Positions 1-62,122 of a stretch of 62,122 nucleotides of DNA are shown here, piece after piece. Location of the stretch: assembly GCA_902784965.1 (NCBI GenBank), contig CACZWU010000002.1, forward strand, positions 1-62,122. Reading direction: 5' to 3'. The DNA is from an uncultured Bacteroidia bacterium (GTDB lineage: Bacteria; Bacteroidota; Bacteroidia; Bacteroidales; UBA932). The notes under the pieces were generated by a model. The model was not told the origin of the DNA. It made no database searches and saw only the letters and a program-made list of their open reading frames with translations. How positions within the stretch are numbered: position 1 is the first letter of the stretch; each line of letters starts with the position of its first letter. The position numbers were made by a program, and so were the translations under genes.

Positions 1-614
1 TGCCGGCTGAATACTTCCAGGTCTTCATCCGTCACTTTCATCAGTTGCTTGCAATTCTCGAAGTCTATTTTCATCGAACGGAGAAAAGCTTCGCTGTAAA
101 AAATGAAACTGGGCGTATTGAGATCCCGCAGGGTCTCGAGAAAAAGTAAATTATTAGACTGATTCTGAAAGTCTTCTATGACAATGGCCTTATAATTCTC
201 ACGCAAATCGTAAAACGATGAAACGGCCTCCACGAAGAGAATGTTGCCTATGGTCCGGATGGTTTCGATATTGGACCGGAATATGGTTTCGGTCGTCATG
301 GAATAACGGGCCATCGGTATTCTCGACGCCATCCCTACATAGCTTTGGGAGAGTTTGTCGGGATGGGCCACTACATCCACCTGGATTTCAAAGAAATCTT
401 TCAGATCCTCGTCGATCTGCTCGATGTCTTTCAGCGACTCGCGCATGTCGTACATGACCATCAGCACCATGTCCCGTTTCTCGGCATTCAGCTTCCGATG
501 TTCGATGACGGCCGAAGTACCGAAGGTCAGCATGATGGAGAAGGTCGTGGCGGCCAGTGTCAAAAGGAAACTCTTCCAGGACGATGATTTGCGTTCGGCT
601 TTCATAAATGACAT
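1..614 (-). CDS. Partial membrane-anchored protein, function unknown
   Basis: The reading frame stays open from an ATG at 614 to the window edge, so about 204 N-terminal residues are visible and the C-terminus is missing. Residues of about 14-35 form one hydrophobic segment after a basic start (MKAERKSSSWKS), which suggests an inner-membrane anchor. The rest is charged and largely helical and probably lies on the periplasmic side. Another ATG at 605 is equally possible. The gene has its own -7 box at 632-639. I do not recognise the family; the layout of one N-terminal anchor plus a helical domain resembles small uncharacterised Bacteroidota membrane proteins. No function is proposed. Confidence 0.7.
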   Translation of the reverse strand, partial: MSFMKAERKSSSWKSFLLTLAATTFSIMLTFGTSAVIEHRKLNAEKRDMVLMVMYDMRESLKDIEQIDEDLKDFFEIQVDVVAHPDKLSQSYVGMASRIPMARYSMTTETIFRSNIETIRTIGNILFVEAVSSFYDLRENYKAIVIEDFQNQSNNLLFLETLRDLNTPSFIFYSEAFLRSMKIDFENCKQLMKVTDEDLEVFSR

Positions 615-631
615 ACTGTGATAATCTGCTG

Positions 632-639
632 CAAAGGTA
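632..639 (-). promoter_or_regulatory. -7 box (TACCTTTG) for the partial membrane protein gene
   Basis: TACCTTTG matches the Bacteroidota TAnnTTTG consensus exactly, 17 nt before the ATG at 614. No clear TTTG element is seen 19-21 nt upstream. Confidence 0.55.
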
Positions 640-664
640 ATGATTTTGTGGAGTTTTCATGAAT

Positions 665-680
665 GAATTCCTTACCTTCC
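665..680 (+). repeat. Inverted copy of the tRNA-Ser 3' end
   Basis: GAATTCCTTACCTTCC at this site matches 15 of 16 bases of the tRNA-Ser 3' end (T-arm side plus acceptor strand), which lies on the minus strand at 804-819. The two copies are therefore inverted relative to each other. This could be a leftover of recombination at the tRNA gene or a pairing partner for it. Confidence 0.5.
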
Positions 681-737
681 AGGGATTGTGCTCGGCAGCA
701 AAGCTGCCTGCGCATTCCCTGCCCCGCTGCGCGGGGC
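681..737. repeat. Two adjacent hairpins beside the tRNA gene
   Basis: Hairpin 1 (681-720) pairs AGGGATTGTGC with GCGCATTCCCT, with one mismatch and one G-T pair, and is capped by GGCAGC-aaa-GCTGCC. Hairpin 2 (721-737) is GCCCCGC-tgc-GCGGGGC. Neither is followed by a T run, so they are not plain terminators. The GGGA(A)TTG start of hairpin 1 resembles the closing stem of the larger element at 54386-54534. They fill the space between the partial gene and the tRNA terminator. Confidence 0.55.
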
Positions 738-752
738 TATGCAAATTGTCAT

Positions 753-792
753 AAAAAATCAGCGCTCAAGCTTAGCTTGGCGCTGATTTTTA
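753..792 (-). terminator. Terminator downstream of tRNA-Ser
   Basis: AAAATCAGCG (755-764) pairs with CGCTGATTTT (781-790), with an inner CAAGC-tta-GCTTG stem. A/T tracts flank both sides, so it could act in both directions. It lies 11 nt past the tRNA 3' end. Confidence 0.75.
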
Positions 793-802
793 TATCAATT
801 TG

Positions 803-887
803 CGGAAGGTAAGGGATTCGAACCCCTGAGCCCTTGCGGACTAACAGTTTTCAAGACTGCCGCCATCGACCACTCGGCCAACCTTCC
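803..887 (-). tRNA. tRNA-Ser (anticodon UGA)
   Basis: This 85-nt class II tRNA reads from 887 to 803. The acceptor stem is GGAAGGT/ACCTTCC with a G discriminator, the D-arm begins TGGCCGAGTGGTCGA, and the anticodon loop is CTTGAAA, giving anticodon TGA. A long variable arm and the T-loop GGTTCGAATCC follow, as expected for tRNA-Ser. The 3' CCA is not encoded, because CAA follows the discriminator. A -7 box lies just upstream and a strong hairpin terminator downstream, so it is probably transcribed alone. Confidence 0.95.
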
Positions 888-898
888 TGAAGGGATTG

Positions 899-906
899 CA
901 AAGGTA
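899..906 (-). promoter_or_regulatory. -7 box (TACCTTTG) for tRNA-Ser
   Basis: An exact TAnnTTTG match ends 11 nt before the tRNA 5' end at 887, the spacing expected if transcription starts near or at the tRNA. No good -33 element is seen. Confidence 0.6.
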
Positions 907-912
907 ATAAAA

Positions 913-1494
913 TTATTCTTGTTCCTGCTTATTGGCAAAGAACTTCCACTGGAACAACAACAGATAGATGGCGCCACAGGTAATGCAGCTGTCGGCGATG
1001 TTGAAGATCGGGCGGAAGAAAATGATGTGACGACCGCCCCAAATCGGGAATTCGGGCGGAAGGGTCGTGTCGATGATCGGGAAATAGAGCATATCGACCA
1101 CTTTGCCGAAGAAAAGCGGCGCATAATCGAAAATCACACCGTAGAAGAGGGAGTCGATCTCGTTGCCGATGGCGCCGGTGAGGATGGCCGCCAGGCCGAA
1201 AAGGACACCGGTGGGGGTGTTCGGCCGCTTGAGCAGCTTGCTCAGGTAGACGATGATCACCGCGATGAGCGCCAGCCGGCACAGGCTGAGCGCCAGCTTG
1301 CCGAAGCCTTCGCCGAACTGCAGGCCGAAGGCCATTCCGTTGTTTTCGATGAAAAGGATCTGGAACCAGTCGCCCAGCACATGGATGCTCTGGCCAACCT
1401 GCATGTTCGTCTTGACCAAGATCTTGACAACCTGGTCGGCAATCAGCAGGAGAACCACGAACAAGGTGATCCGGGCGCCTTTCGAAACTTTCAT
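913..1494 (-). CDS. lspA: Lipoprotein signal peptidase (signal peptidase II)
   Basis: LspA is the inner-membrane aspartyl peptidase that cuts the signal peptide from diacylglyceryl-modified prolipoproteins. The 193-residue product has four hydrophobic segments (about residues 8-25, 70-87, 92-112 and 165-185). It carries the family signatures ADQVVK near the N-terminus, ENNGMAFG, GAIGNEID and FNIADSCI; the aspartates of the last two are the expected catalytic pair. The GNEID-to-FDY stretch and the long loop before FNIAD fit Bacteroidota LspA proteins. The gene starts 3 nt after the dksA-like stop, so the two are probably one transcript. Substrates in this window include the lipoproteins at 11936-13072 and 56011-56424. 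Confidence 0.93.
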   Translation of the reverse strand: MKVSKGARITLFVVLLLIADQVVKILVKTNMQVGQSIHVLGDWFQILFIENNGMAFGLQFGEGFGKLALSLCRLALIAVIIVYLSKLLKRPNTPTGVLFGLAAILTGAIGNEIDSLFYGVIFDYAPLFFGKVVDMLYFPIIDTTLPPEFPIWGGRHIIFFRPIFNIADSCITCGAIYLLLFQWKFFANKQEQE

Positions 1495-1497
1495 CGA

Positions 1498-1893
1498 CTA
1501 CCGCTTGTTCTTGGCCTCGACGCTCAGGGTGGCGTGCGGCACCAGACGCAGACGCTCCTTGGGGATCAGCTTGCCCGTCTCGCGGCAGATGCCGTAGGTC
1601 TTGTTCTCGATACGGATGAGTGCAGCTTCCAGGTTCTGGATGAACTTGTACTGGCGGGCGGCCAGCTGGCTGGCTTCTTCCTTGGCCTGGGAGGCAGACC
1701 CTTCTTCGAGGACCTTGAACGACGGAGAAGTGTCTTCCGTGTCGTTGCTGCTGCTGTGGTCGATCTGCGCCTGCAGCATCTGATAGTCCCTGCGGGCCTT
1801 CTCAAGCTTCTGCAGAATCAACTCCTTGAACTCCTGCAACTCCTCGTCGCTGTAGCGGACCTTCTCAACGGTCTCTTCTTTCTTCTCTTCCAT
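1498..1893 (-). CDS. TraR/DksA-family protein with a degenerate zinc finger
   Basis: DksA-family proteins insert a coiled coil into the RNA polymerase secondary channel. This 131-residue protein has a long charged helical region and the C-terminal stretch GICRETGKLIPKERL, the family's zinc-finger position. Only one cysteine (Cys103) is present in the whole protein, so the four-cysteine zinc site is absent. The ATG at 1893 is preferred over an in-frame GTG at 1896. It lies between ileS and lspA and has its own promoter. It could act as a transcription factor that folds without zinc; the regulatory role is inferred. Confidence 0.85.
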   Translation of the reverse strand: MEEKKEETVEKVRYSDEELQEFKELILQKLEKARRDYQMLQAQIDHSSSNDTEDTSPSFKVLEEGSASQAKEEASQLAARQYKFIQNLEAALIRIENKTYGICRETGKLIPKERLRLVPHATLSVEAKNKR

Positions 1894-1918
1894 CACTATC
1901 GGGGTTTAAAACTAAATT

Positions 1919-1950
1919 CAAATATAACCAATTTATTTCAATCTCACAAT
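1919..1950 (-). promoter_or_regulatory. Promoter for the dksA-like gene and lspA
   Basis: The -7 box TATATTTG (1926-1919) is an exact TAnnTTTG match. ATTG (1950-1947) sits 20 nt upstream as a one-mismatch -33 element. The promoter overlaps the last codons of ileS. Confidence 0.6.
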
Positions 1951-4900
1951 ACCCATTGCAAGGGTTCCGTCTTCCCACTCCACCTCGACGGCATTCTCGG
2001 GCTTTTCAGCAAAACGGATGCCGCGGGCCAGGGTCTGGGCGCAGACGTAGTTGCCGAAGCGATCGAGGGCTTCCTGGAGGGCCGGATTGTGGGCGATGGT
2101 CACATCGATGCGGTCGGTCACTTCAAAGCCGGAGCTCTTTCGGAGATTCTGGATGCGGTTGACCAGTTCGCGGGCGAGACCTTCCTGCCGGAGCTCGGGG
2201 GTGATCTCGATGTCGAGGGCCACGGTCAGCGCGCCCTGGGAAGCTACCAGCCAGCCCGGCATGTCTTCCGAAGAAATCTGGTAGTCACCCGGCTGGAGCA
2301 TCACATCGCCGCCCGGTAGAGCGAGCGTATAGGCCTCTCCGGCTGCCTCGGCACGCTGGATGGCCGAGATGGTGGGCTGGTCGAGTGTTGCAAAGGCGGC
2401 GGCAATCTCTTTCATCCGCGGTCCGTAGATCTTGCCGAGGGTCTTGAAATTGGGCTTGATCTTCTTGGTGATGATGCCGTCGGTATTCTCCACGAATTCC
2501 ATTTCCTTGACGTTGACCTCCGTCAGAATGAGATCCTTGACAGCTTCGAGCTGGGCGCGCACCTTGTCGGAAATCACGGGCACCAGCATCTTGGGCAGCG
2601 GCTGGCGCACGGGGATGCCCACTTTCTTGCGGAGAGCCAGCACCATGGAGGTGGCGTCCTGCGAGAGGCGGATGCGTTCTTCCAGGTCGGCGTCGATACG
2701 TTCCGGATCGGAGACGGGCATCTGGACAAAATGGACGGAGCATCCTTCCGCCGGATGAACGGGGGCGGTCAGGTCGAGGTAGAGGCGGTCGGCGAAGAAG
2801 GGAGCGATGGGGGCCATCAGCACGGCGACGTCGCGGAGGCAGGTATACAGGGTCTGGTAGGCGGACTGTTTGTCGGGCGTCATCTCACCGGCCCAGTAGC
2901 GTTTGCGGTTGAGGTGGACGTACCAGTTGGAGAGGTCATCGCAGACGAAGCTTTCGATGAGGCGGCCGGCGGTCTTGATGTCGTAATCTTCGTAGGCGGC
3001 GCGGACGTCGCGGATGAGCGAGTTGAGTCGGGAAATGATCCAACGATCTATTTCAACGGCCGGGCTCAGATGGCTCGGATAAGCATCCGGATTCCAGCCG
3101 TCGATGTTCGCATAGAGGGCGAAGAAGGCGTAGGTGTTGTAGAGGGTGCCGAAGAATTTGCGGCGGACTTCTTCAACGCCGTTCTCGTCGAACTTGAGGT
3201 TGTCCCAGGGTTCGGCGTTGGTGAGCATGTACCAGCGAAGGGCATCGGCGCCGTAGGTGTCGAGGGCCTGGAACGGATCGACCGCGTTGCCCAGGCGCTT
3301 GCTCATCTTGTTGCCGTTCTTGTCGAGCACCAGGCCGTTGGAGATCACGCGCTTGAAGGCAGGCGTCCCGCTGATCATCGTATGGATGGCGTGCAGCGTA
3401 TAGAACCATCCTCGGGTCTGGTCGACGCCTTCGGCGATGAAATCGGCCGTGGCGCCGAAACGCGGGCTGCCGAGATTCTTGAGGCCCTCCTGGGCATACG
3501 GCATAGCACCGGAATCGAACCACACGTCGATCAGGTCGCTTTCGCGCACCATCCGGCGTCCGCTGTCCGACACCAGGAAGATGGCATCCACGAACGGGCG
3601 GTGCAGGTCGATCTCGTCATAGTCCTTGCCCTTGATCGGGTTGGTAGGCATGAAGCCGGCTGCGACGGCCTTGTCGATCTCGTCGCTCAGTTCCCGCACC
3701 GAACCGATGCATTTTTCTTCTTTGCCGTCTTCCGTGCGCCAGATGGGCAGCGGCGTTCCCCAGAAGCGGCTGCGGCTCAGGTTCCAGTCCTGGATGTTCT
3801 CGAGCCATTGTCCGAAGCGGCCCGTACCGGTGGAAGCCGGCTTCCAGACAATCTGCTTGTTGAGCGCTACCATCTCGTCCTTGACCGCCGTGGTCCGGAT
3901 GAACCAGGAGTCGAGCGGATAGTAGAGCACGGGAAGGTCGGTCCGCCAGCTATGGGGATAGCTGTGGACATGTTTCTGCACCTTGAATGCACGGCCGTCG
4001 GCCTTCATCATCACGCAGAGGTCGATGTCGAGGGTTCCCTCCTCCTCCACATGTTCGAAATATTGCTTGTAGCCCGCTTTCACATAGCGGCCTGCGTATT
4101 CTTTGTACGAAGGATCCACATGGGTTTTCACATAATCCGGATCCAGGTCCTCGAGGCGGCAGAAACGGCCCTGACGGTCCACCTGGGCCTGCGGGTTGCC
4201 TTCCCGGTCGATCACGAGCAGCCCGGCGATGCCCGCAGCTGCGGCCACGCGCTTGTCGTCAGCACCGAAGGTCGGCGCGATATGGACGATGCCCGTACCG
4301 TCTTCCGTGGTCACGTAGTCGCCGGGAATCACGCGGAAGGCGTCCCCGTCGGGCTGGAACCAGGGAATCAGCTGCCGGTAACGGATGCCCACCAGTTCAC
4401 TGCCCTTGTACACGCCGTCGAGCACCTCGAACGGGATTTTGGACTTGGGATTGAACCAGGCGTCGACCAGGTCTTTTGCCACGATGTACACGGCTTCCGT
4501 GCCGGTATAAGGATTAGTGCTCCTGACGCGCACATAGTCAATGTTCGGTCCCACGCAGAGAGCGGTGTTGGAAGGCAGGGTCCACGGCGTGGTGGTCCAG
4601 GCCAGGATGCAGAGCGGCAGCCCGTCGACGAAAAAGCGTTCGGAGACCGCATCGCGGATGACATCGAACTGCACGGTGGCCGTGGTGTCGCTCACGTCCT
4701 TGTAGCAGCCTGGCTGATTAAGTTCGTGGGAGCTCAGGCCGGTGCCGTCAGTAGGCGAATAGGGCTGGATGGTGAAACCCTTGTAGAGCAGACCTTTGTT
4801 ATAGATATCCTTCAGCAGGAACCACAGGGTCTCGATATAGCGGTTGTCGTAGGTAATGTACGGATTGTCCATATCCACCCAATAACCGATGCGGGCGGTG

Positions 4901-5301
4901 AGGGCTGCCCACTCCTTCGTGTACTTCATCACCTCGGTGCGGCAGGTGGCGTTGTAATCCATCACCGAGATCTTCGTGCCGATGTCGGCCTTGGTGATGC
5001 CGAGTTTCTTCTCGACGCCCAGTTCCACGGGCAAGCCGTGGGTGTCCCAGCCGGCCTTGCGCTCCACATGGTATCCGGTCTGCGTCTTGTAACGGCACAC
5101 CGCATCCTTGATGGAACGGGCCATCACATGGTGGATACCCGGCATTCCGTTGGCGGAGGGGGGTCCTTCGAAGAAAATGAAGCGGGGCGAGCCTTCGCTC
5201 ATCTTCAATACATTACGGAAGGTATTCTCTTTCTCCCATTTCTCCAGGATCTCATTGCCCGTGGCGACGAGGTCCAGCTTCTTGTACTCGGCAAAACGCA
5301 T
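1933..5301 (-). CDS. ileS: Isoleucyl-tRNA synthetase, eukaryote-like type with a GXHH motif
   Basis: IleRS charges tRNA-Ile with isoleucine and edits valine. The 1122-residue product fits the long eukaryote-like class (IleRS2) found in Bacteroidota. The ATP-binding signature, normally HXGH, reads GIHH at residues 55-58 (bases 5128-5139) after GPPSANGMP. The second signature, NKMSKRLGN, is intact near residue 665. The start MRFAEYKKLD is chosen because it aligns with the family; the frame remains open 35 residues further upstream, but that stretch runs into the divergent promoters. The first/third swap of the HXGH motif is the variant reported to give very strong mupirocin resistance in IleRS2 enzymes. 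This gene is divergent from cvpA and followed closely by the dksA-like gene. Confidence 0.96.
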   Translation of the reverse strand: MRFAEYKKLDLVATGNEILEKWEKENTFRNVLKMSEGSPRFIFFEGPPSANGMPGIHHVMARSIKDAVCRYKTQTGYHVERKAGWDTHGLPVELGVEKKLGITKADIGTKISVMDYNATCRTEVMKYTKEWAALTARIGYWVDMDNPYITYDNRYIETLWFLLKDIYNKGLLYKGFTIQPYSPTDGTGLSSHELNQPGCYKDVSDTTATVQFDVIRDAVSERFFVDGLPLCILAWTTTPWTLPSNTALCVGPNIDYVRVRSTNPYTGTEAVYIVAKDLVDAWFNPKSKIPFEVLDGVYKGSELVGIRYRQLIPWFQPDGDAFRVIPGDYVTTEDGTGIVHIAPTFGADDKRVAAAAGIAGLLVIDREGNPQAQVDRQGRFCRLEDLDPDYVKTHVDPSYKEYAGRYVKAGYKQYFEHVEEEGTLDIDLCVMMKADGRAFKVQKHVHSYPHSWRTDLPVLYYPLDSWFIRTTAVKDEMVALNKQIVWKPASTGTGRFGQWLENIQDWNLSRSRFWGTPLPIWRTEDGKEEKCIGSVRELSDEIDKAVAAGFMPTNPIKGKDYDEIDLHRPFVDAIFLVSDSGRRMVRESDLIDVWFDSGAMPYAQEGLKNLGSPRFGATADFIAEGVDQTRGWFYTLHAIHTMISGTPAFKRVISNGLVLDKNGNKMSKRLGNAVDPFQALDTYGADALRWYMLTNAEPWDNLKFDENGVEEVRRKFFGTLYNTYAFFALYANIDGWNPDAYPSHLSPAVEIDRWIISRLNSLIRDVRAAYEDYDIKTAGRLIESFVCDDLSNWYVHLNRKRYWAGEMTPDKQSAYQTLYTCLRDVAVLMAPIAPFFADRLYLDLTAPVHPAEGCSVHFVQMPVSDPERIDADLEERIRLSQDATSMVLALRKKVGIPVRQPLPKMLVPVISDKVRAQLEAVKDLILTEVNVKEMEFVENTDGIITKKIKPNFKTLGKIYGPRMKEIAAAFATLDQPTISAIQRAEAAGEAYTLALPGGDVMLQPGDYQISSEDMPGWLVASQGALTVALDIEITPELRQEGLARELVNRIQNLRKSSGFEVTDRIDVTIAHNPALQEALDRFGNYVCAQTLARGIRFAEKPENAVEVEWEDGTLAMGIVRLK

Positions 5302-5329
5302 ATCGTCTCTCTGGTCTATGATATTTGAA

Positions 5330-5360
5330 TTTGCAAAGATACGATAATTCACTAATTTTG
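5330..5360 (+). promoter_or_regulatory. Promoter for cvpA
   Basis: TTTG (5330-5333) is followed after 19 nt by TAATTTTG (5353-5360), an exact match to the Bacteroidota consensus and spacing. The cvpA ATG is at 5384. Confidence 0.8.
5334..5341 (-). promoter_or_regulatory. -7 box (TATCTTTG) for ileS
   Basis: An exact TAnnTTTG match on the minus strand lies 32 nt before the ileS start. It overlaps the divergent cvpA promoter, so the two may compete. The -33 element is unclear. Confidence 0.55.
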
Positions 5361-5383
5361 GCATCGAAAGTAAAATCATTGCC

Positions 5384-5884
5384 ATGGGTGTCGTCGATAT
5401 CGTCATCGTATGCTGTTTCCTGCCGGTTCTCTACTTCGGCATCAAGAATGGTCTCGTCAAGCAACTGGTGGCGCTGGCCGTGCTGTATTTCGGCATTTCC
5501 CTTTCCCTCCGTTTCTCCACGTCGGTGGGAAACTGGGTGGTGGAACACATCCAGATCTCCGAATTCTGGGGCAAAGCCATTTCTTTCATCCTCATCTTTT
5601 TTGCAGTTGCGCTTGTTTTAAGTTTATTTGGCCGGCTCATCGAGAAAATATTACAGATTTCCATGCTGGGCTGGCTCAACCGGCTGCTGGGCATCATCGC
5701 GACCTTCTGCCTCTTCGCGCTGGTGCTTTCGGTGATCGTCTATCTGGTGGATTCTGCCAATAACACGCTGGGATTCATCCCCAAGGAGAAGCTCGAGGAG
5801 TCACGGCTCTATCCGGTCCTCCTGAACCTCTCCCAGCAGATCTTCCCCCATTTCAAGGAACTCTTCCAGCAGGGAAAAATTTAA
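5384..5884 (+). CDS. cvpA: CvpA family membrane protein
   Basis: The 166-residue protein has four hydrophobic segments (roughly residues 5-25, 28-45, 64-85 and 102-125) and the N-terminal family pattern VDIVIVCCFLPVLYFGIKNG. This matches CvpA-family inner-membrane proteins, named from colicin V production in E. coli and of uncertain biochemical role. The start at 5384 sits 23 nt after an excellent promoter. It is transcribed alone and ends at a GC-rich palindrome with T runs. A bacteriocin-like export locus follows on the same strand, but the terminator and the known wide distribution of CvpA argue against assigning it to that locus without further evidence. Confidence 0.88.
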   Translation: MGVVDIVIVCCFLPVLYFGIKNGLVKQLVALAVLYFGISLSLRFSTSVGNWVVEHIQISEFWGKAISFILIFFAVALVLSLFGRLIEKILQISMLGWLNRLLGIIATFCLFALVLSVIVYLVDSANNTLGFIPKEKLEESRLYPVLLNLSQQIFPHFKELFQQGKI

Positions 5885-5896
5885 ATTTTTCTTTTT

Positions 5897-5925
5897 CCGG
5901 CCCGGGCCGGAGATTTTGCTTTTTT
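5897..5925 (+). terminator. Terminator after cvpA
   Basis: The perfect palindrome CCGGCCCGGGCCGG (5897-5910) is flanked by T-rich DNA on both sides, with AGATTTTGCTTTTTT following. It lies 13 nt after the cvpA stop. Confidence 0.6.
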
Positions 5926-5960
5926 GCGGGCGGAAAATCGTTTTCGCTCCTGAAATTTGT

Positions 5961-5980
5961 GTTCGGAAACAGAACCGAAC
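5961..5980. promoter_or_regulatory. Inverted repeat at the head of the secretion locus
   Basis: GTTCGG-N8-CCGAAC is a perfect 6-bp inverted repeat ending one base before the ATG at 5982. An imperfect -7 box (GAAATTTG, 5952-5959) lies immediately upstream. It could be an operator or an mRNA hairpin that controls ribosome access. The role is inferred. Confidence 0.4.
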
Positions 5981-5981
5981 C

Positions 5982-6137
5982 ATGGAGCCTGAAACCCGGA
6001 TAAGACGATGGACCGAACAGGATGCGGCAGCACGGAATCTTCTGCCTCACACCCCTTCCATTTCTGGCTTTCTCTATGCACTTCTGCTAGCGGCAACTTT
6101 GTTGCTGTCCATCCTGTCGGTCATTTTTTTCCGATAA
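5982..6137 (+). CDS. 51-residue single-pass membrane protein, candidate immunity protein
   Basis: The small frame MEPETRIRRWTEQDAAARNL... has a charged N-terminal half of about 27 residues. A strong hydrophobic helix (about residues 29-49, FLYALLLAATLLLSILSVIF) follows, with Arg as the last residue. It has no double-glycine leader, so it is unlikely to be an exported peptide. It is the first gene of the secretion locus and is separated from the exporter gene by a large hairpin. Small membrane proteins next to class II bacteriocin genes often give immunity, which makes that the leading guess; a regulatory or accessory role is also possible. It has no recognised family. Confidence 0.55.
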   Translation: MEPETRIRRWTEQDAAARNLLPHTPSISGFLYALLLAATLLLSILSVIFFR

Positions 6138-6144
6138 CAATCGC

Positions 6145-6209
6145 GAGGGAGCGTGCGCGAGATGGTCTTCAGGGCGACGAGACAAGTGCGGGAGAGCTCC
6201 CTCTTTTTT
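6145..6209 (+). terminator. Long hairpin with T run before the exporter gene
   Basis: GAGGGAGC (6145-6152) pairs with GCTCCCTC (6196-6203), followed directly by six T. The 43-nt loop can fold further (GTCT/AGAC). This is a terminator or attenuator between the 51-residue gene and the exporter, and could let the cell regulate read-through. Confidence 0.6.
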
Positions 6210-6226
6210 AATGGAAGAGAACGGAC

Positions 6227-8287
6227 GTGAAAACAGCCATCCAACAACACGACATTTCAGACTGTGCAGCGGCGTGCATCGCATCGGTGGCGCGCTACTA
6301 CGGACAGGACGTTCCCCTCTCCTTCATCCGGGAGAGTTCCGGAACCTCGCAGGCCGGCACCAGCATCAAGGGCATCCTCGAAGCCTGTCGTGCCATGGGA
6401 TTCCAGGCCACCGGCTACAAGTCAGACGACAAATCGCTCTCTTCGCTCACGGACCTGCAGGAACCCGTGATCCTCCACATCATCAACGAACGGGAAGACC
6501 TTCATTTCGTGGTCCTTTACGCCATCCGGGGCCGGAAGGCACAGATCATGGACCCTTCCCGCGGGAAGACCCTCCGCGTCCCTGCGGAGCGGCTGCGGGA
6601 GCAATGGACAGGCTACCTGGTGACGATGCGGCCCGATCCCGGACAGCCGGCGACGCAGACCCGGCCCCGCCGCGAAACGCTGGGCGACTGTTTCCGCTAC
6701 CTGTCCTGGAAAGACTTCCTGCTGATGCTGGGCGGCTCGCTGACCTACATCATCGCGGGCGTCTGCACAGCCCTTTTCCTGCAGCACATCATCGACCAGG
6801 TCCTTCCCTCCGGCCAGCGCAGTGCCCTGGCCCAGATTGCACTCCTGATGCTCGCGGTCATGGGCTGCACCGTGATGGTAGGCTACGGCCGCATCCTCTA
6901 TTCCCTGAAACTGAGCATCCACCTCGACAGCCATCTGATCTTACGATACCTCAACCACCTGTTCCGGCTGCCCACCGCCTTTTTCACGCGGCGCGGCACC
7001 GGCGAACTGAACGCCCGGATCGGCGACGCCGCCAAAGTGCGGAGCTTCCTCATCGACGGCATCCCGTCGCTGCTTTCGAGCGCCCTCATCCTGATCGTCT
7101 CGTTTACCCTGATGTTCACCGTCCACTGGCGCCTGGCACTGCTTATGCTGACTTTCATTCCGATCTATCTGGGCTTGTTTCTGGTGGCACGGCAGGTCAA
7201 CAAAAGGGTAAACCGTGACATCATCGAGCAATCGGCCGCTTTTGAGGAGCGGACCGTCGAGGGCATCGCCGCCGTGCGCGTGGTGCGCTATTTCGGACAG
7301 GGGGAACAGCTGCTGCGGAGCATTGAAAAAGAATACCGGCTGCTGGCCCGCAAGCTGTTCCAGGGCGGCCGCTGGGCCGACGGCTTCGCTTCCGCCGCCG
7401 ATGGCATCGCGCGGCTGGTGACCGTCACCCTGCTGACCGTCGGTTCGCTCTACATCTTCAACGGCTCGCTCAGCATCGGCGCCCTGGTGTCGTTCTATTC
7501 GCTGACCGCCTGGTTTTCCGCGCCCCTGAACGAGCTGGTGAAGATGAGCGACGACTGGACCGAAGCCCGCATCGCCTGGGAACGCCTGGGCGACATCACC
7601 CAGCTGCCACCAGAAGAAAGCGGACAGCCCCATTTCCTGCCCCGGCGCGGAGCAGACATCCTCTTCGACCATATCGTTTTCTCCTATCCGGGCAGCCCGA
7701 CGCTGCTGCACGATCTCAGCCTCCGGCTGAAAGCCGGCGCCATCACGGCCATCCGGGGCGAGAGCGGCTGCGGCAAAAGCTCCCTGGCCGCCCTGCTGAT
7801 GCGCGACTACACGGTGCAGCGGGGGGCCGTCCGTCTGGGCCCGCACGACATCCGGCTCTTTTCGCTGGAAGCCTGGCGCCGCTTCGTTTCGATCGTCCCC
7901 CAGGACCCGCAGCTGCTCGACGGCTCAATACTCGACAACATCGCCGGCTTCGATCCGGATCCCGATATCGAAAAGGTCGTCCGCCTGCTCGAAGAGCTGG
8001 AACTGGGAGACTTTGTCAAGGGCCTGCCCCTGGGCGTTTTCAGCCGCATCGGGCCACGTGGAAGCACCCTCTCGGGTGGCCAGCGACAACGCATCGCCCT
8101 GGCCCGGGCCCTCTATCGGGAGCCCGCCGTGCTCATCCTCGACGAGGCCACGTCCTCGCTCGACGAGAAAGCCCGGCAATGCCTGCTGCGACGGGTGGTC
8201 CGTTTCCGCGACGAAGGCGGAACCGTGATGATGATCACCCACCAGGCCGAGAACTGCTCCATCGCCGACCAGACCATTCAACTATAG
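6227..8287 (+). CDS. Peptidase-containing ABC exporter (C39 peptidase, bacteriocin type)
   Basis: This 686-residue protein removes double-glycine leaders and exports the mature peptide through the inner membrane. The N-terminal C39 domain has the oxyanion Gln7, catalytic Cys13 (DISDCAAAC), His93 (HFVVLY) and Asp109 (MDPSRG), so it looks active. The usual glycine after the catalytic Cys is alanine. A six-helix transmembrane region spans about residues 165-420. The nucleotide-binding domain shows Walker A GESGCGKSS (near 511), Q-loop VPQDPQ, signature LSGGQRQR, Walker B VLILDEA and H-loop ITHQ. The start is a GTG preceded by GGAAGAGA; no in-frame ATG fits better. Two genes for double-glycine peptides, a TolC-like channel and an HlyD-like adaptor follow, completing a type I secretion route. 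Confidence 0.92.
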   Translation: MKTAIQQHDISDCAAACIASVARYYGQDVPLSFIRESSGTSQAGTSIKGILEACRAMGFQATGYKSDDKSLSSLTDLQEPVILHIINEREDLHFVVLYAIRGRKAQIMDPSRGKTLRVPAERLREQWTGYLVTMRPDPGQPATQTRPRRETLGDCFRYLSWKDFLLMLGGSLTYIIAGVCTALFLQHIIDQVLPSGQRSALAQIALLMLAVMGCTVMVGYGRILYSLKLSIHLDSHLILRYLNHLFRLPTAFFTRRGTGELNARIGDAAKVRSFLIDGIPSLLSSALILIVSFTLMFTVHWRLALLMLTFIPIYLGLFLVARQVNKRVNRDIIEQSAAFEERTVEGIAAVRVVRYFGQGEQLLRSIEKEYRLLARKLFQGGRWADGFASAADGIARLVTVTLLTVGSLYIFNGSLSIGALVSFYSLTAWFSAPLNELVKMSDDWTEARIAWERLGDITQLPPEESGQPHFLPRRGADILFDHIVFSYPGSPTLLHDLSLRLKAGAITAIRGESGCGKSSLAALLMRDYTVQRGAVRLGPHDIRLFSLEAWRRFVSIVPQDPQLLDGSILDNIAGFDPDPDIEKVVRLLEELELGDFVKGLPLGVFSRIGPRGSTLSGGQRQRIALARALYREPAVLILDEATSSLDEKARQCLLRRVVRFRDEGGTVMMITHQAENCSIADQTIQL

Positions 8288-8359
8288 AAAGATACGTGCG
8301 CACGAACAGGTCAATCCCGGACACCTGCAAGGACGGGAACCACACAAAAACTCACACCG

Positions 8360-8560
8360 ATGGAAGAAAAATTGTTGCTAGAACGGGGTTTGAGAGAACT
8401 GACTTCTTCCGAACTCCTGCTGCGGGGTGGAGCGGGCAAGAGCACGCTGGCCACCGTCTTCGAGAAAATTCGCAACCTGATCGACACGATTATGGACTAC
8501 CTGCCGAGTCTGATCAACGGATTCAAAGACGGATTCATTGGAAACAAGAAAGAATCGTAA
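8360..8560 (+). CDS. Double-glycine leader peptide 1 (bacteriocin-like precursor)
   Basis: The 66-residue product has a 24-residue leader ending ELTSSELLLRGG, with hydrophobic residues at -4 and -5 and Gly-Gly at -2/-1. Cleavage by the upstream C39 exporter would give a 42-residue peptide starting AGKSTLATVF. The mature part contains an amphipathic helix and a GxxxG motif (GFKDG), typical of two-peptide (class IIb) bacteriocins. It lies 72 nt after the exporter gene and 15 nt before the gene for peptide 2. No SD sequence is visible. The GAGKST string at the cleavage site resembles a P-loop but is coincidental in so short a protein. The antibacterial role is inferred; a signalling peptide is an alternative. 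Confidence 0.8.
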   Translation: MEEKLLLERGLRELTSSELLLRGGAGKSTLATVFEKIRNLIDTIMDYLPSLINGFKDGFIGNKKES

Positions 8561-8561
8561 A

Positions 8562-8568
8562 AGGGAGG
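8562..8568 (+). promoter_or_regulatory. Strong Shine-Dalgarno site for peptide 2
   Basis: AGGGAGG stands 7 nt before the ATG at 8576. Such a site is rare among the genes of this window, which suggests high translation of peptide 2. Confidence 0.6.
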
Positions 8569-8575
8569 AAACGCC

Positions 8576-8731
8576 ATGAGAGTACTTGAAATGCATGAAG
8601 CCGCCCTGGTATGGGGAGGCGTTGACAAGCAAGCACAGGATGCCCTCTATACGATCGGCTATGTCATCGGCATCATTGCCCGTTTCATCGGCGCACTGTT
8701 TGTCTTCAAAAAAACGAAACCGACCGCGTAA
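8576..8731 (+). CDS. Double-glycine leader peptide 2 (bacteriocin-like precursor)
   Basis: The 51-residue product has a 15-residue leader, MRVLEMHEAALVWGG. It fits the double-glycine consensus well, with Leu at -12, Glu at -8, Val at -4 and Gly-Gly at -2/-1. The predicted mature peptide has 36 residues, is cationic (about +3) and has a hydrophobic core, TIGYVIGIIARFIGALF. GxxxG (GYVIG) lies in the core, and the tail is KKTKPTA. Class IIb bacteriocins act as two complementary peptides that pair through GxxxG motifs; peptide 1 directly upstream carries its own. A strong SD and a downstream terminator suggest the peptide genes are the most highly expressed part of the locus. The gene is easily missed because it is so short. 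Confidence 0.8.
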   Translation: MRVLEMHEAALVWGGVDKQAQDALYTIGYVIGIIARFIGALFVFKKTKPTA

Positions 8732-8740
8732 ACAGCCACC

Positions 8741-8768
8741 GGGTCTCTCTCCGGAGAGACCCCTTTTT
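8741..8768 (+). terminator. Terminator between the peptide genes and the TolC-like gene
   Basis: GGGTCTCTC (8741-8749) pairs with GAGAGACCC (8754-8762), followed by CTTTTT. It would end most transcripts after the peptide genes and leave lower expression of the channel and adaptor. Confidence 0.8.
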
Positions 8769-8780
8769 CCCCTTTCAGCC

Positions 8781-10079
8781 ATGAAAAGAATCCTCTGGAT
8801 CCTGCTCTTCGGAGCCCTGGCCGACGGACTCTCCGCACAGGAGCCGTGGCCGCTCGACCGCTGCATCCAATATGCCCTGGAACACAACCTCGACCTGCAG
8901 GAGAAAAAAGTGGAAGTCGACATCCGCCGGGCCGAGCTGACAGAGCGGCGCCTGGCCCATCTTCCCGTCATCTCTGCGCAAATAGCCCAGCAATACAACT
9001 GGGGTCGGAGCGTGGACATGCAGGAACTGGTCATCATCCGCAACGCCCTGACCCGCGCCACGGGCGCCTCGGCCAGCGCCGCCCTTCCCCTGTTCGACGG
9101 CTTGTCGCGGCACTTCCAGCGTCTCTCCGCCAAGGACGCCGTTGCGGTCGCATCTTTCGATGTCGAGGATCTGCGCACCACGCTCGAGACCGACATCACC
9201 CGTGCCTACCTGGAGCTGATGCTGGCCAAGCAGGTGCTGAACTATACCCGGGAAAGCCATGCCACCATCGTCCGGCAGCGGGAACGGACGGCGCAACTGG
9301 TGGAAGCCGGCAGCCAGCCCAAAAGCGCCCTTAGCGAGATGGAAGCCCAGGTGGCCGCCGAACGGGCCGAGATGGTGACGGCCGAATGCCGGGTACGGAC
9401 CGCCACCCTGTCGCTGACCCGGCTGATGAACCTGCCCGCCGACATTCCCTTCACGACCGGCGAACTGTTCGGACAAGACAGCGTCGCCGTCCGCGTGGCG
9501 CTGATTTCCGACAGCCAGGCGGAAAGCTACCTGCAGACCGACCCGCGGATCCGGAGTGCACAGGCCCGGATTTCCCAGCTCCGGCACCAGGAAGGTGCCG
9601 CCAAAGGCGGTTTCCTCCCTACCTTGAGCGTCACGGCCAGCTATGGGACTTTCTACAGCAGTACGGCCGATACTCCTTTCGGAACCCAACTGGACGAAAA
9701 CCGGAACCCCTCGGTCTCGCTCAACCTGAACATCCCCATCTTCAATGCCTGGCATGCCGCCACGACGCTCAAGAAAAGCCGGCTGGCCCTGGAGGTAGCC
9801 CGGCTCGACGCCGAAAAGCTGCGGACAGCCATCCGCGATGAAATCCGGAGCACAGGCATCGAAGCCGACAACTGCCTCCAGCAATTCCTGTCGTCGGAAG
9901 AGACCCTGCAGGCCATGCAGCAACTGCTCGACGTCACCGAAGCCAAATACAACCTGGGCGCCGCCACGGCCCTCGACTACATCGTCGCGCGCAACAAACG
10001 CGCGAAAGCCGCCACCGACTACCTGCAGGCCAAATGGCAATACCTCTTCCAACTCAAACTGCTCGAACGCTACCGATGA
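8781..10079 (+). CDS. TolC-like outer-membrane efflux channel of the secretion locus
   Basis: The 432-residue precursor has a signal peptide (MKRILWILLFGALADGLSAQ) and the alternating long-helix pattern of the outer-membrane efflux protein family. Features include WPLDRCIQYALEHNLDL at the start of the mature part and a second repeat with SVSLNLNIPIFNAW. It would form the trimeric channel through which exported peptides cross the outer membrane. The ATG at 8781 is chosen because it begins the signal peptide; the frame is open further upstream across the terminator. It overlaps the adaptor gene by 4 nt (ATGA), so the two are translationally coupled. Its partner genes identify it as the channel of a type I system rather than a multidrug pump, although that is inference. 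Confidence 0.88.
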   Translation: MKRILWILLFGALADGLSAQEPWPLDRCIQYALEHNLDLQEKKVEVDIRRAELTERRLAHLPVISAQIAQQYNWGRSVDMQELVIIRNALTRATGASASAALPLFDGLSRHFQRLSAKDAVAVASFDVEDLRTTLETDITRAYLELMLAKQVLNYTRESHATIVRQRERTAQLVEAGSQPKSALSEMEAQVAAERAEMVTAECRVRTATLSLTRLMNLPADIPFTTGELFGQDSVAVRVALISDSQAESYLQTDPRIRSAQARISQLRHQEGAAKGGFLPTLSVTASYGTFYSSTADTPFGTQLDENRNPSVSLNLNIPIFNAWHAATTLKKSRLALEVARLDAEKLRTAIRDEIRSTGIEADNCLQQFLSSEETLQAMQQLLDVTEAKYNLGAATALDYIVARNKRAKAATDYLQAKWQYLFQLKLLERYR

Positions 10080-11230
10080 TCCAACGCTTGCTCACGCTCA
10101 GCCGGAAACGGAAATGGCTGCTGGCCGCCGGGGCGGCCGGCCTCCTCCTGCTGGTGCTGCGTCCCGGCAGCGGATCGCGCATCGAAGTAACGGCCGAAAC
10201 ACCCGTCCGCGCCACCCTCGTCGAATCGGTACCTGCCTCGGGCATCATCCGGCCCGTAGTGGAGGTGAAGATCACTCCCGACGTATCGGGCGAGGTGGTG
10301 GACATCTACGTGCAGGAAGGCGACCAGGTACAGGCGGGCGACCTGCTCCTCCGCATCAAGCCCGACCTCTACCAGTCGCAGGTGGAGCAGGCCAGCGCCT
10401 CGCTGGGGACGCTCCGGGCCCAGTACAACCGGCAGCGGGCGGAAGCGCACCAGGCGCGGCTCAATTTCGAGCGCAGCCAGCTGCTCTTCGAACAGGACGC
10501 CATCTCCTCGGCCGAACTGCAGAGTGCCCGCACCGAGCTCGACATCGCCCAGAGCAGTCTGCGGGCGGCGGAGTTCTCCATCCGCAGCGGCGAGGCCCAG
10601 CTCAAAGAAGCGCGGGAAAACCTGCTGAAAACCAGTCTCTACGCTCCCATGGACGGCATCATCTCGCAACGCAGTGTAGCACGGGGCGAACGGGTGGTCG
10701 GCACCAGCCAGATGAGTGGCACGGAGTTGCTGCGCATCGCCGATTTCAGCCGGATGGAAGTCACGGTGGAGGTCGGCGAGAGCGACGTTGTCCGCATCGA
10801 GCCGGGCGACAGCGTACGCGTCGAGATCGATGCCTATCCCCGCCGCCGCTTCCGCGGCACCGTCGTGCAGATTGCCAATTCCGCAAAAGTTGCTAACTTT
10901 GGCGTCCGGATAGAGTTGCAGCCCGACTCGGTACGCTTCCTGCCCGGCATGTCCGCCGCCGTGACCATCCTCACCCGCCGACGGGATTCCTGCCTGGCCG
11001 TGCCGGTGGCAGCGGTGTTTTCCCGCGACCAGGAGACCTGTGTCTGGGTGGTCTCGGAAAGTGGCACGGCCTGCCTGCGGCCCATCGTGACCGGCATCCA
11101 GGAGCGCGACCGCATCGAAGTCGCGGAAGGGCTGACCGAAGGAGATCGCGTGGTGACGGGACCTCCCGAAGCCGTCACGCGGACTCTGAACGAAGGCTGC
11201 AAACTGAAACTGTCCGCCCAACGTCATTGA
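10076..11230 (+). CDS. HlyD-like periplasmic adaptor of the secretion locus
   Basis: The 384-residue protein starts with a basic segment and one membrane anchor (about residues 13-30). The first half of a biotinyl-lipoyl domain follows (PDVSGEVVDIYVQEGDQVQAGDLLLRI is its core region). Next come a coiled coil (about 100-185), the second lipoyl half (LYAPMDGIISQ) and beta-barrel domains. This is the membrane fusion protein layout that links an inner-membrane exporter to a TolC-like channel. The start overlaps the channel gene stop. The C-terminal region resembles RND/MacA-type adaptors, so it could in principle also serve another pump; its position next to the C39 exporter supports peptide export. 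Confidence 0.88.
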   Translation: MIQRLLTLSRKRKWLLAAGAAGLLLLVLRPGSGSRIEVTAETPVRATLVESVPASGIIRPVVEVKITPDVSGEVVDIYVQEGDQVQAGDLLLRIKPDLYQSQVEQASASLGTLRAQYNRQRAEAHQARLNFERSQLLFEQDAISSAELQSARTELDIAQSSLRAAEFSIRSGEAQLKEARENLLKTSLYAPMDGIISQRSVARGERVVGTSQMSGTELLRIADFSRMEVTVEVGESDVVRIEPGDSVRVEIDAYPRRRFRGTVVQIANSAKVANFGVRIELQPDSVRFLPGMSAAVTILTRRRDSCLAVPVAAVFSRDQETCVWVVSESGTACLRPIVTGIQERDRIEVAEGLTEGDRVVTGPPEAVTRTLNEGCKLKLSAQRH

Positions 11231-11232
11231 CG

Positions 11233-11934
11233 ATGAAAGAAAGGATACTGATGATCGAGACCAGCACCGAGTGCTGTTCCGTGGCGCTCAGCGAAGGAGC
11301 GCAGATCGTAGCGCAGCGGATCGACGAAACGCCCCGTAGGCAGTCGGCGATGCTGGCCCCCTATATTGTGGAAGTGCTGGAAGAAGCTGGCCTGAAAGCC
11401 CGGGATCTCGACGCCGTGGCCGTGAGCGAAGGGCCCGGCTCATATACCGGCCTCCGGGTGGGTGTTTCGACGGCAAAGGGTATTTGTTTCGGCGCCGGCC
11501 TCCCGCTCATCGGGGTGGACACCCTGCAGATCCTCGCCTGCCAGGCGGAGATGCCGGGTCAAGCCCGGCATGACGGTCGCTTCGATCGGATCATCTCCAT
11601 GCTGGATGCCCGACGGATGGAAGTCTATGCCGCCTCTTTCGACGCGGAGGGGAACAAATGCGGCGACACTGCCGCCGTCATCCTCGATGCCGCCAGCTAC
11701 AGCCAGGAGCTGTCGGCCGGCCGCGTCCTTTTCATCGGCACGGGCGTCGAAAAGTTCCAAAACATCTGCACGCATCCCAACGCCGCATTCCAACCCTGCT
11801 TCCCGCTCGCGCCGGCGATGCTGCGTCCGGCCCTGACGGCATTGCACAAAAAAGAGTTCAAAGACGTTGCGTACTTTGAACCCTTCTATCTGAAAGAATT
11901 CGTGGCCGGCGTGACCAAGCACGCCGTGCTGTAG
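11233..11934 (+). CDS. tsaB: tRNA threonylcarbamoyladenosine biosynthesis protein TsaB
   Basis: TsaB is the partner of TsaD in making the t6A modification of ANN-decoding tRNAs. The 233-residue protein has the family's N-terminal MIETSTECCSVAL strand and the SEGPGSYTGLRVGVSTAKG motif. The ATG at 11233 is preferred to a TTG at 11227; it follows the adaptor stop by 2 nt. Between the segments LACQA and DRIISMLDARRMEVYAA there is an extra stretch, EMPGQARHDGRF. It is encoded by a perfect palindrome (11549-11574) that also occurs outside genes at 30581. The insertion keeps the frame and precedes the conserved ALDAR-like strand. The gene is probably functional, since the core motifs remain. Confidence 0.92.
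   Translation: MKERILMIETSTECCSVALSEGAQIVAQRIDETPRRQSAMLAPYIVEVLEEAGLKARDLDAVAVSEGPGSYTGLRVGVSTAKGICFGAGLPLIGVDTLQILACQAEMPGQARHDGRFDRIISMLDARRMEVYAASFDAEGNKCGDTAAVILDAASYSQELSAGRVLFIGTGVEKFQNICTHPNAAFQPCFPLAPAMLRPALTALHKKEFKDVAYFEPFYLKEFVAGVTKHAVL
11549..11574 (-). repeat. REP-like palindrome inserted in frame in tsaB
   Basis: Read on the minus strand, this is GTCATGCCGGGCTTGAC followed by CCGGCATCT. It matches 24 of 26 bases of the copy at 30581-30606. The two differences fall on paired positions (G-C here, A-T there), so the hairpin is preserved in both. Confidence 0.75.
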
Positions 11935-11935
11935 C

Positions 11936-13072
11936 CTACATGTTTTTCCGGATCACGCTTTCAAGCGCGTCTTTCTCAAAGACGTCGCTGGCAACGATGT
12001 CGCCCTTGCGGTCGATGACGTACAGGGTCGGGATCTTGACGATGTTGTAGGCCGCAACGGAAGGCGACTCCACGCCATAGCCATCGTTGACGCTGATCCA
12101 GGGAAGGCCCTGGCTGCGGACGGTAGCGGCCCAGCTGGGCTTGTCAATGTCGAGGCTCACCTGATAGATTTCCAGTCCCTGGTCGTGATATTTCCGGTAA
12201 AGGTCCATCAGGTCGACGTTGAGCATCTTGTGCTCGGTCTGGCCCACGCTCCAGAAAGAGACGAGAATTACCTTTCCGCTGAGGTCGGACAGCATCCGGG
12301 TATTGCCATCAACATCGGGCAACACCAGGTCGGGGAAACCGATCTCATAGGCCTCTCCCAGCCGGTTGGACAACTCCAGGCTCTTGCGGCGGGCATCGAC
12401 TTCATCGCGCAGGGCCAGCACATATTCCGACTTGGGATAGACCTTCGACAGAGAGTCGAGCGTCGACTGGAAGATCACGGCATCGCTCTCCTGGCCGAAG
12501 ACCGGCAGGTCGTCGGAAAATTTCTGGAAGAGGACCACGGCCGACGTGATGGAACGCGGATGCGTGATCACATGTTTGATGGCCTCGCGCTTGTAGTCGA
12601 TGTAGCGCTTGCTGATGCGGCTGTTGGCCGCCTTGATCTCCGCCTCGGAAGATTGTTCGTCGACCGAAGAACTCAGCGCCGAAAGATCGGCCGCGGCCGC
12701 AGCAAAATCGTTGTTGACCTGCTGGAAAAGCGTCGATTCTTCCGATCCTTCCACGACGAAGGGGCCGGAAGCCGGCACGGTGAGCGTCACCTTGTCGGAC
12801 GGACGGAGGATCAGCGATGCCACCGGATTGCCGCCGAGATAGAAATAATAGAAATAGGGATCGTTGCCCGTGAGCTTGATCTTGCGATGGATGCGTCCCG
12901 CCGCATCGGTCTTGATGGTGTCGACCGGGACCAGGCGGTTGTAATTGAGTTTCTGCAGCACCACTGCCGAATCCTTGGCGTTCTCGAAAGTTGCGCTGAC
13001 CTGCGCTACGGGGGTCTTGTCACAAGCGGCCAGCAGACTGAATGCAGCCAGCCAGATCATCACACGTTTCAT
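11936..13072 (-). CDS. Thioredoxin-fold lipoprotein lacking the redox cysteines
   Basis: The 378-residue protein has a lipoprotein signal (lipobox LLAAC). The N-terminal beta-rich domain is of the DUF4369 type seen in Bacteroidota TlpA-like lipoproteins. A helical middle follows, and then a C-terminal thioredoxin/AhpC-like domain (from about residue 245). In TlpA proteins the active site reads FWASWCGPC; here it is SFWSVGQTEHK, with no cysteine. The cis-Pro region (VKIPTLYVID) is kept. It therefore probably binds a partner or ligand rather than exchanging disulfides. Its start overlaps the HIT gene end by 4 nt, so it belongs to the greA operon. It converges with tsaB with one base between stops. 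Confidence 0.85.
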   Translation of the reverse strand: MKRVMIWLAAFSLLAACDKTPVAQVSATFENAKDSAVVLQKLNYNRLVPVDTIKTDAAGRIHRKIKLTGNDPYFYYFYLGGNPVASLILRPSDKVTLTVPASGPFVVEGSEESTLFQQVNNDFAAAAADLSALSSSVDEQSSEAEIKAANSRISKRYIDYKREAIKHVITHPRSITSAVVLFQKFSDDLPVFGQESDAVIFQSTLDSLSKVYPKSEYVLALRDEVDARRKSLELSNRLGEAYEIGFPDLVLPDVDGNTRMLSDLSGKVILVSFWSVGQTEHKMLNVDLMDLYRKYHDQGLEIYQVSLDIDKPSWAATVRSQGLPWISVNDGYGVESPSVAAYNIVKIPTLYVIDRKGDIVASDVFEKDALESVIRKNM

Positions 13073-13476
13073 TCCTGTTCGTTGTTGAAGGCGGTGGCAA
13101 TGGCCCCGGCGATTTCGGCGAAACGCTCGGGCGTGAGTTGTTTCTTCTCTTTGCGGAAATCGAGGTCTCCCTCGGTCTGGAGGGGAACCAGGTGGATATG
13201 CGCATGGGGCACTTCCATGCCCAGGACGGCTACGCCGACCCGCTTGCAGGGGATGGCGGTGCGGACGGCCCGGGCCACGCGGGCGGCAAACTGCCAGAGC
13301 CCGGCATAGGTGTCCGCGTCGAGGTCGAAGATGTAGTCGACTTCTTTCTTGGGAATGACCAGCGTATGGCCTTCCGCCAGGGGATTGATGTCGAGGAAGG
13401 CGTAGTAACGTTCGTCTTCCGCCACCTTCCAGGACGGAATCTCGCCTGCTGCGATTCTGCTGAAAATCGATGCCAT
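13069..13476 (-). CDS. HIT family protein (HINT-like nucleotide hydrolase)
   Basis: The 135-residue protein opens with SIFSRIAAGEIPSWKVAED, typical of the HINT/Hit branch, and carries the histidine triad HAHIHLVP. These proteins hydrolyse nucleotide phosphoramidates or similar adenylated compounds. The size is about standard. It starts 3 nt after the greA stop and overlaps the lipoprotein gene, so the three genes form one transcript. The physiological substrate cannot be told from sequence. Confidence 0.92.
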   Translation of the reverse strand: MASIFSRIAAGEIPSWKVAEDERYYAFLDINPLAEGHTLVIPKKEVDYIFDLDADTYAGLWQFAARVARAVRTAIPCKRVGVAVLGMEVPHAHIHLVPLQTEGDLDFRKEKKQLTPERFAEIAGAIATAFNNEQE

Positions 13477-13479
13477 GGC

Positions 13480-13950
13480 CTAGATGGTAATATCGAGGAT
13501 TTCAAACTTGATGACGCCCGAGGGAACGGTCACTTCGACCACGTCGCCCTTGCGGTGGCCCATCAGGGACTTGCCGATGGGGGTGGTCATGGCGAGCTTG
13601 CCCTCCAGGATGTTAGCCTCGCTCTCGCCCACGAAGGTATAGGAAACGGTGGCGCCGTTTCCCAGGTTCTTGAGCTTGACCGTGGTCAGCATCTGGACGG
13701 TATCCGTATTGATCTTCGACTCGTCGATCACCTTCGCATTGGCGATCAGGTCCTGCAGTTTGCTGATCTTGAGCTCGAGCATGCCCTGCGCCTCACGCGC
13801 GGCATCGTATTCGGCGTTCTCCGACAGGTCGCCCTTATCGCGCGCCTCGGCGATGGCTTTGGAAATGACTGGACGCTGGGCGATCAATGCCGACAGTTCC
13901 TCGCGGAGCTTGTCGAGCCCTTCCAGCGTTACATAGTGTGATTCTCCCAT
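13480..13950 (-). CDS. greA: Transcription elongation factor GreA
   Basis: GreA rescues backtracked RNA polymerase by stimulating transcript cleavage. The 156-residue protein has the N-terminal coiled coil with the acidic tip region (ARDKGDLSENAEYDAAREAQ) and the C-terminal FKBP-like domain (MTTPIGKSLMGHRKGDVVEV). The start MGESHYVTLEGLDKLREEL is chosen; an in-frame extension reaches upstream into ribF but has no family support. It heads a three-gene leftward operon with its own -7 box at 14017-14024 and a 5' leader of about 60 nt. Confidence 0.95.
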   Translation of the reverse strand: MGESHYVTLEGLDKLREELSALIAQRPVISKAIAEARDKGDLSENAEYDAAREAQGMLELKISKLQDLIANAKVIDESKINTDTVQMLTTVKLKNLGNGATVSYTFVGESEANILEGKLAMTTPIGKSLMGHRKGDVVEVTVPSGVIKFEILDITI

Positions 13951-14016
13951 ATTATCAAAGTTAAAAAGAAAAGAATCCCACACGGGCGGGACCCTTTCTG
14001 CGTTCGTTATTTTGTG

Positions 14017-14024
14017 CAAATATA
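14017..14024 (-). promoter_or_regulatory. -7 box (TATATTTG) for greA
   Basis: This exact TAnnTTTG match lies between ribF and greA. The leader that follows contains a small hairpin (GGTCCC...GGGATT) and a T-rich tract just before the greA ATG. Confidence 0.5.
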
Positions 14025-14036
14025 CAAATAATTCTA

Positions 14037-14930
14037 TTACGCAACAATTATTTCCCGGGCCTTTTCCCGATCGAGATGCAGTTGCGCCTTCAGCGCTTCG
14101 AGCGAATCGAAACGCCGCTCGTCGCGGAGCCGGGCGCAGAAAGCGATCTGCAGGTCGAGCCCGTAGATCTCCTGGTCGAAATCGAGAATGTGCGTTTCGA
14201 TGGTCCGGGCGTCCGAAAGCCCCACCGTGGGCCTGCGGCCGATGTTGCAAACGCCCTTGTAGCGCTGTCCCAGCACGGTCGCCTCCACGGCATAGACCCC
14301 GTCGGCCGGCACGAGCTTGAGGGGCTCGTAAAGCTGCATGTTGGCCGTCGGGAACCCGAGGGTCCGGCCGATCCGGTTGCCCGCCACCACCACGCCGAGC
14401 ATCGCATAGCGGTAACCCAGCATCCTTTCGGCCAGCTGTACGTCGCCGGCGGCCAGCGCCTTGCGCACCTGTGTCGAGCTGATGACCACGTCGCTGCCCT
14501 CGGAGAAGGCCTCCACCTGGACGGGCGTCACACCACAGTGCGACACCATCTCCATCATCTGCGCGGTCGATTCGAAACTGTCGTGGCCCAAGCGGTGGTC
14601 GTAGCCCAGCACCAGCGCCGTCACGCCCAGCCGTTCCACCAGGTATTCCCGGATAAAGGATTCGGCCGAAAGCTGGCTGAAAGCCCGGTTGAAGGGCAGG
14701 ACCTCGAAACGGTCCACCCCATAGTCCAGGCAGCGCTGCCGTTTCTCCTGCAGGGTCGAGAGCAGGCGCAGACGGTCGGCATCCTGCTGCAGGACGCTGC
14801 GCGGATGCGGCCAGAATGTGACCAGCACGCTCTCCTCGCCCCGCTCACGGGCGACGGCGCACAACTGGTCGATCACTTGCTTGTGTCCCAGATGTACGCC
14901 GTCGAAAAAACCGGTCGCTGCTACAGCCAT
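14037..14930 (-). CDS. ribF: Bifunctional riboflavin kinase/FAD synthetase
   Basis: RibF phosphorylates riboflavin to FMN and adenylates it to FAD. The 297-residue protein has the FAD synthetase domain with GFFDGVHLGH near the start and ISSTQVRKAL near residue 145. The C-terminal riboflavin kinase domain has GRTLGFPTANM. It overlaps the end of the glycogen synthase-phosphorylase gene by 10 nt, so it is probably the last gene of the leftward glycogen transcript. The pairing with glycogen genes seems to be positional rather than functional. Confidence 0.95.
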   Translation of the reverse strand: MAVAATGFFDGVHLGHKQVIDQLCAVARERGEESVLVTFWPHPRSVLQQDADRLRLLSTLQEKRQRCLDYGVDRFEVLPFNRAFSQLSAESFIREYLVERLGVTALVLGYDHRLGHDSFESTAQMMEMVSHCGVTPVQVEAFSEGSDVVISSTQVRKALAAGDVQLAERMLGYRYAMLGVVVAGNRIGRTLGFPTANMQLYEPLKLVPADGVYAVEATVLGQRYKGVCNIGRRPTVGLSDARTIETHILDFDQEIYGLDLQIAFCARLRDERRFDSLEALKAQLHLDREKAREIIVA

Positions 14931-17900
14931 TTCACCAATTCAAAGTCCTGGCGATGCGGCAGGTCGGGATTCTTGGCGAAGATACGGGCCGCCGTTTCAT
15001 AGGTACCCGAAACTTCAGGCATGACCTCGGCGCCGTAGGAAGCCACTCCCACGTCGGAGCTCTTGAGTTGGAACGGATAGACACCCACGATGTGGTGCTC
15101 GCCCTTGGCATTCACCTCGGTGAGCAGGATCTCGGCGCCGATGTCCTCCGGATCGAGGTCCCCGATCGAGAGCACGAGTTCGGCCGAATACGACTGGCCC
15201 AGCGTAATCGAGGAATGGGCGATGGACGGACGCGTAAACGAGACGACCTCGATGTGCGGCCATTCGCGGCGGACCCGCTTCTTCCAGAAGGCGATTTCGC
15301 GGGCGAGGGCGAAGTCGTCGGCCAGCAGCCGGTCGGCACGCTCTTTCAGCGGCTCGTAATACTTCACGCAGTAGTCGGTCATCATCCGGTTGGTGGTAAA
15401 GTTGCAGGCCACCAGCGCAACCGTGTTCTTGATGGTCTGGATCCAGGTCTTCGAGAGGCCGTTGGCATCTTTGGCATAGAAACTTGGCACGATCTCGGTC
15501 TCCAGGATGTTGTAGATGGTCGAGGAGTCGAGGTCATCCTGGAAGGACTGGTTGTCATAGGTACGCTCCATCTTGAGCGCCCAGCCGGCACCCGGCTTGT
15601 AACCCTCTACCCACCAGCCGTCAAGCACCGAGAAGTGCATGACGCCGTTCATCACGGCTTTCTCGCCGCTGGTGCCGGAGGCTTCCTGCGGACGGGTCGG
15701 GTTGTTCATCCACACGTCCACGCCCTGCACGAGCAGTTTGGCGATGGTGATGTCGTAGTTCGGCACAAACACGATCTTGCCCAGGAACTGCGGCATCTTC
15801 GAGATGTCGATGATGCGCTTGATCAAGTCCTGTCCCGCTTTGTCGGCGGGATGCGCCTTGCCGGCGAAGAGGAACTGAACGGGATGCTTTTCATCGTTGA
15901 TGATATCGTTCAGGCGATCAAGGTTACTGAAAAGTAGCGTAGCCCGCTTGTAGGTGGCGAAGCGGCGCGCGAAACCGATGGTCAGTACGTCGTCGCGCAG
16001 GGTCTTGCGGATCTTGACGATCTCGTGCGGCGAATAATGGTTTGTCAGCGTGGTATCGGCGATCATCTCCTTGACCCGGTCAATCAGGCGCTTGCGCAGC
16101 GTCTGGCGGATCCGCCAGATCTTCTCGTCAGGGACTTCGTAGATGCCCTCGAAGCAGCGTTTGTCGTAGTGATGGGTCTTGAATTCCTTGCCGAATACGC
16201 TTTCGTGGACCTCTTTCCATTCAGGTGCCGTCCAGGTGGGATAGTGCACGCCGTTGGTAACAGAGCTCACGTTGAGCTCTTCCGTCAGGTAGCCGGGCCA
16301 CATCGGAGCGAAAATCTTCTGGCTTACACGACCGTGCAGCCAGCTCACGCCGTTGATCTCCTGAGAGAGGTTGGCGGCCAGAAAACTCATCGAGAACTTT
16401 TCGCCCGGGTCGTCGACATGAATCTTGCCCAGGCTCATAAAGGTCCGCCAGTCGATCTTCATGCGGTCCGGATAGTGGGAGATATACACGCGGAGCAGGT
16501 CTTCCGTGAAGGCGTCGTGGCCGGCGGGCACCGGCGTGTGCGTTGTAAAGAGCGAAGAGGCACGCACCACTTCCAGCGCTTCCGGATATGAGAGGTTGTC
16601 ATTCTGGATGTATTCGCGCAGACGCTCGAAGCCGTTGAAGGCGGCGTGGCCCTCGTTGCAATGGTACACGTCGGCCTGGATGCCCAGGGCGCGCAGGGCA
16701 CGTACACCGCCCACACCCAGCAGGAGCTCCTGCTTGAGGCGGTTTTCCCAGTCGCCGCCATAGAGCTGGTGCGTCACCTGGCGGTCTTCGGGCAGGTTGT
16801 CTTCGTAGTCGGTGTCGAGCAGGTAGAGGTCGGTGCGGCCCACCTCCACCCGCCAGATGCGGGCATTGAGGTTACGGCCCGGGAAGGCGACCCGGATCGT
16901 CAGCCAGTTGCCGTCCTCGTCGCGCACGGGAGACGCCGGGATCTTGGTGAAGTCCTGCGGCGTATAATCGGCGATCTGGTCGCCATAGGCGGAAAGGCGC
17001 TGGGTAAAATAGCCGTGCCGGTACAGCAGGCCGATGGCAGTCATGTGTACCTTCATGTCGGAAGCTTCCTTCAGGTAGTCGCCGGCCAGGATGCCGAGGC
17101 CGCCCGAGTAGATCTTCAGGGAGGTGTCGATGCCGTATTCCATGCAGAAATAGGCCACGTGTGCGCCGGAACGGGAATCTTTCTCGGCCATATAGGCGCT
17201 GAATTCCGCGTAGACCTTGTCGAGACGGTCGAGGAACACGGGATCCTGTTCCAGCTTGCGGTATTGCTTGAGCGGAATCTTGTCGAGGAGCAGGAGCGGA
17301 TTGCCACCCACCTGCTTCCAGAGCTCGGGATCGATGTCGCGGAACAGCGAGATGGCCGACTCGTTCCAGCACCACCACAGGTTCTTGGCCAGAGCGTCGA
17401 GGTGTTTCAGGCGCTCAGGCAGCTCGCGGCTGACGAACACGCTGTTCCATACCGGCCGATTGGCGGCGTAGAGGTCGAACACGTGGGGTTCGTCGGGAAC
17501 TTCGGTAAACTCGCCGCGGATGGACTGTACCTTATCGATGGCAGCGGTATAGGCTTCCTGATAATAGACGATGTTGTTGCGCCACAGGGCGATTTCCGAC
17601 ACCTTCTTGGCGTTTGCGCGGTAAGCGATGCGCTCGTCGGCCGAGAGTCCGGCGGCCTCGCGGATGCGGTCCACCACACGGTCGACCACTTCGCTGTAGT
17701 TGGAATCGTTGCGCGGGATGACCAGGATGCCCGGATGCGGTTCCTCGCAATGGTCTTCCACCCATTGTCCGAAGCCGGCCAGCGACGTTGTGGTGGTAGG
17801 CACGCTGAAAGCCAGCGATTCGAGCGGGGTGTAGCCCCACGGCTCGTAATACGAAGGGAAGACCGTCAGGTCCATGCCGACCAGCAGGTCGTAGTAACGC

Positions 17901-19150
17901 ATGTTGAACACGCCGTCGTCGCCGTTCAGGTACGTGGGCACGAAGAAAACGTCCACTTTCGCCCCCACGTGGTTGTTCAGGTTGCGGCTGCGAAGGCTGC
18001 GCATCACGATGTCGTAGTCGTCCATCAGATAGTGGCTGGTCTGGGTCGTATAGTCTCCCTCGCCGCCCGCCAGCTTGGCGAGCAGATCCTTGTCGGGACC
18101 GTTGTTGCCCGAAGGCACCATGATGAAGGCCAGGATGCGGCGTCCGGCATAATCGCTGGTGTCAAGCCGGCCCAGCGCGTCGACGAACACGTCGATGCCC
18201 TTGTTGCTGTATTCATAGCGGCCGCCGATGGCCACCAGGATGCTGTCGGCCGGAAGTTCCTCGCCCGACATGGCCGAAGCCACCTCCAGCAGTTTCGTCC
18301 GGGCTTTCTTGCGGCATTCATCGTAGTGCTCCGCATCGGGCGTGAAGCTGTTCTCGAAACCGTTCGGGGTGATCACGTCGCATTCGCGTCCCAGGAACTG
18401 GCGGCATTCGCGCGCCGTGATGGAACTCACCGTCGTGAAGACGTCCGCGGCCAGGGCCGTGGCCTTCTCGAGCGAGTGCCGCGACACGACACCGTACTCG
18501 TGGGAAAGACGGTCGGCCTCCAGGTTCTGCAGCCCGTCGTAAAGCGGGATGTTTTTGCCGGCGACGCAGCGTCCGATCACCGTTGCGTGGGTGGTGAAGA
18601 TCGTGCCGATCGGCAGGTTCGACATCTTGACGTAGAGCAGGCCCGCTCCGGTCATCCACTCGTGGAACTGGGCGACGACCTTCTCGTGGGGTTTCACGTA
18701 ATAGCGCATGAAACTCTCGATGACCTTGCCGGCCGCATAGCCGAACAGGGCCGACTCCACATAATCCCAGTTGCCGCTGAGGGAGTCTACGCCGAAACGC
18801 TTCCAGAGATCGGTGAGGATATCGTCCTTATGGCCGATGAAGGTCGTGAAGTCGACCAGGATCGCCACCGGACTGCCGGCGACGTTCCAGTGACCGATCC
18901 GCAGACGAAGTCCTTCCTTGGCTGCTGCCTGCCGCCAGGAGCGGAACAGCGAAGGGTCTTCCTTGAATTCGGGGTTCTGGGCGACATCGCGCCAGACGTC
19001 AGGGCCGATATGGATATGATGGTTCTTCTTAAAAGAAGTACTGAGATACAGGGCTTTGGTGGCAATAACGGTATGGATGCCGCCTACCTTGTTGCAAACT
19101 TCCCAACTGGACTCGAACAGGTAGTCGGGCATCGTGAATTTGTCTTCCAT
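14921..19150 (-). CDS. Glycogen synthase (GT3-like) fused to alpha-glucan phosphorylase
   Basis: The 1409-residue protein joins two opposing activities. Residues of about 1-540 resemble eukaryote-type GT3 glycogen synthase: SSWEVCNKVGGIHTVI at the N-terminus, FTTHATVIGR, and the E-x7-E motif in FPSYYEPWGYTPLES near residue 435. From about 560 a DUF3417-like segment leads into a GT35 phosphorylase, with the PLP-binding region EASGTSGEKAVMNG near residue 1160. The synthase half would add glucose from a nucleotide sugar; the phosphorylase half would release glucose 1-phosphate. Both catalytic signatures look intact. The gene follows the GH57 gene by 6 nt and overlaps ribF. Similar fusions occur in Bacteroides; how the two halves are balanced is unknown. 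Confidence 0.92.
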   Translation of the reverse strand: MEDKFTMPDYLFESSWEVCNKVGGIHTVIATKALYLSTSFKKNHHIHIGPDVWRDVAQNPEFKEDPSLFRSWRQAAAKEGLRLRIGHWNVAGSPVAILVDFTTFIGHKDDILTDLWKRFGVDSLSGNWDYVESALFGYAAGKVIESFMRYYVKPHEKVVAQFHEWMTGAGLLYVKMSNLPIGTIFTTHATVIGRCVAGKNIPLYDGLQNLEADRLSHEYGVVSRHSLEKATALAADVFTTVSSITARECRQFLGRECDVITPNGFENSFTPDAEHYDECRKKARTKLLEVASAMSGEELPADSILVAIGGRYEYSNKGIDVFVDALGRLDTSDYAGRRILAFIMVPSGNNGPDKDLLAKLAGGEGDYTTQTSHYLMDDYDIVMRSLRSRNLNNHVGAKVDVFFVPTYLNGDDGVFNMRYYDLLVGMDLTVFPSYYEPWGYTPLESLAFSVPTTTTSLAGFGQWVEDHCEEPHPGILVIPRNDSNYSEVVDRVVDRIREAAGLSADERIAYRANAKKVSEIALWRNNIVYYQEAYTAAIDKVQSIRGEFTEVPDEPHVFDLYAANRPVWNSVFVSRELPERLKHLDALAKNLWWCWNESAISLFRDIDPELWKQVGGNPLLLLDKIPLKQYRKLEQDPVFLDRLDKVYAEFSAYMAEKDSRSGAHVAYFCMEYGIDTSLKIYSGGLGILAGDYLKEASDMKVHMTAIGLLYRHGYFTQRLSAYGDQIADYTPQDFTKIPASPVRDEDGNWLTIRVAFPGRNLNARIWRVEVGRTDLYLLDTDYEDNLPEDRQVTHQLYGGDWENRLKQELLLGVGGVRALRALGIQADVYHCNEGHAAFNGFERLREYIQNDNLSYPEALEVVRASSLFTTHTPVPAGHDAFTEDLLRVYISHYPDRMKIDWRTFMSLGKIHVDDPGEKFSMSFLAANLSQEINGVSWLHGRVSQKIFAPMWPGYLTEELNVSSVTNGVHYPTWTAPEWKEVHESVFGKEFKTHHYDKRCFEGIYEVPDEKIWRIRQTLRKRLIDRVKEMIADTTLTNHYSPHEIVKIRKTLRDDVLTIGFARRFATYKRATLLFSNLDRLNDIINDEKHPVQFLFAGKAHPADKAGQDLIKRIIDISKMPQFLGKIVFVPNYDITIAKLLVQGVDVWMNNPTRPQEASGTSGEKAVMNGVMHFSVLDGWWVEGYKPGAGWALKMERTYDNQSFQDDLDSSTIYNILETEIVPSFYAKDANGLSKTWIQTIKNTVALVACNFTTNRMMTDYCVKYYEPLKERADRLLADDFALAREIAFWKKRVRREWPHIEVVSFTRPSIAHSSITLGQSYSAELVLSIGDLDPEDIGAEILLTEVNAKGEHHIVGVYPFQLKSSDVGVASYGAEVMPEVSGTYETAARIFAKNPDLPHRQDFELVKWL

Positions 19151-19156
19151 CTTTGC

Positions 19157-20362
19157 TTATTTGGTTTTCTTGGCTTTGAGTCTCTCCTTGACCCGCAGTT
19201 CAAAGTCTGCGAGCACGTTCATGAAGTTGATGAACGCTTCGTACGGGGTGTCGTAAGGATTGAAATAGCTATGGACACTGCCGTCAGAGAAGAACTTGGT
19301 ACACATATAGTAGAAATGGTCGCTCTCCTGCAGTTTGCGGAAGATGCTGACCAGGTTGTCATCTTTCGTCTTGTAGACGTCGCCTTCCATCGCATAGAGC
19401 TTGTTGAAGGCTTCTTCCTGGAGCTCGTTGCCGAGCCAGGCGCTGGTGTCACGTTCCTCGTCGGCCCAGGAGATGGGATACGGCACGTGGAGCGGAGCCA
19501 CCGGCTGGTATTTGTGCGCCGCCTCGGACGGCGTGCAGAATTCGATGTCGCGCGCAAGGATGGCGGCGGGCAGGGCATTCATGAAGTCGAAAATGCCACT
19601 GGCACTGCGCTGGTGCTCGCCGAAGGTCTCGTAATCCATGAAGAGGTTGAGCACGTCGCTCTTCTCAAGCTCGGCCACCACCCAGTCGGCAAACTTGTCG
19701 GCGGTCAGCGGCCAGCTGCTCCAACCCTTGTCGGAGAAACGGAAAGCGATGTCGTCGCTCAGGGTGAAGTTGCGGAGCAACAGCTTCAGACGCGGATTGA
19801 CGGCGTTGGCATACACGAAGTCCGGGCTCTTCCAGCCCAGGATATGCTTGGCGCCCTCGGTCAGCATCACGTCGTAGCCCATGCCGGCCACCGTCTCGCC
19901 GATGGCATCGGAATAAATGAGCTCGGTGTTGCGGAACACCGTGGGCTTGACACCGAAGAGGCGTTTCATCAGGTCGGCGTGCTGTTTCACCTGTTTCTTG
20001 AACTCGGCGGTCGAAGCGAGGGAGGCCAGCGAATGGGAATAGGTTTCACTGAGGAACTCCACGCAACCCGTGGCGGCCAGGGCCTTGAAGCTGTCGATGA
20101 CCTCAGGTACATAGCGCTCAAACTGCTCGAGGGCGGTGCCGGAGATGGAGAAGGCCACCTTGAAGGCGCCGTTGTTGCGCAGGATCAGGTCGTGCAGCAT
20201 CTTGTTGGCGGGCAGATAGCAACGCTCGGCCACCCGACGCACGATGGTCCGGTTGGAGAAGTCGTCGAGATAGTGGAAGTCGTTGCCGATGTCGAAGAAG
20301 CGGAACTGCCGCAGACGGTCGGGCTGATGGACCTGGAAATAGAAACAAACTGACTTATTCAT
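19157..20362 (-). CDS. GH57 family alpha-amylase-like enzyme
   Basis: The 401-residue protein begins with VCFYFQVHQPDRLR, the GH57 N-terminal signature with its His. It has the nucleophile region FRNTELIY (Glu147) and the acid region FMDYETFGEH (Asp243). GH57 enzymes act on alpha-1,4-glucans, and some are branching enzymes or 4-alpha-glucanotransferases; sequence alone does not separate these. It lacks a signal peptide, so it works in the cytoplasm on glycogen or maltodextrins. It lies between the GT4 synthase (20 nt upstream) and the synthase-phosphorylase fusion. Confidence 0.9.
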   Translation of the reverse strand: MNKSVCFYFQVHQPDRLRQFRFFDIGNDFHYLDDFSNRTIVRRVAERCYLPANKMLHDLILRNNGAFKVAFSISGTALEQFERYVPEVIDSFKALAATGCVEFLSETYSHSLASLASTAEFKKQVKQHADLMKRLFGVKPTVFRNTELIYSDAIGETVAGMGYDVMLTEGAKHILGWKSPDFVYANAVNPRLKLLLRNFTLSDDIAFRFSDKGWSSWPLTADKFADWVVAELEKSDVLNLFMDYETFGEHQRSASGIFDFMNALPAAILARDIEFCTPSEAAHKYQPVAPLHVPYPISWADEERDTSAWLGNELQEEAFNKLYAMEGDVYKTKDDNLVSIFRKLQESDHFYYMCTKFFSDGSVHSYFNPYDTPYEAFINFMNVLADFELRVKERLKAKKTK

Positions 20363-20382
20363 ATCGATACTTTTTTATTTTC

Positions 20383-21672
20383 TTATTGACCGTCAATGGC
20401 CGACTGATAGACGTCGCGCACCTTCAGGGCGGCGCCGTCCCATTTCAGGTTGTCGACTTCCTCGCGCCCCTTCTCCGCGGCCAGATGGGAGAGGGACGGA
20501 TAGTTGAGGAGTCCGTACATCGCGTCGGCCAGGGCGTTGACATCCCAGAAGTCGACCTTGATGGCATATTTGAGCACCTCGGCCACGCCCGACTGCTTCG
20601 AGATGATGGTCGGGACGTCGGTCTTCATCGCCTCGAGCGGCGAGATGCCAAAGGGTTCGGACACCGAAGGCATCACGTATACGTCGGAGAGGGCGAACAT
20701 CTTCTGCACGTCGTCGCCGCGCAGGAAGCCCGTGAAATAGAAACGGTCGGAGATGCCGAGCTTCGCCACGTAACGCACGCAGCGGTTCATCATGTCGCCG
20801 CTGCCGGCCATCACGAAACGGGTGTTCGGGCAGACCTTGAGCACCTTGGCGGCCGCCTCGATGAAATACTCGGGGCCTTTCTGGAAGGTGATGCGACCCA
20901 GGAAGGTGATGACCTTGTCGCGCACACCGCGCTCCACGGAGATCTTCTCGCGTCCGGAGAAATCGACGGCATTGTGGACCGTCACGACCTTGGCGGGATC
21001 GATGCCATATTTGTTGATGACGATGTTGCGGGTCAGGTCGCTCACGGTGATGACCTTGTCGGCCTCCAGCATGCCCATCCGCTCGATGTCGTACACCCGG
21101 GTGTCGATGTTGTCGGCGCTGCCGCGGTCGAACGAGGTGGCGTGAACGTGGATCACCAGCGGCTTGCCCGACACGCGCTTGGCGGCGATGCCGGCCAGGT
21201 AGGTGAGCCAGTCGTGGGCGTGGATCACGTCGAACGACTGCTCGGCGGCGATCGCACCGCCGACCATCGCATAGCGCGACACTTCCTCCATCAGGTTCTT
21301 GCCGTACTTGCCGGAGAACTGGTATTTCTGGCGGAACCAGAACTTGAACTCCTCGCTCTGGTTGCGCTGCTCCTCCTCGACCAGGTCGGTAAAATCGACC
21401 GGGTCGATGTAGGGATGCAGGTTGGATCCCACGCGCAGGAACTGCACCCTGCTCAGGAACTCGTCGATGTCGTGGCAGCTGTCGTAGACGGCAATGTCAC
21501 TGGCATTGATGATGCGCACGGCGCTCTGGTCTTCATCGCCGCTGGCGGAAGGCATCACGAACAGCACCTCCACCCCGGCATGCGCCAGGCCCTTGGTCAT
21601 TCCGTAGCAGGCCGTGCCCAGACCTCCCGCGATATGGGGCGGGAACTCCCAGCCGAACATCAGGACTCTCAT
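20383..21672 (-). CDS. GT4 family glycogen synthase-like glycosyltransferase
   Basis: The 429-residue protein has the GT-B layout, with MFGWEFPPHIAGGLGTACYG at the start, HAHDWLTYLAG in the N-terminal half and the E-x7-E motif SEPFGISPLEAMK. These features fit GT4 glycogen/starch synthases of the bacterial and archaeal type that elongate alpha-1,4-glucan. It overlaps the debranching gene by 4 nt (translational coupling). It is the second synthase of the locus, next to the GT3-like domain in the fusion protein. The sugar donor (UDP- or ADP-glucose) cannot be told from sequence. Confidence 0.88.
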   Translation of the reverse strand: MRVLMFGWEFPPHIAGGLGTACYGMTKGLAHAGVEVLFVMPSASGDEDQSAVRIINASDIAVYDSCHDIDEFLSRVQFLRVGSNLHPYIDPVDFTDLVEEEQRNQSEEFKFWFRQKYQFSGKYGKNLMEEVSRYAMVGGAIAAEQSFDVIHAHDWLTYLAGIAAKRVSGKPLVIHVHATSFDRGSADNIDTRVYDIERMGMLEADKVITVSDLTRNIVINKYGIDPAKVVTVHNAVDFSGREKISVERGVRDKVITFLGRITFQKGPEYFIEAAAKVLKVCPNTRFVMAGSGDMMNRCVRYVAKLGISDRFYFTGFLRGDDVQKMFALSDVYVMPSVSEPFGISPLEAMKTDVPTIISKQSGVAEVLKYAIKVDFWDVNALADAMYGLLNYPSLSHLAAEKGREEVDNLKWDGAALKVRDVYQSAIDGQ

Positions 21673-23603
21673 AACGATTCCTCCTTGTATTGCTTGATCA
21701 TATGTTTCACTCGCAGGATCTCCGACACGCTGAGCGCGGAGTTGATGGCGCCGTGCGGGATATACGGCGGATCTCCGTCGTAGATCTCGGCCACCGCGGC
21801 GATGCCATGCACGTTCATGTCTTCCTGGAAGCCGTCGATCAGTTCCTGTGCCTTGCGGACGAATGACGGGCCGAACAGCTTGAAGCAGCCGGTCACGTAA
21901 GCGCCCAGCAGCCAGGGACGCGTGCAGCCGTTGTGGGTGGCGGTGTCACGCTCTATCTGGTTGCCCTCATAACGGGAACGGTAGAGCGGGTTCTTGGGCG
22001 ACAGGGTGCGGATGCCCCGCGTCGTCACCAGTTCGCGCTCCACGGCATGCAGGATTTCGGCCTGCACTTCCTCCGAAACGGGGCTGTACGGGAGCGAGCA
22101 GGCGTACAGCTGGTTGGGACGGGTAAAGACGTTCTGTCCCTCGCGGTCGACGTAGTCGGCCAGGTGGCGGCGTTTCTCCACCCAGAACACATCGTAGAAG
22201 CAGGCCTCGATGGCGGCCTTCACCACTTCGCAGCGCTGGGTGAAGGTGCCCGGCTTGCCGAAGCATTTCTCCATGTCGAGTGCGAAGCATATAGCATTGT
22301 ACCACAAGCAGTTGGTCTCCACCTGATAACCCTTGCGCTCGGTCACGGGCTGGCCGCCGACATAGGCGTTCATCCAGCTCAGGGCCACACCGGGCTTCTC
22401 GGCCCAGATCAGGCCGTTGTCGTGGACGGTCGCCTCGGGACGCCCATCCAGGTAGCTCTGTATCACTTGCTTGAGGAATTTTCCGTATTTCGTCCAGGCG
22501 CCCTCGGCATCGCCGGTATACTGGATCAGCTGCTGCACGGCTTCAGTGAGCCGCAGCGGCGATTCCACCTGGTCGCTGCCCTTGAGGAACGGCTTCTTCT
22601 GCTCCGTCATCAGGTCGGAGAGAATCTTCTCGAAGCGCGCCACGTCGCCGTTGTTGCAGAGCGTCAGGCCCGGCAGCGAGATGGCCGTCTCGCGCATGCC
22701 GCCGATCTCGTGCCACGAGAAACCGGTGCAGATGCGGGAGTACGGGCCCACGTTGGCGAAGAGCTGCTCAGCGGCGGCCTTCAGGCAGTCGTCGTAGTTT
22801 TCGCGCGGCATCCGCCGTTTGGCTTCACGGGTGAAGAGCGCCTTGAGGTTCCTGTGTGAAACGGGCTCGGTGGAAGCGGAGAAGACGATGCTCTCCCCTT
22901 TTTCGAGCGGCAGCTCGAAAAAGCCGGGTACCAGCAGGTCTTCCTGGCAGTCGAAGCCACGCCGGTATTCTTCCTTATAGACGACGTTCCTGTACCAGTC
23001 GGGGGCGTGGACGTAGTCGCTTTTCTTCGAAATCTGCAGGTGCAGCCGCGGGAAGCCCTTGTAGAGGCAGAACGACACGCCGCCTTCTTCCGGACGGTAG
23101 TGGGTATCGGCCTCGGCGTTGGCGACGGTCAGTTCATGGATGCTACGGAAAGCCAGGTACGGTTTCAGGCGCAGCACCGTATGCGAATGCGCGTCAAGCA
23201 GCGTGTAGCGGATGAGCAACTGTCCCGCGCCGACCACGAAGAGGATCTCTTTCTTGAAAAGCATACCGCCCACCCGGTAGGTGATCACCGGGTACGGGTC
23301 CATTTCGAAATCGACGATGTACTTGTGGCCGCGGGGTTCGTAGATGTCGCCATAGCAGTGGATGCCCAGGTTGAAGGGCATGCCGTGCTGAAGGAGCGTC
23401 TCATCGAGGGCCGAGAGCAGCATATAGCGGTGACCACCGAACTTGTCGATCGGAACGGCCATGAGCCCGTGATACTTGCGGGTGTTGCAGCACACGATGG
23501 TCGTGTTGCAATAACCGCCTGCCCTGTTGGTGGCGAGCAGTTCCCGCTTGAGGGAATATTCCAGGTTCACGAGTTCCGCTTTGTTGAATTTCAAATAAGC
23601 CAT
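21669..23603 (-). CDS. Glycogen debranching enzyme (amylo-alpha-1,6-glucosidase type)
   Basis: The 644-residue protein has a bacterial/archaeal N-terminal debranching domain (NRAGGYCNTTIVCCNTRKYHG). A C-terminal (alpha/alpha)6 amylo-1,6-glucosidase domain follows, with GFSWHEIGGMRETAISLPGL-like and CTRPWLLGAYV segments. It would remove alpha-1,6-linked glucose from glycogen branches. The ATG at 23603 (MAYLKFNKAEL) is chosen; a longer in-frame version crosses the promoter. The gene heads the leftward operon debranching enzyme, GT4 synthase, GH57, synthase-phosphorylase, ribF. Confidence 0.92.
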   Translation of the reverse strand: MAYLKFNKAELVNLEYSLKRELLATNRAGGYCNTTIVCCNTRKYHGLMAVPIDKFGGHRYMLLSALDETLLQHGMPFNLGIHCYGDIYEPRGHKYIVDFEMDPYPVITYRVGGMLFKKEILFVVGAGQLLIRYTLLDAHSHTVLRLKPYLAFRSIHELTVANAEADTHYRPEEGGVSFCLYKGFPRLHLQISKKSDYVHAPDWYRNVVYKEEYRRGFDCQEDLLVPGFFELPLEKGESIVFSASTEPVSHRNLKALFTREAKRRMPRENYDDCLKAAAEQLFANVGPYSRICTGFSWHEIGGMRETAISLPGLTLCNNGDVARFEKILSDLMTEQKKPFLKGSDQVESPLRLTEAVQQLIQYTGDAEGAWTKYGKFLKQVIQSYLDGRPEATVHDNGLIWAEKPGVALSWMNAYVGGQPVTERKGYQVETNCLWYNAICFALDMEKCFGKPGTFTQRCEVVKAAIEACFYDVFWVEKRRHLADYVDREGQNVFTRPNQLYACSLPYSPVSEEVQAEILHAVERELVTTRGIRTLSPKNPLYRSRYEGNQIERDTATHNGCTRPWLLGAYVTGCFKLFGPSFVRKAQELIDGFQEDMNVHGIAAVAEIYDGDPPYIPHGAINSALSVSEILRVKHMIKQYKEESL

Positions 23604-23626
23604 ACTCACACAGAAATTAGATTGCG

Positions 23627-23634
23627 CAAAGGTA
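23627..23634 (-). promoter_or_regulatory. -7 box (TACCTTTG) for the glycogen operon
   Basis: This exact TAnnTTTG match lies 23 nt before the debranching enzyme ATG, in the 52-nt space after glgB. It implies a promoter separate from the xseAB-glgB transcript. Confidence 0.6.
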
Positions 23635-23655
23635 CGTAAAAATACTTTATAACAC

Positions 23656-25629
23656 CTATATCTTTTTAAGAACCTGTACAGTCCGGCACGGAAGGTAGAG
23701 GTAGAGCGTATCCTGTTCACCCTCCCGGACCGTCATATGGGCCACCTGGTCGTCGTTCCGGCTGAAGCCGCCGAAAGACGGCGCATCGCTGTCGAGCACC
23801 ATCGCATAGCTGCCGCCGGGTACGGCAAAGCCGTAACGGTCAAACGAGAATTCAGGATTGAAGTTGAAGGCGAACACCAGTCCGGCCCGTTCGAGCAGCA
23901 GCACTTTCTTCTCCTCGTCGCAGCGCAGGCAGTGGACCGGCGCGCCCAGGAGGGCGTTCTCCGTGGCCATGTGCAGCATGGCCTGCTCGAAGCTCCACAG
24001 GTCGTGGTAGCGCAGCTGCGGATTGTCGACCAGCGACCACTGGCGGCGGGCATAGAAGAACGACCAGTCGTTGCCCTCCCGCGGGAAATCGATCCATTCG
24101 GGATGCCCGAACTCATTGCCCATGAAGGTCAGGTAGCCGTCGCCGGCCGTAGCCAGGGTTACCAGGCGGATGAGCTTGTGGAGCGCGACGCCCCGGTCGA
24201 TGACCAGGTTCTGCGAACCGCGGTTCATGCTCCAGTACATCTCCTGGTCGATGAGGCGGAAGATGATGGTCTTGTCGCCCACCAGCGCCTGGTCGTGGCA
24301 TTCAGCATAGCTGATGGTGCGTTCGTCGGGGCGTTTGCCGGAGAGTTCGTGCCAGATCTCGCCCATGCTCCAGTCCCAGTCGCTGCGCTCCTTGATCCAC
24401 TTGATCCAGTGGTCGGCCACGCCCATGCTCATGCGGTAGTCGAACCCGATGCCGCCTTCGGCGATGGGCGCCGCCAGGCCAGGCAGGCCCGACATGTCTT
24501 CTGCAATGGTGAAGGCATTGGGATTCAGCTCCTTGACCAGAATGTTGGCCAGCCCCAGGTAGGTGATGGCGTCGCCATCCTGGCCGCCGTCGAAATAGCA
24601 GTCGTAGGAAGTGAAATCCCGGCCCAGTCCGTGATCGTAGTACAGCATGCTGGTGACGCCATCGAAGCGGAAGCCGTCGAGGCAGTACTCCTCCATCCAA
24701 TACTTGAGGTTCGACAGCAGGAAATGGATGGTCTGTCCTTTCCCATAGTCGAAACAGCGCGAACCCCAGGCGGGATGCTGTCCGCGAGGGCCTTCGTGGA
24801 AATAGGTGGTGTACGAGCCGTCGAGCCGGCTGAGGCCTTCCACCTCGTTGCTCACGGCATGGCTGTGGACCACATCCATAATCACGGCGATGCCGGCCCG
24901 GTGGGCCGCGTCGACCAGCGCCTTGAATTCCTCGGGCGTGCCGAAACGGCTGCTCAGCGCATAGAAACTCGACACCTGGTAACCGAAGCTGCCGTAGTAG
25001 GGATGCTCCTGCAAAGCCATGATCTGCAGGGTGTTATAGCCCGTTTCGATGACGCGCGGCAGGACTTTTTCCCGGAACTCGGTGAAGGAGGCCACCTTCT
25101 GTTCCTCGGAACTCATGCCGATGTGGCATTCGTAGATCAGGGGATTGTCGATCTTCGGGCCGCGTTTCTTATGCCAGCGGTAGGCCTTTTCCGGGGCCCA
25201 GACCTGAGCGCAGAAGGCCTTGGTGTCGGGATCCTGCACGCAGCGGGTAGCATAGGCGGGAATGCGCTCCCCGCCGCCACCCGGCCATTCCACGTACCAT
25301 TTATACAGGTCGCCGTGCGCCACCTTGTCGCCGGGCACGCGCAGCTCCCAGTTGCCGCCGCCGACGGGCTGGAGTGCCCATTCCTCGGCGCGGCGCCACT
25401 GGTTGAAATCGCCCAGCAGGTAGATCTTGGACGCATTGGGCGCCCACTCGCGGAACACCCACTGTCCGTTCTCCCGGTGCAGGCAGTAATACATTGCGCC
25501 GTTGATGGCTTTTTTCAGGGGCCTGCGTTTGCCCGCGATGGAATCTTTTACGCGAAGGATCTGTTGGTTACGTCCTTCGATGGCATCCTTGTAAGGCGCC
25601 AGCCACGGGTCTTTTTCGTAAATCTTCAT
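23656..25629 (-). CDS. glgB: 1,4-alpha-glucan branching enzyme
   Basis: GlgB makes alpha-1,6 branches in glycogen. The 657-residue protein has an N-terminal CBM48 domain (VFREWAPNASKIYLLGDFNQW) and a GH13 barrel. The barrel carries DVVHSHAVSN, the nucleophile region DGFRFDGVTSMLY, the acid/base region AEDMSGLPG and a conserved final-Asp region, AECHDQAL. It belongs to the eukaryote-like GH13_8 branch. The start MKIYEKDPWL is preferred. It begins 2 nt after xseB, so it is co-transcribed with the exonuclease VII genes. Confidence 0.95.
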   Translation of the reverse strand: MKIYEKDPWLAPYKDAIEGRNQQILRVKDSIAGKRRPLKKAINGAMYYCLHRENGQWVFREWAPNASKIYLLGDFNQWRRAEEWALQPVGGGNWELRVPGDKVAHGDLYKWYVEWPGGGGERIPAYATRCVQDPDTKAFCAQVWAPEKAYRWHKKRGPKIDNPLIYECHIGMSSEEQKVASFTEFREKVLPRVIETGYNTLQIMALQEHPYYGSFGYQVSSFYALSSRFGTPEEFKALVDAAHRAGIAVIMDVVHSHAVSNEVEGLSRLDGSYTTYFHEGPRGQHPAWGSRCFDYGKGQTIHFLLSNLKYWMEEYCLDGFRFDGVTSMLYYDHGLGRDFTSYDCYFDGGQDGDAITYLGLANILVKELNPNAFTIAEDMSGLPGLAAPIAEGGIGFDYRMSMGVADHWIKWIKERSDWDWSMGEIWHELSGKRPDERTISYAECHDQALVGDKTIIFRLIDQEMYWSMNRGSQNLVIDRGVALHKLIRLVTLATAGDGYLTFMGNEFGHPEWIDFPREGNDWSFFYARRQWSLVDNPQLRYHDLWSFEQAMLHMATENALLGAPVHCLRCDEEKKVLLLERAGLVFAFNFNPEFSFDRYGFAVPGGSYAMVLDSDAPSFGGFSRNDDQVAHMTVREGEQDTLYLYLPCRTVQVLKKI

Positions 25630-25631
25630 AT

Positions 25632-25823
25632 TCAGTCGTTTTTCATTAATTTCTCGATTTCTTCCTGGTTGCCCTCGATGTAGGCACGGCACCACTTGAT
25701 GCGCTCCATCGCCTTCTTCACATCGCCCCCGATCGAAGCCAGATCCCGCTCGGGATCCTCGATTTTCTTCACCAACGCCTCCAGCTCGGCGAAGACTTCT
25801 TCATATTTTTTATTCTTCTCCAT
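25632..25823 (-). CDS. xseB: Exodeoxyribonuclease VII small subunit
   Basis: The 63-residue helical protein (KYEEVFAELEALVKKIEDPE...) has the XseB pattern and normal size. Several copies bind one XseA subunit to form the single-strand exonuclease. It overlaps xseA by 14 nt and precedes glgB by 2 nt. Confidence 0.93.
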   Translation of the reverse strand: MEKNKKYEEVFAELEALVKKIEDPERDLASIGGDVKKAMERIKWCRAYIEGNQEEIEKLMKND

Positions 25824-27012
25824 AATTAATATATTTCACATCATGAACCTCCGCCTCAACCGTGCCGTCACGGAACATGACGGAGAGGCGGTCGCCCGGG
25901 GTGAAGGCGGCGGCGGTAGCCATGCGATGTCCATTTTTCAGCGCGATCAGGAAGCCGCGGTCGAGGGCGCGCTGGGGGTTGACGGCGTCGAGCCGCAGGG
26001 CCAGTGCATCGAGCTTGGCGAGTGCATCGGCGTGGCGTAGCTGCACGGCGTGGAGCATCCGCAGTTGCAACGCCTCGAGGACGCCCAGCTGCCGGGTGGC
26101 GTGCGTCCGCACAGCCAGGTGCAGCCGCTGCAGCAGGGTATCGACCTGCCAGGCCTCGGCGGCAAAACGCTCGATCAGCCAGTCGGCCAGGGCCGTAGGC
26201 GTTTTCACGTGCGTGTGGGCCATCTGGTCGATGATATGGTAGTCGTGGTCGTGGCCGATGGCCGTGAGGACCGGCAGCGGGAACTGCGCCACGTTGACCG
26301 CCAGGTCGTAGTCGTCAAAGCAAACCAGGTCCATCGCACCGCCACCTCCGCGCAGGATGAGCACGGCATCGAAATCGTCGGCGCGGGCCGCGACGGCGTC
26401 GAGCGCCGCGATGATGCTCGCCGGGGCGGCGTCGCCCTGCATCAGCGCCGGAAAAAGCTGAAGGTGGAAACGAAAGCCATATTCGTTCTCATCGAGATGC
26501 CGCCGGAAATCGCGCCAGCCGGCCGCCGTTTCGCTGGTGACCACCGCCAGGCGCCGGGGCAGCAGCGGCAGTTCGAGCTGGGCGTTCATGCCGAACATTC
26601 CCTCGGCCTCCAGGCGCGCCAGCGTACGCTGGCGCGCCAGCTCCAGCTCGCCCACCGTGAACGAAGGGTCGATATCGTAGATGACCAGCGAAAGCCCGTA
26701 CAGCACGGAATAATTGACCTGCACCCGCACCGACACCGACATGCCCGTCTGCAGCGAACGCCCGGTCTGCGCCTCAAAATAGGGCTTGATCATCCGCCAG
26801 GAGGAAGCCCATACGACAGCGGAGGCCTTGGCCAGCAAGGCATTGGAACGGGGGTCTTTCTCCACCAGGGTCAGGTAGCAGTGGCCCGACGGATGCGGCT
26901 TGATTTCGCTGATCTCCGCGTGCAGCCAGACCGCCTCGAAGAAGGTCTCTTCGAGCCGCTTTTTCACTTGCTCCTGCAAGGCAAGCAGACCCATCGGATT
27001 GTTCGTTTCCAT
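25810..27012 (-). CDS. xseA: Exodeoxyribonuclease VII large subunit
   Basis: The 400-residue catalytic subunit has an N-terminal OB fold (residues of about 10-100; WLHAEISEIKPHPSGHCYLTL) and the central nuclease domain with LPRRLAVVTSETAAGWRDF, ILRGGGGAMDLVCFDD and the TAIGHDHDYHIID motif. The ATG at 27012 (METNNPMGLL) is preferred; the frame continues upstream past the promoter, but that part is antisense to engB. The -7 box ends only 5 nt before this ATG, so the message may be leaderless, or translation may begin at the Met at 26994. Confidence 0.93.
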   Translation of the reverse strand: METNNPMGLLALQEQVKKRLEETFFEAVWLHAEISEIKPHPSGHCYLTLVEKDPRSNALLAKASAVVWASSWRMIKPYFEAQTGRSLQTGMSVSVRVQVNYSVLYGLSLVIYDIDPSFTVGELELARQRTLARLEAEGMFGMNAQLELPLLPRRLAVVTSETAAGWRDFRRHLDENEYGFRFHLQLFPALMQGDAAPASIIAALDAVAARADDFDAVLILRGGGGAMDLVCFDDYDLAVNVAQFPLPVLTAIGHDHDYHIIDQMAHTHVKTPTALADWLIERFAAEAWQVDTLLQRLHLAVRTHATRQLGVLEALQLRMLHAVQLRHADALAKLDALALRLDAVNPQRALDRGFLIALKNGHRMATAAAFTPGDRLSVMFRDGTVEAEVHDVKYINYGEE

Positions 27013-27017
27013 GTTGA

Positions 27018-27025
27018 CAAATATA
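27018..27025 (-). promoter_or_regulatory. -7 box (TATATTTG) for xseA
   Basis: An exact TAnnTTTG match stands 5 nt before the xseA ATG, implying a very short or absent leader. Confidence 0.6.
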
Positions 27026-27049
27026 CGAAAATTATCCCGAAAAAATGCG

Positions 27050-27057
27050 TACATTTG
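27050..27057 (+). promoter_or_regulatory. -7 box (TACATTTG) for engB
   Basis: An exact TAnnTTTG match lies 21 nt before the engB ATG, divergent from the xseA promoter. Confidence 0.6.
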
Positions 27058-27078
27058 CGATACAAATTCTCCGTCACC

Positions 27079-27675
27079 ATGATCATCAAGCAGGCCCTCT
27101 TTGCCGGAAGCAGCCAGCACACGGACCAGAAGCCGAAAATCCGCCATCCGGAATTCGCCTTCATCGGACGGAGCAACGTAGGGAAATCGTCCCTGATCAA
27201 CCGCCTGTGCGGCATCAACGGACTGGCACACACCTCCTCCACCCCCGGCAAAACCCAGCTTGTCAATCATTTCCTGATCAACGATGCATGGTACCTCGTC
27301 GACCTGCCGGGCTACGGCTACGCCCGGATGAGCAAGAAGGGGCGCGAGAAACTCCAGGAGATCATCAGCGACTACATCCTCCACAGCGAAGAGCTGGTGC
27401 TGCTCTTCGTGCTGCTCGACGCCCGGCACGACCTGCAGCAGATTGACCACGATTTCATCACCGAACTCGGCGAGGAGGGCATCCCCTTTGCCCTGATCTA
27501 CACCAAGTGCGACAAACTGGGCGTCAACGCGCTCAAGGCGCAGGTGGAGCGCAACGCGGACGTGTTGCGCGAAACCTGGGAAGAACTGCCGCCCACCTTC
27601 TGCAGCTCCGCCGAGACCGGGCAGGGCACCGAAGAGATCCTTGACTACATCGAATCCATCCTAACAACACTATAA
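27079..27675 (+). CDS. engB: Ribosome biogenesis GTPase EngB (YihA/YsxC)
   Basis: The 198-residue GTPase takes part in late large-subunit assembly. It shows G1 GRSNVGKSSL, the switch region TSSTPGKTQ, G3 DLPGYGYARM and G4 YTKCDKL. The start MIIKQALFAGS fits the family length. The stop is followed after 23 nt by prs on the same strand, so the two may share a transcript. Confidence 0.95.
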   Translation: MIIKQALFAGSSQHTDQKPKIRHPEFAFIGRSNVGKSSLINRLCGINGLAHTSSTPGKTQLVNHFLINDAWYLVDLPGYGYARMSKKGREKLQEIISDYILHSEELVLLFVLLDARHDLQQIDHDFITELGEEGIPFALIYTKCDKLGVNALKAQVERNADVLRETWEELPPTFCSSAETGQGTEEILDYIESILTTL

Positions 27676-27698
27676 AAAACAAATACTACCCGACTTCC

Positions 27699-28649
27699 AT
27701 GGAAGAATACGATCACAAACTGAAGATCTTCGCCTGCAAGAATTCCCAGACGTTCGCAGAGCAGATCGCGAAGAAACTGAACACGAAACTCGGCGACTCG
27801 GAACTGACCGTCTTCAGCGACGGTGAATTCCAGCCGCAGTATATCGAGAGCGTGCGCGGCGCCACGGTGTTCATCGTCCAGAGCACCAACCCGCCGGCCG
27901 ACAATCTCTTCGAACTGTTGCTGATGATCGACGCAGCCCGTCGTGCCTCCGCCTACAAGGTAATTGCCGTGATTCCCTATTTCGGCTGGGCCCGCCAGGA
28001 CCGCAAGGACCGCCCGCGCGTATCCATCGCCTCGAAACTGGTGGCCAACATGCTCACCGCCGCCGGCTGCGACCGCGTGATGACCTGCGAGCTGCACGCC
28101 GCCCAGATCCAGGGCTTTTTCGACATCCCCGTCGACCACCTCTGGGCCACTTCCATCTTCATTCCGCATATCAAGGCGATGAACCTCGACAACCTGTCGA
28201 TCGCTTCGCCCGACATGGGCGGCGCCAAGAAGGCCAACGTCTACGCCAGGCATCTCAACGCGCCGCTGATCATCTGCCACAAAGACCGCACGAAGGCCAA
28301 CGTCATCGGCAGCATGACCGCCATCGGTGAAATCGAGGGCCGCAACGTCGTGATCGTCGACGACATGGTCGATACCGCCGGCACCATCACCAAATGCGCC
28401 GACGTGCTCAAGGAACGCGGCGCCCTGAGCGTCCGGGCCGTCTGCACCCACCCCATCCTCTCGGGACCGGCCTACGACCGCATCAACGCTTCTCCCATCG
28501 AGGAGTTCCTCGTGGCCGATACTGTTCCTTTGAAGAAAGACAAGGACAACTCCAAGTTCACCGTCCTGTCGATGACCGGGCTGTTCGCTGATGTCATCGA
28601 CCGCATTTACCACAATGAGCCGGTCAGCGACCTGTTCATCCGCAGCTAA
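27699..28649 (+). CDS. prs: Ribose-phosphate pyrophosphokinase (PRPP synthetase)
   Basis: The 316-residue enzyme makes PRPP from ribose 5-phosphate and ATP for nucleotide, His, Trp and NAD synthesis. It has the flexible-loop ATP region YFGWARQDRKDRPR, the PRPP-binding site VVIVDDMVDTAGTI and full class I length. nadE follows after 3 nt, which fits because NAD synthesis needs PRPP. Confidence 0.96.
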   Translation: MEEYDHKLKIFACKNSQTFAEQIAKKLNTKLGDSELTVFSDGEFQPQYIESVRGATVFIVQSTNPPADNLFELLLMIDAARRASAYKVIAVIPYFGWARQDRKDRPRVSIASKLVANMLTAAGCDRVMTCELHAAQIQGFFDIPVDHLWATSIFIPHIKAMNLDNLSIASPDMGGAKKANVYARHLNAPLIICHKDRTKANVIGSMTAIGEIEGRNVVIVDDMVDTAGTITKCADVLKERGALSVRAVCTHPILSGPAYDRINASPIEEFLVADTVPLKKDKDNSKFTVLSMTGLFADVIDRIYHNEPVSDLFIRS

Positions 28650-28652
28650 GTC

Positions 28653-29498
28653 ATGATCCTCGAACCCAGTCTGGACATCTCCGCGGTTCACGACCTGCTC
28701 GTCGACAAGATCCGCAACTACTTCGCCTCCGCCGGCAAGAAGAAGGCCGTGCTGGGCCTGTCGGGAGGCATCGACTCGGCCATCGTGGCAGCCCTGGGCG
28801 TCGACGCGCTCGGCGCGGAGAATGTCCACGGCATCCTCATGCCGTCGGAATACTCGTCGCTGAGCTCCGTCACCGATTCCATCGAACTGGCCAACAACCT
28901 TGGCATCAGCTACGACATCGTCCCCATCGAGAAGATCTACAAGCGGGCCATGATCGAAATGTTCCGCTTCTTCGAGCTGGGCAAATGGAGCGTGGCGCAG
29001 GAAAACCTGCAGGCCCGCCTCCGGGGCACCATCCTGATGACCTGGTCGAACCGCTTCGATGCGCTGCTGCTCAACACCTCGAACAAGAGCGAGCTCTTCA
29101 CGGGCTACGGCACGCTGTACGGCGACCTCTGCGGCGCGATCATGGTAATCGCTGACCTCTACAAGGTGCAGGTCTACGAACTCTCGGACTACGAGAACGC
29201 CCTGCACGACCACGAGGTCATCCCCGAAGCCATCCTGGCCAAGGCGCCTTCCGCAGAGTTGCGCCCCAACCAGAAGGACACCGATTCCCTGCCTCCCTAC
29301 GACCAGCTCGACCCCGTGCTGCACGCCCTCTGCGAAGAGGAGCTCAGCCCCGAGCAGGTGGTGGCCGGCGGCGTCGACAAGGCGCTGGTCGACCGGGTGG
29401 TCCGCCTGAAGAAAGGCGCCGCCTTCAAGGTCATGCAGATTCCGCCGGTACTGACGGTGGGCAGCCACCCGATCGTTCCGGCTTTCAAACAGATTTAA
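28653..29498 (+). CDS. nadE: NAD synthetase without a glutaminase domain
   Basis: NadE converts nicotinate adenine dinucleotide to NAD. The 281-residue protein has the PP-loop LGLSGGIDSAIVAAL, the segment LLNTSNKSELFTGYGTLYGD and PSAELRPNQKDTDSLP. It lacks the N-terminal nitrilase-like glutaminase domain, so it probably uses ammonia directly. It lies between prs and a small membrane protein gene, all on the plus strand with very short gaps. Confidence 0.95.
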   Translation: MILEPSLDISAVHDLLVDKIRNYFASAGKKKAVLGLSGGIDSAIVAALGVDALGAENVHGILMPSEYSSLSSVTDSIELANNLGISYDIVPIEKIYKRAMIEMFRFFELGKWSVAQENLQARLRGTILMTWSNRFDALLLNTSNKSELFTGYGTLYGDLCGAIMVIADLYKVQVYELSDYENALHDHEVIPEAILAKAPSAELRPNQKDTDSLPPYDQLDPVLHALCEEELSPEQVVAGGVDKALVDRVVRLKKGAAFKVMQIPPVLTVGSHPIVPAFKQI

Positions 29499-29504
29499 AG
29501 CACG

Positions 29505-29783
29505 ATGAAAGTCATCCTCCTGGCCATCCTGCTCCTGGCGCTCGGCGTGGCCGGGCTGGCCATCACCATTCTGGTCAAGAAAGACGGGAAGTTCCCCGAC
29601 GGTGAGATCGCGCACAACAAGGCGCTCCGCCAGCAGGGCATCGTCTGTGCCAAGGAGGAAGAATTGCGCCTGTGGCGCAAACGCAACCCGAAAGCCGCCG
29701 CCGCGGGCCAGCGCCCCGACGCCTGCCCCGAAGGCGGCTGCGACGGTTGTGCCTTTTTTGAAACAAAATCATCCCCATGTTAG
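29505..29783 (+). CDS. Small membrane protein with a cysteine-rich tail
   Basis: The 92-residue product has an N-terminal hydrophobic helix (about residues 3-23), a charged linker and a tail with CPEGGCDGC, that is Cys-x4-Cys-x2-Cys, plus a final Cys. The arrangement suggests a membrane-anchored cytoplasmic domain that may bind a metal. It overlaps the methylmalonyl-CoA decarboxylase-like gene by 7 nt, so the two are translationally coupled. Its function is unknown to me; the link to acyl-CoA metabolism is positional only. Confidence 0.75.
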   Translation: MKVILLAILLLALGVAGLAITILVKKDGKFPDGEIAHNKALRQQGIVCAKEEELRLWRKRNPKAAAAGQRPDACPEGGCDGCAFFETKSSPC

Positions 29784-30577
29784 TCCAATCTTCCATCCAA
29801 GACCGCATCTGCTTCGTGGAGATGCAGAATGCCGATCACTTCAACTGCCTGAGCGCCGAAATGTGCCAGGAACTGGCCGAGGCCATTTTCCAGGGCTATC
29901 ACCAGGAATGCGTGGGCATCGTCATCAAGGCCCAGTGCAACAAGGGCGTCTGGAGCGCCGGCCACGACATCCGCGAACTGCCGCAGGACGGTGAGGATCC
30001 GCTGGCCTACGATGTGCCGATGGAGCGGCTGCTCCGCAGCGTCCAGGACGTGCCCATTCCCGTCATCGCCCTCGTCAACGGCACCGTCTGGGGCGGAGCC
30101 TGCGACCTGTGCCTGTCGTGCGACATGATCGTGAGTGCCGACAACGCCACCTTCGCCATCACGCCCGCCAAGATCGGCATCCCCTACAACGCATCGGGCA
30201 TCATCCACTTCATCAACCAGCTGGGCATCAACAAGGCCCGCGAAATGTTCTTCCTGGCCCAGCCCATCACCGCCCAGGACGCGCTGAACGTGGGTCTGAT
30301 CAACCGCCTCGCCAAGCCGGAAGATCTTGAAAAGGTGCTTGAAGAGCAGTTCCTCGCCCCGCTGCGGCGCAACAGCGTGATGAGCATCAGTGCCATCAAG
30401 CGGCAGTTCCGCGCCTTGAGCAAGGCCGCCAACGTGATGCCGTCGGAGACGTTCGAGCGCATCAACGCCTACCGCACCAAGGTCTACCAGGGTGCCGACT
30501 ACCTGGAGGGCATCCGTTCCTTCCTGGAGAAACGGGCCCCCGAGTACAAGGGAAAAGCTTCAGAATTGGATGACTGA
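29777..30577 (+). CDS. Methylmalonyl-CoA decarboxylase-like enoyl-CoA hydratase family protein
   Basis: The 266-residue crotonase-fold protein resembles E. coli ScpB along its length. Shared features are KGVWSAGHDIRELP, VNGTVWGGACDL, ITPAKIGIPYNASG and the C-terminal FERINAYRTKVYQGADYLEG. ScpB decarboxylates methylmalonyl-CoA to propionyl-CoA, a step that fits succinate-to-propionate fermentation in Bacteroidales. The family assignment is strong; the substrate is inferred by similarity. It is followed by a REP-like palindrome and the convergent lptB gene. Confidence 0.85.
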   Translation: MLVQSSIQDRICFVEMQNADHFNCLSAEMCQELAEAIFQGYHQECVGIVIKAQCNKGVWSAGHDIRELPQDGEDPLAYDVPMERLLRSVQDVPIPVIALVNGTVWGGACDLCLSCDMIVSADNATFAITPAKIGIPYNASGIIHFINQLGINKAREMFFLAQPITAQDALNVGLINRLAKPEDLEKVLEEQFLAPLRRNSVMSISAIKRQFRALSKAANVMPSETFERINAYRTKVYQGADYLEGIRSFLEKRAPEYKGKASELDD

Positions 30578-30580
30578 CGC

Positions 30581-30606
30581 GTCATGCCGGACTTGATCCG
30601 GCATCT
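30581..30606 (+). repeat. REP-like palindrome at the lptB stop codon
   Basis: GTCATGCCGGACTTGATCC followed by GGCATCT is a perfect hairpin between convergent genes and supplies part of the lptB stop codon (30605-30607). It is the extragenic copy of the palindrome inside tsaB. Confidence 0.75.
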
Positions 30607-31357
30607 ATTCCTCTACGCGTTCGTGTAATACCGCCTTGCGGAGCTCGAAGTTCTGTCCGAGATATTTCTTGCGGACTTCGGGGTTGTCGGCCAGCTGCTG
30701 GGCCGTGCCGCTCTCGAGGATGGACCCTTCGTAGAGCAGGTAGGCGCGGTCGGTGATGGCCAGTGTCTCGTGGACGTTGTGGTCGGTGATGATCACCCCG
30801 ATGTTCATGGTCTTGAGCTTGGCGATGATATGCTGGATATCTTCCACGGCAATGGGGTCGACGCCGGCGAAAGGTTCGTCGAGCAGGATGAATTTCGGGT
30901 TGATAGCCAGCGCACGGGCGATCTCGCAGCGGCGGCGCTCGCCGCCGGACAGCTGCACGCCGAGGCTCTTGCGGACTTTCTGGAGGCCGAATTCTTCAAT
31001 GAGGTGTTCGAGGCGTTCGAGCCGGACTTCCTTGTCGAAGCCGGCCATCTCCATCACGGAGAGGATGTTGTTCTCGACGCTCATCGTGCGGAACACCGAG
31101 GCTTCCTGGGCCAGGTAGCCGACGCCTTTCTGGGCGCGGCGGTACATCGGCAGGTTGGTAATTTCTTCTTCGCCGAGGAAAATGCGTCCGGCGTTGGGCT
31201 TGATGAGCCCGGTGATCATATAGAAGCTGGTGGTCTTGCCGGCGCCGTTCGGGCCGAGGAGGCCGACGATCTCGCCTTGTTCCACTTCGATCGACACGCC
31301 CTTGACGACGGTGCGTTTGCCGTATTTCTTGACCAGGTTGGTACAGAACAGTTTCAT
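30605..31357 (-). CDS. lptB: LPS export ABC transporter ATP-binding protein LptB
   Basis: LptB powers lipopolysaccharide extraction from the inner membrane with LptFGC. The 250-residue ATPase has Walker A GPNGAGKTT, the Q-loop region GYLAQEASVFR, signature LSGGERRR, Walker B FILLDEPFAGVDP and H-loop ITDHNVHE. The GYLAQE segment is typical of LptB rather than of generic ATPases. It starts 2 nt after the dnaX stop, so both are on one leftward transcript. Confidence 0.93.
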   Translation of the reverse strand: MKLFCTNLVKKYGKRTVVKGVSIEVEQGEIVGLLGPNGAGKTTSFYMITGLIKPNAGRIFLGEEEITNLPMYRRAQKGVGYLAQEASVFRTMSVENNILSVMEMAGFDKEVRLERLEHLIEEFGLQKVRKSLGVQLSGGERRRCEIARALAINPKFILLDEPFAGVDPIAVEDIQHIIAKLKTMNIGVIITDHNVHETLAITDRAYLLYEGSILESGTAQQLADNPEVRKKYLGQNFELRKAVLHERVEE

Positions 31358-31359
31358 CG

Positions 31360-33162
31360 CTAGTTGATTTCGAGTTCAAAGTCCTTTTTCAAGGCGTTGA
31401 ATTCGGGGGAATTCTCCTGCAAATATTTTGCCTTGTCGGAAGGCATGTACATGCCGCGGACGGTTTCTTCGGCTTCCTTGACATCGACGACCAGGCGGAT
31501 GGTCCTGTCAGCGAGCTTCTTCTGGAGGAAGGCTTCCATCCGGGGCCGGCAGTTGCGGTCGATCCATTCTTTCTGGGCGAGGTTACCGACGGTGAAATGG
31601 ATTTCCTGGTCCCGGAGTTCAGGGGTAGCCTGGGCGATGGCCGACGAGAGGCGGGGCATTTTGCTTTCGCTTTCGGCGAGTGCTTTCCAGGCGTCGCTCA
31701 GCTGGGGTACTCCGGGGGCTGCTGCCGGTTCGGCAGACTCGTTCTGTTCTTCCGGTACGTCAGGTCCTTGTTTTGCCTGGGCCATCATCTCCTTGATGGA
31801 CAATCCGGTCGAATGCGTTTTCTTCACCTCCGGCTGGGGCGCTGATGGCTTCGGCTCCGCTGCTCTGATTTCCGTCCCGCTCGCTGAAAAATGCTCGCGG
31901 CTCCGGAAATCACCCGCAGCTTCGCCTTGTGCGGCCTCCGGAGCGCCATCAGGCGCTAGCGTAGGCCGTGAGGGTGAGCCTTGAGGCATAGCAGGCCGGA
32001 GCGGCGGGGTTTGGGGCAGCGCCCCAGTAACACCTTTCCCCAGAGCCCCGGAGCTTGCGCTTGCGAAGTTTGCCGTAATGTTGCAGATCTTCATCAAGGC
32101 AAACTCGATAAGGAGACGGGGGTTGCCCGACTGTTTGTAGGCGGCCTCACAGCCAGATGTGATGCCTAGGGCTTCGAAGAGGAAGCCGACGCTGCAGCGC
32201 CGGGCGTAGTCGCGGTAGCGGGCGGCGACGCTGGGAGCCAGCTCGAGCAGACTCCGCGAAGCGTCGTTCTTGCAGACCAGCAGGTCGCGGAAATGGCTGC
32301 TCAGGCCGCCGATGAAACTCTGGGCATTGAAACCCTTCGAAAGAATCTCGTCGAAGAGCGTCATAGCCTGCGCATAGTCGCCGGCGAGGAAACAGTCGGT
32401 CAGCCGGAAATAGTATTCGTAGTCGAGAACGTTGAGATTCTGGATCACCTGCTCGTAGCTGATCTCCCTGCCGCAGAAGGCAACCGTCTGGTCGAAGAGC
32501 GTCAGGGCGTCGCGCATCGCGCCGTCCGCCTTCTGGGCAATGATGTGCAGCGCGTCGTCACTCACCGTCACACCCTCTTTCGCCGCAATGTCCTTCATGT
32601 TGCGCACCATGTCATCGACGCTGATGCGGTTGAAATCGTAGGTCTGGCAGCGCGAGAGAATCGTGGGAAGGATCTTGTGCTTCTCCGTGGTGGCCAGAAT
32701 GAAGATGGCGTGGGCCGGCGGCTCCTCGAGGGTCTTGAGGAAAGCGTTGAAGGCCTGCTGCGAGAGCATGTGGACCTCGTCGATGATGTAGACGCTGTAG
32801 CGGCCCACCTGCGGCGGGATGCGCACCTTGTCGGTCAGGGCACGGATGTCGTCGACCGAGTTGTTGGAGGCGGCGTCCAGTTCGTGGATGCTGTAGGAAC
32901 GGCCCTCCGCGAAAGAGCGGCACGACTCACATTCACCGCAGGGCTCCAGGTCCGGTCCCGGGTTGGCGCAGTTGATGGTCTTGGCAAAGATGCGGGCGGC
33001 GCTGGTCTTGCCCACGCCGCGCGGGCCGCAGAACAGATAGGCGTGGGCCAGCTGGCCCCGCTCGATCGAGTTCTTGAGCGCCTTCGCGATATTCTCCTGC
33101 CCGAGCAGCGTCTCGAAACTGTTGGGCCGGTACTTCCTGGCAGATACGATGAATTGTTCCAT
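31360..33162 (-). CDS. dnaX: DNA polymerase III subunit gamma/tau with an inserted repeat
   Basis: DnaX is the clamp-loader motor. The 600-residue protein has the AAA+ domain with GPRGVGKTS near residue 48, a zinc module (CANPGPDLEPCGECESC), DEVHMLS and the LSRCQTY sensor. The start MEQFIVSARKYRP is preferred over an upstream in-frame extension. Between domain III and the C-terminal region, about residues 366-437 form an odd proline/alanine-rich stretch (GALPQTPPLRPAMPQGSPSR..., SREHFSASGTE). Part of it (31859-31920) is a stem-loop element also found at 54566-54627. The C-terminal domain continues normally afterwards, so the insertion looks tolerated. Confidence 0.93.
   Translation of the reverse strand: MEQFIVSARKYRPNSFETLLGQENIAKALKNSIERGQLAHAYLFCGPRGVGKTSAARIFAKTINCANPGPDLEPCGECESCRSFAEGRSYSIHELDAASNNSVDDIRALTDKVRIPPQVGRYSVYIIDEVHMLSQQAFNAFLKTLEEPPAHAIFILATTEKHKILPTILSRCQTYDFNRISVDDMVRNMKDIAAKEGVTVSDDALHIIAQKADGAMRDALTLFDQTVAFCGREISYEQVIQNLNVLDYEYYFRLTDCFLAGDYAQAMTLFDEILSKGFNAQSFIGGLSSHFRDLLVCKNDASRSLLELAPSVAARYRDYARRCSVGFLFEALGITSGCEAAYKQSGNPRLLIEFALMKICNITANFASASSGALGKGVTGALPQTPPLRPAMPQGSPSRPTLAPDGAPEAAQGEAAGDFRSREHFSASGTEIRAAEPKPSAPQPEVKKTHSTGLSIKEMMAQAKQGPDVPEEQNESAEPAAAPGVPQLSDAWKALAESESKMPRLSSAIAQATPELRDQEIHFTVGNLAQKEWIDRNCRPRMEAFLQKKLADRTIRLVVDVKEAEETVRGMYMPSDKAKYLQENSPEFNALKKDFELEIN
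31859..31920 (-). repeat. Palindromic stem-loop element inserted in frame in dnaX
   Basis: In the dnaX sense strand, GCTGC-ggg-TGATTTCC, a 31-nt loop and GGAAATCA-ga-GCAGC form a two-step stem. The loop differs by one base from the loop at 54582-54612, while five stem pairs differ by compensatory changes. The surrounding 31850-32065 may be a larger inserted block. Confidence 0.8.
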
Positions 33163-33164
33163 AG

Positions 33165-33197
33165 TCTGCAAATATAGCAATAAAATGTCTAATTTTG
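33165..33197 (+). promoter_or_regulatory. Promoter for the M16 peptidase gene
   Basis: TCTG (33165-33168, one mismatch) is followed after 21 nt by TAATTTTG (33190-33197). The ATG lies only 4 nt later, so the message may be leaderless. Confidence 0.6.
33169..33176 (-). promoter_or_regulatory. -7 box (TATATTTG) for dnaX
   Basis: An exact TAnnTTTG match ends 6 nt before the dnaX ATG and overlaps the divergent peptidase promoter. The leader would be very short or absent. Confidence 0.6.
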
Positions 33198-33201
33198 CCC
33201 C

Positions 33202-34443
33202 ATGATTTACACGAAGACTTTCGACTGCGGCCTGCAGTTCGTTTTCCGCCGCACCCGCTCCCAGGTGGCCTATTCCGCCCTGGCCATCCAGTCGGGCACC
33301 CGCAACGAGCCCGAGGCCCACAGCGGCATCGCCCACATGACCGAGCACATGCTTTTCAAGGGCACGCTGCGGCGCAATCCCGCGCAGATCAGCAACCGCC
33401 TTGAGGTCCTGGGCGGCGAACTCAACGCCTACACCGCCAAGGAAGAGACCGTGCTCTATTCGACGGTCCTGAAAGAAGACACCGCCAAGGCCGTCGACCT
33501 GCTTTTCGAACTGGCTTTCACCTCGACCTTCCCGCAGCAGGAACTCGACAAGGAGCGCTGCGTGGTGATCGATGAAATCAATATGTACAAGGACTCTCCC
33601 TCGGAGTGCATCTTCGAGGAGTTCGAGCGCCTGCTCTTCGATCCCAGTCCCCTGGCCCGCCCGATCCTGGGCACGACCCGGAGCCTGAAGACCATCGACT
33701 CGGCGGCACTGCATGCCTATGTGCGCGAGAATTTCCGCCCCGAACGGATGTGCATCGCCATCGTGGGCAACCTCACGCCGCAAAGGGCCGAAAAGATCGC
33801 CCTCCAGGCCGTGACCCGCTATATCCCCGCCGACTATCGTCCCGCCATGCGGCCCCCGCGTCCCGTGGCACCGGCACAGCTCCCGATGCCCCCGGTGTTC
33901 CACAAGGAGGTATCCAAGAAGAACCACCAGATCAACTGCATCGTGGGCACCACGGCCTTTTCCTACTACGACCAGCGCCGCATGGAGATGATCCTGCTGG
34001 CCAACCTGCTCGGCGGCCCGAGCGCCAACTCCCGGCTCAACCAGCTGCTGCGCGAGAAAAACGCGCTGGTCTACTCCATCGATGCCTCGTTCACCCAGTT
34101 TGCCGACAACGGCTCGATGCTCATCTATTTCGGCTGTGAGAAGCCCAATCTGGACAAGTGCCTGGAACTGGTGCATGCCGAACTGGCCCAGATGCGCGAC
34201 AAGCAACTGTCGGACAAAGCGCTGCGCGTAGCCAAGCGGCAGCTGATCGGGCAACTGGCCGTGGCCTCCGACAACGGCGAGGCACAAGCCCTGTCGATGG
34301 CCAAGAGCATGCTGGTCTTCGGCGAGGTGATGCCCGACGAGGAGGTTCGCCGCCGCATTGAGGCCATTACGCCTGACAGCCTGCAAAGGGTGGCCCGCCA
34401 GGTGCTTTCGGAAGACCGCCTCTGCACCCTGATCTTCAAATAG
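33202..34443 (+). CDS. M16 family zinc peptidase (processing-peptidase-like)
   Basis: The 413-residue protein has the inverted zinc motif HMTEH (in GIAHMTEHMLFKGT), a downstream glutamate in the AKEETVLYSTV region and the second-half signature GGPSANSRLNQLLREKNALVYS. There is no signal peptide, so it acts in the cytoplasm. M16 single-domain peptidases of this length pair or dimerise to degrade or process peptides. An O-methyltransferase gene follows after 2 nt. The substrate is unknown. Confidence 0.9.
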   Translation: MIYTKTFDCGLQFVFRRTRSQVAYSALAIQSGTRNEPEAHSGIAHMTEHMLFKGTLRRNPAQISNRLEVLGGELNAYTAKEETVLYSTVLKEDTAKAVDLLFELAFTSTFPQQELDKERCVVIDEINMYKDSPSECIFEEFERLLFDPSPLARPILGTTRSLKTIDSAALHAYVRENFRPERMCIAIVGNLTPQRAEKIALQAVTRYIPADYRPAMRPPRPVAPAQLPMPPVFHKEVSKKNHQINCIVGTTAFSYYDQRRMEMILLANLLGGPSANSRLNQLLREKNALVYSIDASFTQFADNGSMLIYFGCEKPNLDKCLELVHAELAQMRDKQLSDKALRVAKRQLIGQLAVASDNGEAQALSMAKSMLVFGEVMPDEEVRRRIEAITPDSLQRVARQVLSEDRLCTLIFK

Positions 34444-34445
34444 GC

Positions 34446-35075
34446 ATGGACGCCCTGGAACGCTATATCCGTGAGATGTCGACCCCGCAGCACGAAACGC
34501 TGGCGTGGGTGGAGCGGCAGTCGTGGCTGCGGACCAGCCACGGCCGGCAGGTCTCGGGACCGGAGGTCGGCGCACTGCTACGGACGCTCGTCCGGCTGAT
34601 GCAGGCCCGGCGCGTGCTGGAAATCGGCACGTTTTCCGGCTACGCGACGCTCTGGATGGCGGAGGCCCTGCCCGAAGACGGCCGAATCGACACCATCGAG
34701 ATCAACGACGAGATGGAAGACCTCATCCGAGAAGGCTTCGAACGCGCGGGCCTGTCGGACTGCATCCGGCTGCATATCGGCGACGCCCTCGATCTCCTGC
34801 CCACCCTGGATGAACGCTACGACCTGGTGTTCATCGATGCCGACAAGCGCGAGTATGTCGCGTATTATCAGTCGGTCTTCGACCTCGTGCGGCCGGGCGG
34901 CCTGATCGTGGCCGACAACGTGCTCTGGGACGGAAAAGTCTACGGGGAGGACATTCCCCGCGACCAGCAGACCCGGGGCATCCTGGCCTTCAACGACCTG
35001 GTGGCGGGCGACACCCGCGTCGAGAATTTCATCCTGCCTTTGCGCGACGGCCTGAACATCATCCGGAAAAAATAG
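34446..35075 (+). CDS. SAM-dependent O-methyltransferase (catechol-type family)
   Basis: The 209-residue protein has the O-methyltransferase family 3 pattern: VLEIGTFSGYATLWMAEALP (SAM binding), YDLVFIDADKREY (metal and substrate aspartates) and GGLIVADNVLWDGKV. Such enzymes methylate catechol-like hydroxyls in a Mg-dependent way. It is the second gene of a two-gene unit with the M16 peptidase. The substrate cannot be told. Confidence 0.9.
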   Translation: MDALERYIREMSTPQHETLAWVERQSWLRTSHGRQVSGPEVGALLRTLVRLMQARRVLEIGTFSGYATLWMAEALPEDGRIDTIEINDEMEDLIREGFERAGLSDCIRLHIGDALDLLPTLDERYDLVFIDADKREYVAYYQSVFDLVRPGGLIVADNVLWDGKVYGEDIPRDQQTRGILAFNDLVAGDTRVENFILPLRDGLNIIRKK

Positions 35076-35076
35076 T

Positions 35077-35084
35077 TATCTTTG
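35077..35084 (+). promoter_or_regulatory. -7 box (TATCTTTG) for mscL
   Basis: An exact TAnnTTTG match begins right after the methyltransferase stop, 34 nt before the mscL ATG. No clear -33 element is seen. Confidence 0.55.
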
Positions 35085-35118
35085 TTAGTCCGAGAAAGTT
35101 CAACTAAAATCTAATACT

Positions 35119-35544
35119 ATGGGACTCATTAAAGAATTCAAGGAATTCGCCCTCAAGGGCAACGTGATGGATATGGCCGTCGGTGTGGTCATCGGCGGTG
35201 CTTTCGGCAAGATCGTCTCCTCCCTCGTAGCCGACATCATCATGCCGATCATCGGCGCCCTGCTGGGCAACGTGGACTTTACCAAACTGGCCGTTACGCT
35301 TCGCAGCGAAGTGGTCGACGCCGCCGGCGAAGTCGTCAAGCCGGGCGTGTACCTCACCTATGGCAACTTCATCCAGGCAGCCGTCGACTTCCTGATCATC
35401 GCGCTCTGTATCTTCTTCGTCCTCAAGGGCATCAACAAGATGAGCAAGAAGAAGGAAGAACCCGCTCCCGAACCCGCAGAACCGGTCGTTCCCGAAGACA
35501 TCCAGCTCCTCCGCGAAATCCGCGACGAACTGAAGAAGAAATAA
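35119..35544 (+). CDS. mscL: Large-conductance mechanosensitive channel
   Basis: MscL opens under extreme membrane tension to release solutes during osmotic downshock. The 141-residue protein has the N-terminal amphipathic helix, then [25 protein letters not shown] in TM1. TM2 is near residues 80-100 ([21 protein letters not shown] region) and a charged C-terminal helix follows. It has its own promoter and a perfect terminator, so it is a single-gene unit. Confidence 0.96.
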
Positions 35545-35566
35545 CAAAAGTGCACGCCGCACATAG

Positions 35567-35592
35567 AAAAGCCCCGGTTGGGGCTTTTTTTA
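35567..35592 (+). terminator. Terminator after mscL
   Basis: AAAAGCCCC-ggtt-GGGGCTTTTTTT forms a perfect stem with a T run, 22 nt after the mscL stop. The next -7 box begins at the very next base. Confidence 0.9.
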
Positions 35593-35600
35593 TATCTTTG
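35593..35600 (+). promoter_or_regulatory. -7 box (TATCTTTG) for the S51/ATP-grasp gene
   Basis: An exact TAnnTTTG match directly abuts the mscL terminator and lies 7 nt before the ATG at 35608. The -33 region would fall inside the terminator hairpin. Confidence 0.55.
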
Positions 35601-35607
35601 CGGCGAT

Positions 35608-37533
35608 ATGACACTCTTTCTCACAGGCAGTCCCACCCGTTACGGAGAGGAATCTTTTACGGAAGACAACGGCTTCCTGGCCGCCGTAAAAGCGGCTTTG
35701 CGAGAAGTCACAGGCGGACGTCGCGCCCCGCGCGTGCTGCTGGTGAGCGCCGCACCCGACGACCGCGGCTTCACCCGCTCCGTGAAGAAAGGCATGAGCG
35801 ACTGCATCCACAAGTCCGGCATCCGCACGGGCACCATCACGATGCTCGAACGGCGCAACGCCCACCGGGCTGCCGAACTCGTGCAGAAGGCCGACTGGGT
35901 GGTAATGTGCGGCGGGCATACGCCCACGCAGAACCGCTTTATCCACGAGATCGGCCTTAAAGACCTGCTGAAAGACTTTCCCGGCGTAATCATGGGCTGC
36001 AGCGCCGGCTCCATGAACTGCGCCACACGGGTCTATGCCCATCCGGAACTCCCGGGCGAAGTCGTGGACCCCGGCTACCGGCGTTGGCTCAAGGGCCTGG
36101 GACTGACCGACATCAACATCATCCCCCACCTGGAACAAGTGCGTAACTTTCAGGTCGACGGCAAGCGCCTGCTGGAAGACGTGGCTTTCCCTGACAGCTG
36201 GGGACACCGCTTCTACACGTTCCGCGACGGCGGTTACATCCAGGTGAAGGACGGCCGCAGCGAGCTGCGGGGCGAAGCCTGGGTGATCGCCGACGGAAGC
36301 ATGCACCGCATTTCTGAAGAAAACAAATCTTATTCGTTTATGAACCTGATTTTCATATCCCCCCATTTTCCGCAGACCTACTGGCACTTCTGTGCCGGCG
36401 CACGCGCCAACGGCGTCAACGTGCTGGGCATCGCGGACACCAACTACGAAAACCTTCCCTGGGAGCTCCGCCAGAGCCTGACCGACTACTATAAAGTGAA
36501 CGACCTGGAAAACTACGACGAGATGTACCGCGCCGTGGCCTGGTACGCCCACAAATACGGCCATATCGACTGGATCGAGTCGAACAACGAATACTGGCTC
36601 GAGCAGGACGCCCGCCTGCGCAGCGACTTCAACGTAACGAGCGGCATCGGGAGCGACCGGGTGGCCGCCATCCGCAACAAGTCCGAGATGAAGAAGTATT
36701 ACGCCTTGGGCGGCATCCCCACCGCACGGCAGGTCAAAGGATCAGCCGGGGTGGAAGCCATCCGCGCCTTCGTCGCCAAAACCGGCTACCCGGTGATTGC
36801 CAAGCCCGACAGCGGCATGGGTGCCTCCGGGACCTTCAAGCTGCAGAGCGATGCCGAACTGGAGGCCTGGCTGGAATCCCATCCCAACTACCGCTACTTC
36901 GTTATCGAAGAATTCATCACCGGCCTGCTCGTGAGCTACGACGCCATCTACAATTCCCGGCTGGAACCCATCTTCGAAAACAACAGCGTATTCCCGACGC
37001 CCATCATGGACATCGTCCACGGCAACCTGGACACCTGCTACTGGACCAACAAGACCGTGCCGGCCAAGCTCGCCGCCATCGGCCGCCGTACGGTCAAGGC
37101 CTTCAACACCCCCTCGCGCTTCGTCCACCTGGAATTCTTCCAGCTCGACCGCGACCGGGAAGGGCTGGGCAAAAAAGGCGACTACGTGGGCCTCGAGGTG
37201 AACATGCGGCCGCCGGGCGGCTACACGCCCGACATGATGAACTATGCCCATTCCACCGACGTGTTTCAGATCTGGGCCGACATGGTGGCCTTCGACGAAC
37301 GCCGCAAGCCGGAAGGAGAGCAGTATTTCTGCGCCTATGCCTCCCGCCGCGACGGCCTGGCCTATGCGCACGGCCATGAGGAAGTCATGCGTCAGTACGG
37401 CGCGGCCGTCTGCTTCCAGGGCCGCGTCCCCGATGCCCTCGCCGACGACCTGGGCAACCACTGCTACATCGCCCGTTTCCCCAACAAGAAAGACATCGAG
37501 CCCTTCTTCCGCTTCGTCACCGAACGGCGATAA
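35608..37533 (+). CDS. Fusion of S51 peptidase-like and ATP-grasp ligase domains
   Basis: The 641-residue protein has two parts. Residues 1-235 resemble peptidase S51 (dipeptidase E/cyanophycinase fold), with CGGHTPTQNRF near 100 and the nucleophile elbow GCSAGSMN near 130. After a short linker, a second Met at residue 245 (base 36340) opens an ATP-grasp domain. Its features are FISPHFPQTYWHF, ESNNEYWLEQDARLR, GYPVIAKPDSGMGASGT and the metal-binding GLEVNMRPPGG. The second half matches stand-alone ATP-grasp proteins of Bacteroides. A carboxylate-amine ligase joined to a peptidase could make and trim a peptide-like bond, but the substrate is unknown. The start at 35608 follows a -7 box; an in-frame TTG upstream lies in the terminator. 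Confidence 0.85.
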   Translation: MTLFLTGSPTRYGEESFTEDNGFLAAVKAALREVTGGRRAPRVLLVSAAPDDRGFTRSVKKGMSDCIHKSGIRTGTITMLERRNAHRAAELVQKADWVVMCGGHTPTQNRFIHEIGLKDLLKDFPGVIMGCSAGSMNCATRVYAHPELPGEVVDPGYRRWLKGLGLTDINIIPHLEQVRNFQVDGKRLLEDVAFPDSWGHRFYTFRDGGYIQVKDGRSELRGEAWVIADGSMHRISEENKSYSFMNLIFISPHFPQTYWHFCAGARANGVNVLGIADTNYENLPWELRQSLTDYYKVNDLENYDEMYRAVAWYAHKYGHIDWIESNNEYWLEQDARLRSDFNVTSGIGSDRVAAIRNKSEMKKYYALGGIPTARQVKGSAGVEAIRAFVAKTGYPVIAKPDSGMGASGTFKLQSDAELEAWLESHPNYRYFVIEEFITGLLVSYDAIYNSRLEPIFENNSVFPTPIMDIVHGNLDTCYWTNKTVPAKLAAIGRRTVKAFNTPSRFVHLEFFQLDRDREGLGKKGDYVGLEVNMRPPGGYTPDMMNYAHSTDVFQIWADMVAFDERRKPEGEQYFCAYASRRDGLAYAHGHEEVMRQYGAAVCFQGRVPDALADDLGNHCYIARFPNKKDIEPFFRFVTERR

Positions 37534-37579
37534 AATCAGCGCTGGCACGATCCACGCTGATAATCAACGAATTGCTAAT

Positions 37580-37613
37580 AATCGCTTGCGTAAAATTACG
37601 CAAGCGATTTTTG
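37580..37613 (+). terminator. Terminator after the S51/ATP-grasp gene
   Basis: AATCGCTTGCGTAA (37580-37593) and TTACGCAAGCGATT (37596-37609) are perfectly complementary, followed by TTTTG. A weaker hairpin (TCAGCG...CGCTGA) precedes it. Confidence 0.88.
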
Positions 37614-37675
37614 TTATTACGCTGATTCTCAGCCGTCTTTCTGCCAGAAACCCAAACATAAGCGGGCCGTGCGTC

Positions 37676-37752
37676 GGCCTGCAGGAGATTTTGCGTCTTG
37701 GGGGTGTGAGGCCCTCCGAACCCGCAAGGCCAAAATCACCTCAGGAAAGGCC
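37676..37752. repeat. Stem-loop element with a long loop, upstream of mraZ
   Basis: GGCCT/AGGCC, AGG/CCT and GATTTTG/CAAAATC form a stepped stem around a 37-nt loop (37694-37730). The stem sequence read on the minus strand (GGTGATTTTG) resembles that of the element in dnaX (GGTGATTTCC). The 325 nt between 37533 and 37858 hold only this element, the terminator and the mraZ promoter. Confidence 0.55.
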
Positions 37753-37795
37753 CGCAGCCTTGTTGATAAATTGTTAGTGGAAATTATTGGAAAGA

Positions 37796-37828
37796 TTTGG
37801 AAGAATGTGGAAAATTTTCTTAACTTTG
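37796..37828 (+). promoter_or_regulatory. Promoter of the dcw cluster
   Basis: TTTG (37796-37799) and TAACTTTG (37821-37828) match the Bacteroidota consensus exactly with 21 nt between them. The mraZ ATG is 30 nt further. This is probably the main promoter for the division and cell-wall genes. Confidence 0.85.
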
Positions 37829-37857
37829 CATCACACATCACTGAACGCATATAGGAA

Positions 37858-38307
37858 ATGTCGGCGAAGTTCATAGGTTGCTACAAGGCAAAGCTGGACG
37901 ACAAGGGGAGACTGATCTTCCCTTCCGCCTTCAAATCCAGTATGGGCGAAGGTGCGAGCCTTCGCTTCGTAGTTAAAAAGTCTCTCTTCGCAGAGTGCCT
38001 CGAAATGTACGCCTACGACCAGTGGGAACAGGATTCCGAAGCTGTGAGAAGCCGCTTGAACTTCTTCAACAAGGAACACGCAACCTTCTGGCGGGAATAT
38101 ATGAGAGGCACTGCGGACGTAGAGCCTGACAGCAAGCTGGGACGGATGACCATCCCCAAGGCCCTCCTCGAGAAGGCGGGCATCGGCAAGGAGGTCGTCT
38201 TTGCGGGGAACAACCACCTGATTGAAATCTGGGACAAAGAGAAGTATGAGGCCAGGGAGATGGACAGCAGGGATTTCGTGGCACTGGCCGAAAAGATTCT
38301 CGGTTAG
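37858..38307 (+). CDS. mraZ: Transcriptional regulator MraZ
   Basis: MraZ is the AbrB-like DNA-binding protein that controls the dcw promoter in several bacteria. The 149-residue protein has two MraZ repeats: FIGCYKAKLDDKGRLIFPSA near the N-terminus and DSKLGRMTIPKALLEKAGI in the second half. It is the first gene after the dcw promoter, so self-regulation is likely. rsmH follows after 15 nt. Confidence 0.95.
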   Translation: MSAKFIGCYKAKLDDKGRLIFPSAFKSSMGEGASLRFVVKKSLFAECLEMYAYDQWEQDSEAVRSRLNFFNKEHATFWREYMRGTADVEPDSKLGRMTIPKALLEKAGIGKEVVFAGNNHLIEIWDKEKYEAREMDSRDFVALAEKILG

Positions 38308-38322
38308 CGGAGGAAGTTCCCC

Positions 38323-39192
38323 ATGTCTGCCTACCACACGCCCGTCCTGCTTCAAGAAAGCATCACGGCGCTGGACATCCGCGAAGACGGCGTCTACGTG
38401 GATGCGACCTTCGGCGGAGGCGGCCACAGCCGCGAGATCCTTCGGCATCTCGGCCCGAAAGGGCGGCTGATCGCTTTCGACAAAGACCGGGAGGCACTGG
38501 CCAACGCCCCGGACGACGCGCGGCTGACCGTAGTACACAGCGACTACCGTTTCGTCCACCACTTCGTCAGATACTACGGATATGCGGCAGTCGATGGCAT
38601 CCTGGCGGACCTGGGCGTATCGTCGCACCAGTTCGACACCGAAGAAAGAGGATTCTCGTTCCGGTTCGAAAACGCGCCGCTGGATATGCGGATGAATGCA
38701 GACGCACCCTTGTGTGCGGCAGATATAGTAAATAGTTATAGTGGGGAGGACCTGGAGAAGATCCTCCGGCTTTACGGCGAGGTGGAAGGAAGCAGGCGGG
38801 TCGCGGAACTCATGGTTTCGGCCCGGGAGAGAAGCCCGTTGAAGACCACGGACGATTTAGGCAGAGCGCTAGCACCTGTTCTGCCTAAATTTTTAGAACA
38901 TAAGTATTTAGCTAAGATATACCAAGCGCTGAGGATTGAAGTCAATGGCGAGATGACTTCTTTGGAGGGATTTATGAAAGGGGCTATCCGTTCGCTCGGG
39001 CAAGGGGCACGGCTGGCCATTATCACTTACCATTCTCTAGAAGACCGCATCGTCAAGACCGCAATCAGGGAGGGCAGCCAGGAAGGGCTGCTCCAGCGTG
39101 TGAACAAGAAACCGATTCTTCCCGCCGAGGAAGAGATTGCTTCCAACACACGCGCGCGCAGCGCGAAACTGAGGGTCGCCGAAAGGCAATGA
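38323..39192 (+). CDS. rsmH: 16S rRNA m4C1402 methyltransferase RsmH
   Basis: The 289-residue methyltransferase has HTPVLLQESI at the start, the SAM motif VDATFGGGGHSREIL, ILADLGVSSHQFD and ITYHSLEDRIVK. It methylates N4 of C1402 in the ribosomal decoding centre. Its place after mraZ is typical of dcw clusters. The ftsL-like gene starts 4 nt after its stop. Confidence 0.96.
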   Translation: MSAYHTPVLLQESITALDIREDGVYVDATFGGGGHSREILRHLGPKGRLIAFDKDREALANAPDDARLTVVHSDYRFVHHFVRYYGYAAVDGILADLGVSSHQFDTEERGFSFRFENAPLDMRMNADAPLCAADIVNSYSGEDLEKILRLYGEVEGSRRVAELMVSARERSPLKTTDDLGRALAPVLPKFLEHKYLAKIYQALRIEVNGEMTSLEGFMKGAIRSLGQGARLAIITYHSLEDRIVKTAIREGSQEGLLQRVNKKPILPAEEEIASNTRARSAKLRVAERQ

Positions 39193-39196
39193 GACG

Positions 39197-39541
39197 ATGA
39201 AACTACGCGAAAGATTCAGGAAGGCCGTAGACAAGGTGGTCAGCTACCTGAGCGGGGACAAGCTGATCGAGTGGGGGGTGGACCGCCAGCTGGGGTTCAT
39301 CACCTACGTCTTTCTCATCATCTGCGCATCCATTGCCTGGAGCCTTTTCGTCGAACAGAACCTCGTCAAGGTACAGAAGAACGAGCGTGTGTTGCAGGAA
39401 CTGCGCATCAGCTATCAGCAGCGCACCCTCGACCTGGTGGGCATGAACAACCGGAGCAAGATCGACGCGCTGCTGAAAGCCAACGGCTCGAAGCTGCACG
39501 CACCGGTCGAGCCTCCCAAACGGATTGAACTGGAGAAATAA
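39197..39541 (+). CDS. ftsL: FtsL-like division protein
   Basis: The 114-residue protein has a basic N-terminus, one membrane helix (about residues 34-52, FITYVFLIICASIAWSLF) and a periplasmic coiled coil (VQKNERVLQELRISYQQRTLDL). Sequence similarity is weak, as usual for FtsL. Size, topology and the position between rsmH and ftsI support the call. It would link FtsQ to the FtsWI synthase. Confidence 0.8.
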   Translation: MKLRERFRKAVDKVVSYLSGDKLIEWGVDRQLGFITYVFLIICASIAWSLFVEQNLVKVQKNERVLQELRISYQQRTLDLVGMNNRSKIDALLKANGSKLHAPVEPPKRIELEK

Positions 39542-39546
39542 GGACG

Positions 39547-41598
39547 ATGCAGGCCAACATCAAGAGAGTCGGTGCTTTCTATCTGCTGTTTGTCGCGCTC
39601 GCAGCGCTGGCAACCGGGCAGATCGTGAACCTGCAGTTCATCCACAAGCCCGGCCGCAGCTATTCGGCCAAAACCACGCGCGAGGACATCCTTCCCTGCA
39701 CCCGTGGCAGCATCCTGGCCGACGACGGGCGCTACCTCGCCTTCTCGATTCCCGAATACCGCATGGGCATGGACTGCGTCCAGCCCGACTCGGCCACCTT
39801 TGCCCAGGGCATCGACTCGCTGGCTATCTGCCTGGCCAATTTCTACAAGGACAAGAAAGCCGCCCAATACAAGAAGGAGATCGTCGACCGGCGCAAGGAA
39901 GGCCTGAACGGCGGACGCCGCTACCTCTTCCTCAACCGGCGCCTGCTCACCTATCAGGAGATGAAGGAAGTCTCGTCCTTCCCCATCCTCCGGGAAGGTC
40001 GTGGACGCGGCGGACGCGACGAGGTGAAGGTGGACCACCGTACCTATCCCTACGGACGCCTGGGCTTCCGCACCCTCGGATACATCAAGGACCAGAGCGA
40101 GATTCCGACCATCGGCATCGAAGGCAGCTGTGACTCCATCCTGCGCGGCACGGACGGCCTCCAGCCGATGCGACTGACCGAAGGACGCAACTGGATCGTC
40201 GACACCGACCGGGAGACCATCGCTCCCATCGACGGACTCGACGTGCAGCTGACGCTCGACATCGACATGCAGGATATGGCTCAGAACGCCCTGATGCACA
40301 TCCTGGGCAAGACCAGCGAACTGCACGCCGGCACCGTGGTGGTGATGGAGGTGGCCACCGGCGAGATCAAGGCGATGGTCAACCTCGAGAAGAACGGCAA
40401 AGGAGGCTACGACGAGACCTACAACTATGCCATCGGACGCAAGGGAGAACCGGGCTCGGTGTTCAAGTGCGCCACGCTGACCACCCTGCTCGAAGACAAG
40501 AAGGTCACCCTCGACACCGAACTTCCCGCCACTGTGACCTGGAACTATGGCGGAGGCGAACCTTTCGTGGACCACTATCTCGACCGTTATACCACCATTT
40601 CGGTCAAACGCGCCTTCGAGATTTCCTCCAACAACATTTTCCGCATCCTGGCTGCCCGCAATTACGACAAGAATCCGAAGGAATTCCTCGACAAACTCAA
40701 CAACGAGCGCCGCATCACCTACAACTTCCCCTTCGAGCTCAAGGGAATGGCCAAGGCCAACCTCAAGGATCCCGACTTAAAGACGGGACGCGGCGCCTGG
40801 AATATGAAAGACCTGCCCCAGATCGCCATGGGCTATACCGTCGAGATCACCCCGCTCCACACCCTGAACTTCTACAACGCCATCGCCAACGAAGGCGTGA
40901 TGATGCGCCCCCACCTGGTGCGCAACTACCAGAAGGAAGGACAGATCATCCAGGAGTTCAAGCCTGAGAAGATCGGTACCGTATGCAGCAAGGAGACGGC
41001 ACACGAAGTGTGGAAAGCGATGCGCGGCGTGGTCACGTCGAAAGGCGGCACCGGTTATACGCGCTTTGAGGGATGCCCCGTGGCCGTGGCCGGCAAGACC
41101 GGTACGGCCCGTATCGTCTTCCCCAACACCGGACGCTATGAAGACCGTGCCGGCCACAAGATGCACCAGGCCACTTTCGTGGGCTTCTTCCCCTACGAGT
41201 CGCCCAAATACTCGATGATCGTGGTCGTCTATTCCGAACCTACCTTCGCCAACTTCTACGGCGCCACCTACGGCGGCCCCGTGTTCCGGGAGGTCGCCGA
41301 AGGCATCTACGCCTCGGCCATCGACTGGCAGGAGCCCATCCCACGCAAGGGCTCCCTCCCCCAGGACGACGGCTTTCTGTCCTTCCAGGGACAGGAAGAC
41401 ATCCATAAGGGGTTGGTTCCCAACGTGAAAGGAATGGGATTACGCGATGCCCTCGCTTTGCTCGAACACGCCGGCTACCAGGTTTCCTTCGAAGGAAAGG
41501 GAATCGTAGAAAGCCAGATACCGGCCGCCGGCGATACCGCCCGGGACCTCCATATCGCCCTCAAACTGAAAGAACAATACAGCCATGAGACTGAATGA
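39547..41598 (+). CDS. ftsI: Division transpeptidase (penicillin-binding protein 3) with a PASTA domain
   Basis: The 683-residue class B PBP has an N-terminal anchor and a dimerisation domain. The transpeptidase domain has SVFK (near residue 304), SSN (near 360) and KTGTA (near 516). The C-terminus (about 617-675, GLVPNVKGMGLRDALALLEH) is a PASTA domain, which may bind nascent peptidoglycan. It crosslinks septal wall with FtsW. It overlaps murE by 14 nt. Confidence 0.95.
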   Translation: MQANIKRVGAFYLLFVALAALATGQIVNLQFIHKPGRSYSAKTTREDILPCTRGSILADDGRYLAFSIPEYRMGMDCVQPDSATFAQGIDSLAICLANFYKDKKAAQYKKEIVDRRKEGLNGGRRYLFLNRRLLTYQEMKEVSSFPILREGRGRGGRDEVKVDHRTYPYGRLGFRTLGYIKDQSEIPTIGIEGSCDSILRGTDGLQPMRLTEGRNWIVDTDRETIAPIDGLDVQLTLDIDMQDMAQNALMHILGKTSELHAGTVVVMEVATGEIKAMVNLEKNGKGGYDETYNYAIGRKGEPGSVFKCATLTTLLEDKKVTLDTELPATVTWNYGGGEPFVDHYLDRYTTISVKRAFEISSNNIFRILAARNYDKNPKEFLDKLNNERRITYNFPFELKGMAKANLKDPDLKTGRGAWNMKDLPQIAMGYTVEITPLHTLNFYNAIANEGVMMRPHLVRNYQKEGQIIQEFKPEKIGTVCSKETAHEVWKAMRGVVTSKGGTGYTRFEGCPVAVAGKTGTARIVFPNTGRYEDRAGHKMHQATFVGFFPYESPKYSMIVVVYSEPTFANFYGATYGGPVFREVAEGIYASAIDWQEPIPRKGSLPQDDGFLSFQGQEDIHKGLVPNVKGMGLRDALALLEHAGYQVSFEGKGIVESQIPAAGDTARDLHIALKLKEQYSHETE

Positions 41599-43051
41599 CA
41601 TACTGAAAGGCATCGACCTCGTCGCGACGCAAGGCGACCTGCAGCGGGAGATCAGCCACCTGACCTTCGACTCGCGCAGCTGCCAGCCGGGATCGCTCTT
41701 CATCGCCGTCCCCGGGACCGCCGTCGACGGGCACAAATTCATTGCCAAGGCCGTCGAAGCCGGCGCCTCCGCCGTCATCTACCAGAACGACACCGAAGGA
41801 CTGGACCGGCTGGGCGACACCACCCTGGTGAAAGTGGCCGACAGCCGGAAGGCCCTCGCCCTGGCCGCCGACAACTGGTACGGCCATCCTTCCGGCAAGC
41901 TCTCGCTGGTGGGCATTACAGGCACCAACGGCAAGACCACGACCGTCACCCTGCTCTACAACCTGTTCACGCAGCTGGGCTGGGCCTGCGGCCTGATCTC
42001 GACCATCGCCAACTACATCGACGGCGAGCGGCTGGAGACCAGCCATACCACCCCCGACCCCATCGAACTCAACGCCCTGCTGGCGCGGATGGTCGAGAAG
42101 GGCTGCAACTACTGCTTCATGGAGGTGAGCTCGCACTCCGTCGACCAGGAGCGCATCGCCGGCCTGGAGTTCAAGGTGGCCATCTTCTCCAACCTGACGC
42201 ACGACCACCTCGACTACCACAAGACCTTCGCCGCCTACCGCGACTGCAAGAAACGCTTCTTCGACGGCCTGCCGAAGACCGCTTTCGCCCTGACCAACGT
42301 AGACGACCGCAACGGTGAGGTGATGGTGCAGAACACGGCCGCCCAGGTGCGCACCTACGCCTGCAAGCGGATGGCCGACTTCCGCTGCAAGATCATCGAG
42401 GAGAGCCTCGAGGGGATGCTGGTGAGCATCGACGGCACCCAGGTCTGGACGCGCTTCATCGGTGCGCACAATGCCTACAACCTGTTGGCCGTCTACGGCA
42501 CCGCCGTGCTGCTGGGTGCCAAACCCGAAGAGGTGCTGGTACAGCTCAGCGCCCTGGGCCCGGTCGCCGGACGGCTCGACTTCGTCCGCGGCGGCAACGA
42601 CCTGACCGGCGTGGTGGACTATTCCCACACGCCCGATGCCCTGGAAAATGCCCTCCGCACGCTCCGCGAGACCTGCCAGGACCGCTGCCTGGTATGCGTG
42701 TTCGGCTGCGGCGGCGACCGTGACCGCACCAAGCGCCCGGAAATGGGCGTCATCGCCGCCAAATATGCCGACCGCGTGGTGGTGACCTCCGACAACCCGC
42801 GCACCGAAGAGCCCGAAGCCATCATCCGGGAGATCCGTGCCGGCATGGATGCCGCCGCCCGGGCCAAGAGCCTCTTCATCACCGACCGGCGCGAAGCCAT
42901 CCGCACCGCCCTGATGACCGCCCCGCAGGGAGCGGTGATCCTGGTGGCCGGCAAGGGACACGAAGATTACCAGATCATCGGCACCACCAAGATCCACTTC
43001 GACGACAAGGAAGTGATCGCCGAAACCTTCGAAGAAATGAGCCAAAACTGA
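41585..43051 (+). CDS. murE: UDP-MurNAc-tripeptide synthetase (meso-diaminopimelate adding)
   Basis: The 488-residue Mur ligase has GITGTNGKTTTVTLL near residue 115, MEVSSHSVDQERI and the amino-acid selector DNPRTEEP near residue 404. DNPR indicates meso-diaminopimelate rather than lysine. It adds the third residue of the peptide stem. murF, which often follows, is absent here. Confidence 0.96.
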   Translation: MRLNDILKGIDLVATQGDLQREISHLTFDSRSCQPGSLFIAVPGTAVDGHKFIAKAVEAGASAVIYQNDTEGLDRLGDTTLVKVADSRKALALAADNWYGHPSGKLSLVGITGTNGKTTTVTLLYNLFTQLGWACGLISTIANYIDGERLETSHTTPDPIELNALLARMVEKGCNYCFMEVSSHSVDQERIAGLEFKVAIFSNLTHDHLDYHKTFAAYRDCKKRFFDGLPKTAFALTNVDDRNGEVMVQNTAAQVRTYACKRMADFRCKIIEESLEGMLVSIDGTQVWTRFIGAHNAYNLLAVYGTAVLLGAKPEEVLVQLSALGPVAGRLDFVRGGNDLTGVVDYSHTPDALENALRTLRETCQDRCLVCVFGCGGDRDRTKRPEMGVIAAKYADRVVVTSDNPRTEEPEAIIREIRAGMDAAARAKSLFITDRREAIRTALMTAPQGAVILVAGKGHEDYQIIGTTKIHFDDKEVIAETFEEMSQN

Positions 43052-43074
43052 CCCTAGACGCTAAAACCTGACCT

Positions 43075-44265
43075 ATGCTCTACCATCTGTTTGAATATCT
43101 TGAACAATCCGGTATCGACTTCCCCGGATCCGGCCTGATGCAATACATCTCGTTCCGGTCCATATGCTGTGCGGTGGTGGCCATCCTCACCTCCATGCTC
43201 ATCGGCAAGTCGATCATCGCCAAACTGCAGAAGAAGCAGATCGGCGAGACCATCCGCGACCTCGGCCTCGAAGGCCAGCTGCAGAAGAAAGGCACCCCGA
43301 CCATGGGCGGCATCATCATCCTGCTGTCGATCCTGGTGCCGGTGCTGCTGTTCGGCGACCTGACCAACATCAACATCCAGCTGCTGATCCTGACCACCGT
43401 CTGGCTCGGCGCGCTGGGTTTCATCGACGACTACATCAAGGTATTCAAGCACAACAAGGAAGGCCTCAACGGCAAATACAAGATCGTGGGCCAGGTGCTG
43501 CTGGGCGTAGCCGTGGGCCTGACCCTCTACCTGACCGCCGACCAGGGCGTGAGCTACAGCCGCACCACCATCCCCTTCTTCAAGGGCAATGAGTTCGACT
43601 ACAAGTGGCTGGTCCCCTTCTCGGGCCCCGTGGTGCGCGCACTGCAGGGCGGCCTCTACGTGGTCGTGATCACCTTCATCATCACCGCCTGCTCCAACGG
43701 CACCAACCTGACCGACGGCATGGACGGCCTGGCGGCCGGCGTTTCGGCCATCGTGGGCGCGACCATCGGCGTGCTGGCCTACGTGTCGGGCCACACGGGC
43801 TTCGCCGAATACCTCAACATCATGTATCTCCCCAACAGCGGTGAAGTGGCCGTCTACGTGAGCTGCTTCGTGGGAGCGCTCCTGGGCTTCCTGTGGTACA
43901 ATTCCTTCCCGGCCCAGGTGTTCATGGGCGACACGGGCTCGCTGGCCCTGGGCGGCATCATCGGCGTGATGGCCATCCTCATCCGGAAGGAGCTGCTGCT
44001 GCCCATCCTCTGCGGCGTGTTCCTCGTGGAAAGCCTCTCGGTCATCATCCAGCGTTATTATTTCAAATACACCAAGAAAAAGACCGGTACCGGCGTGCGC
44101 GTGTTCCGGATGTCTCCCCTCCACCACCATTTCCAGAAGGAGAATCCTGACGCGCTCATCCAGTCCCCGAAACAAATACAACCCGAAAACAAGATCGTCG
44201 TGCGTTTCTGGATCGTTTCGATCATCCTCGCGGTCTTGACCATCGTAACCCTGAAAATCAGATAA
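43075..44265 (+). CDS. mraY: Phospho-MurNAc-pentapeptide transferase
   Basis: The 396-residue integral membrane enzyme makes lipid I. It has about ten hydrophobic segments and the catalytic motifs [39 protein letters not shown] and HHHFQ. The length exceeds E. coli MraY (360 residues), as is usual in Bacteroidota. murE lies 23 nt upstream and murD 2 nt downstream. Confidence 0.96.
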
Positions 44266-44267
44266 GC

Positions 44268-45599
44268 ATGAAAAAAGCAGTCATCCTCGGCGGCGGCGAA
44301 AGCGGCGTAGGTGCAGCCGTGCTGGCCAAAGTGCAGCACTTCGACACCTTCCTCTCGGACAGCGGATCCCTCAAGGACAATTTCCGCAGTCAGCTGCAAA
44401 AATGGGAGATTCCCTTCGAAGAAGGCGGACACACCCCCGAAAAGATCCTCGATGCGGACCTCGTGATCAAGAGCCCCGGCATCCCCGAGACGGCACCGCT
44501 GGTGGTGCGCCTGCGCGAACAGGGCACGCCCATCATCTCCGAGATCGAGTTCGCCGGCTACTACGATACGGCCAAGAAGATCTGCATTACCGGCAGCAAC
44601 GGCAAGACCACGACCACCTCGCTGATCTATTTCCTGCTGCAGAACGCGGGCCTCAACGTGGGCCTGGGCGGCAACATCGGCAAAAGCTACGCCCTGCAGG
44701 TGGCCACCGAGAAGCACGACATCTACGTGTTGGAGCTCAGCAGCTTCCAGCTCGACGGCATGTATGACTTCAAGGCCGACATCGCCGTGCTGATGAACAT
44801 CACGCCCGACCACCTCGACCGCTACGACCACTGCTTCCAGAACTATATCAACGCCAAGTTCCGCATCACCCGCAACATGAAGCCGGAAGACTGTTTCATC
44901 TTCTGCTCCGACGACGAGGTGACCATCGGCGAGCTCAACAAGATCGTGCTGCAGGCCCGCAAGCTGCCGTTCACCCAGAACGGCACGGTGGAGGAAGGCG
45001 CCTGGCTCGAAGACGACACCCTGCGGGTGCGCTTCGACGACGACGAGTTCGACATCCTGGTGCGTGACCTCTCGCTCAAAGGCAAGCACAACGTCTACAA
45101 TTCGATGGCCGCGGCCATCACCGGCAAGATCATGAACGTCACCAACGAGACCATCCGCCGGTCGCTGACCACCTTCGAAGGGGTGGAGCACCGCATGGAG
45201 AAGGTGATGACGGTAGGCGGCGTGCTCTACGTCAACGACTCGAAGGCCACCAACGTCAACTCCACCTGGTATGCGCTCGAGAGCGTCCAGACCCCGATCG
45301 TCCTGATCCTGGGCGGCACCGACAAGGGCAACGACTACGCACCCATCGCCGACCTGGTGCGCGAGAAGGTGAAAGCCATCGTCTGCCTGGGCGTGGACAA
45401 CAAGAAGATCAAGGATTTCTTCGGCGCGATGGTGCCCGTCTACGAGACACTTTCGGCCGAAGACTGCGTAAACAAATGCGCCGAACTGGCCGTTTCGGGC
45501 GACACCGTGCTGCTGAGTCCCTGCTGCGCCAGCTTCGACCTGTTCAAGAACTATGAAGACCGCGGACGCCAATTCAAGGAAGCGGTAAGGAGGCTGTAG
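44268..45599 (+). CDS. murD: UDP-MurNAc-L-alanine:D-glutamate ligase
   Basis: The 443-residue Mur ligase has GGGESGVGAAVLA at the N-terminus, ITGSNGKTTTTSLIY (ATP site), LELSSFQLDGM and LGGTDKGNDY in the C-terminal domain. It adds D-Glu to UDP-MurNAc-L-Ala. The gene follows mraY by 2 nt and precedes ftsW by 1 nt. Confidence 0.96.
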   Translation: MKKAVILGGGESGVGAAVLAKVQHFDTFLSDSGSLKDNFRSQLQKWEIPFEEGGHTPEKILDADLVIKSPGIPETAPLVVRLREQGTPIISEIEFAGYYDTAKKICITGSNGKTTTTSLIYFLLQNAGLNVGLGGNIGKSYALQVATEKHDIYVLELSSFQLDGMYDFKADIAVLMNITPDHLDRYDHCFQNYINAKFRITRNMKPEDCFIFCSDDEVTIGELNKIVLQARKLPFTQNGTVEEGAWLEDDTLRVRFDDDEFDILVRDLSLKGKHNVYNSMAAAITGKIMNVTNETIRRSLTTFEGVEHRMEKVMTVGGVLYVNDSKATNVNSTWYALESVQTPIVLILGGTDKGNDYAPIADLVREKVKAIVCLGVDNKKIKDFFGAMVPVYETLSAEDCVNKCAELAVSGDTVLLSPCCASFDLFKNYEDRGRQFKEAVRRL

Positions 45600-45600
45600 C

Positions 45601-46911
45601 ATGAACCAGTTCTGGAAACTCAAAGGCGACCGGGTCATCTGGATCATCGTGGTGTTCTTCGCGATGATCTCGATTGCCGCCGTCTTCTCGTCGAGCAGCT
45701 TCCTGGCTTCTTCGCGCGGCATCAGCAAGGTCGCCATCTTCATGGAGCAGACCAAGTCGGTGCTGATGGGTTTCCTCGCCCTGCTGATCTGCTACCTCAT
45801 CCCGCTGCGTTTCTACCGCACCTTCTCCTTCGTCATCTACGGCGCGTCAGTGCTGATGCTCCTGATGCTTTTCGTCCCGGGTCTCCGCGCGGAAATCAAC
45901 GGCGCCGTCCGCGGCATCAAGATCCACGGACATACGTTCCAGGTGTTCGAGTTCGCCAAGATCGGCGTGATCCTCTACCTGGCGCGCGCACTCGAGCTTT
46001 GGGGCGACACCCTCGACGACTTCAAGCAGTTCGCCCTGAAGATTCTGTTGCCTGTGGGCGCAGTCTGCCTGCTCATCATGCAGAACAGTTTCTCCTCCGC
46101 CCTGCTGATCGGCCTGATCAGCTTCCTGGTGCTCTTCTTCATGAACGTAAGCCTCAAGAACCTGGGCATCACGGTGGGCATCCTGATGGCGGCCCTGCTG
46201 CTGATGTTCCTCACCTACCATGCCTTCTTTGCCGGTAGGCCGCAGCGGCTCGAATCGAGCGTGGGCAAGATATTCAACCGCTTCGGCACGGTGGAAGGAC
46301 GTCTGACCGCCCACTTCCAGAAAGAGGAGCAGGACTTTGAGAGCCTCTCCCGCCAAGAGCAGCAGGAGCTCAAGGACAAGGACCGCCAGAGCGAAAACGC
46401 CAAGGTCGCCATCTCCGAAGGCGGCATCTTTGGCAAGGGTCCGGGCAAGAGCACCCAGCGCTACTCCCTGTCGATGGCCTTCTCCGATTTCATCTACGCC
46501 TTCATCGTGGAAGAGTACGGCCTCCTGGGTGGGGTGTTCGTCATCCTGCTCTACTTGATCTTCCTCTTCCGCTGCATCCGGCTCTGCCAGCGGTGCAAGG
46601 CCACCTATTCCAGCGTCCTGATCGCGGGCCTCTCGTTCCTGATCACCACCCAGGCCTTCCTGCATATCCTGGTCAACGTACGCATCCTCCCCATCACCGG
46701 CCACACCCTCCCGCTGATCAGCCACGGCGGCACGGCGTACCTCGTGCTGAGCGGGGCCTTCGGCATGATCCTCTCGGTCAACAAGCAGCTGGAGAAACAG
46801 GACGCCCAGGAGAAAGCTGCGGCGGCCGCCGCTGCCGAGGCCACCACCGCGACCGTCTCGACCAATACCATCGAATCCACCGAATTCAATTATACGACAA
46901 GCGATGAATAA
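45601..46911 (+). CDS. ftsW: Division-specific SEDS glycosyltransferase FtsW
   Basis: The 436-residue SEDS protein has about ten membrane helices and the conserved regions FEFAKIGVILYLARAL, GGIFGKGPGKSTQRYSLSM and a late PLISHGGTAYLVLSGAFGM. It polymerises lipid II at the septum with FtsI. The C-terminal cytoplasmic tail (about 40 residues) is rich in Ala and Thr. It overlaps murG by 8 nt. Confidence 0.95.
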   Translation: MNQFWKLKGDRVIWIIVVFFAMISIAAVFSSSSFLASSRGISKVAIFMEQTKSVLMGFLALLICYLIPLRFYRTFSFVIYGASVLMLLMLFVPGLRAEINGAVRGIKIHGHTFQVFEFAKIGVILYLARALELWGDTLDDFKQFALKILLPVGAVCLLIMQNSFSSALLIGLISFLVLFFMNVSLKNLGITVGILMAALLLMFLTYHAFFAGRPQRLESSVGKIFNRFGTVEGRLTAHFQKEEQDFESLSRQEQQELKDKDRQSENAKVAISEGGIFGKGPGKSTQRYSLSMAFSDFIYAFIVEEYGLLGGVFVILLYLIFLFRCIRLCQRCKATYSSVLIAGLSFLITTQAFLHILVNVRILPITGHTLPLISHGGTAYLVLSGAFGMILSVNKQLEKQDAQEKAAAAAAAEATTATVSTNTIESTEFNYTTSDE

Positions 46912-48010
46912 TCCACGTATCATCATCAGTGGCGGCGGCACCGGCGGGCACATCTTCCCCGCCCTGTCGATCGCAGGCTCCATCAAGGACCTCTGCCCCG
47001 AAGCGGAAATCCTCTTTGTGGGGGCGGAAGGCAAGATGGAGATGGAACGCGTGCCGGCGGCCGGCTATAAAATCATCGGTCTGCCCGTGGCAGGCCTGCA
47101 GCGTTCGCTCTCGCCCAAGAATCTCGCTCTCCCGGCCAAAATCGTCAGGAGCGTCCGCAAGGCGGGCGAAATCATCAAGGATTTCAAGCCCGACGTCGCC
47201 GTGGGTGTGGGCGGCTATGCCAGCGCGCCGCTGCTGTGGAGTGCCTCCCACAAGGGAATCCCCTGCCTCATCCAGGAGCAGAATTCCTATGCCGGCCTGA
47301 CCAACAAGATCCTGGCGAAACGCGCAGCCTGCATCTGCACCGCCTATGAGGGCATGGAGCGTTTCTTCCCGGCCGACCGCATCATCCTCACCGGCAACCC
47401 CATCCGCAAGGAGATTGCCCCGGCCACGCCGCAGCAGCGGGAGGAAGGTTATCGCTTCTACGGGCTCGACCCGGCCAAGAAGACGCTCTTCGTAGTGGGC
47501 GGGAGCCTGGGCTGCGGCACCCTCAACCGGGTGATGCGCCAATGGGTGGAGACGCGTGCCGCGAGCGCGGACTACCAGGTGATCTGGCAATGCGGCAAGT
47601 ATTACAAGAGCGGCATCGACGAATTTATGGCGGGACGCAACGTACCCAACCTGGTCTACACCGACTTCATCCAGCGGATGGACCTGGCCTATGCCGTGGC
47701 CGACCTGCTGGTTTCGCGTGCGGGGGCCGGCACCATCTCGGAACTCTGCGTGGCAGGGAAAGCCACGATTTTCGTCCCCTCGCCCAACGTGTCGGAAGAC
47801 CACCAGACGCACAATGCGATGGCGCTGGTGGGCAAGAATGCGGCGTTGATGGTGCGCGATGCCGAGGCGGAGGAGAAACTCATCGACACGTTCGAAGGGC
47901 TCCTGGCCGACGAGGCCCGACTGGCCGACCTTGAGACGAACATCCTGAAGCTCGGCAAGAAGGACGCTTCAGAAGTGATTGCCAAAGAAGTTTTAAAATT
48001 GGTAAAATAA
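46904..48010 (+). CDS. murG: UDP-GlcNAc transferase making lipid II
   Basis: The 368-residue GT28 enzyme has ISGGGTGGHIFPALSIA, VGVGGYASAPLL, LIQEQNSYAGLTNK and SRAGAGTISELCVAGKATIFVP. It transfers GlcNAc to lipid I on the inner face of the membrane. Its stop shares a base with the murC start (TAATG). Confidence 0.96.
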   Translation: MNNPRIIISGGGTGGHIFPALSIAGSIKDLCPEAEILFVGAEGKMEMERVPAAGYKIIGLPVAGLQRSLSPKNLALPAKIVRSVRKAGEIIKDFKPDVAVGVGGYASAPLLWSASHKGIPCLIQEQNSYAGLTNKILAKRAACICTAYEGMERFFPADRIILTGNPIRKEIAPATPQQREEGYRFYGLDPAKKTLFVVGGSLGCGTLNRVMRQWVETRAASADYQVIWQCGKYYKSGIDEFMAGRNVPNLVYTDFIQRMDLAYAVADLLVSRAGAGTISELCVAGKATIFVPSPNVSEDHQTHNAMALVGKNAALMVRDAEAEEKLIDTFEGLLADEARLADLETNILKLGKKDASEVIAKEVLKLVK

Positions 48011-49365
48011 TGTATACGCATTATTATTTCATAGGGATCGGGGGCATCGGCATGAGCGCCATCGCCCGGTACTTCAAGCACCAGGGCTTCGCCGTGTCGG
48101 GCTACGACCGCACGCCGTCGGCGCTGACCCATGCGCTGGAAGAGGAAGGCATTGCCGTCCACTACGAGGACGACATCGACGCCATTCCGAAAGACATCGC
48201 CCATACCTTTGTAATCTACACCCCGGCGATTCCCGACGACCTCAACGAGCTCCGCTACGTGCGCAGCCACTGCTACCCGCTGTGCAAGCGCTCGAAAGCC
48301 CTGGGCGAGATCGCCCGCGGCCAGGAGTGTCTCGCCGTGTCGGGCACCCACGGCAAGACGACTACCAGCACCCTGCTCGCCCACATCCTCACCCAGTCGG
48401 GTGAAGGGTGCAATGCCTTCCTGGGCGGCATCTCGAAGAACTACAACTCCAACCTGCTGCTGAGCCGGAACCCGGTCCTGGTGGCCGAGGCCGACGAATT
48501 CGACCGTTCCTTCCTGCAGCTGCATCCCCATATCGCCGTAGTGACCGCCACCGATGCCGACCACCTCGACATCTACAACGACCACGCCCACGTGGTGGAG
48601 GCCTTCGGCCAGTTCACGGCCCAGGTCGACGCCGACGGCGCCGTGGTCGTCAAGCACGGGGTCGATGTGCCCCTGGCCGATACCACCGCCAAGGTCTGGC
48701 GCTACGCCTACGACACGCCATGCGACTTCTATGCGTCCGACATCACGCCGCTCGCGGGCGGGCGCTTCGATTTCACGCTCAACCACCCGGGCGGACGCAT
48801 CGAACACTGCACGGTCGGCATTCCGGGCTGGGTCAACGTTGAAAACGCCGTGGCGGCTTCGGCCATCGCCCTGCTCCACGGCACCACACCCGAAGCTATC
48901 CGCTCGGCCCTGGCCACCTTCCAGGGCGTGGCACGCCGCTTCGACATCCACCTCAACACTCCGCGCGTCGCCTATATCGACGACTACGCCCACCATCCCA
49001 ACGAGATCCGGGCCGCCATCAGCTCGATGCGCAACATCTTCCCCGGCCGGAAACTGCTCGGCATCTTCCAGCCGCATCTCTATACCCGCACCCGCGACTT
49101 CGCGCCCGACTTCGCCGACGCCCTCAGCGGGCTCGACGCACTGATCCTCCTGCCCATCTACCCGGCGCGGGAGGAACCCATCCCGGGCGTCAACGCAGAA
49201 CTCATCTTCGACCAGGTGAAACTCAGCGACAAAGTGCTGATTCCCAAGGAACAGCTGATGGACTACCTGAAGACCCGCGACATCGACTGCCTGGTCACCC
49301 TGGGCGCCGGTGACATCGACCGCTTCATCGGTCCCATTGAAACCTATCTCAAGACCCGCGTATGA
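48010..49365 (+). CDS. murC: UDP-MurNAc:L-alanine ligase
   Basis: The 451-residue Mur ligase has GIGGIGMSAIARYF, AVSGTHGKTTTSTLL near residue 110, EADEFDRSFLQL and YIDDYAHHPNEIRA. It adds the first residue to UDP-MurNAc. Its stop overlaps the ftsQ start by 4 nt. Confidence 0.96.
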   Translation: MYTHYYFIGIGGIGMSAIARYFKHQGFAVSGYDRTPSALTHALEEEGIAVHYEDDIDAIPKDIAHTFVIYTPAIPDDLNELRYVRSHCYPLCKRSKALGEIARGQECLAVSGTHGKTTTSTLLAHILTQSGEGCNAFLGGISKNYNSNLLLSRNPVLVAEADEFDRSFLQLHPHIAVVTATDADHLDIYNDHAHVVEAFGQFTAQVDADGAVVVKHGVDVPLADTTAKVWRYAYDTPCDFYASDITPLAGGRFDFTLNHPGGRIEHCTVGIPGWVNVENAVAASAIALLHGTTPEAIRSALATFQGVARRFDIHLNTPRVAYIDDYAHHPNEIRAAISSMRNIFPGRKLLGIFQPHLYTRTRDFAPDFADALSGLDALILLPIYPAREEPIPGVNAELIFDQVKLSDKVLIPKEQLMDYLKTRDIDCLVTLGAGDIDRFIGPIETYLKTRV

Positions 49366-50135
49366 TCCGGCGCATCCTCCTTACCTCCCTGATCGTGCTC
49401 CTGTCGGGCGGACTGCTCGGCTGCTACTTCTACTTTGTGGGCGTACTGGCCCGCGAAGGCGGACAGCAGGCCCGTTGCCGCCAGGTGGAAGTATTCCTGC
49501 CCGACTCGCTGGAGAGTTCGGTCGTGGACAGGCAGGAGGTGCAGGCCTTCCTCCGGAAAAGCATCGGCCGGCCCATCGACAGCATCGACCTCCATGCCCT
49601 TGAAACCCAGCTCCGCAGCCGCGGCGAGGTGATGGGAGCCGAGGTGTACACCTCCGGCGGGCAGACGCTCACCGCCCGCATCACCCAGCGCAAACCGGTG
49701 GTCCGCCTGGAAAACGGGACAGCGCGCTGGTATGCCGACCCGGAAGGATATCTCTTCCCGGTCCGCAACGCGGTGGACGTGCCCCTGGTCACCGGCCATC
49801 TCCCCCTCTCCCTGGAAGCCTCCTACAAGGGCTTCGCACCGGAGCAGGAGCAGGCCTGGATGGACGGCGTGGTGGAGCTGGCCCGCTATATCGACAGCAA
49901 ACCCGTGTTGCGGCGCGAAATCGAACAGATCGACGTGGCCCCCGACGGAGACCTCGTCCTCTACACCCGCCAGCCCGGGCCCAGCATCATCTTCGGCGAC
50001 AGCGGCGACTACATCACCAAATTCCAGAAACTGGAGGCCTGGTGGCGCAACATCGAGCCCCAACTCGAAAAAGGCAAAACCTACAGGACTATTAATTTAA
50101 AGTATAACCAACAGATAATTTGCAGGCAGTTATGA
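49362..50135 (+). CDS. ftsQ: FtsQ-like division protein
   Basis: The 257-residue protein has one N-terminal membrane helix (about residues 4-26) and a periplasmic POTRA-like region (SVVDRQEVQAFLRKSIGRPI...). A beta domain follows that ends in a segment conserved at the position between murC and ftsA. Similarity to E. coli FtsQ is low, so the call rests on topology and synteny. It overlaps ftsA by 4 nt. Confidence 0.85.
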   Translation: MIRRILLTSLIVLLSGGLLGCYFYFVGVLAREGGQQARCRQVEVFLPDSLESSVVDRQEVQAFLRKSIGRPIDSIDLHALETQLRSRGEVMGAEVYTSGGQTLTARITQRKPVVRLENGTARWYADPEGYLFPVRNAVDVPLVTGHLPLSLEASYKGFAPEQEQAWMDGVVELARYIDSKPVLRREIEQIDVAPDGDLVLYTRQPGPSIIFGDSGDYITKFQKLEAWWRNIEPQLEKGKTYRTINLKYNQQIICRQL

Positions 50136-51553
50136 GCAGATACGCAGCAGCATTGGATTTCGGCAGCGCCAAAGTGGCGTTGGCGGTCGGTGAGAAGACC
50201 GACGCCGGCGTACGTATCGTGAGCTACCACGATGCCCCTTCGGCCGGCATCGAGAGCGGCGAGATCGTCAACGACTTCAAGGTCGAAGAGGTGGTCCGCG
50301 CCCTCATCGAGCAGGCACGCGCCGATTTGCCGGAAGAGATCACAGAGGTCAGTTTCGGCCTCTCGGGCCGGGTGCTCCACAGCAAGGAGTTCCCCATCCA
50401 GATTACCCGCCGCAACCCGGATTCCTACATCCTGGAAGACGAAGTGCGGCAGATCACGCGGGCCCGGTACAAGGCCAGCCTGGAAGGCGACGAGGTCGTC
50501 TTCGAGGCCGTCCCGCAGAAATACAGCACCGAAGACCGCATCGGCATCACCCACGAGGAACTCATCGGCATGGTGGGCGGCCAGATCGACGCCGATTTCA
50601 AGATCTTCTTCGGGCGCAAGGGTCTTCGCGACCGCCGCGTCAACATCATCGAGAAATGCGGCCTCACGCCGCGGAAAGCCATCCTGGCCCCCATCGCATC
50701 GGCCCGTGCCGTGCTGAGCCGTCCCGAGATGGAGAACGGCGTGGCCCTGGTCGACATCGGCAAGGGTTCCACGGAAGTGGCCATCGTCAAGGACAACATC
50801 GTCCGCCACGTGGCCATCATCCCCTTCGGCGGCGAATCGGTGACCGGCGACATCAAGAACGTGGCCAATATCACGCGGGAATGGGCCGAGACCGTCAAGC
50901 TCCGCCACGGCCGCTGCTGTGAAGAATATGCGGTCGAAAACAAGAAACTGGTGCTCAAGAGCGAGAACGAAACAGTGGAAGGCGAAATCGAGATGAGTCT
51001 GCTCATCCGTACCGTCGAGGCCCGACTGAGCGAGATCCTCGACGCTGTTCGCTATGTCATCGAGCAGTCGGGCTATGCCGGCAGGATTGCCTCGGGCGTG
51101 GTCATCACCGGCGGCGCCAGCCACCACGAAGACCTGCTCCAGCTGGCCAGCGCACTGCTCGGCCAGAAGGTCCGTCTCGCCGCCCCGCAGGGTGCCATCG
51201 ACAACGGCAGCGTCGAAGACGCCTACGACGTCTATGCCTCGACTGCCGTAGGCCTCGTGCTCGAGACCCTCGACCCGATGCTCTCGCACGCCCTGGACCT
51301 GAACGACAAACCGGAACAGAATGCCCAGCAGTCGGAGTCCGGACGTAACGTAGAAACGCTTTTCGACGAGGTCACGGAGCCGCAAGAAAGGCCGCTTTCC
51401 AAGCGCGAACGCAAGGAAGAGGAACGCAGGGCCAGGGAAGAGGAACGCAGGGCCAAGGAGGCGCGCAAACAAGCGGCCCGGGAGGCCCGGGAGAAAGAGA
51501 AGAAGGGCCCGAGTTTCATTGATATGCTATTTTCTGACAATAACAACGCTTAA
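50132..51553 (+). CDS. ftsA: Cell division actin-like protein FtsA
   Basis: FtsA is the membrane tether of FtsZ. The 473-residue protein has the actin-type motifs AALDFGSAKVALAVG and VDIGKGSTEVAIVKD and the GVVITGGASHHEDLLQL region. The C-terminus has about 50 residues of highly charged coiled coil (Lys/Glu/Arg-rich) before a short amphipathic end, GPSFIDMLFSDN, which would be the membrane-targeting helix. The ATG at 50132 is preferred to a TTG at 50120. Confidence 0.95.
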   Translation: MSRYAAALDFGSAKVALAVGEKTDAGVRIVSYHDAPSAGIESGEIVNDFKVEEVVRALIEQARADLPEEITEVSFGLSGRVLHSKEFPIQITRRNPDSYILEDEVRQITRARYKASLEGDEVVFEAVPQKYSTEDRIGITHEELIGMVGGQIDADFKIFFGRKGLRDRRVNIIEKCGLTPRKAILAPIASARAVLSRPEMENGVALVDIGKGSTEVAIVKDNIVRHVAIIPFGGESVTGDIKNVANITREWAETVKLRHGRCCEEYAVENKKLVLKSENETVEGEIEMSLLIRTVEARLSEILDAVRYVIEQSGYAGRIASGVVITGGASHHEDLLQLASALLGQKVRLAAPQGAIDNGSVEDAYDVYASTAVGLVLETLDPMLSHALDLNDKPEQNAQQSESGRNVETLFDEVTEPQERPLSKRERKEEERRAREEERRAKEARKQAAREAREKEKKGPSFIDMLFSDNNNA

Positions 51554-51558
51554 GAGAT

Positions 51559-52821
51559 ATGGACGCAGATTTGATACCTACCAGCTGGGAAAAACGCGGC
51601 AACATCATTACCGTCGTCGGTGTGGGCGGCGGTGGCAACAATGCCGTCTCGTATATGTACTCCCTGGGACTCAAGGATGTCGATTTCGTGATCTGCAACA
51701 CCGACACCCAGGCGCTGCAGAAAAGTCCCGTTCCGGCCAAGCTCCAGATCGGTCCCATCCTGACCAAGGGCCTGGGCGCCGGCACCGACTACACGGTGGG
51801 CCGCCAGGCCGCCGAAGAGTCGATTGAAGAGATCAGCAAGATCTTCGCCGGCGACACGCAGATGGTGTTCGTGACCTGCGGCATGGGCGGCGGCACCGGC
51901 ACCGGCGCGGCACCCCTCGTGGCCAAGACGGCCAAGGAGCTGGGCATGCTGACCGTCGGCGTGGTCACCGTCCCCTTCCGCGATGAAGGCAAGGAAGCGC
52001 TCTACCGTGCCGTCGAGGGCATCAAGGAGCTCAGCAAGCACGTCGACAGCATCCTGGTGATCGACAACCAGAAGCTCTACCAGCTCTACGGCAAGATGAA
52101 CATCTTCACGGCCTTCCACAAGGCCGACGAGGTGCTGGCCACCGCCGTCAAGAGCATCGCCGAGATCATCACCAGCAGCGGTTACATCAACGTGGACTTC
52201 GCCGACGTAAAGAAAGTGATGAAGAACAGCGGCGTCGCCATCATGGGTATCGGCGAGGCCGAGGGCGAAGACCGCGCCATCAAGGCCGTGGAGATGGCCC
52301 TCAAGTCCCCGCTCCTGAACGACCTCAACCTGCGCAGCGTGAAGAACGCCCTGATCAACATCACCTCGAGTTCCGATGAAGAGAACGGTATCTCCATGGA
52401 GGAACTCTCGCAGATCATGGACTTCACTTCGCAGTACACCGGCGCCACCATCAACTTCAAGCGAGGCATCGTGTTCGACGAGAAGATGGGCAGCAAGATC
52501 AGCGTCACCATCATCGCCACCGGCTTCGAGATGTGGCAGCTCCCGGTCATCGACGAGAACGAGGTCAACCGCGGCAACCGCATCGAGGTCCCCTACGGCA
52601 AAGACCTGTTCCACTCGCGCAAGAAAGGTACGCCCATCGCCCCCGACGACGGCAAGCTGCTCAACAAGAAACGGGTGACGGGCATCCCGTCCCTCATCGT
52701 GGAGGACGTACGGCTCATCAAGCAGCTGGAAGACGAACCCGCCTGCATCCGCCGCGAGCGGGTGCTGAATCCCGAAAAAGCCATCACCCCGGAAGTCAAG
52801 GAGACTCCCGCCAGCGAATAA
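51559..52821 (+). CDS. ftsZ: Cell division GTPase FtsZ
   Basis: The tubulin homolog forms the Z ring. The 420-residue protein has VGVGGGGNNAV, the G-box GMGGGTGTGAAP and NVDFADVKKVMKN (T7 loop region). A C-terminal peptide LEDEPACIRRERV occupies the place of the conserved FtsA-binding tail (consensus near D-x-P-x-F/I-x-R), after a linker shorter than usual. It starts 5 nt after ftsA and is followed after 4 nt by gltX. Confidence 0.97.
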   Translation: MDADLIPTSWEKRGNIITVVGVGGGGNNAVSYMYSLGLKDVDFVICNTDTQALQKSPVPAKLQIGPILTKGLGAGTDYTVGRQAAEESIEEISKIFAGDTQMVFVTCGMGGGTGTGAAPLVAKTAKELGMLTVGVVTVPFRDEGKEALYRAVEGIKELSKHVDSILVIDNQKLYQLYGKMNIFTAFHKADEVLATAVKSIAEIITSSGYINVDFADVKKVMKNSGVAIMGIGEAEGEDRAIKAVEMALKSPLLNDLNLRSVKNALINITSSSDEENGISMEELSQIMDFTSQYTGATINFKRGIVFDEKMGSKISVTIIATGFEMWQLPVIDENEVNRGNRIEVPYGKDLFHSRKKGTPIAPDDGKLLNKKRVTGIPSLIVEDVRLIKQLEDEPACIRRERVLNPEKAITPEVKETPASE

Positions 52822-52825
52822 AACC

Positions 52826-54379
52826 ATGGAAAGAAGACGCAGAGTCCGCTTCGCGCCCAGTCCCACGGGCCCGCTCCACATGGGCGGCGTCCGCACGGCG
52901 CTTTACAATTACCTGTACGCCAAACAGACCGGCGGAGATTTCATCCTCCGCATCGAAGACACCGACTCCCAGCGCTTTGTGCCTGGGGCCGAGGAATACA
53001 TCATCGAGTCGCTCCGCTGGTGCGGCATCTTCCCCGACGAGGGCGTGGATGAGAACGGCCAGGTGGTGGAGGTCGCTTCGCCGAAGCATCCCCACGCGCC
53101 GTACCGCCAGTCGCAGCGCCGCGGCATCTACCGCAAATATGCGGAAGAACTCGTCGCCAAGGGCTACGCCTACTATGCCTTCGACACGGCTGAAGAACTC
53201 GCCGCACTCCGCACGGCGGCCGAGGCCGAGAAGAAGACCTTCATCTACAACTGGGAAACGCGGGGTTCGATGAAGAACTCGCTGACGCTCCCGGCCGACG
53301 AGGTGGCACGCCGCGTGGCGGAAGACACGGGCTGGACCATCCGGTTCAAGATCCCGGAGAACCGCATCGTGAAGATGGACGACCTGATCCGCGGTCACAT
53401 CGAGGTCAACAGCAACACGCTCGACGACAAGGTGCTCTGGAAGCGCATCGACGAGCTGCCGACCTACCACCTGGCCAACATCGTCGACGACCACCTGATG
53501 GAAATTACCGAGGTGATCCGCGGCGAGGAGTGGCTGCCGTCGCTGCCGCTGCACTATCTGCTCTACGAGGCCTTCGGCTGGCAGGATTCGCAGCCGCGTT
53601 TCGCGCATCTGTCACTGCTGCTCAAGCCCGATGGCAAGGGTAAGCTCTCGAAGCGCGACGGCGACCGCCTGGGTTTCCCGGTGTTTCCGCTGCGCTGGGT
53701 CAACGCCGAGGGCGAGGTGTCGCGCGGTTACCGCGAGGACGGCTACTATCCCGAGGCTTTCGTCAACATGCTGGCTTTCCTGGGCTGGAATCCGGGCACG
53801 GAGCAGGAGATCTTCTCGCTCGATGAGCTCGTGAAGGTGTTCTCGCTGGAGCGCGTCATCAAGTCGGGCGCCCGTTTCAATCCGGACAAGGCCAAGTGGT
53901 TCAACCAGGAATACCTGCGGATGCGGCCCATCGAAAAGCTGGTGGCCGAATTCCGGGCCTCTGAGGGCGAGCGCATCGCGGCCTTCAGCGACGATTACGT
54001 CGGCGGCGTGCTCGAGCTGATGCGCGAGCGCGTCCATTTCCCCACCGAGTTCCGTGAAGCGACCTGGTTCTTCTTCGAAGCACCGAAGGAATACGATCCG
54101 GCCGCCGTGGCCAAGTTCTGGAAAGACGAGATTCCGGCCATCATTCCGCGGGTGCGCGACTTCATCGCCGGCATCGAGCCATTCACGAAAGAACACATCG
54201 GTGAATCGCTCGAAGGCCTGATCCGCGAGAACGCCTGGCCGATGGGCAAGGTGATGAACACCCTCCGCATCTTCCTCGTCGGCAAGTCGGTCGGCCCCGG
54301 CGTCGCCGAAATGATGGCCCTCATGGGCAAGGCCGAGGTACTGAAACGGATTGACAAAGGGATTGCTTCTTTGACATAA
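52826..54379 (+). CDS. gltX: Glutamyl-tRNA synthetase
   Basis: The 517-residue class I enzyme has RFAPSPTGPLHMGGVRTAL (HIGH motif as HMGG) and GKLSKRDGDRLG (KMSKS motif). The C-terminal anticodon-binding helical domain is complete. It lies at the end of the dcw transcript with a 4-nt gap from ftsZ and is followed by two structured repeats. Confidence 0.96.
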   Translation: MERRRRVRFAPSPTGPLHMGGVRTALYNYLYAKQTGGDFILRIEDTDSQRFVPGAEEYIIESLRWCGIFPDEGVDENGQVVEVASPKHPHAPYRQSQRRGIYRKYAEELVAKGYAYYAFDTAEELAALRTAAEAEKKTFIYNWETRGSMKNSLTLPADEVARRVAEDTGWTIRFKIPENRIVKMDDLIRGHIEVNSNTLDDKVLWKRIDELPTYHLANIVDDHLMEITEVIRGEEWLPSLPLHYLLYEAFGWQDSQPRFAHLSLLLKPDGKGKLSKRDGDRLGFPVFPLRWVNAEGEVSRGYREDGYYPEAFVNMLAFLGWNPGTEQEIFSLDELVKVFSLERVIKSGARFNPDKAKWFNQEYLRMRPIEKLVAEFRASEGERIAAFSDDYVGGVLELMRERVHFPTEFREATWFFFEAPKEYDPAAVAKFWKDEIPAIIPRVRDFIAGIEPFTKEHIGESLEGLIRENAWPMGKVMNTLRIFLVGKSVGPGVAEMMALMGKAEVLKRIDKGIASLT

Positions 54380-54385
54380 CGAATA

Positions 54386-54534
54386 GGATTGCGCTAGCGC
54401 TCTGGGAATTGCTTCTCGGACCGACTCGCAAGCGAGTCTCCTTCCCAAATCAAAGATTTGGGCCCCTCCCTCTATCAACCGAGGGTGGTTAGGGTCCTCG
54501 AAGCAATGTCCCACCCGCGCTTAAAGCGCAATCC
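54386..54534. repeat. Branched palindromic element (cloverleaf-like) after gltX
   Basis: GGATTGCGCT (54386-54395) pairs with AGCGCAATCC (54525-54534). The arms continue inward with GGGA/TCCC and ATTGCTTC-type pairing. Inside are three small hairpins: GACTCGC/GCGAGTC (54423-54438), CCCAAATC/GATTTGGG (54444-54462) and CCCTC/GAGGG (54468-54485). No reading frame is credible here. It could be a mobile palindromic repeat, a structured RNA or the terminator region of the dcw transcript. Confidence 0.6.
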
Positions 54535-54549
54535 TCAACAACGATTGAC

Positions 54550-54640
54550 TGTTTGCTTGCGCAAAGGAGCGGGTGGTTTTTGGAGCCGCGAGCATTTTTC
54601 TGCGAGCGGGACAAAAACCAGAGCTCCCAGCAAGCAAACA
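54550..54640 (+). repeat. Palindromic stem-loop element, intergenic copy
   Basis: TGTTTGCTTGC/GCAAGCAAACA, GGAGC/GCTCC and TGGTTTTT/AAAAACCA form a stepped stem around a 31-nt loop that starts GGAGCCGCGAGCATTTTTC. The same loop, internal-loop bases (ggg/ga) and stem lengths occur in dnaX at 31859-31920. It ends 18 nt before the rpiB ATG. Confidence 0.85.
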
Positions 54641-54657
54641 CCAGACAATAATAGATT

Positions 54658-55089
54658 ATGAAGATTGGACTCGCATCGGATCATGCTGGATATGAGTATA
54701 AGCAGCAATTGATCGCCTATTTGCGGCGGAAAGGCATCTCCGTCGTGGATTATGGAACCCATGGAACGTCGAGCGTCGACTACCCCGACTTCGCGCATGC
54801 CCTCGCTGAAGGTATCGAGAAAGGCGAAGTGGACCGCGGCATCGCCCTCTGCGGCACCGGCAACGGCATGGCCATGACCCTCAACCACCACAAGGCCATC
54901 CGCGCCGGCCTCGCCTGGAACCGCGACATCGGCGCCCTCATCTCGCAGCACAACAACGCCAACGTTCTGGTGATGCCCGCCCGGTTCATCACCATGACCA
55001 TGGCCAAACTGATTACGAAGACCTGGCTCGAAACCCCCTTTGAAGGTGGAAGACACCAACGCCGCATCGAGAAAATACCTTGTGCTTGA
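54658..55089 (+). CDS. rpiB: Ribose 5-phosphate isomerase B
   Basis: The 143-residue RpiB/LacB-family enzyme interconverts ribose 5-phosphate and ribulose 5-phosphate. It has IGLASDHAGYEYKQQL at the start, DYGTHGTSSVDYPDFAHALA and the active-site loop GIALCGTGNGMAMTLN with its cysteine. The truB frame opens inside or just after its end, so the two are probably co-transcribed. Confidence 0.94.
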   Translation: MKIGLASDHAGYEYKQQLIAYLRRKGISVVDYGTHGTSSVDYPDFAHALAEGIEKGEVDRGIALCGTGNGMAMTLNHHKAIRAGLAWNRDIGALISQHNNANVLVMPARFITMTMAKLITKTWLETPFEGGRHQRRIEKIPCA

Positions 55090-55111
55090 CGGCTGCCCCG
55101 TCGGAGACGGC

Positions 55112-55882
55112 ATGCCCGCCTTCTTCGAGACGCATCTGTCACACGACCTGGCGGACTATCCCGACGGGATCGTCCTTCCTTTGGACAAACCCTACCGCTG
55201 GACCTCCGCCGACCTGGTGCGCAAATGCAAATTTACCCTGCAGAAACACTTTGGCCTCCGCAAGCTGAAAGTCGGCCACGCCGGCACCCTTGACCCGCTC
55301 GCCACGGGCTTGCTACTGGTGTGCATCGGCAAGGCCACCAAGCTTGCGGAGGTACTGCAGGCTTCTGAAAAGGAATACCTGGCCACCGTCGAATTCGGCG
55401 CCACCACCCCGTCGTTCGACCTGGAGCAGCCCATCGACCAGTACTTTCCCTACGAACACATCACCGAAGCGGCCGTCCGGGACGCACTCCCGCAGTTCCT
55501 CGGGCCACAGGAACAAGTTCCGCCTCTCTTTTCGGCCAAAATCGTGAACGGCCTCCGTGCCTACGAATACGCCCGCAGCGGCGAGCCGCTGGAACTCAAG
55601 ACCAACCGCATCGAAATCTACGACATCGCCCTCGAGGGCTTCACGCTGCACAACGAGATGACGGGCGACGGCTACGTCGTCGACGAGGTCGTCCGCCACG
55701 TACACAACTACCACACGTCTTCGACCAGCGACGGCACCCGCCCCGCCGCGGTGCTCCGCATCCGCTGCTCCCGTGGCACCTACATCCGCTCCCTCGCCCG
55801 CGACCTCGGCCTCGCCCTCGGCTCCGGCGCCTACCTCACCGCCCTGCGCCGCACCGCCTCCGGCGAGTTCCGGCTGCCGTAG
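55112..55882 (+). CDS. truB: tRNA pseudouridine(55) synthase
   Basis: TruB makes pseudouridine 55 in the tRNA T-loop. The protein has PLDKPYRWTSADLVRKCK and the catalytic aspartate motif GHAGTLDPLATGLLLVCIGKATK. RIRCSRGTYIRSLARDLG follows in the second half. The ATG at 55112 gives 256 residues; the frame is open to a TTG at 55040 inside rpiB, so the exact start is uncertain. It is the last core gene before the AT-richer tail. Confidence 0.93.
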   Translation: MPAFFETHLSHDLADYPDGIVLPLDKPYRWTSADLVRKCKFTLQKHFGLRKLKVGHAGTLDPLATGLLLVCIGKATKLAEVLQASEKEYLATVEFGATTPSFDLEQPIDQYFPYEHITEAAVRDALPQFLGPQEQVPPLFSAKIVNGLRAYEYARSGEPLELKTNRIEIYDIALEGFTLHNEMTGDGYVVDEVVRHVHNYHTSSTSDGTRPAAVLRIRCSRGTYIRSLARDLGLALGSGAYLTALRRTASGEFRLP

Positions 55883-55892
55883 CCCCTCCTTT

Positions 55893-55997
55893 CGCTGCAA
55901 CGTACGCAGCTGATTATGTGATGCTTACATTGCAGCGCCGATGTCCCGACCAATATCCCACCGTCCCAATCGTCCTGCGCCCTCGGTGGGACGGGAC
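55893..55997. repeat. Intergenic inverted-repeat element after truB
   Basis: CGCTGCAA (55893-55900) pairs with TTGCAGCG (55930-55937). GTCCC/GGGAC and CCCACCG/CGGTGGG form a second arm pair up to 55997. It fills the 128-nt gap between truB and the convergent lipoprotein gene. It may be another palindromic repeat family or a transcription stop. Confidence 0.45.
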
Positions 55998-56010
55998 ACG
56001 CTGCCGCCAC

Positions 56011-56424
56011 CTACCTGACCCTCACAAAGTGACGGTAGTCGGACGCCCAAGTGCCTGGATTGGGGGCTGTTCCTATCTTCTGCCATTCCATCTCACGTGA
56101 AGTCAGTTTGACAATCCTGTAGGTGACATTGGTAAAGTCCGACATCATCGGATTGAAGGTGATGGTGTTCTTCTCTTCAAACATATCCAATTCGTATCGG
56201 CCACTACGGTCGTTTGATTCGCCCGACAGTGCGTCATAGGTTTGGAGCTGATAGTTGCCGTTCCCGTCAAAGGTGAATTTCAGAGAGCCATCCATCGCGA
56301 AGACCGTCGGGTCATATTGCTCGGACCAGGTGCCCTCCAGTTTGTTTATGTCAATTTTCACGCAGCTGGTCAGGCTTGCTACCAACAGGGTTGCGCAGAA
56401 TATCAGATTCAAGAGCTTCTTCAT
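56011..56424 (-). CDS. Small lipocalin-like lipoprotein
   Basis: The 137-residue precursor has a lipoprotein signal with lipobox LTSC (Cys21) followed by a beta-rich domain (LEGTWSEQYDPTVFAMDGSL, GRYELDMFEE, MEWQKIGTAP). The pattern of a WS/WxxxY start and repeated strands resembles small lipocalin-like domains common in Bacteroidales surface lipoproteins. No partner gene is evident. Function unknown. Confidence 0.8.
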   Translation of the reverse strand: MKKLLNLIFCATLLVASLTSCVKIDINKLEGTWSEQYDPTVFAMDGSLKFTFDGNGNYQLQTYDALSGESNDRSGRYELDMFEEKNTITFNPMMSDFTNVTYRIVKLTSREMEWQKIGTAPNPGTWASDYRHFVRVR

Positions 56425-56482
56425 TGTTCTCGTTTTTTTTCAAAATGCGGGAATCAGGAGATTCTTGCGTGCGGACTAAGCC

Positions 56483-56620
56483 TTAATTCGCCGAAATGGA
56501 TATGGTCACATCGGACGCCGGCATGGTGAGGGAATAGGTGCCGTTTCCGTTATTTGTCAAGGCAACGGTGTGGCTCGTACCATCGACGGCAAGGCAGCCC
56601 GGTACGGATGAGTAGTATGA
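56483..56620 (-). pseudogene. C-terminal remnant of a surface repeat-domain protein
   Basis: The minus-strand frame ending at 56483 reads ...HTVALTNNGNGTYSLTMP, then ASDVTISISAN and a stop. This is the usual end of Bacteroidales secreted proteins with NGTYTFTMPASDVT-type repeats. Upstream stops cut the frame after about 45 codons, so only the tail is left. The rest of 56424-56831 holds a hairpin terminator and no credible gene. Confidence 0.6.
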
Positions 56621-56695
56621 TCATAATCTATCAAGAATACCTCTTCGCGCTCATTCCGAGTGTGGTTCAGCACGAGGTTGTGAAGTAGAATGAAC

Positions 56696-56724
56696 GAAAA
56701 AGGGCATTGCGACCCTTTTTCTTT
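56696..56724 (+). terminator. Hairpin with T run in the accessory tail
   Basis: GAAAAAGGG pairs with CCCTTTTTC across an 8-nt loop, followed by TTTTC. No intact gene ends here on the plus strand, so it probably belonged to a lost gene. Confidence 0.55.
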
Positions 56725-56830
56725 TCTTGTTTGGTTGCGGTGTGGGGTGTGATTTTTGCAGTATTTGGACAATAATCGCTTATTTAGTGTTCAGATAAAA
56801 CGGATTTAACAGATTAACCTCCTCTGACAA

Positions 56831-57748
56831 ATGAAAAATAAGACCATTCTCCCTATTGTCCTGGTGTTGGTCGGGTCATTCTCGCTGCAGGCGCAGGAGA
56901 TTACCAGCAATGCTGCTTACAGAGCCAAGATGGACTCGTTGTCCAACATATTTTCAGCCGTTGTCCAAGAATGGAATGATTCGATTCCGCCACATTTCAG
57001 AAAGGCCATGAAACTTGAGAAGGAGGCGGAAGCGAATCCGGAGCTCAAAGATTCCCTTCTTGCCTTAGCAGCTGAAGAACGGAAGATCGGAGAGGCGTTT
57101 ATGCCTGCTCTTCAAGCCAGAATGGACAGTAATCACGCAGAGCGGCGGGCATTGCAAGAAAAGTATTCTCTGGTTTTCGAAGAGGCTTTCCCTTATTTTA
57201 GGAAGCGCAAAATGTTATCGAAAGACAGCCTTGCCGTCCTTTTGAGCAAAGCATCCGCTGAGATCCAAGAGTCAGAGACCGGAAAGGCGCTGCGCTATTA
57301 TATCGAGAACCCCCAATTTGTCGAAGGGAGCCGTTTCCAAATTTTCCCTTGCTATGACGTCAATGGAAACAGCTTTGACTGGGAACTCATCAAAGGAAAG
57401 AAAGTCTTCCTCGTTCATGACGGTCTCTGGTGCATGACGCATGGGCAGGACAACTCCTTCTTCGGCAAGTATCTTCACCATCTTTCCGAAGTGGCGCCAG
57501 ACTGCCTCCCGCTCATTGTCGTAAATTGCGCGACTCCGGAAGACCTCAAGGAGTCCATTGAGGAGTATGGCTTGCAGGATTTCTACGTGGTGAGCGAGTA
57601 CAAAAAGGACTTTGGCATGCTAAACGTATTCTACAACGACCAGACAACCCCGACCTGCCACTACATTGACGAACAAGGCATCGTCGTCAAAACAACGGAA
57701 GGCATCGATCAGGATTATCTGGAAAAGGATTTTCTGAAAATCAAGTAA
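56831..57748 (+). CDS. Secreted thioredoxin-like protein with a single active-site cysteine
   Basis: The 305-residue precursor has a signal peptide (to SLQAQ) and a charged helical N-terminal region (about residues 30-170) seen before thioredoxin domains of Bacteroidota. The C-terminal thioredoxin-like domain has GKKVFLVHDGLWCMTHGQDN. Where TlpA-type proteins have WCxxC there is WCMTHG, leaving one cysteine. The cis-Pro region (TTPTCHYIDEQG) is recognisable. It could be a peroxiredoxin-like or non-redox binding protein. The base composition is more AT-rich than the core genes upstream. Confidence 0.8.
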   Translation: MKNKTILPIVLVLVGSFSLQAQEITSNAAYRAKMDSLSNIFSAVVQEWNDSIPPHFRKAMKLEKEAEANPELKDSLLALAAEERKIGEAFMPALQARMDSNHAERRALQEKYSLVFEEAFPYFRKRKMLSKDSLAVLLSKASAEIQESETGKALRYYIENPQFVEGSRFQIFPCYDVNGNSFDWELIKGKKVFLVHDGLWCMTHGQDNSFFGKYLHHLSEVAPDCLPLIVVNCATPEDLKESIEEYGLQDFYVVSEYKKDFGMLNVFYNDQTTPTCHYIDEQGIVVKTTEGIDQDYLEKDFLKIK

Positions 57749-57800
57749 CAGCAAATAGATATCCATCACCTTCGCAGGACATCACTTTCATCGGTGAGGT

Positions 57801-57995
57801 GCCCTCTGGAAGAAAGTCCTCACCGACGCAGTTGCCTCCGGCGAAATCGGCCCGCAGAAAGACCTTGACACCGTAGCCGCCACCTTCCAGTCCATCTTCT
57901 ACGGTTCGTCCTTCCACGCCTCCATCGGCAAAGCCTTCGACCCCGCCGCCCTCAAAGCCCAGATGATGGGGTTCTATCAATCTCTTTGCATGTAA
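57801..57995 (+). pseudogene. C-terminal remnant of a TetR-type regulator
   Basis: The frame from 57801 to the stop at 57993-57995 reads KKVLTDAVASGEIGPQKDLD... and ends GFYQSLCM. This resembles the C-terminal ligand-binding end of TetR regulators (DAxASGEI-x-DxD pattern). A stop codon closes the frame just upstream, and no helix-turn-helix part is present. It is GC-rich, unlike the genes on both sides, which suggests a leftover of the original chromosome. Confidence 0.6.
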
Positions 57996-58040
57996 TGCCA
58001 GAAATGTCGGTGAAAACAAAACGCTACATTTACGAACTTA

Positions 58041-59138
58041 ATGATGTCCGTTATGGAACAGTTGATGAAATTGGATAAGGAATACGCTCAGTGGATTTCC
58101 GAGCTGGCACAACGATATCGCTCCAGTCAGATAAAGGCTGCGATAAAGGTCAATGATGAGATGCTTCGCTTTTATTGGTCTGTGGGTGAAGACATTGAGA
58201 AGCGGCAGTATGAGAACCGCTACGGCAGCCATTTCTATGAGAATGTGAGCAAGGATTTGAGGAAAGCGCTGGATTTGACACGAGGAATGTCTGATTCAAC
58301 CATAAGGTACACGCATTACTTCTATTGCCTTTATAGTCAGCTAATTGGAAATCGTCAGCAAGATGCTGAAGATTTCAAGAGCCCAATTCTTCAGCAAGAT
58401 GCTGAAGTTTTCCAAGTCATCTTCAATATACCTTGGACCCATCATATGTGCATCATCGACAAAGTGAAAGGTGATGCAAAGAAAGGCCTTTTCTTTGCCA
58501 GGAAGTCGCTGGAGAATAATTGGGGAAGAGCCGTGCTGCTGAACTTCCTTTCATCCGACCTTTACGAGCGCCAGGGCGCAGCCCAGACCAACTTCGCGCT
58601 CACCATACCGGCGCCCGAAAGCGACCTTGCTCAGGAACTTCTGAAGAGTCCCTACGATTTCACGTTCCTGCCGGGAAAGGAGAGGTATCAGGAAGCCGAA
58701 CTGAAAGATGCCTTGATTGATCACATCACCCGGTTTCTGGTTGAACTGGGTAAAGGCTTCTCTTATGTCGGTAAGGAGTACCGTCTCGTCGCAGGAGGGA
58801 AGGAAAAGTTTATTGACTTGCTCTTTTACATCATCCCGCTGCATCGATATTGCGTAATTGAGGTCAAGGTTACGGAGTTCGATTTCCCGGATCTGGGACA
58901 ATTGGCAGGATATGTCGCCATGGTGGACGACCTCCTGAACACGGAAGTCGAGAAGCCAGCTATCGGCCTGCTTATCTGCAAGGAGAAGAATACTGTCCTG
59001 GCCCGATATGCCTTGTCAACAGTCAATCGCCCGATGGGAATCTCCGAATACGAGGTTGCCCGCCAGCAGCTGCCTGACGATTTGAAAAACGCCCTCCCGT
59101 CGCCGGAGGAAATCGAGCAGGGCTTGATGGACAAATAG
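58041..59138 (+). CDS. DUF1016/PDDEXK nuclease domain protein (YhcG-like)
   Basis: The 365-residue protein has the N-terminal DUF1016 helical domain (LRFYWSVGEDIEKRQ, SHFYENVSKDLRKAL) and a C-terminal PDDEXK nuclease domain. The catalytic residues lie in the stretch FIDLLFYIIPLHRYCVIEVK (Asp, then Glu-x-Lys), followed by GQLAGYV. Members are widespread orphans in accessory regions, sometimes near restriction or mobile genes. Both domains look intact. No restriction partner is present in the window, so its role is unknown. Confidence 0.9.
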   Translation: MMSVMEQLMKLDKEYAQWISELAQRYRSSQIKAAIKVNDEMLRFYWSVGEDIEKRQYENRYGSHFYENVSKDLRKALDLTRGMSDSTIRYTHYFYCLYSQLIGNRQQDAEDFKSPILQQDAEVFQVIFNIPWTHHMCIIDKVKGDAKKGLFFARKSLENNWGRAVLLNFLSSDLYERQGAAQTNFALTIPAPESDLAQELLKSPYDFTFLPGKERYQEAELKDALIDHITRFLVELGKGFSYVGKEYRLVAGGKEKFIDLLFYIIPLHRYCVIEVKVTEFDFPDLGQLAGYVAMVDDLLNTEVEKPAIGLLICKEKNTVLARYALSTVNRPMGISEYEVARQQLPDDLKNALPSPEEIEQGLMDK

Positions 59139-59156
59139 CGTCATAGCCATATAGAA

Positions 59157-59190
59157 AAGAACTGCCGCCATCTTGATGACGGCAGTTCTT
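59157..59190. terminator. Bidirectional terminator between convergent genes
   Basis: AAGAACTGCCG pairs with CGGCAGTTCTT, with an inner CATC-tt-GATG stem. It lies between the nuclease gene and the convergent barrel gene and can serve both. Confidence 0.85.
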
Positions 59191-59229
59191 GTCTGTATAT
59201 ATGTTTAACCGTGCTTATGAAAGCCCCTG

Positions 59230-62122
59230 TCAGAACAACATATTCCACGCCGCCTGCTGCGCCCTTGCACTGTGGACAGCATTCATCTTGCCGAAGTTCC
59301 ACTTCACCCCAAAGAGAATGTAGCGGCCCATACACAGGCGATAGGCATCCTCTTCATAGTTGGCCGTGACCGTGTGCGTCAGTCTCCGAGTCTGGTTCAG
59401 GATGTCGTAAACCTTGACACTCAGGTTGAACGCGCCGATATTCTTTGAAACCCCGACATACCACCTCCATTCCGGCTTGCCATAGCCAGCCGCATACCCC
59501 TTGTAGAAGACATAGCTGATGTCAGTATTGAACTCAAACTCATGCTTAGTGGTATATGAGCCGCGGGCCGTAATCTTCGTATCCAAGGTATTCATATTGA
59601 TGCTTGGATCGAGCGAGTACCGGGCGATGCGGCCCTGTGTGTTGGCCTCCAAGCTTATGAAATAATGATCCTGATTGTACTTCACGGTGAATCCTGCGTA
59701 GGGATTGAAGGAACGAGTCCTGCTCTCTCCGAAGCCGCTGAGTCCGCCATAAAAGCGGTCTCCATCCGCATTTCCCCAGAAGTCGGCCATGAATGCTGAA
59801 TAATCAAAGGTGTCTTTATCCAGACCGGGCAGTGTCGTTTTGGCCTGGTAGCTGACGGAAGAAGTGTAGGCCATAACACCGTTCAAAGTGAGGGACCAAT
59901 TCTTCTTTGCATCGAGTGGCGTGGTATAATTCGCCGTAAGGCTGGCTGTCACACTCGGCTTTTGGGAATTGACCGGGATGGTATAAAGGATGCCATCCGT
60001 ATCGTACCAGCGGGCAAAACTGATGGGAGAGGTATTCAGCGTGCCATCCACATAGACCATCAGCGTGGAAAACTTCTTCTTATTGTCCCGCTTCCAGTTG
60101 CCTCCGAAATTCGTCGTCGAATACGGCTTCAGGTACACGTTGCCAAGGCTCAGTCGCGAAGGATCAGTGATGTCCAGTACCGGCAGCATCCGGGAAGAAT
60201 TGGGGCGTCGTCCATATCCGGAGGCATAGAGCGAAATACGGTCGCTGCCTTTGCTGTATTGGAATCGCATGTTCGGCGTGACAAACCAATTCCATTCACC
60301 CTTTCCGGTATAATCCTCAATACCGAAACTCTTGGAATAAGTCTCGTTCAGGATACCTGAGACCCGGCCGCCAAGCGTAAACCAACTGTCCTCCCCAAAC
60401 TTGTACTGGGCTGTCAGGACATATTGTTGATTCAAGTATTGGTTATTGCTCACAGAACTGTAGTAATCGTTTTTACCGTCAGCGTCATAAGCATCACGGT
60501 TTTTATTATACTTGGACCAATCCAGCTCAGCCGAGGCTGAAAGTGTCCATTTATCGCCGATGGGCTCCGTATATTGAGCAGATCCGCCAAAACCATACGA
60601 CTGGCTGTCCAAAAGATAACGCATAGCATGTGACGTCATTCCTCCTGCTGTTTTCAGGACAGAGGATTCATCACTCTCCTCGTCAGTAACGCCGTAGTTG
60701 CCATTGAAATCAAAGCGCAGGTTCCGGTTCTTCTTTCCACCCAACTCCCGGAAAGTAACATCGGCTCTAAGCCTGGTATTATTGCTCGAGGACAATCTGT
60801 GGGAAGTATTATCCGAACTGTTCACGAATGTTCCAGTCCTGTAGGTCTCCGAGGACCCAGTTCCCGTCTCATCAATCTTGTTAAAGCGGAAGGAGGGGGT
60901 AAAATGGAACCACACCTTTCCTTTCTCCTTCTTGAATTCTACGTTGGTATTAAGGGCGTTGGCAAACTGCTTACCGCTTTTCTCTGTAGATGAGTTCAGA
61001 TTGCCGTCATCCTGGAAGGTTGTCCTCTCCGTCTGTGAGCCTGAATCCGTGTCCGTGTATTTGTAGTTCGCACTAACTGTTGTCTCGACATCCTTGATGC
61101 GGGACGTGTTGAAATTCACTCCCAACTGAGCAGCCGTTGAGAGTCCCTGGTCCAGGGATGAACGTTGCCCCTCATCATCAGAGACGATTATGACGACATT
61201 CGAATCATCCACATTCTGTCCATTGGCAATCACTGTCAACTGATCCTTCTCCGTATAAGCCGACACAAGAGCATTTCCGCCCCAGAGCAGTCCACGGTCA
61301 TCCTGGAGAGGATTGTCACCGTCCTGCCCGCCAATCGTGGTGCCACCCTTGACGCCCACATTGCCGAACCATCCTTTCTCATATTCCTTTTTGAGGCCGA
61401 CGTCCAGCACCTTCTCCCGGCTCCCGTCCTGGATGCCCGAAGCGCGGGTCTGCTCGCTTTTGCCGAACCATCCTTTCTCGTATTCCTTTTTGAGGCCGAC
61501 GTCCAGCACCTTCTCCCGGCTCCCATCCTGGATGCCGGAAGCCCGGGTGGCTTCTGACTCACGGTCAATGACCCTAATTTTGTCTACCACCGCAGCTGGA
61601 AGGTTATTCAAAGCTGTACTCTGATCTCCGAAGAAGAAGGTGCGTCCGCCCACTGTGAGTTTGTCGATTTCCTCGCCATTGAACTTCACCTTCCCGTCGT
61701 CAGTGATTTCCATACCAGGCATACGCTGGAGCAGATCCTTCAGCATCGCATTGGCTCCAACCCGGAAGGAAGAAGCGTTGAATTCAACAGTATCCTTTTT
61801 GATGACGATAGGATTGCCCACATCGGAAACCACAGCTGCCTGCAGGAACTGCTCGTCCACCTGTAGCCGGATGGTGCCCAGGTCCACCTTCTCCTCACGG
61901 AAAAAGCGCTCCATCACAACCGGCTTGTATCCCATCATCTCCACGTGGAAAGCATAATTGCCGAAAGGGACTTCGTCCAGCTTGGCTTCTCCATTGACAT
62001 CCGTCAGCGTGAAATTCGTGATCGTGGTGTCCTTTGATGGGACGACATAGACCGAGGCGTATGACACCGGTTCATTGGTCAGTGAATCCAGAACCGTGGT
62101 CTTGATTTCGCTCATACGTTCT
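59230..62122 (-). CDS. TonB-dependent-receptor-like outer-membrane beta-barrel protein, 5' end outside window
   Basis: The frame is open to the window edge, so the signal peptide lies outside; about 963 residues are visible. The N-terminus is a carboxypeptidase-regulatory-like domain (DSLTNEPVSYASVYVVPSKD). A plug-like region follows (LLQRMPGMEITDDGKVKFNG), then a long beta barrel of the OMP_b-brl_3 type. Such proteins reach the outer membrane and may transport or bind ligands. Residues near 190-255 contain a 33-residue tandem duplication (TRASGIQDGSREKVLDVGL...). There is no adjacent SusD-like gene in view, so a Sus-type system is not supported. Confidence 0.88.
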   Translation of the reverse strand, partial: ERMSEIKTTVLDSLTNEPVSYASVYVVPSKDTTITNFTLTDVNGEAKLDEVPFGNYAFHVEMMGYKPVVMERFFREEKVDLGTIRLQVDEQFLQAAVVSDVGNPIVIKKDTVEFNASSFRVGANAMLKDLLQRMPGMEITDDGKVKFNGEEIDKLTVGGRTFFFGDQSTALNNLPAAVVDKIRVIDRESEATRASGIQDGSREKVLDVGLKKEYEKGWFGKSEQTRASGIQDGSREKVLDVGLKKEYEKGWFGNVGVKGGTTIGGQDGDNPLQDDRGLLWGGNALVSAYTEKDQLTVIANGQNVDDSNVVIIVSDDEGQRSSLDQGLSTAAQLGVNFNTSRIKDVETTVSANYKYTDTDSGSQTERTTFQDDGNLNSSTEKSGKQFANALNTNVEFKKEKGKVWFHFTPSFRFNKIDETGTGSSETYRTGTFVNSSDNTSHRLSSSNNTRLRADVTFRELGGKKNRNLRFDFNGNYGVTDEESDESSVLKTAGGMTSHAMRYLLDSQSYGFGGSAQYTEPIGDKWTLSASAELDWSKYNKNRDAYDADGKNDYYSSVSNNQYLNQQYVLTAQYKFGEDSWFTLGGRVSGILNETYSKSFGIEDYTGKGEWNWFVTPNMRFQYSKGSDRISLYASGYGRRPNSSRMLPVLDITDPSRLSLGNVYLKPYSTTNFGGNWKRDNKKKFSTLMVYVDGTLNTSPISFARWYDTDGILYTIPVNSQKPSVTASLTANYTTPLDAKKNWSLTLNGVMAYTSSVSYQAKTTLPGLDKDTFDYSAFMADFWGNADGDRFYGGLSGFGESRTRSFNPYAGFTVKYNQDHYFISLEANTQGRIARYSLDPSINMNTLDTKITARGSYTTKHEFEFNTDISYVFYKGYAAGYGKPEWRWYVGVSKNIGAFNLSVKVYDILNQTRRLTHTVTANYEEDAYRLCMGRYILFGVKWNFGKMNAVHSARAQQAAWNMLF
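61363..61548 (-). repeat. 99-bp tandem duplication inside the barrel gene
   Basis: Bases 61363-61461 are repeated from 61462 with a 99-nt period and about four differences over the 87 nt compared. The frame is preserved, adding 33 residues. The few differences suggest a recent event. Confidence 0.85.

Follow-up and report, generated by a model that had tools for sequence, protein, structure and literature searches.

The most familiar protein-coding palindromes are those of Rickettsia and Wolbachia, and the palindromic elements of Rickettsia use more than one reading frame. A sequence-only reading of the 62,122-nucleotide stretch of Bacteroidales DNA analysed here (the window, meaning that stretch at its full length) had noted two covarying stem-loops, one of them inserted in frame in dnaX, had likened them to the Rickettsia elements and had taken them to imply that selection acts on a fixed-loop structure. 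The accessible portions of three reports concern template switching, which is reported to homogenise the arms of short inverted repeats and to invert their spacer in yeast coding DNA (PMC8604942), has been proposed as creating and maintaining hairpins with compensatory changes (PMC8794818), and has been suggested for the coding palindromes of worm mitochondria (PMC6649704).

The element in the window is a short dispersed palindromic repeat, confined to one Bacteroidales genus as far as searched. No description of it was found in a literature search by title and start of abstract, in which coverage of subscription papers was thin. With its orthologous, inverted and near-empty sites, this gut-associated genus provides a natural series for the question whether paired changes in such repeats reflect selection or copying.

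The window copies and their family

When the sequence was re-read, the two stem-loops were located at 31,859-31,920 on the minus strand and 54,566-54,627 on the plus strand, as originally reported. Their 31-nt centres are identical at 30 of 31 positions, five stem pairs (three in a 9-bp stem and two in a 5-bp stem) differ between them by paired changes, and the dnaX copy is translated in frame (Table 1). The near-identical centre had been described as a loop, but it is not open: it holds a 4-bp stem and a 2-3-bp stem, with GA-rich internal loops between them. Pairing of the second copy extends past its original coordinates through a perfect 10-nt outer arm. Fold z-scores of the two stem-loops were -5.8 and -5.0, respectively, and neither was equalled in 200 dinucleotide shuffles; the inner 25 nt of the core matched twice in the window and not at all in 100 window shuffles. 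In both copies the strand that carries the GA-type internal loops forms the more stable fold of the two strands (-33.5 vs -28.3 kcal/mol for one copy, -32.5 vs -27.6 kcal/mol for the other).

Table 1. Coordinates of the repeat copies and associated features in the window.
Feature	Position	Strand	Basis and remarks
dnaX (DNA polymerase III gamma/tau), 600 aa	31360..33162	-	NCBIfam PRK14971, 712 bits; element in linker after conserved N-terminal region
Palindromic element, copy 1, in dnaX	31854..31925	-	72-nt match, covariance model R1, 94.3 bits; sense, frame SREHFSASGTE
Central 31-nt core of copy 1, GGAGCCGCGAGCATTTTTCAGCGAGCGGGAC	31874..31904	-	Pattern search of own genome
Second, different dispersed repeat in dnaX linker, KGVTGALPQTPPLRPAMPQG	31927..32058	-	Own-genome protein search; directly upstream of element
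Upstream repeat module with small inverted repeats (by eye)	54400..54521	+	Alignment of 9 loci
Outer arm of copy 2, 5' side, locus-specific, GTTTGCTTGC	54551..54560	+	Sequence and fold
Palindromic element, copy 2	54561..54631	+	R1, 89.6 bits; between predicted genes 52880-54379 and 54658-55089, same strand
Outer arm of copy 2, 3' side, GCAAGCAAAC	54630..54639	+	Sequence and fold; exact complement of 54551-54560

The 1.87-Mb assembly of the same genome contained 16 close copies with at most 3 mismatches to the core, while a reversed-pattern control gave none, and at least 50 copies were recovered with the covariance model. Across the genus, 19 of 40 genomes, this one included, carried the element; none was detected in 246 other genomes drawn from the order, under stricter filters and with 20 candidates scored per genome. 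The covariance-model search of the genome and its relatives, which had been suggested as a check, returned many further copies, so the possibility that none existed fell away. Among 84,980 species genomes, a degenerate form of the core pattern matched 23 stretches. These belong to six assemblies, each entitled Bacteroidales bacterium, and goat reticulum, rumen and red deer are among the sample names. Carriage by viruses, phages or plasmids was considered and rejected: the core pattern was unmatched in viral contigs, and the second window copy had no match in phages and plasmids.

A consensus, GCGnAGCnGCGGGTGGTTTTCGGAGCCGCGAGCATTTTTCTGCGAGCGGGACGAAAACCAGAGCnGCGnAGC, was derived by aligning 34 of the 35 copies recovered by pattern, which come from the own genome and from four relatives; L033, with a disrupted 3' side, was excluded. 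Standard pairs occupied 90.9% of the 755 alignment cells, compared with 30-44% for slid versions of the structure. In the same alignment 75 double-change cells were observed against a shuffle mean of 23, and both-sided changes affected 12 of the 23 stem pairs of the consensus structure. In the more distant copies that the covariance model detected, three boxes are mostly retained, GCGGGTG, apical CGAGCATTTTTCTGCGAG and CCAGAGC; the stems between the boxes, and even the former 31-nt loop, differ among these copies. Internal loops GGG/GA and GA/GA are retained in most copies of A1 and A2. The conserved boxes point to a folded form being recognised at the level of the family.

In the 34 aligned copies the feet of the element follow the consensus GCGNAGC, with N variable; GTAG occurs there in some copies and is not constant. 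d(GCGNAGC) minihairpins are very stable, and the sequence at both element feet resembles them. Over 84 loci, locus-specific complementarity of the flanks 0-15 nt beyond the model exceeded that of mismatched loci (z 5.5, 0 of 200 permutations), and no signal of flank pairing was seen 15-40 nt outside the element. Near-perfect arms, with 17 or 18 of 18 pairs including the usually mismatched centre, were present in 5 of 150 scored copies, of which L280 and L088 are perfect.

Both window copies have other repeats as neighbours. The second repeat of the dnaX linker gave 22 own-genome matches at E values up to 10, 13 of them, including the window copy, at E < 0.003. Upstream of the other copy, a module of approximately 120-140 nt ends in CCACCCGC, which is complementary to the 5' box of the element; positions 54,466-54,561 had 16 own-genome matches, the query included, and 5 of these lay directly upstream of an element among the matches listed. 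A composite transposon made of module and element was rejected on the ground that both repeats also occur apart (5 of 16 modules adjoin an element among the matches listed). Separately, 16 of the 155 elements have CGTC-type palindromes (GATGCCCGGTCAAGCCGGGCATGACG) or their core no more than 120 bp away, for example in the flanks of L023, L103, L280, L228 and L254; when 312-bp stretches were drawn at random from the window, which is mostly coding, the frequency was 0.7%.

Gene context and orthologous sites

Context was analysed for 155 unique copies, which are those in retrieved loci and not every match, two 130-nt model matches having been dropped before counting; genes were predicted with a simple model of codon use for which the window served as training sequence. 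The majority (115) were intergenic, many of them within a few tens of nucleotides of a gene start or end, and 40 lay inside predicted genes, 28 in sense and 12 in antisense orientation. The EHFSA-type frame was used by 22 of the 28 sense coding copies and the EPRAFF-type frame by the remaining 6. When one copy per locus was counted (84 loci), sense exceeded antisense by 36 to 17 where orientation could be assigned (p 0.013), a bias that hints at an RNA-level effect. Host genes include those for DnaX, an aminoacetone-oxidase-family flavoprotein, a rhamnulokinase (by best model, with a score below the cut-off) and a protein that weakly matches NapH-type ferredoxins. Selection for openness in six frames was rejected, because dinucleotide shuffles of the consensus were equally open in 22% of cases and only 39 of the 155 copies are open in all six.

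Three antisense intragenic copies (L125, 1212-1284; L063, 2529-2595; L123, 1618-1691) were located in the last 80 nt of predicted genes, and antisense copies near gene ends may simply extend or replace the C-terminus. The inverted pair in G003 (L119) consists of two separate elements: two reading frames diverge there, and one element directly follows each of them.

dnaX itself was matched in all 40 genomes of the genus. From 30 retrieved loci, 23 linkers were recovered by the gene caller and 7 were not. The element was present in 7 of the 23, six times in sense and once in antisense orientation: the same insert peptide occurs in G000, G052 and G003, the inserts of G017, G053 and G055 are diverged and in the same frame, and that of G007 is antisense. 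The other 16 recovered linkers lack the element, one of them (G042) being ended by the contig end. The stretch is consequently not a feature of all dnaX homologues; its presence in all of them at the same place would have spoken against the sequence-only reading. The filled linker of G003 and the empty one of G023 have closely matching flanks, and no target-site duplication was visible by inspection at this one junction. An interpretation as chance or low-complexity coincidence, or as an old shared dnaX linker, could appeal to the simple composition of this linker in many relatives and to the usual six-frame openness mentioned above. It is contradicted by the shuffle and reversed-pattern controls, which yielded no match, by the distribution over 19 of 40 genomes and by the 16 linkers without the element, and its probability is negligible.

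In the loop of the flavoprotein gene the element was found in G000, G003, G007 and G023, and in reverse orientation in G053 (46 bits). The corresponding loop of G006 is 63 nt shorter than that of G023 and keeps only the 3' arm of the element, a difference that looks like a deletion remnant. Other palindromes occupy the same point in G014, G017, G051, G022 and G052. Those in G014, G017 and G051 (L174, L175 and L181) belong to a different, long type (GGCAGAACC...), are in frame and fold at -49 to -86 kcal/mol, flanks included; the form in G022 (L180) is similar by eye and turned round.

The combination GGGCGGTTTYCGGATCGCGAGCATTTTTTCG (Y = T or C) was found in 4 of the 155 copies, all at one rhamnulokinase site, where it is in sense orientation in G000 and in antisense orientation in G052, G003 and G055. 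This site supports inversion of the centre, although with flanks 74-88% identical between genomes one copy may instead have been replaced by another. Inverted pairs occurred at 11 of the 31 loci found in at least two genomes, and two of these loci hold two oppositely oriented copies, which leaves clean inversions at 9 of 31. Since most orthologous pairs (60 of 85 in the same orientation and 19 of 28 inverted) were less alike than the 95th percentile reached by unrelated copies, copy replacement or re-insertion probably also occurs at orthologous sites. Repeated independent insertion and replacement at permissive sites could even explain inverted and covarying orthologues without any template switching, and would agree with this low likeness and with the other palindromes in the flavoprotein loop. 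It fits poorly with a distinctive rhamnulokinase-site variant that is common to opposite orientations, with locus-specific outer arms and with perfected arms; as a full explanation it is possible, if rather unlikely.

Stem changes, arm copying and the spread of copies

Stem changes were compared between same-orientation orthologues of at least 0.7 identity, with stem pairs taken from the fold of one partner; the 142 directed comparisons include each pair both ways and reuse copies. Double compensated changes numbered 261, against approximately 38 expected under independence (a roughly sevenfold excess), and 83 double changes broke the pair. One-sided changes that kept a G-T pair (98 of 555) were not above an assumed neutral 25-33%. 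Selection for pairing would enrich such changes, which arm copying need not do, and arm copying is therefore favoured. The closest orthologues, with identity of at least 0.9, showed 1 double change and 23 single changes, so that the paired changes may partly come from copies having replaced one another. The boxes are likely to be under some selection, because the internal loops persist although arm copying should erase them. The proposal that selection acts on a fixed-loop structure is thus partly supported, at the family level by the conserved boxes. Against it, one-sided changes at orthologous sites disrupt pairs no less often than expected by chance while double changes are in excess, orthologues are inverted and the loop varies.

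A structured RNA motif selected at each site, such as a hairpin that affects mRNA stability or translation or binds a protein, would be consistent with the covariation, the conserved internal loops, the copies near gene ends and starts and the moderate sense bias. Against such a motif stand the occurrence of both orientations, with 12 antisense copies in coding genes, the inverted copies at orthologous loci and the one-sided changes, which were not filtered for pairing. No Rfam match was obtained for the whole window at the gathering score or for 54,450-54,650 at E values up to 5. A site-by-site RNA function is accordingly regarded as quite improbable.

With a probability of about 0.58, the element is best explained as a dispersed repeat that works like the Rickettsia palindromic elements and in which template switching homogenises the arms and flips the centre. 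Copies would spread, or would once have spread, by some activity that recognises the folded single strand, presumably the one with the GA-type internal loops. Template switching of the replication machinery would then homogenise and sometimes extend the inverted arms, and this arm copying would give rise to the paired changes in the stems, to outer arms that are specific to each locus and to the few hairpins that are nearly perfect. Occasional inversion of the piece between the arms would flip the element. Within genes, a copy would survive only if it keeps the frame, contains no stop and lies in a tolerant linker, for example the one in dnaX, and the encoded peptide would be a by-product. Template switching between arms, without selection on each copy, would yield the excess of double changes, the unfiltered one-sided changes and the inversions, and is favoured on these grounds.

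No transposase or copying activity that could account for the spread was identified. Y1 genes bear on a different explanation, in which a REP-like element is moved in trans by a Y1 (RAYT/TnpA-REP) transposase acting on the folded strand and covariation reflects the need to remain a hairpin. Of the 19 genomes of the genus that carry the element, 18 had Y1_Tnp matches, as did 9 of the 21 that lack it (Fisher p 0.0006, kinship ignored), the numbers of Y1 matches and elements were correlated over 40 genomes (Spearman 0.55, kinship ignored), and conserved boxes with variable stems resemble recognition of a fold. However, copy number does not track Y1 number within the 19 positive genomes (Spearman -0.17), G017, with 8 elements, lacks any Y1 match, and roughly a dozen of 30 Y1 genes have different hairpins of their own on either side. 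The element was absent, at E values up to 1, from all 31 Y1 loci examined (of 68 matches), and a role of Y1 as its flanking partner was rejected for that reason. Position thus gives no support to a trans role for Y1; such a role is possible, and the transposase explanation as a whole is considered unlikely.

The Y1 genes with hairpins of their own (L017, L200, L203-L205, L207, L209, L211, L212, L218, L225 and L226) encode proteins of approximately 305-330 aa; the hairpins on the two sides are similar and, in several cases, have ATTTT-like loops. The accessible part of PMC6006769 describes Y1 proteins of Bacteroidetes with atypical structures at their flanks.

Template switching as the main source of the paired changes invites a further, tentative suggestion, namely that the repeat persists because replication rebuilds it without a dedicated enzyme. 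Template switching would perfect and extend its arms and flip its centre, and coding genes such as dnaX and rhamnulokinase would carry and rewrite an insert of approximately 24 codons in either orientation and in frame; this is possible and still somewhat doubtful. Covariation in such repeats need not signal functional RNA, and inserts derived from repeats can be present in conserved proteins of gut bacteria that have not been cultured.

Comparison with known systems

The likeness to Rickettsia palindromic elements stands for the way of working; the two were likened by described properties. In the accessible part of PMC2229807, the Rickettsia elements are likewise dispersed palindromes, intergenic as well as in frame in conserved protein genes, and the coding palindromes of Wolbachia, known from a reference title in that paper, share the same class of likeness. 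The element matches them in forming in-frame palindromic inserts in conserved genes that are absent from some orthologues, and in its use of more than one reading frame (22 EHFSA-type, 6 EPRAFF-type and 12 antisense copies). It differs in organism group, in length (62-90 nt, vs the 105-146 bp given for Rickettsia in PMC2229807) and in combining conserved boxes with stems that vary freely; the accessible text of that paper does not mention, for the Rickettsia elements, inversions at orthologous loci such as those observed here.

REP, BIME and REPIN sequences are also short hairpins of high copy number, and many intragenic REPs lie in replication and repair genes according to the part of PMC3733652 available. 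Unlike GTAG- or CGTC-tagged REPs, the element has no constant GTAG or CGTC foot, and it is longer than the 20-40 bp given for REPs in the same source (PMC3733652). In REP-RAYT systems copies flank the Y1/RAYT gene, in contrast to 0 of the 31 Y1 loci examined here. MITEs such as Correia, ERIC and RUP are similarly short, dispersed, non-autonomous and sometimes fused into genes, as far as described in the accessible part of PMC2229807; at the few junctions inspected here, neither a target duplication nor a parent transposon was seen.

Template-switch quasipalindromes, as presented in the accessible portions of PMC8604942, PMC8794818 and PMC6649704, share with the element paired arm changes, perfected arms and, as far as the rhamnulokinase site indicates, an inverted centre. 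Concerted arm changes and one-sided changes unfiltered for pairing were found here as well, subject to the biases of the pair test. Those studies deal with coding genes of yeast, with RNA genes and with mitochondrial genes of worms, whereas the present case is a dispersed bacterial coding repeat. Taking these comparisons together, the element is best called a variant of the coding-palindrome kind.
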